A stretch of DNA of 46,949 nt from Cytophagaceae bacterium (GTDB lineage: Bacteria; Bacteroidota; Bacteroidia; Cytophagales; Spirosomataceae), in assembly GCA_947452215.1 (NCBI GenBank), contig CANGCD010000003.1:1-46949 (forward strand), in the 5' to 3' direction. The translations under genes and the position numbers were made by a program. Shown piece by piece: positions 1-46,949 of this stretch. The stretch's first letter is position 1. Each line of letters starts with the position of its first letter. Below the pieces are notes generated by a model. It saw nothing but the letters and a program-made list of their open reading frames with translations, did no database searches and was not told the origin of the DNA.

Positions 1-478
1 GTTTGAAACGGATTTGAGTGAAATTACCGAGGCCTTGAAGGTAGATTGTCAAATTGAGACTGATTTGCGCGTGCTGATTCCGGAAGAATATGTATCTAGC
101 ATTTCTGAACGATTGGGCTTATATACACGCTTGGATGAGATTGATGATGACACAAGTTTGACAGGATTTATCACAGAAATGGAAGACCGCTTTGGAAAAA
201 TGCCCTTGGAAGTCCAAGACATGATCGACTTGGTACGCTGTCGGTGGAAGGCCCAAGTATTACGTGTGGAAAAAATCACCCTGAAGAGCAATATATTGAA
301 AATGTATTTCGTTTCACAGGAGATTCCACAGGAGATTGTGCTGAAGGTTATTCAATTTGTTAATAGCAAAAGAGGACAATGTCAGCTACGCGAAAAATCA
401 GGAAAAATGATTTTGCAAGTAGATAGAATAAGTAACATCCCAGAATTAAACACTATTTTGGTGGATATTTTGGGATAG
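1..478 (+). CDS. mfd: Transcription-repair coupling factor Mfd, C-terminal fragment (5' truncated by window edge)
   Basis: Open frame from the window start; ...LRVLIPEEYVSSISERLGLYTRLDEIDDD...FGKMPLEVQDMIDLVRCRWKA resembles the TRCF C-terminal domain. Confidence 0.9.
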   Translation, partial: FETDLSEITEALKVDCQIETDLRVLIPEEYVSSISERLGLYTRLDEIDDDTSLTGFITEMEDRFGKMPLEVQDMIDLVRCRWKAQVLRVEKITLKSNILKMYFVSQEIPQEIVLKVIQFVNSKRGQCQLREKSGKMILQVDRISNIPELNTILVDILG

Positions 479-541
479 GATAGTAGGATTAAGTTGATTT
501 TTATACCTTTGTTTTTCAAATTCTGACGAAAGAGCATATAG

Positions 542-1807
542 ATGATTGCTAAATTATTAAATGTACTGGGCCTTTGTGCTAGCTTATTCATGTTGACTTC
601 ATGCCCAGGTGGCTTGAAAGGTGGACTTTCAAGTGGTTCAAAACCGAACAGTGTCAATATCGGAAATGTTTCTACGACTACCGGATTAGCCTACAATACT
701 AAAAACGGTTTTCAGGTAGACAAAAAATTCACAGGACAGTTGACGGGACCTAACTTGGTTTTCATTGAAGGAGGACGCTTTACGATGGGTTCTTTGGAAG
801 AGGATGTGTTAGGTTTACATGATAATATCGAGCGGACGGTGTCTGTTCAATCCTTTTACATGGATGAAACGGAAATCGCAAACGTGCATTATTTAGAATA
901 TTTGCACGCCGTCCAAACGGATTCCACACAAGATTTTTACGAGTCGGCCTTGCCTGACACCACCGTTTGGCGCAATGACTTAGCCTTTAATGATCCATAC
1001 GTGGAGCAATATTTGCGCTTCCCAGGTTTCCGTATGTATCCTGTGGTAGGTGTTTCATGGAAGCAAGCAACGGATTATTGCATCTGGAGAACTGCAGCTG
1101 TGAATAATAACTTAGCATCGGCACCTTCTTCAAAAATCAAATTACCTAAGAAAGCGGCAGCAGGAGCAGCGACAACCGCGGCGGCACCTCGGACAAACTC
1201 AAATGCGCGTTTGACAATTGAATCAGGACGCGTTTTACCATCTTACCGTCTTCCAACGGAAGCGGAATGGGAATATGCGGCGAAAGCGATGATCGGTACG
1301 CAGCAACAAGATGAAAATCAGGTAAATCAACGCATCTATCCATGGGATGGCCCATCATTACGTGAGTCGTCTGGGAAAGGTCGAGGAACGATGTTGGCTA
1401 ATTTCAAACGTGGTCGTGGTGACTATGCGGGTATCGCAGGCAAGTCGAATGATGGGGCCATAATTACCGCAGAGATTTACAAGTATGCTCCTAACGATTT
1501 TGGATTATATCAAATGGCGGGAAATGTTAATGAGTGGGTACAAGATTTGTATCGTCCATTATCTTTCCAAGACTTCAACGACTTGAATCCGGTTCGTCGG
1601 AATGATAAAGAAGATAAGGAGTCTCGTTATGATAGTAAGAACAATCAATCCTTGATTACAAATAAAGTACGTGTTTACAAAGGAGGCTCATGGGCAGATG
1701 TTGCTTATTGGTTAGCTCCAGGAACACGTCGTTACTTGGATGAAGATTCTGCAACAGCAACAATTGGATTCCGTTGTGCGATGATTTCTGCAGGTACAAA
1801 CAAATAA
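542..1807 (+). CDS. gldJ: GldJ-like gliding/T9SS lipoprotein (SUMF1/formylglycine-generating-enzyme fold)
   Basis: Lipobox LTSCPGG; GPNLVFIEGGRFTMGS...VSVQSFYMDETEIANVHYLEYL and GLYQMAGNVNEWVQDLYRP...VRVYKGGSWAD...RRYLDEDSATATIGFRCA motifs. Confidence 0.75.
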   Translation: MIAKLLNVLGLCASLFMLTSCPGGLKGGLSSGSKPNSVNIGNVSTTTGLAYNTKNGFQVDKKFTGQLTGPNLVFIEGGRFTMGSLEEDVLGLHDNIERTVSVQSFYMDETEIANVHYLEYLHAVQTDSTQDFYESALPDTTVWRNDLAFNDPYVEQYLRFPGFRMYPVVGVSWKQATDYCIWRTAAVNNNLASAPSSKIKLPKKAAAGAATTAAAPRTNSNARLTIESGRVLPSYRLPTEAEWEYAAKAMIGTQQQDENQVNQRIYPWDGPSLRESSGKGRGTMLANFKRGRGDYAGIAGKSNDGAIITAEIYKYAPNDFGLYQMAGNVNEWVQDLYRPLSFQDFNDLNPVRRNDKEDKESRYDSKNNQSLITNKVRVYKGGSWADVAYWLAPGTRRYLDEDSATATIGFRCAMISAGTNK

Positions 1808-1812
1808 AAAGC

Positions 1813-2487
1813 TTATTTCAAGGCTGCTAGTGTGAAAAAGGAGACCTCCTTGGCACCAGCGGCCTTTATTTTTTCTGCTGCGGCCAATAAAGTGGCGCCC
1901 GTGGTCAGCGTGTCATCCACAATCAGGATATGTTTATCCTTTACATCGGTAAGCACCTCAAACGAATCTTTTAAAATTTCAAATCTTCGAGTTCGATCTT
2001 GTCCAATCAAGGAATCGGTTTGGGCAAACTTGGCTAAGCCTAAAGGGAGGATTGGTAGTTCCAGCCCTTTGGCAAGTCCATTTCCAATGCATTCGGCTTG
2101 ATTATATGTCCGCTCTTGAAGCCTTTTTGCATGTAGGGGAATCGGAATGATGCAATCCACCTCTTTAAAAAAATGGGACTTTTTCAATGATTGGCCAGCC
2201 CAACGTCCTAAAAATTCGCCTAAGTCTTCCGCCCCCTTGTATTTAATCGCATGCATGAGGTGTTGTACCCGCCCACCGGAAGCGAAAATAAAAAAGGTTT
2301 GAACCTCACCATAAGCGAACAGGCCATCAAACTTCGCGCGTAACCACCAGGGAGAATTTTGCACGTAATCGACTCGAGCTAAGGAGATTCGGCAATAGGT
2401 ACAGATAAATTCTTCCGACTCAAAAAGGGGGTCTTCGCAAGCGAAACAGAGCTTTGGATAAAGCAATTGTAAAAAGGCATTAAACAT
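1813..2487 (-). CDS. comF: ComF family protein / phosphoribosyltransferase
   Basis: N-terminal Cys pairs (CFACEDP...CTYCRISL) and PRPP motif HILIVDDTLTTGATL. Confidence 0.88.
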   Translation of the reverse strand: MFNAFLQLLYPKLCFACEDPLFESEEFICTYCRISLARVDYVQNSPWWLRAKFDGLFAYGEVQTFFIFASGGRVQHLMHAIKYKGAEDLGEFLGRWAGQSLKKSHFFKEVDCIIPIPLHAKRLQERTYNQAECIGNGLAKGLELPILPLGLAKFAQTDSLIGQDRTRRFEILKDSFEVLTDVKDKHILIVDDTLTTGATLLAAAEKIKAAGAKEVSFFTLAALK

Positions 2488-2499
2488 CTACGAAATATT

Positions 2500-2529
2500 T
2501 TTGTATTTAATTAAGTTTCAGTAATTTTG
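2500..2529 (+). promoter_or_regulatory. Predicted Bacteroidetes-type promoter of fusA (TTTG-N18-TAATTTTG)
   Basis: TTTG at 2500-2503, 18-nt spacer, TAATTTTG at 2522-2529; matches the known -33 TTTG / -7 TAnnTTTG consensus. Confidence 0.65.
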
Positions 2530-2621
2530 CACCCCTAAACGAGTACCTAGACAAATCATTGTCCAAGTATTTGATTATTAACAAACGGATTAAAAAATCA
2601 TTTCATAATTAACCTTTTAAA

Positions 2622-4715
2622 ATGGCACGCGATTTAAAATTCACTAGAAACATCGGTATTGCTGCGCACATTGATGCGGGTAAAACCACGACCACGGAAC
2701 GTATCCTGTATTATGCAGGGGTTTCCCACAAAATCGGTGAGGTACACGATGGTGCGGCAACAATGGACTGGATGGAGCAAGAGCAGGAACGTGGTATCAC
2801 GATTACTTCTGCAGCGACAACAGTAGGTTGGAAATACCGCGATCAAGATTACCACATCAACATTATTGATACTCCAGGTCACGTTGACTTTACAGTAGAA
2901 GTAAACCGTTCATTACGTGTATTAGATGGTCTAGTATTTTTATTCTCTGCCGTTGACGGTGTGGAGCCACAATCAGAAACAAACTGGCGTTTGGCGAATA
3001 ACTACAACGTAGCTCGTATTGGTTTCGTTAACAAAATGGACCGTTCAGGTGCTGATTTCTTAAACGTGTGTAAGCAAGTGAAAGAAATGTTGGGTAGCTA
3101 CGCGGTGCCTTTGCAATTGCCTATCGGAGCTGAAGAAGGATTCGAAGGGGTAGTTGACTTGGTTAACTTCCGTGGTATCAAATGGAATGAGGCAGATAAG
3201 GGAATGACATTCACTGAGGTACCTATCCCAGATGATATGTTGGAAGAGGCTACTGAATACCGTGAGAAATTATTAGAAGCGGTAGCTGAGTTTGATGAGA
3301 CGTTGATGGAGAAATATTTCGAAGATCCAGCATCTATCTCAGAAGATGAAATTTTAGCTGCATTACGTGCTGCTACGATTTCAATGAAAATCGTTCCAAT
3401 GCTTTGTGGATCATCTTTCAAAAACAAAGGTGTTCAAACGATGTTGGATTACGTAATGGCTATCTTGCCATCTCCAATGGACAAAGAAGGCGTAAAAGGA
3501 ACTCACCCAGATACGGGCGAAGAGATTTTGCGTAAGCCAAGTGAGTCAGAGCCATTTGCTGCTTTGGCATTTAAAATTGCAACAGATCCTTACGTTGGTC
3601 GTTTATGTTTCATCCGTGCGTATTCAGGTGGATTGGATTCAGGTTCTTATGTATTGAACAACCGTTCAGGAAATAAGGAGCGTATCTCTCGTATCTTCCA
3701 AATGCACGCGAACAAACAAAACTCAATCGATCGTTTAGGTGCAGGTGATATCGGTGCGGTAGTAGGTTTCAAAGACATCAAAACGGGTGATACCCTTTCT
3801 GATGAGAAACACCCAATCGTATTGGAAGCAATGGACTTCCCAGAGCCAGTTATCGGATACGCAATCGAGCCTAAGAAAACGGCTGATGCAGATAACTTCT
3901 CGAAAGCGATCACGAAGTTAATCGAAGAAGATCCAACGTTACAAGTTGAATCAAACGAAGAGACTGGTCAAACGATCATCAAAGGTATGGGTGAGCTTCA
4001 CTTGGAGATCATCATCGACCGTATGCGTCGTGAGTTCAAAGTAGAAGTTAACCAAGGTGCTCCTCAAGTAGCGTATAAAGAGTCATTAACGAAGACAACA
4101 GAACACCGTGAGGTTTACAAGAAACAATCAGGTGGTCGTGGTAAGTTTGCTGATATCGTATTTGAAATCGGACCAAGAGAAGATGACAAACCAGGTTTAG
4201 AATTCGTTAACAATATCGTGGGTGGTGTGATTCCACGTGAATTTATCCCAGCGGTTCAAAAAGGTTTCGAAGAAGCAATGAAAACAGGTGCTTTGGCTGG
4301 ATACCCAATGGATTCCATGAAAGTTCGTTTATTCCACGGTTCATACCATGATGTCGATTCAGATTCATTATCATTTGAATTAGCAGCTCGTATGGGTTAC
4401 AAAGAATCAGCAAAACAAGCAGGTGCTAAGTTGATGGAGCCTATCATGGCTGTTGACGTAGTTACACCAGACGAATATACTGGACCTATCACAGGTGACT
4501 TAAACCGTCGTCGTGGTATCATGAAAGGTATGGATTCTCGTCAAGGAGCTGTTATTTTGAAGGCTGATGTGCCTCTTTCTGAATTATTCGGTTACGTAAC
4601 AGATTTACGTACGATGTCTTCAGGACGTGCAACAGCATCGTTAACATTCTCTCATTACGAATTCGTTCCGCAAAACATTGCTGACGAAGTAGTTAAGAAA
4701 GCAAAAGGATTGTAA
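2622..4715 (+). CDS. fusA: Elongation factor G
   Basis: [33 protein letters not shown]; full-length EF-G domains. Confidence 0.98.
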
Positions 4716-4731
4716 GATTCTTTTAAAATAG

Positions 4732-4767
4732 TAAAAGCCCGAACTTCACAGTTCGGGCTTTTTTTTG
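4732..4767 (+). terminator. Intrinsic terminator of fusA
   Basis: AAAAGCCCGAAC-TTCACA-GTTCGGGCTTTTTTTT stem-loop with U-tract. Confidence 0.92.
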
Positions 4768-4789
4768 GCCTTGGAATGAATGGTGGGTA

Positions 4790-4822
4790 AACGCTGCCGG
4801 GGTCTGCGACCCCGGCAGCGTT
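4790..4822. repeat. GC-rich extragenic palindrome
   Basis: AACGCTGCCGGGGTC-TGC-GACCCCGGCAGCGTT, perfect 15-bp arms, between convergent genes, no U-tract. Confidence 0.8.
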
Positions 4823-4876
4823 ACCGCTCAAAGCTACTAAAATCCAGTTGCAAAACGTCCAAGAAAACTGATAATC

Positions 4877-5911
4877 TTAAGCCACAAAATAGCGCTTAAA
4901 CGCCTGAATCGGCAATTCAATCAAACGATAAGATAAGTAAGCTGTTAAACCGAGTACTCCCATCGGAACCAAATTAAATGGCAACTCCGGTACCACAACG
5001 CCCATGCGAGCCATCAATTGGAAAAACAAATCCGGCACCACCATGTGATATAAATAAAGACCATAAGACATTTGGCCTATCAAACGCAAAGGTTTAACTG
5101 ACAAGGCACGTGACAAATTTCCCGACTGCATCGCAAAAAACAACAAAGCCACCGAGACCAAAGACGTAAACGTTCTAAAGAACAACTGCTTGACCAGGTC
5201 GGCATCCGTATGTTTCAAACACAACATGAGAAAGCAAAATCCCACCGGGATAATCAATCGTTTGATCCACAGACGCATTTCAGAAACATGACCCGCGCGC
5301 AAATAATGGGCTAATAAAGCTCCCCAGGCAAAGGTATCTACACAAGAAAACATACTTACTCCTAGTCCCCCGTAAACATGCACGGAAAAATAGCGGTATA
5401 CTACTCCAAACAAGACCGTAAACCACAAAAAATAAGCACGAAAACGCGTCGCCAAAAGCAACATGCAAAGCGGCCAAAGCAAATAAAACTGCTCCTCTAC
5501 CGACAGTGACCAATAAGGGGATAAAGCATCTGCCCAATTGCCATGTAATTCAATCCAATAGTTCACTAAATAGCTCCAATAATAGCCCGGATGTTCATAA
5601 AAATCGGTATTCAACACAATCGCAAAGCGCTTAAGCACGAGCAAGGCAATCATAACCAAAAAATAAATGGGAAAAATCCGCAGCGCCCTTCGTACCACAA
5701 AATTCTTGAAAGACCTCGCAAAGGTCCCTAAGGTCTGCTGTTCCATCAAAATATTGGAAATCAAATAGCCACTCAACACGAAAAACAACGTCACCCCAAT
5801 CGGACCATTCGGCATTACATTAATCCCCTGGCCTTCCGGAAACCAATGATAAACCAAAACCAACAAAATCGCCAGGGCACGAACACCGTCCAGCGCAGGA
5901 ATGTATTTCAT
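4877..5911 (-). CDS. Acyltransferase family membrane protein (OafA/YrhL-like, acyltransferase_3)
   Basis: MKYIPALDGVRALAILLVLVYHWFPEG...FFVLSGYLI...LSPYWSLSVEEQFYLLWP; multiple TM segments. Confidence 0.9.
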   Translation of the reverse strand: MKYIPALDGVRALAILLVLVYHWFPEGQGINVMPNGPIGVTLFFVLSGYLISNILMEQQTLGTFARSFKNFVVRRALRIFPIYFLVMIALLVLKRFAIVLNTDFYEHPGYYWSYLVNYWIELHGNWADALSPYWSLSVEEQFYLLWPLCMLLLATRFRAYFLWFTVLFGVVYRYFSVHVYGGLGVSMFSCVDTFAWGALLAHYLRAGHVSEMRLWIKRLIIPVGFCFLMLCLKHTDADLVKQLFFRTFTSLVSVALLFFAMQSGNLSRALSVKPLRLIGQMSYGLYLYHMVVPDLFFQLMARMGVVVPELPFNLVPMGVLGLTAYLSYRLIELPIQAFKRYFVA

Positions 5912-6039
5912 ATCAACAAAACTAATTAAAACCTCTTATCCTTCCTACAACCGTTTCATCCCCACAAAATATCTTTCGTCGAAAAGTTCCCACTTTATCA
6001 GCGGAAGCATGTATTTTTGATTCGAATTTTTCTGATACC

Positions 6040-6750
6040 ATGACAAAAATTATAGAGACCAACCATATTTCCAAACGCTACGTAATGGGAGAAGAGATTA
6101 TTGACGCACTCAAAGACGTCACAATCTCCGTAAACAAAGGTGAATACGTGGCTTTCATGGGACCATCCGGATCAGGAAAATCAACGCTCATGAACATCGT
6201 CGGCTGCTTAGATACACCTAGCACCGGTTCCTATATCTTAAACGGCCAAGACGTTTCGACCATGTCGGAAAATGAATTAGCCGCCGTTCGAAACAAAGAA
6301 ATTGGTTTCGTTTTTCAAACATTTAACCTACTCCCACGTCAATCAGCCCTAGAAAACGTAGCACTTCCGCTAATCTATGCGGGATATTCCAAAGCTGAAC
6401 GTACTAGAATTGCCATGGAAACGCTTAAAGGTGTCGGCTTAGATAATCGGGCACTCCACAAACCAAACGAGCTCTCAGGTGGACAAAGACAGCGTGTCGC
6501 TGTCGCGCGCGCCTTGGTAAACGACCCGTCTATTTTATTGGCCGATGAACCCACGGGAAACTTAGATACAAAAACGTCCTACGAAATCATGGACCTGTTC
6601 GATCAATTACATAAAAAAGGCAATACCATCGTCATGGTTACCCACGAAGACGATATTGCCCAATATGCTCACCGAATCATTCGTTTGCGTGATGGAATCG
6701 TAGAATCAGATACGATCAACAAAAACGTCCGTAAGGTCGAAAAAATCTAA
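6040..6750 (+). CDS. ABC transporter ATP-binding protein (MacB/LolD type)
   Basis: Walker [10 protein letters not shown], signature [15 protein letters not shown], Walker [13 protein letters not shown]. Confidence 0.93.
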
Positions 6751-8123
6751 ACCTTTACTCGGTCGGTTCCGTACGGTGCACGCTGCGTGCGGCGTAACCA
6801 ACTATTCGCCTCTGCATTATTCACGAAATGTTCTTTCGTTGGATCCCATTGTAATTGACCCGGCACCTTCATGGCGATATGTGTTATCAAACAAACCGTG
6901 CACGCCCGGTGACCCATTTCAATCGGCGAAATCGGTTCTTTTCGTGATTCAATACAATCCAACCAGTTTCCATGCTGGTCATCCGAGTGATACAAATGCA
7001 ATTCGTTCGCCCCAATCACCGATTCTAAAATCTTCGGATCCGAAGCATCCAATGCCTTCGAGCGCACCTTAGACGTTGGATCACTGGAGGTAGCCGCATA
7101 ATCTCCGCGCGAAACAAATATCCAACCTTCTGAACCTTCGTAGCGAATTCCATTGGGGAACCCACCCGACGTGTACATCGTGATGCCATTCGCGTATTCC
7201 GCCTTAGCCATAAAATCACCATGAACATTCCATAAACCAGATTTTGGAAATTCAGCCACAGCTTCTACCGAAATGGGACCCGTGTATTCCGTATCCATTC
7301 CCCAGGCTGCAGAATCATAATGGTGCTGCCCCCAACCCGTAATCATCCCCGCACCAAATTGCTCCATGCGTAACCAACCTGGTCGATCATACCCTTTTTG
7401 CGGATGCACCGCTATTTCGGTATAAGGCATATTCGGCGTAGAACCCAACCACATATCGTAATTAAATCCTTTCGGGATAGGCATCGCAGGAGCTGGGGGG
7501 CCTGAAGGATCTCCGGGTAAACCAACCTTCACCGTATGCAATTTTCCAATTCGACCATTGCGAACCAATTCAGCCGCAATGCGAAATTGAGAAGTAGAAC
7601 GCTGCTGCGTTCCCACCTGCAAAATTCTGCCGGTCTTCTTAATGACTTCGGCCAATTGGCGCCCCTCGTGAATCGTTAAGGAAGTAGGCTTCTGTAAATA
7701 TATATCCTTCCCAGCCAATGCCGCTTCCATCGCTGGCTGTGCATGCCAAAAGTCGGGCGTACTAATCATCACAGCATCAATGTCTTTGTTCAATAACATC
7801 TCCCGATAATCATCGTACATTTTTACATCGATGTAATTCGATTGCCCTGTTTTTTTTGTGTAGTATTCCTCCACCAATTGCTTGGTTTCTTCCGTCCGGT
7901 GGCGGTCCAAATCACAAACCGCCATGATGCGCGCTTGATCAAATTTCCATGTTCCGGGCAAATCGTGCGTGCGGGCAATCCGACCGCAACCGATTTGGCC
8001 AATATTAATTTTGTTGCTTGGCGCATTTTTTCCCCCAAGTACATGAGCCGGAACAATCGTAGGAAAACCTAAGGTCCCCACCGCTCCGATCGCTAAGTTG
8101 TTAATGAAGTTTCTCCGTTTCAT
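6747..8123 (-). CDS. Gfo/Idh/MocA family oxidoreductase with Tat-like signal
   Basis: Start taken at [31 protein letters not shown] (8123); [18 protein letters not shown] Rossmann motif; [33 protein letters not shown]. Confidence 0.88.
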
Positions 8124-9268
8124 GCTTTGATGGATATGTTGGTGGCGTTTTTCTGAGCAATTAAGGCAAGTTCTGTTGATAAGAAACAATGCGCCTGTGT
8201 CATGGCCGTTTCGGTACGATTTAAGACATCGTCAACTAACAATTCTCCATGCGGCAAGTTAACATCCTTGCAATCGATATACAGCGTTTCCTTGTTATTT
8301 ACGATGTATAAATGACTTCCCGTCCCATGCGGCGAGGCAATATCCGTATTCTTGCGAACCTCAATATATCCATCCGTTCCTAAGATGGTCAAGCGACCGT
8401 CTCCCCAGGTGTTCAAACCATCAGGAGTAAACCAATCCACTCGAATATATCCGGAACCCTTGTTGCTACGCAGCATCAAATCCCCAAAATCTTGAAATTT
8501 CGGATATTGTGGATGGTGATGATTCGCGATTTGCGATGCAACAACCTCTCCCTGCGTTGAGCCCGTAAAATGCAAAAATTGATCGACCTGATGAGAGGCG
8601 ATATCGGTGATAATCCCACCGTAATACTTCGTGTCAAAAAACCAATCCGGACGAGAATTCACACTCATGCGGTGCGGGCCTGTACCCAAAGTCTGCATGA
8701 CCTTTCCAATCTTTCCTTGAGCGACCAATTGGCTTGCCAACTCCGTTGCTTTATTCTCGAAACGCTCACTGAATGAAATCGAATAAATACGTTTTGTTTC
8801 CTTTTGAACCTTGCGAACCTCAGCCAATTGCTCCAAACTAATAATTCCAGGTTTATCCACCATATAGTCTTTCCCATGTTGCATGACACGAATTCCTAAA
8901 GGCGCGCGCTCATGCGGCGTAATAGAACTCAAAACCAATTTAATGCTTGGGTCTTCCAGTACTTCCGCTTCACTTTTAACAAGCTTAGCTTGCGGGTATC
9001 TTTTGGCAAAATCTTTAATTAGATCCGGCTCTTTGGCATAATAGGAAACAAATTCCCCGCCACCACGAATGATTGAATTCGCCATGGAATAGATATGACC
9101 ATGGTTAATACCAACAACCCCAAATCGCAAGCGAGGTGCAATCATTTTTTCCGGTTCAGCTTTAACAAAAGAGGATGTAACGTCTTTCACAGAAGGCATA
9201 AAAGCCAAACCGCTTAATAAACTCGCGTCGTGAAGGAACTTCCGACGGTTCGAAGTATTCGATTTCAT
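8120..9268 (-). CDS. Gfo/Idh/MocA family oxidoreductase with Tat-like signal
   Basis: SNRRKFLHDASLLSGLAFMPS signal; LRFGVVGINHGHIYSMANSIIRGGGEFVSYY; DYMVDKPGIISLEQLAEV. ATGA overlap with the next gene. Confidence 0.85.
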   Translation of the reverse strand: MKSNTSNRRKFLHDASLLSGLAFMPSVKDVTSSFVKAEPEKMIAPRLRFGVVGINHGHIYSMANSIIRGGGEFVSYYAKEPDLIKDFAKRYPQAKLVKSEAEVLEDPSIKLVLSSITPHERAPLGIRVMQHGKDYMVDKPGIISLEQLAEVRKVQKETKRIYSISFSERFENKATELASQLVAQGKIGKVMQTLGTGPHRMSVNSRPDWFFDTKYYGGIITDIASHQVDQFLHFTGSTQGEVVASQIANHHHPQYPKFQDFGDLMLRSNKGSGYIRVDWFTPDGLNTWGDGRLTILGTDGYIEVRKNTDIASPHGTGSHLYIVNNKETLYIDCKDVNLPHGELLVDDVLNRTETAMTQAHCFLSTELALIAQKNATNISIKA

Positions 9269-9333
9269 GTATGAATAGGTTTAAACTATTCCTAAAAGTA
9301 AAAAAAAATGCGTGCCTACTGAATATTAACCAC

Positions 9334-9364
9334 AAAAAAAGCTGCCCATTTCTGAACAGCTTTC
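9334..9364 (-). terminator. Intrinsic terminator downstream of rplS
   Basis: Minus strand AAAGCTG-TTCAGAAATGGG-CAGCTTT followed by a T-run. Confidence 0.75.
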
Positions 9365-9387
9365 TTTTATATAAAAAAATCTCAAAC

Positions 9388-9741
9388 CTATTTTTTCTTC
9401 TCTTTAACACGAGCAGCTTTTCCTTGCTTACCACGCATGTAGAATAAACGTGCACGACGCACTTTACCACGACGCATTACTTCGATTTTATCGATGTTTG
9501 GCGATAAGATTGGGAAGATACGCTCAACACCAATTCCGTTTGATACTTTACGTACAGTGAAAGACTCTCCAGCACCTGAATTCTTACGTTGGATTACCAA
9601 TCCTTGGAAAACCTGAATACGCTCCTTGTTACCCTCACGGATTTTTACGTATACATTGATTGTGTCTCCAGCTGCAAATTCTGGATGCTCAGCACGACGC
9701 GTTGCGTTTTCTGCTTCTACAAATTTAATTAAATCACTCAT
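9388..9741 (-). CDS. rplS: 50S ribosomal protein L19
   Basis: [56 protein letters not shown]; start taken at MSDL rather than the extended ORF. Confidence 0.97.
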
Positions 9742-9763
9742 CTGACTTTTTATTTTGTGTAAT

Positions 9764-9803
9764 ATCAGCACTCAGCGGTCACTTCGTACATAAAATTGCT
9801 GAT
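9764..9803 (-). promoter_or_regulatory. Hairpin at the predicted 5' end of the rplS mRNA (possible r-protein leader)
   Basis: ATCAGCA...TGCTGAT 7-bp arms located between the predicted promoter and the rplS start; alternative CAGC/GCTG pairing. Confidence 0.4.
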
Positions 9804-9810
9804 TGGGTTG

Positions 9811-9839
9811 CAAAGATAGGAAAAATATTTCTTTCCAAA
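9811..9839 (-). promoter_or_regulatory. Predicted rplS promoter (TTTG-N17-TATCTTTG)
   Basis: Minus strand TTTG (9839-9836), 17-nt spacer, TATCTTTG (9818-9811). Confidence 0.6.
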
Positions 9840-9848
9840 AACAATTGA

Positions 9849-10637
9849 CTACTTTTTACCTTTAATCGATTGAACAAAGCCAACAATCTCAGCATGAAGA
9901 TCTTGCGCTTGGCCCAATAACTTAACAAATGCACTTCCGATGATGGCGCCTGCCGCAGATTCTGAAGCCTTCAAGAAACTCGAACGATCCGAAATACCAA
10001 AGCCAATTAAACGAGGATTTTTCAAATTCATCGCCTCAATCCGCTTAAAATATGTCTCTTGATCACTCGAAATCCCAGTCTTCGCTCCCGTTGTACTCGC
10101 CGACGAAACCATGTAAATAAATCCTTTACTAATCGCATCGATTTGGGCAATGCGTGCATCTGTGGTTTGTGGTGTAATCAAAAAGATATTATACAAACCA
10201 TAGTGTTCGAAAATCGCTTGGTATTCCGACTCAAATTCCGCCATCGGCAAATCCGGTAAAATCAATCCATCTACGCCCACTTCTGCACATTTTTTACAAA
10301 AAGCCTCCACACCATACTGCAACACCGGATTGATATAACCCATCAATAAGACCGGAACTGTCACCGTTTGGCGCATATTCTTCAGTTGCTCAAACAAATG
10401 CGCGACTGTCATTCCTTGATCCAATGAAACCTGATTAGATTGCTGAATAGTCTCCCCATCCGCCACAGGATCCGAATACGGCATCCCAATCTCGATGATA
10501 TCCACACCTCCAGCTTGCAAGGCGTTCAATACTGTCATCGTATCCCCGAAATTCGGGTAACCCGCGGTCGCATAAACATTTAAAATAGGCTCCGTCGCCT
10601 CCGCAAATAATTTCGTAATCCGATTCATCCTAGTCAT
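9849..10637 (-). CDS. trpA: Tryptophan synthase alpha subunit
   Basis: [35 protein letters not shown]. Confidence 0.97.
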
Positions 10638-11823
10638 TCAATTTTAAACGTTGCTGATAGGTCGATAGATCTTTATCGCCTCTTCCCGACAAATTCACTA
10701 CAATCACTTCGTTGGCTTTGGCATGTAATTTACCAAAAACTGCCAAGGCATGTGCTGATTCTAAGGCAGGAATAATTCCCTCCAACATCGAGCATTCCAA
10801 AGCTGCTTCCAAGGCCTCCTCATCCGTAATATCATAAAATTTCGCACGACCTGTTTGGAACAAGTTCGCGTGCATCGGCCCAATGCCCGGATAATCCAAT
10901 CCTGCCGAAATCGAATAAGGTTCAATCACCTGGCCATCTTCGGTCTGCATCAATAAACTCTTACTCCCGTGTAAAACACCCGGTTTACCCAAAAACGTAG
11001 TCGCTGCCGAATGCCCTGTACTAACTCCTTGACCCGCAGCCTCCGCCGCAATCAATTGCGTACGTGGCTCATCCAAGAAATGGTAAAAAGCGCCAGCCGC
11101 ATTCGAACCGCCACCTACGCATGCTATAACATAATCCGGATAATCCCGACCTTCCTTCTCCTGCAATTGGCTACGCATTTCTTCGGAAATTACCGACTGA
11201 AACCGTGCCACCATGTCGGGATAGGGATGTGGCCCAACGACCGAACCGATGATGTAATGCGTATCAACGGGATTATTAATCCAGTGACGCATCGCTTCAT
11301 TCGTGGCATCTTTTAAAGTTTTTGACCCCGATTGAGCGGCAACAACTTGAGCGCCCAACATACGCATCCGCGCCACATTGGGAGCTTGGCGTTCGATGTC
11401 AATAGCACCCATGTAGACGATACATTCCATGCCCATTAACGCACAAACCGTTGCCGTCGCCACGCCATGTTGGCCCGCGCCCGTCTCCGCCACAATCTTG
11501 TGTTTACCCAAACGCTTCGCCACCAAAATCTGACCAATCGTATTGTTCACTTTGTGCGCGCCTGTATGACATAAATCCTCCCGTTTCAAGTAAATATTTG
11601 TCTTGTACTTAGCAGATAAACGCTCCGCCTTGAACAAGGGGGTCGGTCGGCCGACGTAGTCTTTCAACAACGCATGAAACTCCTCCTGAAAGGATGGTTC
11701 CGCGATGATGTCTAAATAGCGACTACGTAATTCCTCGACATTGGGATACAACATTTCTGGAATAAAGGCTCCGCCAAAATCCCCGTAATACCCACGCTCG
11801 TCAACTTGAAATGACTGATTCAT
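10630..11823 (-). CDS. trpB: Tryptophan synthase beta subunit
   Basis: [54 protein letters not shown]. Confidence 0.98.
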
Positions 11824-12416
11824 ATGTTTTGCATTATTTCTTTCACCTTCGCCAAGTCCTTTAATCCGGGACTCAACTCTAATTTACTATTAAAATCCAA
11901 GGCATAAATACCTGGCAATTGCTTTGCTTCCTCTACACTCGCCTCATCCAACCCTCCCGCTAAAAAATACGGAATTTCGAGGGAATAGACCTTCAAGATA
12001 GACCAATCGAAACGCTCCCCTGTTCCACCCACTTGAGCTCCCTTTTTTGTATCAAACAAGTAATAATCAGGCTTTAAATTCAAGCCTTTTATATCTTCCT
12101 CTGACGCGACGCTGACAGCTTTAATGACCGTCAATCCTTCAGCATGCAAGGCGTCAATCACATCCTGCCCCTCTTCTCCATGCAATTGTACAACCTGAAA
12201 CCCAGCCTTTTTAGACAGCGAGATAATCGTATCCGTTGATTCATTCACAAACACACCCACGGCCTTCGTATGAGCAGGAAGTGCAGGAATTACAAAATCG
12301 GCTCCAACAAAGCGGGGTGATTTCTCGACCCAAATAAAGCCCATGTAATCCGGTTCGCAAGCTGCCACCGCCTCGATATTAGTCAAATCCCGCATGCCGC
12401 AAACCTTCCACTTCAT
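11820..12416 (-). CDS. trpF: Phosphoribosylanthranilate isomerase
   Basis: [53 protein letters not shown]. Confidence 0.95.
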
Positions 12417-12419
12417 CTG

Positions 12420-13205
12420 CTATTGCTTTAAAAAATCGGTTAAGGCTTGACCTGGATTTGATGTTTTCATAAAACTCTCCCCAATCAAAAAGCCACGATA
12501 TCCGTAAGTTTTCAAGTCCTTAATTATTTCAGGTCCCGAAATACAACTCTCGGAAACTTTGACAAATTGTTCCGGAATTTTATCCGATAACACTTTAGAT
12601 GCCTCCACGTTTTGTTCCGAAAAATTCTTCAAATTTCGGTTATTAACGCCCACAACCGATATAAATTCACCCAAGGAACGATCTAATTCTTCTAGGTCGT
12701 GTACCTCCAACAAGGTTTCCATACCTAATGAACGCGCCAAGCTCCCTAAAGTTTTGATTTCCTGTGGGCTTAATGCCGCCGCGATCAACAATACCACATC
12801 CGCTCCCATGGATTTCGCTTCAATGATTTGGTATTCATCTACCATAAAATCCTTACGCAAAATAGGCGTGTTTGGATTCGTTCGGCGAGCCAAATCAAAG
12901 TCGGCATAGGTCCCTCCAAAATATTCCGTATCCGTCAGCACCGACAAGCAAGCCGCACCCGCCGCCACATACCCACGCGTCACCTCATCGACACCCATGG
13001 AATCATTGATGATGCCCTTGGAAGGAGACTTACGCTTAAACTCTGCAATGATACCGGTAGATGCTGGCTGAACCAAAGACATGGCCAAGGAATGACAAGC
13101 CCGGGCAAAATAGCCTTGCTTTTCTAATTGAGATACAGAAACGCGTGCTTTCGCTGCGGCAACTTCCTCCCGTTTTGTGGCAATGATTTGATCTAGGATA
13201 CTCAT
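12420..13205 (-). CDS. trpC: Indole-3-glycerol phosphate synthase
   Basis: Start taken at MSILDQIIATKREEVAAAKARV (13205); IAEFKRKSPSKG, VGVNNRNLKNF, ESCISGPE, FLIGESFM. Confidence 0.96.
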   Translation of the reverse strand: MSILDQIIATKREEVAAAKARVSVSQLEKQGYFARACHSLAMSLVQPASTGIIAEFKRKSPSKGIINDSMGVDEVTRGYVAAGAACLSVLTDTEYFGGTYADFDLARRTNPNTPILRKDFMVDEYQIIEAKSMGADVVLLIAAALSPQEIKTLGSLARSLGMETLLEVHDLEELDRSLGEFISVVGVNNRNLKNFSEQNVEASKVLSDKIPEQFVKVSESCISGPEIIKDLKTYGYRGFLIGESFMKTSNPGQALTDFLKQ

Positions 13206-13227
13206 AATTTTATCTTTACTACGCGTC

Positions 13228-14217
13228 TTAATCCATAATAAACTTCTTAAACACTTGGAATGCTTTTCCGCTTTCCAAGGATTCCTTCGCCATGGCAAAA
13301 CCATCCACTAAGGACGGAGCCTTCTCGGCAACCCATAATGCCGCTCCCGCATTGGCTAATACAGCATTCGTTTGTGCCGGTGTCCCTTCTCGCTGTAAAA
13401 TTTTATACAACATATTCGCAGACTCTTCCACATTTGCCCCCCCATACAATTCCGATTGCTGTACATATGAACAAGCTAAATCAGACGGCTCATAAACTTT
13501 TCTACCAGCGCTCGTTTCCAATCTAAAGTTAGATGTCAACGATATTTCATCATAGCCATCTTCGGCATAGACTATACCATATTTCTTACTCGAGTCTTTA
13601 AAAAAACCGGCATACAAATCGAATACCTCTGGCGAGTATACGCCAGTTAATTGCTTATTGACATTCGCTGGATTCAACAAGGGCCCTAACAAATTAAAAA
13701 AGGTTTTCATCCCTAATTCTTTCCGAATTGGTCCTACATAACGCATCGCTGGATGAAAAAGGGGTGCATGCAAAAAGCACATGCCTGCCGTTTCCATTTT
13801 ACGCTTTAATACTTTCGGGTCATTATTGAATTTCAAACCCAAAAACTCCAATACTGTCGAGGAACCCACCGAAGAAGAAACGCCATGGTTACCATGTTTG
13901 GCAATCTTTTGACCCGCACCCACAATCACAAAAGAGGAAGTAGTGCTGATGTTAAAGGTGTCCTTTCCATCGCCACCCGTCCCACAAACATCCATCGCAT
14001 CGAATTCCGATAAATCCACAATTACAGCTAAGTCTAACATCGCTGAAACGAAGCCTTTCAACTCCTGCACTTGGATGGGATGATACCAATAAGATGATAA
14101 AAATGCGGCAATTTGGCTAGGATTTACCCCTCCATTCCCGATTTGTAACATAACCTCGTGCGCCTCTTGTTCCGACAACGCCTCTCCACTCACTCTTCTT
14201 TCTAGAACCTTTTTCAT
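13228..14217 (-). CDS. trpD: Anthranilate phosphoribosyltransferase
   Basis: DAMDVCGTGGDGKDTFNISTTSSFVIVGAGQKIAKHGNHGVSSSVGSSTVLEFLG. Confidence 0.97.
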   Translation of the reverse strand: MKKVLERRVSGEALSEQEAHEVMLQIGNGGVNPSQIAAFLSSYWYHPIQVQELKGFVSAMLDLAVIVDLSEFDAMDVCGTGGDGKDTFNISTTSSFVIVGAGQKIAKHGNHGVSSSVGSSTVLEFLGLKFNNDPKVLKRKMETAGMCFLHAPLFHPAMRYVGPIRKELGMKTFFNLLGPLLNPANVNKQLTGVYSPEVFDLYAGFFKDSSKKYGIVYAEDGYDEISLTSNFRLETSAGRKVYEPSDLACSYVQQSELYGGANVEESANMLYKILQREGTPAQTNAVLANAGAALWVAEKAPSLVDGFAMAKESLESGKAFQVFKKFIMD

Positions 14218-14218
14218 C

Positions 14219-14785
14219 TTATTTCATCCAATTTTTAATCATTTGCAATCCATGTTGCGTCAAATATGCTTCAGGGTGAAACTGCACCCCTCGAACATCA
14301 TATTGCTGATGCGCCTCCGCTAACACATAAGCCTGGTCGTCTTGTGCCGTTATCTTTAAATCTGTTGGCATAGACCCCGGAATTACCGTCCAAGAATGGT
14401 AGCGACAAACCTCGAAACGCGAGGGAATATCCAAGAATAATCGCTCCGTAGGATCAATCACTTGACACTCTGTCGTTACCCCATGCAATACTTCTCCCAT
14501 ATTTTGCAATTCCGAACCAAAAGCCTCTGCAATCGCCTGATGACCTAGGCATACGCCTAAAATCTTTTTGGTCGACTTATATTCTTTCAACAAATCCATC
14601 ATAATACCCGCTTCTGATGGAATCCCCGGTCCTGGTGACAGAAGGATTTGGTCATATTTACCCACTTCCTCCAAACTAATTTTATCGTTGCGAAATACAT
14701 CCACATTCGCACCCAATTCCTTTAATAAGTATACCAAGTTGTACACGAAGGAATCATAATTATCTAAAACCAATACGTTCGTCAT
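14219..14785 (-). CDS. trpG: Anthranilate synthase component II (glutamine amidotransferase)
   Basis: VLDNYDSFVYNLVYLLKELGA; LLSPGPGIPSEAG; ILGVCLGHQAIAEAFG; GVQFHPEAYLT. Confidence 0.96.
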   Translation of the reverse strand: MTNVLVLDNYDSFVYNLVYLLKELGANVDVFRNDKISLEEVGKYDQILLSPGPGIPSEAGIMMDLLKEYKSTKKILGVCLGHQAIAEAFGSELQNMGEVLHGVTTECQVIDPTERLFLDIPSRFEVCRYHSWTVIPGSMPTDLKITAQDDQAYVLAEAHQQYDVRGVQFHPEAYLTQHGLQMIKNWMK

Positions 14786-14791
14786 GTCTTC

Positions 14792-16201
14792 TTAAGCTAA
14801 GTTCTCCGCAACTTCCAATGCACGACGCAAAGCTGCTAATTTATTATGTATTTCTTGCATTTCACTTGCCACAACCGATTTCGCCACGACACCCATGCCC
14901 GCCTGGAAAAACAAGGTATTTCCTTTACTCAAAAAGGTACGAATCGCAATCGCATGATTGAAATTCCCTTGGAAATCCATGAATCCAATGGCACCCCCGT
15001 AAATCGCACGGTTTGTTGGCTCCAACCGATTAATAATCGTCATCGCATTGTGTTTCGGTGCACCACTTAAAGTTCCGGCAGGAAACGTATCTGCCACCAA
15101 TTGCAAGGGATTAACTCCTTTTTGCAATCGGCCAGTCACTTTAGAAACCAAGTGAATGACATGTGAGAAAAATTGTACTTCCTTGAAGGTTTCCACTTTT
15201 ACTTGATCCGCACTTCTACTTAAATCATTTCGTGCTAAATCGACCAACATGACATGTTCGGCTGTTTCTTTAGGGTCTGCCAAAAGCTCTTGAGCAAGTT
15301 CAGCATCTCGTGCATCATCGCCCGAGCGTCTGAACGTTCCAGCAATGGGATGAATTTCAGCCACATCGCCTTCCACCTTGATTTGCTTCTCAGGCGAAGC
15401 GCCGAAAATCCGATATTGTTCGTAATCGAAATAGAATAAATAGGGCGATGGATTCACCGAGCGCAAGGCACGATACACTTGAAAATCATCCCCTTTGAAT
15501 CCTTGCGAAAAACGGCGAGAAGGAACGATTTGGAAAACATCCCCACGTAAACAATGCTTGATACAGGTCTCCACAATCTCTTTTACTTGCTCCTCTTTCA
15601 AATTACTCACCTCATCCCCAACACGTTCGAATCGCTCCGAATCGTAATGCGGCATATTCAACAAATAAGTAATCGTATCAAAGTTTGGCTCCGATCCATC
15701 ATAACTGTGCGCATATAGTGACATTTGATTATTGAAATGATTCACTGCGACCACATAACGATAAACATAGTAACGAATGGACGGAATTTCCGTTTCGGGA
15801 TTTTTCGCTTGAATGTCGATATCCTCAAAATAGGTAACCGCATCGTAAGAAATATGCCCAAAAAGTCCATTGGCCATCGGAGAATCCCCCTTTTCTTTTT
15901 GAAAATCAAACCGATCTGCAAAAGCTTTGAGGGCCTGAACCGCATCCCGACGGTTCGCCAGGGTAAAATTCTCAACAGACCCGTCTGGAAATTTTTGAAT
16001 GACCTGAGAATCAGTTAGTTCGAAGGACGCAACAGGATCAAAGGCAATATGCGAAAATCCGTGTTCCCGACCGTGGTAATCAGCCGATTCGAGGATGACG
16101 GAATTTTTAAAGTTTTTACGAATCTTCATGAAAATGCCGATTGGCGTGAGGGTATCGGCCAACAGGGTTTTTCTAGCAGTTCGAATTTGTATTGTAGACA
16201 T
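14792..16201 (-). CDS. trpE: Anthranilate synthase component I
   Basis: Start taken at MSTIQIRTARKTLLADTLTPIGIF (16201); GDVFQIVPSRRFSQGF, GTFRRSGDDARDAELAQELLADPKETAEHVMLVDLARNDL. Confidence 0.96.
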   Translation of the reverse strand: MSTIQIRTARKTLLADTLTPIGIFMKIRKNFKNSVILESADYHGREHGFSHIAFDPVASFELTDSQVIQKFPDGSVENFTLANRRDAVQALKAFADRFDFQKEKGDSPMANGLFGHISYDAVTYFEDIDIQAKNPETEIPSIRYYVYRYVVAVNHFNNQMSLYAHSYDGSEPNFDTITYLLNMPHYDSERFERVGDEVSNLKEEQVKEIVETCIKHCLRGDVFQIVPSRRFSQGFKGDDFQVYRALRSVNPSPYLFYFDYEQYRIFGASPEKQIKVEGDVAEIHPIAGTFRRSGDDARDAELAQELLADPKETAEHVMLVDLARNDLSRSADQVKVETFKEVQFFSHVIHLVSKVTGRLQKGVNPLQLVADTFPAGTLSGAPKHNAMTIINRLEPTNRAIYGGAIGFMDFQGNFNHAIAIRTFLSKGNTLFFQAGMGVVAKSVVASEMQEIHNKLAALRRALEVAENLA

Positions 16202-16220
16202 GTTTTCTAGGGACAAAATT

Positions 16221-16252
16221 AAAAAAAGGCTTACTGAGAACAGCAAGCCTTT
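16221..16252 (-). terminator. trp attenuator terminator in the trpE leader
   Basis: Minus strand AAAGGCTTGCTG-TTCT-CAGTAAGCCTTTTTTT: 12-bp stem (one G-U), 4-nt loop, U7 tract; about 20 nt before the trpE start. Confidence 0.85.
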
Positions 16253-16296
16253 CGTAAACATATCATGTACACACAGCAAAACTGTTCAAGGAAATA

Positions 16297-16338
16297 TTAG
16301 CCTTGCCACCAGTTTTTATTGTATGTTGCTTTTGTCAT
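16297..16338 (-). CDS. trpL: trp operon leader peptide MTKATYNKNWWQG
   Basis: ATG ACA AAA GCA ACA TAC AAT AAA AAC TGG TGG CAA GGC TAA on the minus strand; tandem Trp codons (16306-16311) just upstream of a terminator preceding trpE. Not in the ORF track because of size. Confidence 0.85.
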   Translation of the reverse strand: MTKATYNKNWWQG

Positions 16339-16356
16339 TTTCGTATTAATTTGATG

Positions 16357-16386
16357 CAAATGTAAACTGAAATCTCTTAATTCAAA
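16357..16386 (-). promoter_or_regulatory. Predicted trp operon promoter (TTTG-N18-TACATTTG)
   Basis: Minus strand TTTG (16386-16383), 18-nt spacer, TACATTTG (16364-16357); about 18 nt upstream of the trpL ATG. Confidence 0.65.
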
Positions 16387-16389
16387 ATT

Positions 16390-16773
16390 TTAGCCAATTA
16401 AATCCCACAAATTTCCGTATAAATCCTCAAATACCAGCACTTTACCATATTCTTCAACGACGGGACCACGCACAATTTTGATCTTATGTTTCATCAAATT
16501 TTGATGATCTTTTTCGAAATCATCCGTATGTAAAAACAAGAAAACACGGCCACCCGTTTGGTTACCCACACGTGATTTTTGCTCATCAGTTGCGGCTTTA
16601 GCCAATAACAATTGACAAGAGCCTTCGCCAGACGGCTGTACCAAAACCCAGCGTTTCACATCACTTAACCGTGTGTCCTCCACTAAGGTGAATCCTAATT
16701 TTTCTGTGTACCAAGCGATTGCCTCGTCATAATCGGCAACCACAAGGGCAATGTGCATCAGGCGATGGTTCAT
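16390..16773 (-). CDS. Glyoxalase/bleomycin resistance/dioxygenase (VOC) superfamily protein
   Basis: MNHRLMHIALVVADYDEAIAWYTEKLGFTLVEDTRL...KVLVFEDLYGNLWDLI. Confidence 0.9.
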   Translation of the reverse strand: MNHRLMHIALVVADYDEAIAWYTEKLGFTLVEDTRLSDVKRWVLVQPSGEGSCQLLLAKAATDEQKSRVGNQTGGRVFLFLHTDDFEKDHQNLMKHKIKIVRGPVVEEYGKVLVFEDLYGNLWDLIG

Positions 16774-16777
16774 AGTT

Positions 16778-16805
16778 CAGTTGTCAGTGGACAGTCGTCA
16801 GTTTA
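16778..16805. repeat. Heptanucleotide tandem array (4 x CAGTNNN)
   Basis: CAGTTGT CAGTGGA CAGTCGT CAGTTTA, fills the purB/glyoxalase intergenic gap up to the purB stop codon. Confidence 0.7.
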
Positions 16806-18158
16806 GTTTTCGTCGCGGCCCACGAAGTTGAATGGGCTAATTAATTTCAATTCCGCTTTAATGGCATCGGAGACAGCTAGGCCATCGATAAAATTATGGA
16901 ATACCGTTTGGTCTATTTTACCATGGTGACGGGTCAAATCCTTTAAAGCCTCATAAGGTTTCGGGAAGGCCTCACGACGCAATACCGTTTGAATGGCCTC
17001 CGCAATCACCACCCAGTTATCTTCTAAATCTTGTTGGATTTTGCTATTGTTTAATTCCAATTTACCCAAACCCCGTTGCAAGGAATTCAACGAAATGATG
17101 ACATGAGCCAAAGGCGTTCCGACATTACGTAGCACGGTTGAATCCGTCAAATCGCGCTGTAAACGCGAGATAGGTAATTTTGCTGATAAGAATTCGAAAA
17201 AGGCATTAGCCATGGCTAAATTCCCTTCTGCGTTTTCAAAATCAATCGGGTTAACTTTATGTGGCATCGCCGAAGAGCCGATTTCTCCTGCTTTAATTTT
17301 TTGCTTGAAATAACCCATCGAGATATACTGCCAAATATCACGGGACAAATCAATCAAGATGGTATCTAAACGCTTTAGTCCATCAAAATAGGCAGCTAAA
17401 TTATCGTAATGCTCAATTTGCGTGGTGTACTTCGAGCGTGTAATTCCTAGGTTTGCATGCAGTTTGGCAGCAAATTCTGGCCAATTAATCTCAGGAAAGG
17501 ATACCTGATGCGCATTAAAGTTTCCTGTCGCACCCCCGAATTTTCCGGTAAATGGCACTTGCGCCAATAAATCCAATTGACGATTTAAACGCTCAACAAA
17601 CACCTTGATTTCTTTTCCCAAACGAGTTGGAGATGCCGGTTGGCCATGTGTATGGGCCAACAAGGGTATCTCTTTCCATTCTGTTGCATATGCATCCAAA
17701 ATAGCTACAACAGCTTGGTATGCAGGAAGAATGACTTGTTTGTGTGCCTCCGCGATCGAAAGCGGAATCGCAGTATTATTAATATCTTGGGATGTAAGGC
17801 CAAAATGAATAAACTCTACAAATGGCGTTAAATCACCCGGTAAGGCCAACATCCGGTCTTTGATGAAATATTCTACTGCCTTCACGTCATGGTTTGTCAC
17901 CTTTTCTGTCTCTTTAATCCATTGAGCATCAGCTTCGGTGAAATTCGTATACATCGCACGCAATGCAGCAAAATGTTCCTTGGGAAAACTCGCTAAAGGT
18001 GCCAAAGGAATTTCACACAAGGCGATGAAGTATTCGATTTCTACACGAACGCGGTATTGGATTAACCCAAACTCGGAAAAATAAGGAGCGAGCGATTGAG
18101 TTTGACGGCGGTAACGACCATCAACGGGCGAGATTGCCGTTAGCAGATTTAATTCCAT
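16803..18158 (-). CDS. purB: Adenylosuccinate lyase
   Basis: MELNLLTAISPVDGRYRRQTQSLAPYFSEFGLIQYRVRVE; GEIGSSAMPHKVNPIDFENAEGN. Confidence 0.96.
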   Translation of the reverse strand: MELNLLTAISPVDGRYRRQTQSLAPYFSEFGLIQYRVRVEIEYFIALCEIPLAPLASFPKEHFAALRAMYTNFTEADAQWIKETEKVTNHDVKAVEYFIKDRMLALPGDLTPFVEFIHFGLTSQDINNTAIPLSIAEAHKQVILPAYQAVVAILDAYATEWKEIPLLAHTHGQPASPTRLGKEIKVFVERLNRQLDLLAQVPFTGKFGGATGNFNAHQVSFPEINWPEFAAKLHANLGITRSKYTTQIEHYDNLAAYFDGLKRLDTILIDLSRDIWQYISMGYFKQKIKAGEIGSSAMPHKVNPIDFENAEGNLAMANAFFEFLSAKLPISRLQRDLTDSTVLRNVGTPLAHVIISLNSLQRGLGKLELNNSKIQQDLEDNWVVIAEAIQTVLRREAFPKPYEALKDLTRHHGKIDQTVFHNFIDGLAVSDAIKAELKLISPFNFVGRDEN

Positions 18159-18216
18159 AAGTTCTATTCAAAGCGCAAAGGTACAACATTTTAAAAAATT
18201 ATTCGTAATTTCAAGC

Positions 18217-19245
18217 ATGTTACAGCCCAGATATCTTTCGGTCGTTTTAGCATTGGTCATTGCCATCGTAACAACGGCGTTCCTATCGTTTATCCCAACT
18301 TCTGATTTGGTCACGATGACCATTGGATTTATCAGTTGTTTTATATTTGGTTCGGTGCTTATTTATTTTGCGTTGGATTACTTAGTCTTTCAGGAAGTAA
18401 ACTCACTGTACGACCGAATCAAGCAGATTAAAAAGAAAGATTTTAGCGTCACACCACGCAAGCAATTGGTTGAAAAAGAGAATCCCATTGAACTCTTAAG
18501 AAAGGAATTAAATACCTATGTTGCGACCAAAGAGGGGGAGGTACAGGACTTGAAAAAAGCGGCTAAATACCGACAAGAATTTTTAGCCGACGTTTCACAT
18601 GAATTAAAAACTCCCATTTTCGCAGCCCAAGGATTTGTCCATACCTTATTGGATAATCCGGAAGAAGATCTGGAAATTCGTGTAAAGTTTTTAGAAAAGG
18701 CTGCCAAAAGTTTAGACGGCTTAGACAATTTAGTTCAGGATTTATTAACCGTATCTCAAATCGAAACGGGGGCTGTTAAGATTGAGAAAAAGAAGATTGA
18801 TCTGCGCCCTTTAATTGAAGAAATTTTTGAACAAGTAGAGGCAAAAGCCAAAAAAAAGGATGTAAAACTAAAGCTCATTGCCCCGAAAGGTGACATTCAG
18901 GTAAAAGCTGATACGCAACGCATTTCCCAAGTAATCATGAATTTGGTGGTCAATGCCATAAAATACGGCAAGGAAAAGGGACTAGTGCAGATTATTATAA
19001 CCGAAAAGAAAAAGGCCTATACCATTTCAGTCGTGGACAATGGTCCAGGAATTCCCGAAGAACATTTACACCGCATCTTTGAACGCTTCTACCGTGTAGA
19101 TAAGAGCCGGGCGAAAAACTCAGGCGGAACAGGACTTGGCCTTTCCATTGTAAAGCACATCGTTCAGGCACACAATAGCAAGATTTCGGTGCAGTCGGAA
19201 GAAAGCAAAGGAACGCGGTTCGAGTTTAAGTTGGAGAAGGCGTAA
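18217..19245 (+). CDS. Sensor histidine kinase (PhoR/WalK-like)
   Basis: Two N-terminal TM segments; FLADVSHELKTPIFAAQGFVHTLL (HisKA), VNAIKYGKE, VDNGPGIPEEHLHRIFERFYRVDKSR, GGTGLGLSIVKHI (HATPase). Confidence 0.92.
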   Translation: MLQPRYLSVVLALVIAIVTTAFLSFIPTSDLVTMTIGFISCFIFGSVLIYFALDYLVFQEVNSLYDRIKQIKKKDFSVTPRKQLVEKENPIELLRKELNTYVATKEGEVQDLKKAAKYRQEFLADVSHELKTPIFAAQGFVHTLLDNPEEDLEIRVKFLEKAAKSLDGLDNLVQDLLTVSQIETGAVKIEKKKIDLRPLIEEIFEQVEAKAKKKDVKLKLIAPKGDIQVKADTQRISQVIMNLVVNAIKYGKEKGLVQIIITEKKKAYTISVVDNGPGIPEEHLHRIFERFYRVDKSRAKNSGGTGLGLSIVKHIVQAHNSKISVQSEESKGTRFEFKLEKA

Positions 19246-19281
19246 CGTAAAGATGCGATTCCTCGAATTAGCAAAACAACA

Positions 19282-19347
19282 TGTAGAGACGCGATACCTC
19301 GCGTCTCTACAAATCAAAAAAAAGACGCGAAGTATCGCGTCTCTACA
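19282..19347. repeat. REPIN-like doublet of inverted palindromic units
   Basis: GTAGAGACGCGATACCTCGCGTCT (19283-19306), spacer, AGACGCGAAGTATCGCGTCTCTAC (19323-19346): second unit is the reverse complement of the first with one mismatch, and each unit is itself a hairpin. Confidence 0.85.
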
Positions 19348-19351
19348 ATAT

Positions 19352-20422
19352 CTAAACCGCTCCTTCCGTCAGACGCTCCGCATTTTCAGCGATACGCAAT
19401 TGCTCGATGAATTCCGCGATTTCTCCATCCATTACAGTTGGCAAATTGTAAACAGTTAATCCAATACGGTGATCAGTTACACGACCTTGCGGATAATTAT
19501 AGGTACGGATTTTATCGGAACGGTCACCCGTGCCAACCATCGATTTCCGATTGCCTGCGATTTCCGCATTCCGTTTCGCTAATTCGATCTCATAAAGGCG
19601 TGAACGTAATACGGTCATCGCCTTGTCGAAGTTCTTAATTTGAGAACGTTCATCTTGACATTGAACAACTAATCCTGATGGAATGTGCGTGACACGAACC
19701 GCCGAATACGTTGTATTTACGGATTGACCACCTGCACCCGAAGAACAGAAGGTATCTTTCCGAATGTCATTCATGTTAATTTGCACATCCACCTCATCCG
19801 CTTCAGGCATCACGGCAACCGTAGCAGCCGAGGTGTGAATACGACCCGCGGATTCCGTTGCAGGAACACGCTGAACCCGGTGTACACCTGATTCAAACTT
19901 CAATTTGGCATATACATCTTCTCCTTGAACGGAAATGATAATCTCTTTATAACCTCCGGCAGTACCATCGGTAAAATCCATAATTTGAAAAGTCCAACCC
20001 TGCTTCTCTGCAAAACGTTGGTACATGCGAAACAAATCACCCGCAAAAATGGAAGCCTCATCCCCGCCAGTACCTCCGCGAATTTCAAGAATACAATCTT
20101 TCGAATCGTTGGGATCCCGAGGAATCAACATTTCCTTCAAGACTTCCTGCATTTCCTTCTCAGCTGGAACTAATTCTTCCAACTCCGCTTTTGCCATATC
20201 ACGAAAATCTTCGTCCTTTTCTGTCGCAATAACAGACTTGGCTTCTTCGATGGATTGCAACAAGTTTTGGTAAGCAATGTATTGCTCAACGATTTTTTGT
20301 AAGTCCTTGTATTCCTTACTTAAGGTCTTGAATTTCTTTAAGTCGGAAACAATTTCCGGCATCGCAATTTGTTGTTCTACTTCGATGAATCGTTCTCGGA
20401 TGGCTTCTAGCTGCTCCAGCAT
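19352..20422 (-). CDS. prfA: Peptide chain release factor 1
   Basis: [51 protein letters not shown] (GGQ motif). Confidence 0.98.
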
Positions 20423-20469
20423 GTCTAATCGGGGTTAAAAAATCTCCGCAAAGATAACAATTAAATTCA

Positions 20470-20500
20470 TTGCCCTTTCTGCTCAAGATGAATACCTTTG
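20470..20500 (+). promoter_or_regulatory. Predicted promoter (TTG-N20-TACCTTTG)
   Basis: TTG 20470-20472, 20-nt spacer, TACCTTTG 20493-20500; upstream of the lipoprotein gene. Confidence 0.5.
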
Positions 20501-20518
20501 TTCTTTCTCCCAGAACCC

Positions 20519-20983
20519 ATGAAAAATTTCCTGATCATACTTGTTGGCATTACGCTTTATGCATGTGACTTTTCCAAAAGAATCGACACCACCGCAGCCG
20601 TGAAAGAGATGCGCGAACGCCAAGTCAAGCGTGTTTTACCACAAGATATTGTCAATCAAGTGGATGTTTTGGGAAAAGCGCTTCAAATGAACCTAAGCAA
20701 AGGAGTGTCTGCGGACACCTTGCGGTCAAAAAACAAGGTGCTCATTCAAATGGGAAGCGTTTCACAATTGAAACAATCCGTTACCGATACAAAAATTGTT
20801 GAAATGCTAAATGCCATAGATTTCGGCATGGCGAACAAACAAGAAATCCCCGCAAGTATTCAGAAAAACAGTACGGGGGATAGCCTTTTCTATATATTTC
20901 CAACGAATAATGGAAATATTACCTTGATTGGTTTCAGCAAAAAACAAGTGATTATTCAGATGGACAAACCGCTGATTAAATAG
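20519..20983 (+). CDS. Hypothetical lipoprotein
   Basis: MKNFLIILVGITLYACDFSKRID signal with lipobox-like LYAC; no recognised domain. Confidence 0.7.
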   Translation: MKNFLIILVGITLYACDFSKRIDTTAAVKEMRERQVKRVLPQDIVNQVDVLGKALQMNLSKGVSADTLRSKNKVLIQMGSVSQLKQSVTDTKIVEMLNAIDFGMANKQEIPASIQKNSTGDSLFYIFPTNNGNITLIGFSKKQVIIQMDKPLIK

Positions 20984-21767
20984 GGTTAGATTTCACAAGG
21001 GCCAACATATTTTTATAAATCTCCTGCATTTCAGGGCGCATCATAAATGCCTGCTGATCGAAAACCACGCGCGAATCACTCAATTTCGCAATATCTTGAT
21101 CGGCATGTAAGCTTTGATTAGCAAAAAAAGCTTGCACGTAGTTTTGAACAACTCCTTGAATGACGCTTTTATCTAATTCAATGGATTCCAACAAGCTTTG
21201 CGCCTGTAGCCAAAGTTGTTGAGTAAATAATCCAGCCATCAGCATGGCCAAATGGATTTTTTTGCGTTCCTCCCCATTCACTAGATAGATGGACTTAGAG
21301 ATATCCTTCGCCAAGTGGACTAGCGTCGCCTCCGTTTCTTCAACCAAAACTTCAATACATATCGGCACATTGCTTAAGCTAATTTTACGTTCAGCTTGTA
21401 GATGTTGGACCGGAAATAACACGCCTAACTGATTGGTACTTTCTCGCAAGGGATCATATTGGATCATGGATTCCGTCAGCGATGCCGTGCCGGCCACGAG
21501 GACTAAGGTCGCATATTTGGGAAGCAATAACTCAGGTAAAACTTGCGGGTAGGCAGATTCCGGAACACAGAGAAAAAATACAGTCGAGCTTGATTCTGAA
21601 AAATCCAGGTGCTCTTGTACGCGCGCATTGTATAGGTAACTCACGACGTCACGGGCTTTCTCGGGGTCTCTACTAAAAACTTCTTGAACGCTATTTCCTG
21701 CATTTTCCAACGCTTGAGCTAAATGCCAAGCCACATGCCCTGCACCGATAAATGAAATTTTAATCAT
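20976..21767 (-). CDS. Rossmann-like / DUF2520 domain protein (F420-dependent NADP oxidoreductase-like)
   Basis: Start taken at MIKISFIGAGHVAWHLAQALENAG; TNQLGVLFPVQHL; C-terminal helical domain. Confidence 0.85.
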   Translation of the reverse strand: MIKISFIGAGHVAWHLAQALENAGNSVQEVFSRDPEKARDVVSYLYNARVQEHLDFSESSSTVFFLCVPESAYPQVLPELLLPKYATLVLVAGTASLTESMIQYDPLRESTNQLGVLFPVQHLQAERKISLSNVPICIEVLVEETEATLVHLAKDISKSIYLVNGEERKKIHLAMLMAGLFTQQLWLQAQSLLESIELDKSVIQGVVQNYVQAFFANQSLHADQDIAKLSDSRVVFDQQAFMMRPEMQEIYKNMLALVKSNPI

Positions 21768-22288
21768 TACTGAATTTTTTCGTGTTTCGCCCCGACAAAA
21801 GGCATCCATTGATTATCCAAAATTCCGGAAAAATTTCGCAAAAACATAACGAAGGATGGTTTGAATGGTTGGCGAATTAAATGCATCCCCGCTTCTTCAG
21901 GTGTTTTGTCGCCTTTTTTCGAATTACAATATTTACATGCGGTGGTCAAATTATCCCAAGAGGTCCTGCCTTGACGTGATTTAGGCATCACATGGTCTAA
22001 AGTAAGGTGGTCCGAAGAACCACAATATTGACATTGATTCCCATCCCGTTTAAAGATATTTTGTCTTGTTAGCACCACTCCTTTGTATGGAAAATACACA
22101 TACCGATTTAATCGAATGACGGAAGGGAAGGGAAATGATTGACTGATGGAATGGAGTCTTTCTGTACTTGATTCTGCGATGAGCTCCGCTTTATTGAGGT
22201 AGACTAATAAAAACGCCTTCGGCATGGAGCAAATCGTTAATGCACTGTAATCTTGATTAAGGACTAAAACTTTCTGACTCATAGACAT
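21767..22288 (-). CDS. HNH endonuclease family protein
   Basis: NIFKRDGNQCQYCGSSDHLTLDHVMPKSRQGRTSWDNLTTACKYCNSKKGDKTPEEA. Confidence 0.92.
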   Translation of the reverse strand: MSMSQKVLVLNQDYSALTICSMPKAFLLVYLNKAELIAESSTERLHSISQSFPFPSVIRLNRYVYFPYKGVVLTRQNIFKRDGNQCQYCGSSDHLTLDHVMPKSRQGRTSWDNLTTACKYCNSKKGDKTPEEAGMHLIRQPFKPSFVMFLRNFSGILDNQWMPFVGAKHEKIQ

Positions 22289-22457
22289 CCAATTTTATAA
22301 GGTAATCCCTGCGCAAATCCATCACATGCTTTAAAGTTACATAAAATAATCAACTGATAAACAAGGACTTGGTATAAAAATTTGAATGGGTTTTCACCTA
22401 TTAAAACGTCATTCTGAGCCCTTTTTAGTAGATTTGTGAAAAATAACACAAAGGCCC

Positions 22458-23648
22458 ATGGCATCCCTGCTAGAAAAAATTAAATCATTGTCCATATCAT
22501 TCGCGCAAGAGACTGTTGGCAACCGCCACCATTTGCACATGCATCCTGAATTATCCTTTCAGGAAACAGCAACACAGGCGTATGTGGAAGCGCAATTGAA
22601 TGCATGGGGAATTTCGACGAGTCGATTAGCGAATACGGGAGTTGTGGCGATGATCGAGGGGAACAATCCAACAAAAAAAGTAGTTGCTTTGCGTGCCGAC
22701 ATGGATGCACTGCCTATTATTGAGACCAATGATGTTCCCTACAAATCCCAAAATCCAGGGGTAATGCATGCTTGCGGTCATGATGTGCACACGTCCTCGC
22801 TTTTAGGGACGGCACATATATTACAATCGATCAAGGATGAGTTTGAAGGTACGGTGAAGTTGATATTTCAACCTGCAGAGGAAAAGGCGCCAGGTGGAGC
22901 AAGCATCATGATCAAGGAAGGTGTTTTAGAAAATCCGAAGCCGGTGAGTATGTTTGGCCAGCATGTTGCCACGAACGTTCCGGTAGGCAAAATAGGATTC
23001 CGTGAGGGTATGTACATGGCAAGCACGGATGAATTGTATATTAAAGTAATTGGCAAAGGAGGTCACGGCGCCATGCCAGATGCTTGTATTGACCCAATCG
23101 TGATCGCCTCGCACATCATCGTGGCGATGCAGCAAATCATTTCACGCAATAAGAATCCTAAGTTTCCGTCGGTTTTAACCTTTGGTAAGATCGAAGGATT
23201 GGGAGCGACTAACGTCATTCCGGATGAAGTGAATATTGCGGGTACTTTCCGAGCGATGGATGAAACATGGCGTGCAGAAGGATTGGAGAAAATGAAAAAA
23301 TTGGCTGAGGGAATAGCGGATGCGATGGGAGGCCAAGCGATCTTTGAAGTTTTAAAGGGCTATCCCTTCTTACAAAATAATCCAGAACTAACGCGTAAAG
23401 CCAAAGCTGCTGCGATTGCCTACATGGGCGAAGAAAATATCGTAGATTTAGATCTCTGGATGGCCGGGGAGGATTTCGCTTTTTACACGCACCATGTGGA
23501 TGCATGTTTCTACCGATTAGGCATTCGTAATGAAGCAAAAGGCATAACGAGCGGCGTTCATACCCCAACTTTCGATATCGATGAAGATGCATTGGCCATT
23601 GGGCCGGGTTTAATGGCCTGGTTGGCGGTGAATGAATTATCCTTGTAG
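22458..23648 (+). CDS. M20 family amidohydrolase (N-acyl-L-amino acid amidohydrolase-like)
   Basis: HMHPELSFQET, LRADMDALPI, HACGHDVHTSSLLG, LIFQPAEEKAPGGASIMI, GKGGHGAMP. Confidence 0.93.
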   Translation: MASLLEKIKSLSISFAQETVGNRHHLHMHPELSFQETATQAYVEAQLNAWGISTSRLANTGVVAMIEGNNPTKKVVALRADMDALPIIETNDVPYKSQNPGVMHACGHDVHTSSLLGTAHILQSIKDEFEGTVKLIFQPAEEKAPGGASIMIKEGVLENPKPVSMFGQHVATNVPVGKIGFREGMYMASTDELYIKVIGKGGHGAMPDACIDPIVIASHIIVAMQQIISRNKNPKFPSVLTFGKIEGLGATNVIPDEVNIAGTFRAMDETWRAEGLEKMKKLAEGIADAMGGQAIFEVLKGYPFLQNNPELTRKAKAAAIAYMGEENIVDLDLWMAGEDFAFYTHHVDACFYRLGIRNEAKGITSGVHTPTFDIDEDALAIGPGLMAWLAVNELSL

Positions 23649-23770
23649 AGACGAGACACCTCGCGTATGAAAAATGTAGAGACGCGATACCTCGCGTCTA
23701 AAACAAAAAAGACGCAAAGTATTGCGTCTCTACAAATCAAAAAAAAGACGCGAAGTCTCGCGTCTCTGTA
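23643..23770. repeat. Nested/tandem REPIN-like palindrome cluster (four units, order A-A-B-B)
   Basis: Units near 23643 (degenerate), 23675-23699, 23710-23734 and 23746-23770; inner pair and outer pair are each inverted copies. Confidence 0.8.
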
Positions 23771-23779
23771 ATTCGATTT

Positions 23780-24568
23780 TTAAAACGCCATCGGATCTGG
23801 CCATTTGAAATCGTAACTTAATTCCTCCACAATTTTATCGCCTGAGACAATTTTGCCCCCTAAACAAGGTTGGCTTGAGTCCCAATACCCTGGATTCATC
23901 CCCCGTTTCTCACAATCATTCATTCCGACATCCTGCTTCGTTGGGTGTTCAGGGGCAACGATATTGTATATTCCAGATGGGATCTTCTCGCAAGTCAAGG
24001 CGATCAAATTCACCACATCATCTTTGTGCACATAATTCACTGGGCAATTCGCCCCATCATTACGTTTATTTGCGAAATATTTGGCAACGAATCGATCTCC
24101 ACCCATCAAACCGCCTAAGCGCAAAATGACAGAGGCGACAGGAGAGGCTGCAACAATGGCTTCCGATTGCGCCATTAATGAATTTGAGTTAATTTCTCCA
24201 TCTTCATCAACAATTGCCGATACATTTGCATAGACGGATGTAGAGGAAAGAAAGATGATTTTCTCAACTTTCTGGGGATCCAAGCCATCAACCCATGCTT
24301 GAACGATGCGTAAATATTGTTCTTCTGAATTTTTCTTTCGGCGAGGCGGAATCGCCCAAACTTGAATGGCGGATTGATTTAATTGTGACCAATCACCTTC
24401 TGTCGTTTCGTCATTGGCGCGAAAATCCACAACGTGAATCTTTGGATGCTTCGCTTGTTGATGCACCTGAGATGCAGAAACCTTTACTTCAAAATCCGCT
24501 AAAGCTAATTTAAATGCCAATGGTGCGCCTACCCAACCGCCTCCGTAAATACTTAGGTTCTTTTTCAT
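23780..24568 (-). CDS. NAD(P)-dependent epimerase/dehydratase-like (YeeZ/SDR-like) protein
   Basis: MKKNLSIYGGGWVGAPLAFKLALADFEVKVS; IIFLSSTSVYAN; VNYVHKDDVVNLI. Confidence 0.8.
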   Translation of the reverse strand: MKKNLSIYGGGWVGAPLAFKLALADFEVKVSASQVHQQAKHPKIHVVDFRANDETTEGDWSQLNQSAIQVWAIPPRRKKNSEEQYLRIVQAWVDGLDPQKVEKIIFLSSTSVYANVSAIVDEDGEINSNSLMAQSEAIVAASPVASVILRLGGLMGGDRFVAKYFANKRNDGANCPVNYVHKDDVVNLIALTCEKIPSGIYNIVAPEHPTKQDVGMNDCEKRGMNPGYWDSSQPCLGGKIVSGDKIVEELSYDFKWPDPMAF

Positions 24569-24618
24569 AATTTTATGCACCTTTGGAACAAATGCAAAAC
24601 AAAGATAGTTTATAAGCC

Positions 24619-25854
24619 ATGAATAAAATGTTTTTTGTGCCGATGATCACCATCATTTTAGTTGCGCTCGACTATTATGTATGGATGGCAGTCAAGACGG
24701 CCTTTCGAAATTCCCGAAAAAGTATCCGCCAAACTGCTACGATCATTTATTGGGGGTTTACCGCATTCGTCCTTTTAGGAACCATATCTTACAATGCGCT
24801 TCCCCTGCATGCGTGGAAAAATGAATTCCGCATCACATTTATGGCGCTTGTCATGATTTCAGTAATGAGCAAATTATTCATCATCATCTTTTTGTTGTTA
24901 GAAGACATTACCCGCTTTTTTAGATGGGGAACCAATAAAATCCGCAAAAAAGATCCGAGCGCGATTAGTCGGCATGAATTCCTATCCCAAGCAGCCTTGG
25001 CGGTAGGCGCGGTTCCTGCAGCGACATTCGCCTTTGGCATATTGTCTGGCGCACATGATTACCGCATCGAGCAGGTGAGTTTAAAGATTCCAAAATTACC
25101 CAAAGAATTTCGTGGCATGCGCATCGCACAAGTTTCGGATATCCACTCGGGAAGTTTCTTTAACAAAACCGCCGTGCAAGGGGGTGTGGATATGTTGATA
25201 CGTGAAAAGACCGATTTAGTATTCTTTACCGGTGACTTGGTTAACAATGAGTCCAAAGAAGTGGAAGACTATTTTAATATGTTTTCCAAAATCAAGGCAC
25301 CTTACGGTGTTTTCAGCACGTTAGGGAATCATGATTACGGGGATTATGTAAAGTGGAAGAGTCCTGAGGCGAAGAAGCAGAATTTAAAAGACTTGATGAA
25401 AGCCCATGAATTGATGGGCTGGAATCTGATGATGGATGAGAACCACATCATTTCTGAATCAGGAGAAAAGCTAGCGATCATCGGGGTACAAAATATAGGG
25501 ATTGGTCGTTTCCCATGGTATGGCAATCTATCTAAAGCCTATGCGGGAACAGAGGAGGCCGCAACCAAATTATTATTATCGCATGATCCGACACATTGGA
25601 ATGCGGAGGTAACGAAGAACGCTAAATTCCATGACATAGATGTGGCCTTTGCAGGTCATACCCATGGGGCTCAGTTCGGCGTGAAGATTCCCGGTTTCGA
25701 AACATGGTCTCCTGCCAAATATATTTATAAGCAATGGGCAGGATTATATAAGGAAAACGGCCAACAACTTTATGTGAATCGAGGATTTGGTTATTTAGGA
25801 TACCCGGGGCGTGTAGGGATGCCGCCAGAGATAACGGTGTTTACATTGAGTTAG
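24619..25854 (+). CDS. Membrane-anchored metallophosphoesterase
   Basis: N-terminal TM segments; RIAQVSDIHSG, FFTGDLVNNE, STLGNHDYG, VAFAGHTHGAQFG. Confidence 0.93.
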   Translation: MNKMFFVPMITIILVALDYYVWMAVKTAFRNSRKSIRQTATIIYWGFTAFVLLGTISYNALPLHAWKNEFRITFMALVMISVMSKLFIIIFLLLEDITRFFRWGTNKIRKKDPSAISRHEFLSQAALAVGAVPAATFAFGILSGAHDYRIEQVSLKIPKLPKEFRGMRIAQVSDIHSGSFFNKTAVQGGVDMLIREKTDLVFFTGDLVNNESKEVEDYFNMFSKIKAPYGVFSTLGNHDYGDYVKWKSPEAKKQNLKDLMKAHELMGWNLMMDENHIISESGEKLAIIGVQNIGIGRFPWYGNLSKAYAGTEEAATKLLLSHDPTHWNAEVTKNAKFHDIDVAFAGHTHGAQFGVKIPGFETWSPAKYIYKQWAGLYKENGQQLYVNRGFGYLGYPGRVGMPPEITVFTLS

Positions 25855-25873
25855 ACATTAGACGGTTGGCATT

Positions 25874-26024
25874 GGAGTTGAGAGTTAAGAATTAAGAGTG
25901 AAGAGATAAGAGTTAAGAGTTGAGAGTTAAGCTTTTGGACTCCGGACTTCGGACTCCGGACTTCGGACTCCGGACTAGCGACTGTCTACTCCCTTCGGAC
26001 TTCGGACTAGTGACTAGCGATTGA
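25874..26024. repeat. Period-7 tandem arrays (GAGTTAA/GAGTTGA type followed by GGACTCC/GGACTTC type)
   Basis: GGACTCC GGACTTC GGACTCC GGACTTC GGACTCC GGACTAG ... GGACTTC GGACTAG TGACTAG in register from 25937. Confidence 0.85.
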
Positions 26025-26050
26025 TCATTAACTACTTTTTTCGCATTCCC

Positions 26051-26081
26051 TTTGCTGCTTTCTAAAAAAAAGCTATTTTTG
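26051..26081 (+). promoter_or_regulatory. Predicted tRNA-Cys promoter (TTTG-N19-TATTTTTG)
   Basis: TTTG 26051-26054, 19-nt spacer, TATTTTTG 26074-26081. Confidence 0.6.
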
Positions 26082-26095
26082 CATCCCAATTAATT

Positions 26096-26166
26096 GGTTT
26101 CGTGGCCGAGTGGCTAGGCAGAGGTCTGCAAAACCTTCTACAGCGGTTCGAATCCGCTCGAAACCT
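26096..26166 (+). tRNA. tRNA-Cys (GCA)
   Basis: GGTTTCG/CGAAACC acceptor stem, anticodon loop CTGCAAA with GCA at 26128-26130, GGTTCGAATCC T-arm. Confidence 0.95.
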
Positions 26167-26167
26167 C

Positions 26168-26196
26168 AAAAAACCTTCCAAGTGGAAGGTTTTTTT
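26168..26196 (+). terminator. Intrinsic terminator after tRNA-Cys
   Basis: AAAAAACCTTCC-AAGT-GGAAGGTTTTTTT. Confidence 0.9.
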
Positions 26197-26317
26197 GTTT
26201 AACTCGATTTTGTACAAACTACTCTAGAAAAATTACACTTTCTTTTTCTGTTTATTTTGAAAGATTCTAAATAAATACAAAAACAAGAAAAAATCCTAAA
26301 ATAGATTTAGCAATAAA

Positions 26318-26348
26318 TTGTTTCCTAAAAATTCGGAATGTAGTTTTG
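26318..26348 (+). promoter_or_regulatory. Predicted Alternative Complex III operon promoter (TTG-N20-TAGTTTTG)
   Basis: TTG 26318-26320, 20-nt spacer, TAGTTTTG 26341-26348; 14 nt before actA ATG. Confidence 0.6.
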
Positions 26349-26362
26349 CGAACTGAATTAAA

Positions 26363-27589
26363 ATGAGAAAAACTAAGATGATGTTTTGCAAAAAATCAAC
26401 ACTCGTTAAATCTTTATTATCCTTTGCGATACTCTTTGCTAGCGTGAGTGCAACATTCGCTCAAGATGCAGCAGAAGGCGAAACCCTATTCAAAAACAAC
26501 TGTGCCGCATGCCACAACACGTCTGATGAAGTGCTTGTAGGTCCTGGCTTAAAGGGAGTTAGCGAAAGACGTCCTATCGAATGGATCGTTAAATGGGTAC
26601 ACAATCCTCAAGCCGTTATTGCTTCGGGAGACAAATACGCAAATGATTTGTACAACAAGTTTAATAAGGCAGCAATGACTCCTTATCCGAACTTCACTGA
26701 ACCTCAAATCAAAAGCATTATTGCTTACATTGATGCAGCAAATGTAGCTCCAGCAGCTCCAGCAGCAGGTGCAGCTCCAGCAGCAGGCACAGCAGCTCCG
26801 GCAGCTCAAAGCTCTGGTGGGATGCTTGAAGTATTATTAGTTGGCCTTTTGATCATCATGGTCATCGTATTAATCGCTTTGTTGTCAATCGTTAGCACAT
26901 TAAGCAAGATCACAACAGCGGGAGAAGGCTCAATAGAAGCTCCTTTATTGCAACGCCTAGCCGAAAATGCTAAAGCATTGGCCGCTAATTCAGCTGTTAA
27001 AACAGGAATCTTAGTCTTAGCATTGTTATTGGGGGGTAAAGCCACAATCGATGCAGCATATGGTGTGGGTATTCACCAAGGATACGCACCAGAGCAACCG
27101 ATTAAATTTTCTCACAAATTGCACGCTGGACAATATCAAATTAACTGTAACTATTGCCACACGGGTGTATATGCAGGAAAAGGAGCTAACGTTCCGTCAG
27201 CAAACATCTGTATGAACTGCCACAACGCAATCAAGCGTGAGTCTCCAGAAATTCAAAAAATCTATAACGCGATTGAAAACAACGAGCCTATTCAATGGGT
27301 ACGTGTTCATAACTTGCCTGATTTGGCATATTTCAATCACTCCCAACATACAAACGTAGGTGGCTTGGAGTGTAAAAATTGCCACGGCGAGATTGAAAAA
27401 ATGGAGGTAGTTGAGCAACGTTCTTCTTTAACAATGGGATGGTGTATCGATTGTCACCGCGAAACGGATGTAAACTCAAAAGGAAATGCATATTATGACA
27501 AGTTAGTTGAGGTGCATAACAAAGACAGCAAAACACCGCTTAAAGTGCAAAACATTGGTGGCTTAGAGTGTTCTAAGTGTCACTATTAA
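26363..27589 (+). CDS. actA: Alternative Complex III multiheme cytochrome subunit with N-terminal monoheme cytochrome c domain
   Basis: Six CxxCH motifs: CAACH, CNYCH, CMNCH, CKNCH, CIDCH, CSKCH; signal peptide; Ala/Pro linker; TM helices. Confidence 0.9.
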   Translation: MRKTKMMFCKKSTLVKSLLSFAILFASVSATFAQDAAEGETLFKNNCAACHNTSDEVLVGPGLKGVSERRPIEWIVKWVHNPQAVIASGDKYANDLYNKFNKAAMTPYPNFTEPQIKSIIAYIDAANVAPAAPAAGAAPAAGTAAPAAQSSGGMLEVLLVGLLIIMVIVLIALLSIVSTLSKITTAGEGSIEAPLLQRLAENAKALAANSAVKTGILVLALLLGGKATIDAAYGVGIHQGYAPEQPIKFSHKLHAGQYQINCNYCHTGVYAGKGANVPSANICMNCHNAIKRESPEIQKIYNAIENNEPIQWVRVHNLPDLAYFNHSQHTNVGGLECKNCHGEIEKMEVVEQRSSLTMGWCIDCHRETDVNSKGNAYYDKLVEVHNKDSKTPLKVQNIGGLECSKCHY

Positions 27590-27634
27590 TCATATTACAA
27601 TAGATTCAAAATTAGTCTGAATAAGAAAGATTAT

Positions 27635-30600
27635 ATGGAAAATTCGAACAAGAGGTATTGGAAAGGAATTGAGGAGTTAACCAATGAACCATCGTTTGTA
27701 AAAAATATCCACAATGAGTTTGGCAACATGCCCTCAGAAAATGATGCGAAAGGCGAAGCCTTAGTTGATGGTTCTGGAACTCATCGTCGTGACTTTTTAA
27801 AGATGTTGGGATTCGGAGTTGCAGCTGTTTCATTAGCAGCCTGTGAAGCCCCAGTTAAAAACACCATTCCTTACTTGAACAAACCGGAGGATGTTGAGCC
27901 TACGATTGCCAACTGGTATGCGTCTACTTACACAGATGGTGGCGATTACGCATCAATCTTAGTAAAGACTCGTGAAGGTCGTCCAATTAAAATCGAAGGA
28001 AATACCCTGTCTTCTGTTTCAAAAGGAGCTCTTTCAGGTCGTGCGCATGCATCTGTTTTGAGTCTATATGACAATGAAAAATTAAAAGGTCCGCAAGCAG
28101 CTGGAAAAGCAACAGATTGGAAGCAATTGGATGCTGAATTCACAGCTAAATTAGCCGCAGTAGCTGCTAAGGGTGGTCAAATACGAATTGTATCGAATAC
28201 GCTTCTTTCGCCAACTACGAAAAAGGTGATTGCGGATTTCGCTGCGAAATACCCAACAACACAACATATCTCTTACGATGCGAATCCAGCTTACGGATTA
28301 TCTGCTGCACATGCTGGCATTATCCCAAGCATCGATTTTAGCAAAGCAAAAACAATCGTTTCTGTAGGTGCTGATTTCTTAGGATCATGGATTGCTCCAA
28401 GTGAATTTTCTTCACAATGGGCAGTAACTCGCCGAGTAAGCTCAGAAAAAGGTGGTAAAAAAGATATGTCACGTCACTATCAGTTTGAGACAATTATGTC
28501 CATGACTGGAGCGAATGCTGATTATCGTGCTACTTACAAACCATCACAAGAAGGTTTAGTTGCTGTCGCATTATACAATGCAGTAGCAAAATTAACAGGT
28601 GCAGCAGGAATTGCTGGAGCTGCTGTCAAAGTAGAGCATTTAGATAAGGCTGCGAAGGATTTAGTAGCATCAAAAGGTGCTTCTATCATCGTTGCTGGAT
28701 CGAATGATCCTGAAGTACAAAAAATCGTTGCAGCTACAAACGCTTTAGTAGGCGCTTATGGTTCGACACTTAATACTGCTATTCCAATGAATTACCGTCA
28801 AGGTAATGACATGGCAATGGCCAACTTCATCAAAGAAGCAGGTGCGGGTAAAATTGGTGCGGTTATTTTCTATAACGCAAACCCAGTTTATAACCACCCT
28901 ATGGGAGCGGCTTTAGCTACAGCTTTACCGAAAGTTGAAGTTAGTTTAGCAACCAACGAGCGTGCAGATGAAACAGCATCTTTATGCCAATTCATCGCAC
29001 CTGATTCTCACTTCTTAGAATCATGGAATGATGCAGAACCAAAAGCTGGTTTCTACTCATTAACACAACCGACCATTTCTACGATCTTCAAAACACGTCA
29101 AGCGCAATCAAGTTTCTTAACTTGGGCAGGTTTGTCAGGTGATTTTGCAGCATACTTAGAAAGCAATTGGGAAAACAACATCTTAAAAGGTGGTAAAGTA
29201 GCTTGGAACAACGCTTTGCATAATGGGGTTTTCGAACCAAATGCAGGTACAGTTTCGGCATCTAGCCCATCCGTTGACATCAATGCTGCCGCTGCTGCTA
29301 TCGCAAAAGCTTACTCAGCAACATCAACTGGATTAGAAATTACTGTTTATGAGAAAGTAGGTTTAGGAACAGGTTCACAAGCAAACAACCCATGGTTACA
29401 GGAATTCCCTGAGCCGGTTTCAAAAGCTTGTTGGGACAATTATGCAGCCATCTCGCAACCAACAGCTACAGAATTAAAATTAAAGCAAGGCGACTTAGTT
29501 AAAGTAAGCGCTAAAGGATACGAAGTTACGTTGCCGATTTTGGTTCAACCAGGTCAAGCGCAAGGAACGATTGCCATTGCGATTGGTTACGGACGTACGA
29601 AAGCAGGTAAATCAGCTGACGGAGTAGGTGTTAATGCATATCCATTTATTTCTGAAATCAATGGCGCTTGTGTAGGAACATGTACACAAGGCGTATCCGT
29701 AACATCTACAGGTGAAACAAAAGACATCGCTCAAACGCAAACACACCAAACGGTGATGGCGCGTCAAGCGGTTGTTCAAGAAACGGTATTAGCTGAATTT
29801 GCTAAAAACCCTTTAGCAGGAAGCTACAAACCAAGAGTTAAGACATCTGAGGGCGAAAAAGACGCAACAGATTTAAGCCTTTGGAATGGTCACGAATACA
29901 ATAACCACGCGTGGGGAATGGTGATCGACTTAAATACATGTACAGGATGTTCTGCTTGTGTGATTTCATGTTCAGCAGAAAATAACGTACCGGTAGTAGG
30001 TCGCCAAGAAGTAATTAACCGTCGGGAAATGCACTGGATGCGTATCGACCGTTATTATTCATCTGACGCAGAAGTTGAAGATTTAAAAGGATTGGAAATT
30101 GCATCGGATAATCCAGAAGTTGTATTCCAACCGATGTTGTGCCAACACTGTAACAATGCTCCATGTGAGACTGTTTGTCCTGTATTAGCGACAACACACT
30201 CTACAGAAGGATTGAACCAAATGACTTACAACCGTTGTATCGGTACACGTTATTGCGCAAATAACTGTCCATACAAAGTGCGTCGTTTCAACTGGTTCCG
30301 TTATTTCCAAACAGATGACTTTGATTTCCACTTCAACAACGATTTAGGTCGTATGGTGATTAACCCAGATGTGACGGTTCGTTCACGTGGGGTTATGGAA
30401 AAATGTTCGATGTGCGTTCAGCGTATTCAAGAAGGTAAATTAACCGCGAAGAAAGAGAAACGTCGTCCAGTAGACGGTGAAATTCAAGTAGCTTGTGCGC
30501 AATCATGCCCTACGAATGCAATTACATTTGGAGATATGAATGATCCTGCATCTGAAATCTCGAAATTGTTATTGGTTGAACAAGAAGGACGTGCTTACCA

Positions 30601-30679
30601 CGTAATTGAAGAAATTAACGTGAAGCCAAATATTTCTTACTTGAAGAAAGTTCGTAACAAGGATGCTAAAAAAGCATAA
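27635..30679 (+). CDS. actB: Alternative Complex III molybdopterin-like/iron-sulfur subunit (TAT signal, [Fe-S] clusters)
   Basis: THRRDFLKMLGFGVAAVSLAAC; CTGCSACVISC, CQHCNNAPCETVCP, CIGTRYCANNCP, CSMCVQRI...CAQSCP. Confidence 0.95.
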   Translation: MENSNKRYWKGIEELTNEPSFVKNIHNEFGNMPSENDAKGEALVDGSGTHRRDFLKMLGFGVAAVSLAACEAPVKNTIPYLNKPEDVEPTIANWYASTYTDGGDYASILVKTREGRPIKIEGNTLSSVSKGALSGRAHASVLSLYDNEKLKGPQAAGKATDWKQLDAEFTAKLAAVAAKGGQIRIVSNTLLSPTTKKVIADFAAKYPTTQHISYDANPAYGLSAAHAGIIPSIDFSKAKTIVSVGADFLGSWIAPSEFSSQWAVTRRVSSEKGGKKDMSRHYQFETIMSMTGANADYRATYKPSQEGLVAVALYNAVAKLTGAAGIAGAAVKVEHLDKAAKDLVASKGASIIVAGSNDPEVQKIVAATNALVGAYGSTLNTAIPMNYRQGNDMAMANFIKEAGAGKIGAVIFYNANPVYNHPMGAALATALPKVEVSLATNERADETASLCQFIAPDSHFLESWNDAEPKAGFYSLTQPTISTIFKTRQAQSSFLTWAGLSGDFAAYLESNWENNILKGGKVAWNNALHNGVFEPNAGTVSASSPSVDINAAAAAIAKAYSATSTGLEITVYEKVGLGTGSQANNPWLQEFPEPVSKACWDNYAAISQPTATELKLKQGDLVKVSAKGYEVTLPILVQPGQAQGTIAIAIGYGRTKAGKSADGVGVNAYPFISEINGACVGTCTQGVSVTSTGETKDIAQTQTHQTVMARQAVVQETVLAEFAKNPLAGSYKPRVKTSEGEKDATDLSLWNGHEYNNHAWGMVIDLNTCTGCSACVISCSAENNVPVVGRQEVINRREMHWMRIDRYYSSDAEVEDLKGLEIASDNPEVVFQPMLCQHCNNAPCETVCPVLATTHSTEGLNQMTYNRCIGTRYCANNCPYKVRRFNWFRYFQTDDFDFHFNNDLGRMVINPDVTVRSRGVMEKCSMCVQRIQEGKLTAKKEKRRPVDGEIQVACAQSCPTNAITFGDMNDPASEISKLLLVEQEGRAYHVIEEINVKPNISYLKKVRNKDAKKA

Positions 30680-30709
30680 TTTTTTAATCGTAAAACAGTA
30701 AATAAAAAT

Positions 30710-32113
30710 ATGTCGCACGTTGTATCACCCATAAGAGAGAAACTAGTTACTGGTGGAAAATCTTATTCCGATGTTACCCACGATATCTGCAAACAAGTAG
30801 AAGGAGAGCCTACGAAAGAATGGAAAATTGCATTCGGGATCTCATGCCTTGTATTCATTTATGGTGCTTATTGCCTATTCTACACATGGTGGCAAGGTAT
30901 TGGCGTTTGGGGATTAAATAAAACCGTAGGTTGGGCTTGGGATATCACTAACTTCGTTTGGTGGGTTGGTATCGGTCACGCCGGTACATTGATCTCTGCC
31001 GTTTTGTTATTGTTCCGTCAAAAATGGAGAACATCTATTAACCGTTCAGCGGAAGCGATGACAATCTTTGCTGTACTTTGTGCGGCATCATTTATCCTTG
31101 CGCACATGGGACGTCCTTGGTTAGCTCACTGGGCCTTACCACTTCCTAATGCCTTCGGATCATTATGGGTTAACTTCAACTCACCCTTGGTATGGGACGT
31201 ATTTGCGATCTCGACATACTTATCCGTTTCTTTATTGTTCTGGTATATGGGTCTTGTTCCCGATTTGGCAACAATTCGTGACCGTGCAACCACAGCAGGA
31301 CGTAAATTCTGGTATGGTTTATTCAGCTTAGGCTGGACAGGTTCTTCTAAAACTTGGGCACGTTATGAATACATGTCTTTGATTTTAGCAGGTATCTCTA
31401 CTCCCCTAGTACTTTCTGTACATACGATTGTATCGATGGACTTTGCAACGTCGGTTATCCCAGGATGGCACACGACAATCTTCCCTCCCTACTTCGTAGC
31501 AGGAGCGATTTTCTCGGGCTTTGCTATGGTTCAAACCTTGTTGTTAATCACACGTGTGGTTTTCAAATTAGAAGATTACATCACCATTGAGCACATTGAA
31601 ATGATGAACATCGTTATCACAGTAACGGGTTCAGTTGTGGGTATTGCTTACTTAACAGAGTTTTTCATCGCTTGGTATTCAGGTGTAGAATATGAAAGTT
31701 ATGCATTTATCAACCGTGCAACAGGTCCTTATTGGTGGGCATATTGGATGATGATGACTTGTAACGTAATCTCTCCACAATTATTCTGGTCTAAAGCGAT
31801 TCGTACCAATTTGATGGTTTCATTCTTCTTATCTATCGTCGTAAACGTAGGTATGTGGTTTGAGCGTTTCGTAATTATCGTGACATCTTTGCACCGTGAT
31901 TACATTCCATCTTCATGGGCGATGTTCTCACCTACGCGTTATGATATTGGTGATTATATTTTCTCATTCGGTTTATTCTTTACTTTATTCTTCTTATTTG
32001 CGAAATTCTTACCGGTAGTTAATATGGCTGAGGTAAAAGCAGTAATGAAAGGTGTTTCATCAAACTTCCCAGAGAAGAAAGCGAAATCAACTAAGAAAAC
32101 AGACGAGGAATAA
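30710..32113 (+). CDS. actC: Alternative Complex III NrfD/PsrC-like quinone-binding membrane subunit
   Basis: Polytopic; WWVGIGHAGTLISAVLLLFRQKWRTSINRSAEAMTIFAV; gene order actB-actC-actD. Confidence 0.94.
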   Translation: MSHVVSPIREKLVTGGKSYSDVTHDICKQVEGEPTKEWKIAFGISCLVFIYGAYCLFYTWWQGIGVWGLNKTVGWAWDITNFVWWVGIGHAGTLISAVLLLFRQKWRTSINRSAEAMTIFAVLCAASFILAHMGRPWLAHWALPLPNAFGSLWVNFNSPLVWDVFAISTYLSVSLLFWYMGLVPDLATIRDRATTAGRKFWYGLFSLGWTGSSKTWARYEYMSLILAGISTPLVLSVHTIVSMDFATSVIPGWHTTIFPPYFVAGAIFSGFAMVQTLLLITRVVFKLEDYITIEHIEMMNIVITVTGSVVGIAYLTEFFIAWYSGVEYESYAFINRATGPYWWAYWMMMTCNVISPQLFWSKAIRTNLMVSFFLSIVVNVGMWFERFVIIVTSLHRDYIPSSWAMFSPTRYDIGDYIFSFGLFFTLFFLFAKFLPVVNMAEVKAVMKGVSSNFPEKKAKSTKKTDEE

Positions 32114-32141
32114 TTAACAAGCAATTCGAAATTAAAACAAT

Positions 32142-32660
32142 ATGAGTTCGACAACTAACTACATTTTGGGCGTATATGATGATGAAGATGAAGTTTTGCA
32201 TGCAGTAACAGCTGTAAAAGCAAAAGGCATCAAAATCGAAGACGTATTCACCCCATTCCCGATTCACGGCTTAGACGTAGCGGTAGGACATGCGCGCACG
32301 CGTTTACCTATTGCAGCCTTTATGTTTGGAACATTGGGCTTGATTTGTGCTTTGGCATTAATCAGCTACACGATGGTATTTGACTGGCCGATGATCATTG
32401 GTGGTAAAGATTTCTTTGCCTTGCCCAACTGGATTCCGGTAACATTTGAAGGCACCGTGTTATTTACTGCATTTGGTTTAGTTACAACCTTTTGTGTATC
32501 CAACAATTTATATCCGGGCAACAAAGCGGAACCGCTTGACTTGCGCATTACGGATGACAAGTTTGTGATGGCAATTAACGTTGACAAAAACAAAGTAAGT
32601 GCTGCTGACATCAAGAAAGCCTTGAAAGATTCTGGCGCAATCGAAGTAAATACTAAATAA
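32142..32660 (+). CDS. actD: Alternative Complex III subunit ActD (DUF3341)
   Basis: NYILGVYDDEDEVLHAVTAVKAKGIKIEDVFTPFPIHGLD; two TM segments. Confidence 0.93.
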   Translation: MSSTTNYILGVYDDEDEVLHAVTAVKAKGIKIEDVFTPFPIHGLDVAVGHARTRLPIAAFMFGTLGLICALALISYTMVFDWPMIIGGKDFFALPNWIPVTFEGTVLFTAFGLVTTFCVSNNLYPGNKAEPLDLRITDDKFVMAINVDKNKVSAADIKKALKDSGAIEVNTK

Positions 32661-32698
32661 TTAACCAAGAACAATTGTTCACGAAGAAGCATAACAAG

Positions 32699-33307
32699 AT
32701 GTTTAATCCAAGAATTAAATTCGTTTTATTAGCTGGTGTAGTTGCAGGCTTAATGTCATGCGGTTCAGACCCGAACGATACAGGGACAGAATTTGCTCCC
32801 AACATGTATCATTCAGTTGGATATGAACCAATGACTCAAATCCAAGGTGACACCAATACCATCAACCCATTGGGAATGAACATGCGCTTACCAGTAAAAG
32901 GTACAGTCGCACGTAAACGCTACACAGGATCAGATAGTTTGAAGCAAGCATTCTTAGCTCAAGAAATGATTGCTAAAACGATTCCAAATGATAGCATTTC
33001 ATACTCAGAGAAATCTTTGTACAACCCAATCGCTGCTACACCCGAAAACATCGAAGCAGGAAAGGCTCAATATGAGCGTTTTTGCCAACATTGTCATGGG
33101 GAAGCAGGAAAAGGTGATGGTTTAGTCGCTAAACAGTACAAAGGGGTACCGGTTTACTCAAGTGATGCATTAAAAACGATGAATGACGGGCACATTTACC
33201 ATGTCATTACACACGGAAAAGGAAGAATGTGGCCACATGGATCACAGATCTCTTCGGAAAACCGTTGGAAAATCGTGCTTTATGTTCACGAACTACAAAA
33301 ACAATAA
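32699..33307 (+). CDS. actE: Alternative Complex III monoheme cytochrome c lipoprotein
   Basis: Start at MFNPRIKFVLLAGVVAGLMSCGSD; CQHCHGEAGKGDG heme site; MWPHGSQ. Confidence 0.92.
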   Translation: MFNPRIKFVLLAGVVAGLMSCGSDPNDTGTEFAPNMYHSVGYEPMTQIQGDTNTINPLGMNMRLPVKGTVARKRYTGSDSLKQAFLAQEMIAKTIPNDSISYSEKSLYNPIAATPENIEAGKAQYERFCQHCHGEAGKGDGLVAKQYKGVPVYSSDALKTMNDGHIYHVITHGKGRMWPHGSQISSENRWKIVLYVHELQKQ

Positions 33308-33338
33308 TTCAATCAATTTAAATTAAATACAGATCAAG

Positions 33339-34700
33339 ATGGCGGGACATTCACATTTTTCCCCAGCAAACGTTGAAGAGCATTTTGAATTTAGTGCTGA
33401 AGGCAAAAAACGTATAATTTATGCTTTCATCGCTGGTTTAGCAGCTTTAGCGCTCGGTATTTACCTTTTGTCAAAAGGTGAAGCTGGCGGACACGAAGTA
33501 GCGAATGCAGGACACGAAGCGGTTAAAGCAGGACATGAAGCAGCAGGTGAACACCTTTCAGGTGGAGCCGTTTCTCATCAAGCAGGTGCTGAAGAACATT
33601 ACGATTGGACAAATCGTATCTGGGCAAATGTTTGGTTGAACGCTGTATTCTTTACAGGTATTGCCGTTGTGGGTATGTTCTTTGTTTCTTTGCAATACTT
33701 AACTAAATCGGGTTGGTCTGCAGTGATGAAACGTGTACCTGAAGCATTTCCTAAGTTTTTATACATTTCGTTACCTATTTTGGCGGCGGTCTTTTTATTC
33801 AAAGGTGATGTTATTTTCCACTGGATGCACCATGGTGTTACTGAAGTAGGAAGTGAAAACTATGATAAAATCATTGCTGGTAAGTCTGGCTATTTGAATA
33901 AAAACTTCTTCTTGATTCGTCTAGTTGTATTTGGAGGATTGTGGATCCTTCTTTGGAACATGTTACGTAAAAAATCGTTAGAAGAGGATTTGAATGGGGG
34001 AACCGAATATTTTACACAATTAGTGAAAATTGGAACAGCATTCATCGTCATTTTCGGTGCCTCTAGTTCTATTTTCGCTTGGGATTGGGTGATGTCAATT
34101 GATACACACTGGTTCTCAACGATGTTCGGTTGGTATATGTTCGCATCATGGCACGTAACAACTTATGCCGTGATCGTATTAGCCATATTATACTTAAAAG
34201 ATAAAGGTTTAATGGGCTATGTAAATGATAACCATTTACATGACTTAGGTAAATTTATGTTTGCCTTCTCTATCTTCTGGACTTACGTATGGTTTGAGCA
34301 ATTCTTATTGATTTACTATGCCAATTTGCCAGAAGAAACAATCTATTTCTTAGAACGTTGGGAAGGTCACAACAAAATTTACAAAACATCAGAAATTTTG
34401 ATGGTTATTTTAAACTTCTTGCTACCCTTCTTAGTTCTAATGACACGTGATGCAAAAAGAACGCGTATTTTCTTAAAAATCGCAGCATTCTTAATCATTG
34501 CAGGTCACTACATGGACTTTTACCAAATGATTATGCCGGGTGTTTTAGGGAAACACGGTGGTTACGGTTTAGTGGAGTTCGGGATGGTAACCGTATTTGC
34601 ATCTGCATTCATTTATGTGATTTCAGGTGAATTAACGAAAGCTTCCTTGGTAGCAAAGAATCACCCATTCTTACCAGAGGCACTGCATCACGATATTTAG
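33339..34700 (+). CDS. actF: Alternative Complex III second polytopic quinol:cytochrome c oxidoreductase subunit
   Basis: Ten or so TM segments; FGASSSIFAWDWVMSIDTHWFSTMFGWYMFASWHVTTYA; operon position after actE. Confidence 0.92.
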   Translation: MAGHSHFSPANVEEHFEFSAEGKKRIIYAFIAGLAALALGIYLLSKGEAGGHEVANAGHEAVKAGHEAAGEHLSGGAVSHQAGAEEHYDWTNRIWANVWLNAVFFTGIAVVGMFFVSLQYLTKSGWSAVMKRVPEAFPKFLYISLPILAAVFLFKGDVIFHWMHHGVTEVGSENYDKIIAGKSGYLNKNFFLIRLVVFGGLWILLWNMLRKKSLEEDLNGGTEYFTQLVKIGTAFIVIFGASSSIFAWDWVMSIDTHWFSTMFGWYMFASWHVTTYAVIVLAILYLKDKGLMGYVNDNHLHDLGKFMFAFSIFWTYVWFEQFLLIYYANLPEETIYFLERWEGHNKIYKTSEILMVILNFLLPFLVLMTRDAKRTRIFLKIAAFLIIAGHYMDFYQMIMPGVLGKHGGYGLVEFGMVTVFASAFIYVISGELTKASLVAKNHPFLPEALHHDI

Positions 34701-34733
34701 TATTAAGCGATTACGATTTTAACAAATACACAT

Positions 34734-35813
34734 ATGAATTACCTAATTGGTCTTTTATCCATCGTTTTCTTCATCTTAGCTATTTCGGTTATTGCTAAGA
34801 GTATGAAGTTAAATAAAAACCTAGCACAAGGCGAAGATGAGTCAACAGCAGTTGATTCAAGCAATGACACCAATGCATACGGCATGTTGATCTTTTGGTT
34901 GTTAGGAACAGTAGCAGGAGTTTGGTCATTTTTAAAATGTTTGCCTGATTTTTTACCGGAAGCGGCCTCAAATCACGGTCTATCAACAGACAAAATGTTT
35001 TGGACATCCATGGCTGTCGTGACGTTAGCATTTTTCGTAACGAATACTCTTTTGTTGTTTTTCGCATTTCAATACCGTTACAAGAAAGATAGAAAGGCTA
35101 CGTTTTACCCAGTAAACCACAAATTAGAATTAATTTGGACGGTAATTCCGGCCATTGTAATGGCAATTCTTGTATTCACTGGTTGGAGAACGTGGAGAGA
35201 TATTACGTCACAAGCACCAAGCGATGCTGTTGTGATAGAAATCACAGGTCATCAATTCGGATGGTACGTACGTTATGCAGGAAATGATGACAATCAATTA
35301 GGTCATTATAACTACAAAATGATCGATGAAACGAACAGCATCGGTATCGATTACACAGATAAGAATTCCTTTGATGATTTCACAGCGACAGAACTACATT
35401 TACCAAAAGGTAAACCCGTACTATTGAAAATTCATGCTCAGGATGTATTGCACTCAGTATATCTACCTTATCACCGTGTGAAAATGGATGCCGTGCCAGG
35501 TATGCCAACTAAATTTTGGTTTACGCCAAATGTCTCTACAGACGAAATGCGTGCTAAGTTGAATAACAAAGACTTCAACTTTAAGTTAAACTGTACAGAA
35601 ATCTGTGGCCGTGGTCACTTCGGTATGGCCATTACGGTATTTGTTGATGAACCAGCGGATTACAAAAAATGGTGCGCGGAACAAAAACCATTCTTGGCTA
35701 TGAATCCAAGCTATTTGGAAAAAGTACCTGCAAATTTAAAAGCAAAAGCAAGTAAGTATATTCCTGCAGAGCCCATTGCAACGGATAGCACAGCAACAGC
35801 TGCTGCACTATAA
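34734..35813 (+). CDS. coxB: Cytochrome c oxidase subunit II
   Basis: LELIWTVIPAIVMAILVFTGWRTW; CuA motif CTEICGRGHFGM; no cytochrome c fusion. Confidence 0.95.
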   Translation: MNYLIGLLSIVFFILAISVIAKSMKLNKNLAQGEDESTAVDSSNDTNAYGMLIFWLLGTVAGVWSFLKCLPDFLPEAASNHGLSTDKMFWTSMAVVTLAFFVTNTLLLFFAFQYRYKKDRKATFYPVNHKLELIWTVIPAIVMAILVFTGWRTWRDITSQAPSDAVVIEITGHQFGWYVRYAGNDDNQLGHYNYKMIDETNSIGIDYTDKNSFDDFTATELHLPKGKPVLLKIHAQDVLHSVYLPYHRVKMDAVPGMPTKFWFTPNVSTDEMRAKLNNKDFNFKLNCTEICGRGHFGMAITVFVDEPADYKKWCAEQKPFLAMNPSYLEKVPANLKAKASKYIPAEPIATDSTATAAAL

Positions 35814-35851
35814 AAATTTAATAAGAACAGTAGAAAGAAAAATATATTCCT

Positions 35852-37744
35852 ATGTCAACTGCTACAACACACGCTGAAGAGGTACACGCTCACGCACATG
35901 ATCACGAACACGAGCATCATGAGCCAAATTTTATTCAGAAGTATATCTTCTCTGAAGACCACAAAACGATCGCCAAACAATACCTCATCATGGGTATCCT
36001 TTGGGCATTTGTTGGAGGTTCTTTATCGATCATCTTCCGTTTACAATTGGGTTTCCCAGAAATGCAATTGGAGTGGTTACGTCCTATTTTAGGCGAGTGG
36101 ATAGATGAATCAGGTAAATTAGATAAGGAATTTTATCTAGCCCTTGTTACCATGCACGGGACAATCATGGTATTCTTTGTTTTAACAGCAGGTTTATCGG
36201 GTACTTTCTCAAACTTTTTGATTCCCTTGCAAATCGGTGCACGTGATATGGCCTCCGGATTCATTAACATGTTATCCTTCTGGTTCTTCTTCTTGTCATC
36301 GGCTGTGATGTTCTCATCGTTGTTTTTAGAAACAGGACCCGCATCTGGTGGTTGGGTTATTTACCCACCATTAAGCGCATTGCCACAAGCTATGCCAGGT
36401 TCGGGTTTAGGTATGACTTTATGGTTGACCTCTATGGCATTGTTTATCGTATCTTCTTTAATGGGAGGAATTAACTACATCTGTACGATCATCAACTTGC
36501 GTACACGTGGTATGACATTTACGAAAATGCCATTAACAATCTGGTCGTTCTTCTTTACAGCAATCTTAGGTTTATTATCATTCCCTGTATTGTTGTCGGC
36601 TGCATTATTGTTGATTTTTGACCGTTCTTTTGGAACATCGTTTTACTTATCAGAAATCTACATTCAAGGACAAGCACTTCCGAACATGGGAGGTTCTCCA
36701 ATCTTGTACCAACACTTATTCTGGTTCTTAGGTCACCCTGAGGTATACATCGTTTTGTTACCTGCATTAGGTATGACATCTGAAATCATCGCAACAAATG
36801 CACGTAAGCCAATCTTTGGTTACCGTGCGATGATTGGATCCATGATGGGGATTACATTACTTGCCTTTATCGTATGGGCTCACCATATGTTCGTAACAGG
36901 AATGAATCCATTCTTAGGATCTGTATTTATGTTCCTTACATTGATCATTGCAGTACCTTCAGCAGTAAAAGCGTTTAACTACATCACCACATTGTGGAAA
37001 GGTAATTTGATCTTTACTCCTGCCATGTTATTCTCCATTGGTCTAGTATCCCTATTTATATCGGGTGGTGTAACGGGTATCATTTTAGGAAACTCGGCAT
37101 TGGATATCAACTTACACGATACCTATTTCGTAGTAGCTCACTTCCACTTGGTAATGGGATCTGCTTCGTTCTTTGGTTTGATGGCGGGTGTTTATCACTG
37201 GTTCCCTAAAATGTTCGGTCGTATGATGAATAAAACCTTAGGTTACATTCACTTCTGGGCAACATTCGTAGGTGTATACTGTGTGTTCTTCCCAATGCAC
37301 TATACAGGTATCGCAGGTTTCCCTCGTCGGTATTATTCATTTACTGCATTAGGTAATGGTCGTATGGAGGCATTCACAGATTTAAATGCATTCATCTCAA
37401 TTGCTGCGATTTTAACTTTCTCAGCACAAGCAATTTTCTTCTTTAATTTCTTCTACTCGATCTTCAAAGGGAAAAAAGCATCTCAAAACCCATGGAATTC
37501 AACTACTTTGGAGTGGACAACTCCGGTAGAAGTTGGACACGGCAACTGGCCAGGTGAAATTCCTGCCGTATACCGTTGGCCTTACGATTACTCGAAACCA
37601 GGTGCTGAATCTGATTTCATCCCTCAAAACGTTCCGTATTCTGCAACACCAGAATCAAACTTACCTGAGGAAAATGAAGAAATTGCTAACGAAAAGGCAA
37701 TTGAAAGTTTATTGGCTGCGCAAAACGAGTCATATAACCGTTAA
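35852..37744 (+). CDS. coxA: Cytochrome c oxidase subunit I
   Basis: MHGTIMVFFVLTAGLSGTFSNFLIPLQIGARDMA; FWFLGHPEVYIVLLPALGMTSEI; HDTYFVVAHFHLVMG. Confidence 0.97.
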   Translation: MSTATTHAEEVHAHAHDHEHEHHEPNFIQKYIFSEDHKTIAKQYLIMGILWAFVGGSLSIIFRLQLGFPEMQLEWLRPILGEWIDESGKLDKEFYLALVTMHGTIMVFFVLTAGLSGTFSNFLIPLQIGARDMASGFINMLSFWFFFLSSAVMFSSLFLETGPASGGWVIYPPLSALPQAMPGSGLGMTLWLTSMALFIVSSLMGGINYICTIINLRTRGMTFTKMPLTIWSFFFTAILGLLSFPVLLSAALLLIFDRSFGTSFYLSEIYIQGQALPNMGGSPILYQHLFWFLGHPEVYIVLLPALGMTSEIIATNARKPIFGYRAMIGSMMGITLLAFIVWAHHMFVTGMNPFLGSVFMFLTLIIAVPSAVKAFNYITTLWKGNLIFTPAMLFSIGLVSLFISGGVTGIILGNSALDINLHDTYFVVAHFHLVMGSASFFGLMAGVYHWFPKMFGRMMNKTLGYIHFWATFVGVYCVFFPMHYTGIAGFPRRYYSFTALGNGRMEAFTDLNAFISIAAILTFSAQAIFFFNFFYSIFKGKKASQNPWNSTTLEWTTPVEVGHGNWPGEIPAVYRWPYDYSKPGAESDFIPQNVPYSATPESNLPEENEEIANEKAIESLLAAQNESYNR

Positions 37745-37758
37745 TTAAAAAAATGCTT

Positions 37759-37801
37759 AAGGATGCATCGAAATGGTTTCATTTGGATGCATCCTTTTTT
37801 T
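37759..37801 (+). terminator. Intrinsic terminator between coxA and ctaA
   Basis: AAGGATGCATC-g-AAATG-GTTT-CATTT-g-GATGCATCCTTTTTTTT: long stem with single G/G mismatch and T-run. Confidence 0.88.
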
Positions 37802-37811
37802 AGCTACCTAC

Positions 37812-38711
37812 ATGTCATTCCAACGATTCGGTATTATCACATTAATTAGCTTATATGTCCTCATATTAGCAGGTGGTATCGTACGAAGCACAGGCTCTGG
37901 CATGGGATGTCCGGATTGGCCTAAATGCTTTGGCCAATATATTCCTCCTACACAAGCATCTGAATTGCCTTTTAACTACCAGGAAATCTATAAAGAAAAA
38001 CTTCATGGGGAGGTTTTATTCAATCCCACCAAAACCTGGATTGAATACCTAAACCGACTAGTTGGTGCCTTAACGGGTCTCTTTATGGCCACTACGCTTG
38101 TATTATCCCTGAAAAAAGGGCGGTCCGTAATTCTTCCTACCTTAGCAGCTTTTATATTAGTCATGGCCAATGCCATACTTGGCAAATATGTGGTTGACTC
38201 CTTCTTATTACCTGGTGTAGTTACCATGCACATGTTATTGACAACAGGTGTATTGTTTTTCCTATTAAAGGCTTTGCAAGTAGGTCAATCGAAAATCGAA
38301 TTAGCCCAATCCCAACGTAAGTGGATTGCCATCAATGCCATCGTTATTGTCTTTCAAATTTTACTGGGGACGCAGGTTCGTGAAAACATGGACGACGTCA
38401 TTCGCAGTTTGGGTGAAAATACGCGAGATCAATGGATAGAACATTTAGATATTGGTTACATCATTCACCGAACATTTTCTTGGGCAATATTAATCAGTCA
38501 TTATTTCCTTTGGAAAAACGTACAATCGAGTGACCTAGCCAAAACAAAATATGTCAAGGCTTTTGTATTTTGTATTGGATTGTCATTGGTTTCGGGTGTG
38601 CTCATGGCATATTTTGCCTTGCCTTTAGGATCCCAACCGATCCACTTAACAAGCTCATTGGTTTTATTCGGACTTCACGTGCATGCGTGGTTAAAAACAC
38701 GAAGTATATGA
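37812..38711 (+). CDS. ctaA: Heme A synthase (COX15/CtaA family)
   Basis: Start taken at MSFQRFGIITLISLYVLILAGGIVRSTGSGMGCPDWPKCFGQYIPP. Confidence 0.93.
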   Translation: MSFQRFGIITLISLYVLILAGGIVRSTGSGMGCPDWPKCFGQYIPPTQASELPFNYQEIYKEKLHGEVLFNPTKTWIEYLNRLVGALTGLFMATTLVLSLKKGRSVILPTLAAFILVMANAILGKYVVDSFLLPGVVTMHMLLTTGVLFFLLKALQVGQSKIELAQSQRKWIAINAIVIVFQILLGTQVRENMDDVIRSLGENTRDQWIEHLDIGYIIHRTFSWAILISHYFLWKNVQSSDLAKTKYVKAFVFCIGLSLVSGVLMAYFALPLGSQPIHLTSSLVLFGLHVHAWLKTRSI

Positions 38712-39556
38712 ACAAAATAAAACCATACATCGCGCTTCTAAAGTCTCGGCTATCCATGACCGTAGCGTTCTCAGGAACCTTCGGATTTTTGCTTGCCCCT
38801 ATTGAACACAGGGCCCTAGATATTATTTTAATATCACTCGGTGGGTTTTTCCTAACCGGTGCAGCTAATATCGTTAATCAATTAAAGGAAATTGAATACG
38901 ATAAATTAATGAAGCGTACGGCCAAACGCCCGCTGCCCACCCAAACACTAACTCCACAAAACGCCCAGATTTACGGGCTGATTATTGCTGCACTTGCATT
39001 AGGTTTGTTAAGCTACTTCACCTGGAAAGCTGCAGCAATAGGTCTATTGTCTTATATCCTGTACGGCTATGTCTACACGCCCCTAAAACGCGTTGGCCCT
39101 ATTTCCGTATTTGTAGGAGCTTTCCCAGGCGCATTTCCTCCGATGATCGGTTGGGTCGCAGCAACCCAACATTTTGGTTGGGAACCTGGTATCTTATTTG
39201 CGATTCAATTCTTCTGGCAATTCCCGCATTTTTGGGCCATCGCGTGGGTGGCGGATGCCGACTATAAAAAAGCGGGATTCCGCATGTTGCCAAATGAAGG
39301 CAAGAAAGACTTGAAAACGGCCTTTACCATTATGATTTATACGGTGTTCTTAATCCCGTTGGGATTCTTACCGTACATGATGCATATGACAGGAATTACA
39401 TCAGCTATCATAACAATTGTTGCCGGTAGCTTGTTCTTAGGACAGACCTTTTACTTAATGATGAAACCAACAGACAAAGCGGCCCGCTGGATGATGTTTG
39501 GTTCCTTTATTTATTTATTAATCGTTCAAATCGCCTTTTTATTTGATAAAGCTTAA
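38708..39556 (+). CDS. ctaB: Protoheme IX farnesyltransferase (heme O synthase)
   Basis: Start at MNKIKPYIALLKSRLSMTVAFSGTFG (ATGA overlap with ctaA); NIVNQLKEIEYDKLMKRTAKRPLPT; YGYVYTPLKRVGPISVFVGAFPGAFPPMIGW. Confidence 0.95.
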   Translation: MNKIKPYIALLKSRLSMTVAFSGTFGFLLAPIEHRALDIILISLGGFFLTGAANIVNQLKEIEYDKLMKRTAKRPLPTQTLTPQNAQIYGLIIAALALGLLSYFTWKAAAIGLLSYILYGYVYTPLKRVGPISVFVGAFPGAFPPMIGWVAATQHFGWEPGILFAIQFFWQFPHFWAIAWVADADYKKAGFRMLPNEGKKDLKTAFTIMIYTVFLIPLGFLPYMMHMTGITSAIITIVAGSLFLGQTFYLMMKPTDKAARWMMFGSFIYLLIVQIAFLFDKA

Positions 39557-39559
39557 GTC

Positions 39560-40138
39560 ATGAAAAAACCAGAAGAACTCCTCGCAGCCAATGAAACGCG
39601 TTCGGTCAATCCGAAAGTGTTTACCATGTGGCTGTTCATTGTCTCCATCGTCATGTTGTTTGCAGCCTTTACAAGTGCATATCTTGTAAGAAAGGCCGAA
39701 GGCAATTGGGTAGAATTCGAATTGCCCAATTTGTTTTATTATAGCACGGTCGTATTACTAGGCAGTAGCGCATCGATGCATTTTGCATATTTAGCAGCAA
39801 AAAAAGACCAATTTAATGCGCTTAGATTAAGTATTTCTATTACTTTTGTGCTCGGATTAATATTCTTAATCATGCAATTTTACGGTTGGATCCAATTAGT
39901 GGATGAAAACGTATTTTTTGTAGGAAATCCGTCAGGTTCTTTTGTTTATGTTCTTTCAGGCCTTCACGGGCTGCATTTAATCTCCGGATTAATTGTATTG
40001 TTGGTTGCTTTAGTGGCAGCTTTCCGACTGAAGATAAATGCAAAGGCATTGACCCAAATTAAGATTTGTACCACCTATTGGCACTTTTTAGATGCTTTAT
40101 GGGTATATTTATTTTTATTTTTAGTTTTTAACAATTAA
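39560..40138 (+). CDS. Heme-copper oxidase subunit III family protein (short)
   Basis: SVNPKVFTMWLFIVSIVMLFAAFTSAYLVRKAEGNWVEFELP; GLHGLHLISGLIVLL; YWHFLDALWVYLFLFL. Confidence 0.92.
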   Translation: MKKPEELLAANETRSVNPKVFTMWLFIVSIVMLFAAFTSAYLVRKAEGNWVEFELPNLFYYSTVVLLGSSASMHFAYLAAKKDQFNALRLSISITFVLGLIFLIMQFYGWIQLVDENVFFVGNPSGSFVYVLSGLHGLHLISGLIVLLVALVAAFRLKINAKALTQIKICTTYWHFLDALWVYLFLFLVFNN

Positions 40139-40149
40139 GCAATTACCGC

Positions 40150-40917
40150 ATGTCAGTTGCACACACTGCCCCTGCTGTACCCGAAAACCTTTCATGGTCG
40201 GGTGGATCAGAACCTTTAAAAGCGAGTTACGGAAAATTAATGATGTGGTTTTTCCTCCTATCAGACACATTTACGTTCTCTGCCCTATTGATCACTTACG
40301 GAATGATCCGTTTCAGCCAACCCGCTTGGCTCGGAACACCTGATACGTTCTATTTTGCAACGACGCACTGGCCTATCCCTGAGAAGGTATTTGAAGCCGT
40401 TCCATTTTTACATGGAATGTCATTGCCTTTAGTATTCGTAGGTATCATGACCTTTATTTTGATCGCATCTTCGGTAACGATGGTTTTAGCTGTAGAAGCA
40501 GGACACCGTGGTGACCGCAAGGACGTTGAGAAGTGGATGTTATGGACAATCGTTGGGGGCTTTACATTCTTAGGTTCTCAAGCTTGGGAGTGGACACACT
40601 TTATCCATGGCCCAGAAGATTTATCATTAGCTGCGAAGCAATTAGTTGATGGTGTTATTTCGCCAATTGAAGGAGCCAACTTAGTTCGTAACCCATATGG
40701 CCCTCCTGCATTTGCGGATTTATTCTTCTTTATTACAGGATTCCATGGAACACACGTATTCTCAGGAGTTATCTTGAATGTATTAATTTTCTTTAATGCT
40801 GCTACAGGCGTATATGAGCGCAGAGGACATTATGAAATGGTTGAGAAAGTAGGTCTTTACTGGCACTTTGTTGACTTGGTTTGGGTATTCGTATTTACCT
40901 TCTTCTATTTAGTATAA
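40150..40917 (+). CDS. coxC: Cytochrome c oxidase subunit III
   Basis: YGKLMMWFFLLSDTFTFSALLITYGMIR; FFITGFHGTHVFSGVILN; GLYWHFVDLVWVFVFTFFYLV. Confidence 0.93.
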   Translation: MSVAHTAPAVPENLSWSGGSEPLKASYGKLMMWFFLLSDTFTFSALLITYGMIRFSQPAWLGTPDTFYFATTHWPIPEKVFEAVPFLHGMSLPLVFVGIMTFILIASSVTMVLAVEAGHRGDRKDVEKWMLWTIVGGFTFLGSQAWEWTHFIHGPEDLSLAAKQLVDGVISPIEGANLVRNPYGPPAFADLFFFITGFHGTHVFSGVILNVLIFFNAATGVYERRGHYEMVEKVGLYWHFVDLVWVFVFTFFYLV

Positions 40918-40935
40918 TCTTTATTCATTGATATT

Positions 40936-41247
40936 ATGGCTCACGTAGCACACGAAACTTCTGAAAAAGAAATCGCCGCTCCAAACACCGGAGCGATTTG
41001 GAAAACATTTTGGATCCTATTGATCCTAACGGCAATCGAATTCGTTATCGCATTCACGATGCCCTCAAGTACCTTACGCGTTGCCATTTTCTGTGGCATG
41101 ACCATCGTAAAAGCATTTTACATCGTTGGTGAATTCATGCACTTAAAGCATGAAGTGAAATCATTAATTTGGATGATTTTAGTTCCGACAATCTTCGTGG
41201 TTTGGCTTTTGATAGCCTTGATTTACGAAGGCGGTCACATGTATTAG
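40936..41247 (+). CDS. Cytochrome c oxidase subunit IV (prokaryotic COX4-like)
   Basis: IWKTFWILLILTAIEFVIAFTMP...VGEFMHLKHEVKSLIWMILVPTIFVVWLLIALIYEG. Confidence 0.9.
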   Translation: MAHVAHETSEKEIAAPNTGAIWKTFWILLILTAIEFVIAFTMPSSTLRVAIFCGMTIVKAFYIVGEFMHLKHEVKSLIWMILVPTIFVVWLLIALIYEGGHMY

Positions 41248-41272
41248 TAAACCCATTTTCCTTTTAGGAATT

Positions 41273-41992
41273 ATGAATAAGAAGACAGGCATCTTATTAA
41301 TGACATTAATAGTGCCTGTCTTTATCTTTTTAGGGCTAAAGACATTCGGTACAAATCACTACGAATTACCCCGTTTTATTCCCGCAATCGATTCTACGAC
41401 TGGGGAAATTAAAATGGCCAAAAGGATAAATCCACACTGGAATGAATCCGATCTCGATACTGTATTTCAAACAATTCCTGCATTCCAACTGACCGACGAG
41501 AACGGTCAGGTATTTTCTTCACAGAAACTACTAGGGAAAATTTACGTCGCTAATTTCTTCTTTACGCGTTGCGGAACGATTTGTCCCAAAATCACTTCAC
41601 AGGTTAGTCGGGCAACGGACGCATTTATACAAGATAAAAACGTTCATTTCATCTCGATTTCGGTTGACCCGAAATATGATGAACCTAGTAAGCTTTCCGC
41701 TTATGCCAAACGTTTCGAAGCCGATTCAACGCGTTGGACCTTTTTAACAGGGGCAAAAAAAGAAATTTATCCTTTAATCCTCAAGGGCTTCCATGTACCC
41801 TTGGCAGATGCGTCTGAATACGATGCCGCGATTAAAAATCCTGACGAAACATTTATCCATTCTGAACGTTTAGTATTAGTAGATAAAGCTGGAATTATAC
41901 GCGGATTTTACGACGGAACGGATAAGAAAGAGGTGGACAGATTGATTATGGAAATCAAAGTTTTAAAAAGTATTTATACGACAGAAGAATAG
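41273..41992 (+). CDS. SCO1/SenC family copper chaperone
   Basis: YVANFFFTRCGTICPKITSQVSRA; ISISVDPKYDEPSKLSAYAKRF; FIHSERLVLVDKAGIIRGFYDG. Confidence 0.93.
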   Translation: MNKKTGILLMTLIVPVFIFLGLKTFGTNHYELPRFIPAIDSTTGEIKMAKRINPHWNESDLDTVFQTIPAFQLTDENGQVFSSQKLLGKIYVANFFFTRCGTICPKITSQVSRATDAFIQDKNVHFISISVDPKYDEPSKLSAYAKRFEADSTRWTFLTGAKKEIYPLILKGFHVPLADASEYDAAIKNPDETFIHSERLVLVDKAGIIRGFYDGTDKKEVDRLIMEIKVLKSIYTTEE

Positions 41993-41993
41993 T

Positions 41994-42527
41994 ATGTTAA
42001 CATTGACAAAATCACCAAAGAATAATTTAATCATTAATGTGATCTCCATCGCAATCCCGTTAGCGGTTGCGGGGTTACTATCTTTGCCAACTAAATTGCC
42101 TTTAGGAGATTGGACGAAGGTTCTGCCTCATTTTATTGGAATCATTAACAGCACAACGGCCATTACCTTAATCATTGGTTTGATTGCAATCAAGCAAAAG
42201 AATATTGCCGGCCACCGCAAAGCGATGGGAGCAGCAGTATTACAAGGTGCTGTTTTCTTGGTTTTGTATATCCTTTATCATGTGGCGAATGAATCAACGA
42301 AATTTGGTGGGGAAGGACTCATCAAAGGCATTTATTTTTTCTTGCTTGCATCGCACATTATTCTTTCAATTGGTGTTGTACGTCTCGTGCTTATGGCACT
42401 TTACCATGCATTATCAGGGGATATTGAAGCACACAAGAAAACAGTTAAGTGGGCCTACCCTATTTGGTTGTACGTATCGGTTACGGGCGTAATTGTTTAC
42501 CTAATGATTTCTCCATACTATGTATAA
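41994..42527 (+). CDS. DUF420 (CtaM/YozB-like) membrane protein
   Basis: LPHFIGIINSTTAITLIIGLIAIKQKNIAGHRKAMGAAVLQGAVFLVLYILYHVANESTKFGG; LYHALSGDIEAHKKTVKWAYPIWLYVSVTGVIVYLM. Confidence 0.9.
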   Translation: MLTLTKSPKNNLIINVISIAIPLAVAGLLSLPTKLPLGDWTKVLPHFIGIINSTTAITLIIGLIAIKQKNIAGHRKAMGAAVLQGAVFLVLYILYHVANESTKFGGEGLIKGIYFFLLASHIILSIGVVRLVLMALYHALSGDIEAHKKTVKWAYPIWLYVSVTGVIVYLMISPYYV

Positions 42528-42810
42528 GCGTATATTTTTCATAGTTTGCTTATTATTACTCATCCAGCTGGATGTAGATGCACAATGTGCAATGTGTCGG
42601 ACAACGGTAGAAAGTACTGTCTCGAATGGTCGTTCGAATATTGCAACAGGTTTAAACACGGGAATTTTATATTTATTGACAGCGCCCTATTTATTGGTAG
42701 GAGCCGTCGCGTGGCTTTGGTTCAAACAAAGCAAGCAAGAACAACAAGAGCGAATTGCCAAATGGCAATTACGTCAGCGCGTTTCCCAATTGCTCAGAAA
42801 ATCGAATTAA
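42520..42810 (+). CDS. Small membrane protein with CAMCRTTVE motif, uncharacterised
   Basis: Signal peptide MYKRIFFIVCLLLLIQLDVDAQ then CAMCRTTVESTVSNG, one TM helix, basic tail; overlaps the DUF420 gene. Confidence 0.85.
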   Translation: MYKRIFFIVCLLLLIQLDVDAQCAMCRTTVESTVSNGRSNIATGLNTGILYLLTAPYLLVGAVAWLWFKQSKQEQQERIAKWQLRQRVSQLLRKSN

Positions 42811-43616
42811 TCCCAAATCGGGTATTGCGTTAACTTAATCGTTTCGCCAAAGAAAATCTGCGTAGATTTTTCGAATGAATCAGTATAATCCGAAACGAAA
42901 AATTGGCGGGATGAAGTAGCTTGAGAATCTACCAACAAATCTGCATGCGCTAAGATCTGCTGAATAGCGGCCGCAACAATCAAAGACGTGTCAATCACCG
43001 GAATTTTTCCCTGAAAATAGGCATCAATCTGATTCTTAATTAAGGGATAATGCGTGCAGCCCAAAATCAAACCTTCAATATGAGCTAGGTTAGCATGAGC
43101 CAAATACTCCTTAATAATTTGCTCCGAAATATTATTGTTGAAGAATCCTTCCTCGATCATGGGTGCCAGCAACGGAGTAGCTAGGGATTTGATTTGAATG
43201 GCCTTCCCTAACGCTTCAGCTTTGGAAGCATAAATACCCGAGTTGACCGTTTGCTTCGTACCAATCAGTCCAATGGTTTTCTCAGCCCATTTTTGGTCTA
43301 AATAATCAATAACAGGGTCGATGACATTGACCACGATGGCTTTAGTGCCTACATAGGTTTTGACCAAATCGTACGCTGCGGCAGATGCAGAATTGCAAGC
43401 AATGAGGATCAATTTACATTGCTTCTCCATCAGGAAATTACAAATCTTCAAAGAATAGGCCTGAATGGCCGTAGCCGATTTGTCCCCATAAGGCAGATGC
43501 GCCGTATCCCCAAAGTAAATGATATTTTCATGAGGCATTAACTCAGTAATGGCATGGGCGAGCGTTAATCCGCCGATTCCACTATCAAAAATCCCGATGG
43601 GTGCTGCGTTTGGCAT
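42807..43616 (-). CDS. murI: Glutamate racemase
   Basis: Start taken at MPNAAPIGIFDSGIGGLTLAHAI; IIYFGDTAHLPYGDKS; LILIACNSASAAAY; GLILGCTHYPLI. Confidence 0.96.
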   Translation of the reverse strand: MPNAAPIGIFDSGIGGLTLAHAITELMPHENIIYFGDTAHLPYGDKSATAIQAYSLKICNFLMEKQCKLILIACNSASAAAYDLVKTYVGTKAIVVNVIDPVIDYLDQKWAEKTIGLIGTKQTVNSGIYASKAEALGKAIQIKSLATPLLAPMIEEGFFNNNISEQIIKEYLAHANLAHIEGLILGCTHYPLIKNQIDAYFQGKIPVIDTSLIVAAAIQQILAHADLLVDSQATSSRQFFVSDYTDSFEKSTQIFFGETIKLTQYPIWD

Positions 43617-43714
43617 AGAAGTCTTATAGACTGTAAAGAACGGAATTTTGGGTTTCTTTTCAAACCCACGCAACCATTTCTACATTTTAACCATCTTTAC
43701 GTACAATTAACATT

Positions 43715-44272
43715 TTGTCAACTTTGCTAACACATTTACCCTCCGAAAACCTTGAGCAATCATTGGTACAGGCCTGCAAAAAACAGGACCGAAAGGGTCA
43801 GCATGCGACATTTAATCGCTATTCTGGGAAAATGATGGCGGTATGTAGACGGTATTTGGGGAATAGCCCAGATGCAGAAGATGCATTGATGGAAGGGTTT
43901 ATGAAAGTGTTTTCGAAAGTGGGAACCTTTAATGAGGCAGGAAGTTTTGAAGGATGGATTCGACGAATTGTGGTCAATGAGTGTTTGATGAAAATCCGTA
44001 AGCAGGGAGAAATGTTTACAAAAAACATTGACGAAGCATGGGATGTGGGTCAACCCGCTGATGTGTTGATGCAACTTCGAACAGTAGAAATAGAGAATCT
44101 GATTTCAGAATTGCCCCCGGGTTATCGAACGATATTTAATTTATATGCGATAGAAGGCTATTCGCATGACGAAATAGCAAACATGTTAAACATATCAGCC
44201 GGAACCTCGAAATCACAACTATCAAGAGCTCGGATGTTAATTCAGCAAAAAATAAAAATCATTGAATCATGA
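43715..44272 (+). CDS. RNA polymerase sigma-70 family (ECF) factor
   Basis: NSPDAEDALMEGFMKVFSKVGTFNEAGSFEGWIRRIVVNECLMKIRK; LPPGYRTIFNLYAIEGYSHDEIANMLNISAGTSKSQLSRARMLIQQKI. Apparent TTG start. Confidence 0.92.
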   Translation: MSTLLTHLPSENLEQSLVQACKKQDRKGQHATFNRYSGKMMAVCRRYLGNSPDAEDALMEGFMKVFSKVGTFNEAGSFEGWIRRIVVNECLMKIRKQGEMFTKNIDEAWDVGQPADVLMQLRTVEIENLISELPPGYRTIFNLYAIEGYSHDEIANMLNISAGTSKSQLSRARMLIQQKIKIIES

Positions 44273-44994
44273 AAGAGCCAAAAAATACTTCGTGGGAAGC
44301 GCTTGACAAAGCTTGGCAAAAGCAAATTCAAGAATCAAGCGACGAAGTCCCTTCAAAATTGTGGGATGAGCTAGCGGAGCGCTTAGATGAAAAGCCGGCC
44401 GTTCCCTTGTGGACTCGTGTACGATTAAGTCCATGGACTTGGTCGGCGGCGGCCATTTTAGCTATCGTTGTTGGGGTCAATTGGGACAGTAATATGCCGG
44501 TGCAACCGAAAACAACGGCAGAGGCTGAGATTCAACTGCCAAAGTTGAATGAGCCAACAAAAATAGCTGATCTGGCATCAATCGAACCTAGATCTGAGCA
44601 ACATTCAGAACACATCGCTAAGCCCGAACCGAATCAACTATACACACCGGCCGTGGAGCCAGGTGTAGAGGTTCAAGAACCACAACCCCTTGTAGCAAAG
44701 GCAGAGGCAAAACCGGAGCAGCCCGAGGAAGTTTGGGTGCGCATTGACATCAACCCGGTAGAAGAAAACGTAAAGCCAGCGGTGGTTGCTCAACAAGAAC
44801 CCCCCAAATTGGCCAAGAAGAAAACCTTTTTAGGTCGTTTATTGAAACAAGTTAAACAAGTTGCCGCGGGCGAACAGCTGGACTGGCAAGAATTAAAAGA
44901 GGGGAATCGGTCATTGGAAGATGGCATTCACCAAGTAGCGAACACCTATTATCGAACAGAACAAACCGTTAAACAAACATTTCAAATACAATGA
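44269..44994 (+). CDS. Anti-sigma-factor-like single-pass membrane protein
   Basis: ATGA overlap with sigma gene; acidic cytoplasmic N-terminus, one TM (WTWSAAAILAIVVGVNW), disordered periplasmic Pro/Glu-rich region. Confidence 0.6.
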   Translation: MKEPKNTSWEALDKAWQKQIQESSDEVPSKLWDELAERLDEKPAVPLWTRVRLSPWTWSAAAILAIVVGVNWDSNMPVQPKTTAEAEIQLPKLNEPTKIADLASIEPRSEQHSEHIAKPEPNQLYTPAVEPGVEVQEPQPLVAKAEAKPEQPEEVWVRIDINPVEENVKPAVVAQQEPPKLAKKKTFLGRLLKQVKQVAAGEQLDWQELKEGNRSLEDGIHQVANTYYRTEQTVKQTFQIQ

Positions 44995-46229
44995 GAGCAT
45001 TATTAATCATCGTCTTATTGGGCATGACCCAACAGCTTTTCGGAAATTCAAATCCAGACAGCTTATTATTAAAAATTGATAAACGAAACCAAACGATTAT
45101 CGGAGGGAGCCAGGATAAAAACAAAACGCTTCGGGAGGAATTAGATAAGGTATTCCAGAGCAAGGGATTGGTTTTGACGGATAGTTTATGGCAAGTCGTT
45201 CGTGGCGTGATTCGCACAAATACGGAGGGGGATAGCAGCCTATCAGTCCAAATAGGAAATAGCAAAGTGAAAATTGGCGTCATTAAATCGGGGGCAACTT
45301 ATACTGGACCTCAAAAAACCTTTAAAATGACCTATCCCAATGATGATGCCAAGAAGATCAATATTAAAACGGATAGCTTAGGCAAAGCACTAGTTATTCA
45401 TAGCGACGGAAAAGAGGAAGTACGCGTAGGTTGGAATGGGATCCATGTCAAAGACGGCCAAGAAGAAGTGCACGTGGATTGGAATGGCGTGCGTGTAAAA
45501 GAGGCGAATGGCGAAGAAACGAATGTGACCTGGGGCAAGGATTCCCAAAAAGAAAACCAGAAGGATAAGAATAAAGACTTATATAATAGAAAAGGATTTA
45601 ATGTATATATCGGACTTAACGGATTAGCGGGAGATATGCCACAAGTCACTACAATGATTTACCCAAGTCCTTATCTTAATTCGGACAAAGAGCTAAAGCC
45701 ATTAGGATCTCGATTTGTGAGTCTAGATTTTACACATTCCGCTACACTCGCTAGAGGAAAGAAAAGTGCGTTAAAAGTGGGTTATGGATTTTCTTTTGAT
45801 TGGTATAATTTCATGTTTGATCACAATCGGGTCGTAACTAAATCACCATCAGCCACCACATTCCAACCAATATTAGACGCACAAGGAAATGAAATCCAAT
45901 TATCAAAAAATAAACTAACCGTTTCTTACATTACCTTACCAATCGTACCGCATGTAGTATTTAGCAAGCAGTCGGCAGTCCGCATGATCGGTTTAGGAGG
46001 CTATGTGAGTTATCGTTTGGATAGTTGGACGAAAACCATTGAAGAAAAGAATGACAACTTAGCGCGAAACGGGTCGAACTTCAATTTAAACCAGGTGCGC
46101 TACGGGGTAAAAGCCGAACTTGCGTTGCGCCATGTAGGCGAGTTGTTCTTTAATTATGATTTGTCACCCTTATTCCAAAAGGATTTAGGGCCACAATTAA
46201 CGGCATTTAGCTTCGGAATTAAACTATAA
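44991..46229 (+). CDS. Outer-membrane beta-barrel protein with N-terminal WNG-repeat region
   Basis: Signal peptide; EEVRVGWNGIHVKDGQEEVHVDWNGVRVKEANGEETNVTWG repeats; C-terminal alternating strands ending ...QLTAFSFGIKL. Confidence 0.7.
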   Translation: MRALLIIVLLGMTQQLFGNSNPDSLLLKIDKRNQTIIGGSQDKNKTLREELDKVFQSKGLVLTDSLWQVVRGVIRTNTEGDSSLSVQIGNSKVKIGVIKSGATYTGPQKTFKMTYPNDDAKKINIKTDSLGKALVIHSDGKEEVRVGWNGIHVKDGQEEVHVDWNGVRVKEANGEETNVTWGKDSQKENQKDKNKDLYNRKGFNVYIGLNGLAGDMPQVTTMIYPSPYLNSDKELKPLGSRFVSLDFTHSATLARGKKSALKVGYGFSFDWYNFMFDHNRVVTKSPSATTFQPILDAQGNEIQLSKNKLTVSYITLPIVPHVVFSKQSAVRMIGLGGYVSYRLDSWTKTIEEKNDNLARNGSNFNLNQVRYGVKAELALRHVGELFFNYDLSPLFQKDLGPQLTAFSFGIKL

Positions 46230-46261
46230 TTAAAAAATATCACATTTTTTTTGGCGAGAGC

Positions 46262-46292
46262 TTTGCAGAAATCAAAAAAGGAGGTACTTTTG
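46262..46292 (+). promoter_or_regulatory. Predicted tRNA(Tyr-Gly-Thr)-tuf promoter (TTTG-N19-TACTTTTG)
   Basis: TTTG 46262-46265, 19-nt spacer, TACTTTTG 46285-46292. Confidence 0.65.
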
Positions 46293-46332
46293 CGAACTAT
46301 TTCAGCAAAACGTTTCGCTGAAACAAAATGAA

Positions 46333-46415
46333 GGGGATATACCAGAGCGGCCAAATGGGGCAGACTGTAAATCTGCTGGTGAATGCCTACGGTGGTTCGA
46401 ATCCATCTGTCCCCA
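46333..46415 (+). tRNA. tRNA-Tyr (GTA)
   Basis: GGGGATA/TGTCCCC acceptor, anticodon GTA at 46367-46369, long variable arm, GGTTCGAATCC T-arm. Confidence 0.95.
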
Positions 46416-46461
46416 CATTTATTTATTGAATTTAGATTCTTTTTACAGGAGAATCTAGCCA

Positions 46462-46534
46462 GCGGGAGTAGCTCATTTGGTAGAGCGATAGCCTTCCAAG
46501 CTATAGGTGGCGGGTTCGAGCCCCGTCTCCCGCT
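46462..46534 (+). tRNA. tRNA-Gly (TCC)
   Basis: GCGGGAG/CTCCCGC acceptor, anticodon TCC at 46495-46497, GGGTTCGAGCCCC. Confidence 0.96.
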
Positions 46535-46628
46535 CAGAATAAAGATGTTGCTTAGGAGAAAACCGCCTGAGTAATATTTTTATTTAGGGTAGGTCAAAAG
46601 TGACATACCGAAATGGCCGCAAGGTTTT

Positions 46629-46700
<72 letters not shown>

Positions 46701-46776
46701 CTAGGCATGAAGCAAGGCCGAATTTGGATAAGTACAATTTGAAATTTTTTATAACTTAATTAAGAACTAAATAATC

Positions 46777-46949
46777 ATGGCAAAAGAGAATTTTGACCGA
46801 AGTAAACCCCACGTTAACATTGGTACAATTGGCCACGTTGACCACGGTAAAACAACTTTAACAGCTGCTATCACTAAAGTTCTTTCTGAAAAAGGTCTTG
46901 CTGAGAAAAAAGATTTCTCTTCCATTGACTCTGCTCCAGAAGAAAAAGA
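46777..46949 (+). CDS. tuf: Elongation factor Tu, N-terminal fragment (truncated by window edge)
   Basis: [40 protein letters not shown]. Confidence 0.97.

Follow-up and report, generated by a model that had tools for sequence, protein, structure and literature searches.

Attenuation of tryptophan operons has been described in the Bacteroidota as the Bacteroid-trp motif (Rfam RF01692), the Trp leader RNA that Weinberg et al. (2010, PMC2864571) reported from Bacteroidetes. For Flavobacterium psychrophilum, transcriptome maps have led to the proposal of attenuation by leader peptides (PMC9723704), and trp attenuation in this species is named in PMC6414381. The initial annotation of the locus studied here held that attenuation is best documented in Proteobacteria and left its status in this lineage open; at the level of the phylum the description thus already exists as RF01692, and no report of a trp attenuator in Cytophagales was found in the open-access literature searched. 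The window, by which we mean the whole stretch of 46,949 nucleotides that was analysed, carries upstream of trpE an element that we read, with a probability of about 93%, as a ribosome-mediated attenuator of trp transcription, related by descent to the Bacteroid-trp leader but divergent from it; the reading is drawn from sequence comparison and folding models. The element shares with the F. psychrophilum system the phylum and the proposed mechanism upstream of amino-acid operons, trp included; however, that system belongs to a flavobacterium and has the backing of transcriptome mapping, whereas the present element belongs to a member of the Cytophagales and is supported by comparison only. With Escherichia coli trpL (RF00513) it has in common the four-strand logic, the tandem Trp codons, a peptide of 13-14 residues and an intrinsic terminator directly before trpE. 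At the curated cut-off, the Rfam scan returned nothing but tRNAs in the window, and no match to RF00513 (Trp_leader) was listed.

The element lies on the minus strand between the end of a glyoxalase-like gene and the trpE ATG (Table 1), and its leader and terminator are followed by a complete trpEGDCFBA operon, in which the names of trpG to trpA were given by sequence and gene order. Since the seven genes are almost contiguous, a single switch would govern the whole branch of the pathway. The mechanical list of open reading frames began trpE at a TTG (16279) inside the attenuator, a position to which automated annotation could wrongly assign the start; the real start is likely to be the conserved ATG. 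The closest TrpE proteins, at 97% identity, come from genome bins labelled Cytophagaceae. Judging by named records and by genomes of the same genus, the DNA belongs to a species of Aquirufa or to a close relative of that genus (freshwater Cytophagales). Bacteroidota promoters of the -33/-7 type follow the consensus TTTG / TAnnTTTG, which the box ahead of the leader resembles, and TTTTG and TACATTTG were invariant across a 19-sequence alignment of the genus. In the same genome, no convincing His, branched-chain or Phe leader was seen near hisG, ilvD (two copies) or PDT.

Table 1. Features of the trp attenuator region and the operon downstream (positions in the window)
Feature	Position	Strand	Remarks
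Glyoxalase-like gene	ends 16390	-	same strand, 5' of the attenuator
Promoter-like sequence (TTTG, 18 nt, TACATTTG)	16350..16389	-	directly after the end of the glyoxalase-like gene
Leader peptide ORF, MTKATYNKNWWQG*, 13 codons	16297..16338	-	ATG at 16338, TAA 16299-16297
Tandem Trp codons 10 and 11 (TGG TGG)	16306..16311	-	one Aquirufa clade has GGT (Gly) at codon 10
Hairpin 1:2 (pre-emptor)	about 16269..16326	-	MFE and centroid fold; encloses most of the leader ORF
Strand 2, antiterminator arm GAACAG	16282..16287	-	lengthened by one with a G-U pair
Strand 3, antiterminator partner CTGTTC	16238..16243	-	within the terminator 5' arm and loop
Hairpin 3:4, intrinsic terminator and T tract	16221..16253	-	12-13 bp
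trpE, first gene of the operon	14792..16201	-	conserved ATG at 16201
trpG, trpD, trpC, trpF, trpB, trpA	9849..14785	-	near back-to-back; from the ORF table

The 13-residue leader with tandem Trp codons, the complementary segments GAACAG and CTGTTC, and a terminator with a TTCT loop some 20 nt before the trpE ATG had all been proposed in the initial annotation, and each lies in the sequence just as claimed, the terminator stem being AAAGGCTTGCTG/CAGTAAGCCTTT and the T tract ending 19 nt short of the ATG. A hairpin 1:2 is likewise present, but it had been drawn too short, as its paired segments comprise ACATACA/TGTGTGT, AAAACTG/CAGTTTT and CAAGG/CCTTG; with this greater length, most of the leader ORF falls in its 5' arm. 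The fold energy was -37.9, whereas shuffles gave -23.9 +/- 3.3 (z -4.2; equalled by 0 of 200). With its 6-7 bp (shuffle p about 0.07), the antiterminator of the window is short and far weaker than the terminator.

Comparison of trpE upstream regions from related Cytophagales, which the initial annotation had put forward as a check, found the short Trp-codon ORF and the terminator conserved in the genus; together with the TACATTTG box they were kept in every readable same-genus region examined. Among 69 retrieved loci, some of them present twice, 14 distinct versions of the leader were recognised (one from Sandaracinomonas), and all read ATG...WQG-stop. Gly13 was encoded by GGC, GGA or GGG and Asn7 by AAT or AAC, and as such synonymous changes are those of translated peptides, we infer that the leader is translated.

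The genus alignment was too conserved for covariation, and an order-wide swapped-partner test was therefore used instead. Leaders with WW or WWW, their peptides otherwise different, were found upstream of trpE in Flectobacillus, Arcicella, Pseudarcicella, Emticicia, Larkinella, Cyclobacteriaceae, Flammeovirgaceae and several bins, while 7 of 15 order-level genomes inspected had no WW leader near trpE. For 33 representatives, duplexes were computed in which the stretch following the last Trp codon (strand 2) pairs with the 5' arm and loop of the terminator (strand 3), and most of these bettered their shuffles individually. Across 21 lineages the true partners averaged -16.8 kcal/mol and swapped partners -12.8 kcal/mol, a difference equalled in none of 20,000 permutations (p 5e-5); the best-energy register was picked for true and swapped pairs alike, which makes the test fair in that respect. 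In several lineages both arms have been rewritten jointly, for example as GCGATAAGTC/GACTTATCGC in locus L045 and GTGAACAAC/GTTGTTCAC in L115. By this sequence comparison the 2:3 pairing is specific to true partners and, though weak when the window is taken by itself, strong across the order. At the level of sequence, conservation accordingly covers the leader with its Trp codons, the terminator and the alternative pairing, and from this arrangement termination in vivo and a response to tryptophan are to be expected.

In L114 and L115, from Flammeovirgaceae-like bins, two serial WWW leaders, each with its own terminator, lie between about 300 and 60 nt ahead of trpE (MIKRSIYNSIWWWPANN, then MIATANIWWWPLFRRRTIM in L114), and these are apparently tandem trp attenuators. 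Upstream of trpE, L108 has a single WWW leader, MITSVYLTTNWWWLSTFQ, and behind it two different terminator hairpins in series. The leader of Larkinella arboricola (L105, 537-650) scored 32.9 bits against RF00513 (cut-off 41), above its Bacteroid-trp score, which possibly reflects structural convergence.

The effect of ribosome position was examined with a static single-strand folding model, in which transcription speed plays no part. With a ribosome on either Trp codon and the terminator 3' arm not yet transcribed, the probability of the 2:3 pairing was 1.00; without a ribosome it was 0.00, with strand 2 mostly within hairpin 1:2, as had been anticipated when folding with and without ribosome-protected segments was first suggested. 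In the finished transcript the terminator was always favoured at equilibrium, and as the antiterminator is weak, the switch would have to act kinetically, as in E. coli. The proposal that a ribosome at the TAA would cover GAACAG fared less well. With a ribosome at the Aquirufa stop codon, the modelled probability of the 2:3 pairing remained between 1.00 and 0.79 for footprint edges of +12 to +15 (in nt beyond the first base of the P-site codon), and it dropped to 0.26 only at +18, so that the outcome depends on the footprint. Strand 2 is likely left free in this position because just two codons separate the last Trp from the stop. In contrast, with a stop-codon ribosome an Arcicella-type leader and one from Emticicia gave a probability of 0.00 at all footprints tried, and trpL of E. 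coli, used as a control, behaved as expected, its strand-3 pairing falling from 0.45 to 0.07. Thus a stop-codon ribosome blocks the antiterminator in E. coli but, in the model, hardly does so in Aquirufa, where shut-off would probably occur, footprint permitting, by release of the ribosome and refolding of hairpin 1:2 rather than by occlusion at the stop codon.

The locus therefore presents a leader with tandem Trp codons, an intrinsic terminator that separates this leader from trpE and, in the folding model, a mutually exclusive antiterminator that a ribosome on the Trp codons releases. In the mechanism we propose, transcription would begin just upstream of the leader, with a ribosome trailing RNA polymerase. 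When charged tRNA-Trp is scarce, the ribosome would stall at the tandem TGG, open hairpin 1:2 and free GAACAG, which could pair with CTGTTC before the terminator 3' arm exists, and polymerase would continue into trpEGDCFBA. With ample tryptophan the ribosome would complete the peptide and depart, the long hairpin 1:2 would re-form and trap strand 2, and the 3:4 terminator would then form and end transcription.

The relation to Bacteroid-trp is graded. The window scored 24.2 bits over the full RF01692 model, short of the 49 bits set as gathering cut-off. Of 300 sampled genomes from the phylum, RF01692 matched 30; the listed genomes included 11 from the family or order of the window, and none of these gave a match. 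The strong matches in this sample, which from their sequence and the published hosts appear to be Flavobacteriaceae, have WWW leaders and a GTCGTGA/TCACGAC alternative pairing. Scores descended from up to 88.5 bits in Flavobacteriaceae-type sequences through 65.5 in an order member (L051) and 51.5 in an Arcicella-like locus (L088) to 47.8 in Arcicella rosea and 40.9 in Sandaracinomonas, both, like the window, below the cut-off. The window is thereby connected with accepted members through intermediates, of which L088 exceeds the cut-off. Shared with RF01692 are the position upstream of trp genes in Bacteroidota, a long hairpin whose 5' arm holds the short Trp-codon ORF, the terminator start AAAGGCTTG and an end-to-end alignment to the model. 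The window differs in having two Trp codons instead of three, a shorter tail after them, and the arms GAACAG/CTGTTC in place of the pairing seen in RF01692 members. Judged from these sequences, the most apt view is that the element descends from Bacteroid-trp, has diverged and falls short of Rfam's formal threshold; in function it would be a classical ribosome-mediated attenuator.

Within Aquirufa the leader varies further. Eleven Aquirufa-type loci (L066, L070-L073, L075-L078, L085 and L125) read NGWQG, the GGT at codon 10 replacing TGG and leaving one Trp codon. This Gly-for-Trp replacement has a single origin on the trpE tree (97/89), within the WW group, and the sister genera have WWW. We raise, as a tentative idea less probable than its negation, a stepwise reduction of the Aquirufa attenuator from a WWW ancestor to WW and then, once, to GW, with a shortening of the tail after the Trp codons such that a terminating ribosome no longer covers the antiterminator.

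Other readings of the locus were weighed against attenuation. The terminator might only end the transcript of the glyoxalase-like gene, which lies upstream on the same strand, and the WW ORF might be coincidental, as shuffling the 215 nt upstream of the gene yields a short ATG ORF containing WW in 0.64% of cases. Coincidence does not account for a peptide conserved through synonymous change in its distinct versions, for the order-wide cognate 2:3 pairing, or for the A. aurantiipilula, A. nivalisilvae and A. rosea group, in which the DNA upstream of the promoter is unrelated and leader and terminator are nevertheless retained; we regard this reading as extremely improbable. No more credible is a different kind of sensing with an incidental leader peptide. 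The trp genes of other phyla are controlled by T-boxes, Trp-binding RNA or a protein such as TRAP, but no T-box or other Rfam riboswitch reached an E-value of 10 in the region, and what is conserved is a Trp-codon peptide, placed where a stalled ribosome must act. Neither of these readings was adopted. Simple reinitiation was also considered and is ill-suited, the leader stop lying 95 nt from trpE with the terminator in between.

A further variant keeps the attenuator and adds a role in trans for the peptide after termination, as for peTrpL of Sinorhizobium meliloti (PMC7298713). The good conservation of the peptide within the genus would suit such a role; however, its place inside hairpin 1:2 accounts for that conservation, and in other genera the peptide is wholly different, so that we consider a trans-acting peptide very unlikely. 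Ribosome-mediated attenuation, as initially annotated, is by comparison well supported by conservation, by the cognate 2:3 pairing across the order and by the stalled-ribosome folding.

The mechanism is not new in kind, and the modest new interest lies in the Aquirufa variants. The range of the Bacteroid-trp attenuator includes genera of the Cytophagales in which the public model does not detect it, and its operation there implies ribosome-polymerase coupling close enough for attenuation, in a phylum where, in the literature searched, coupling has been little studied. If the stepwise reduction were true, the off state would need ribosome release and 1:2 refolding, and the tryptophan set-point would vary along a measurable natural series. 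The series from WWW through WW to GW offers natural material for asking how many Trp codons attenuation requires.
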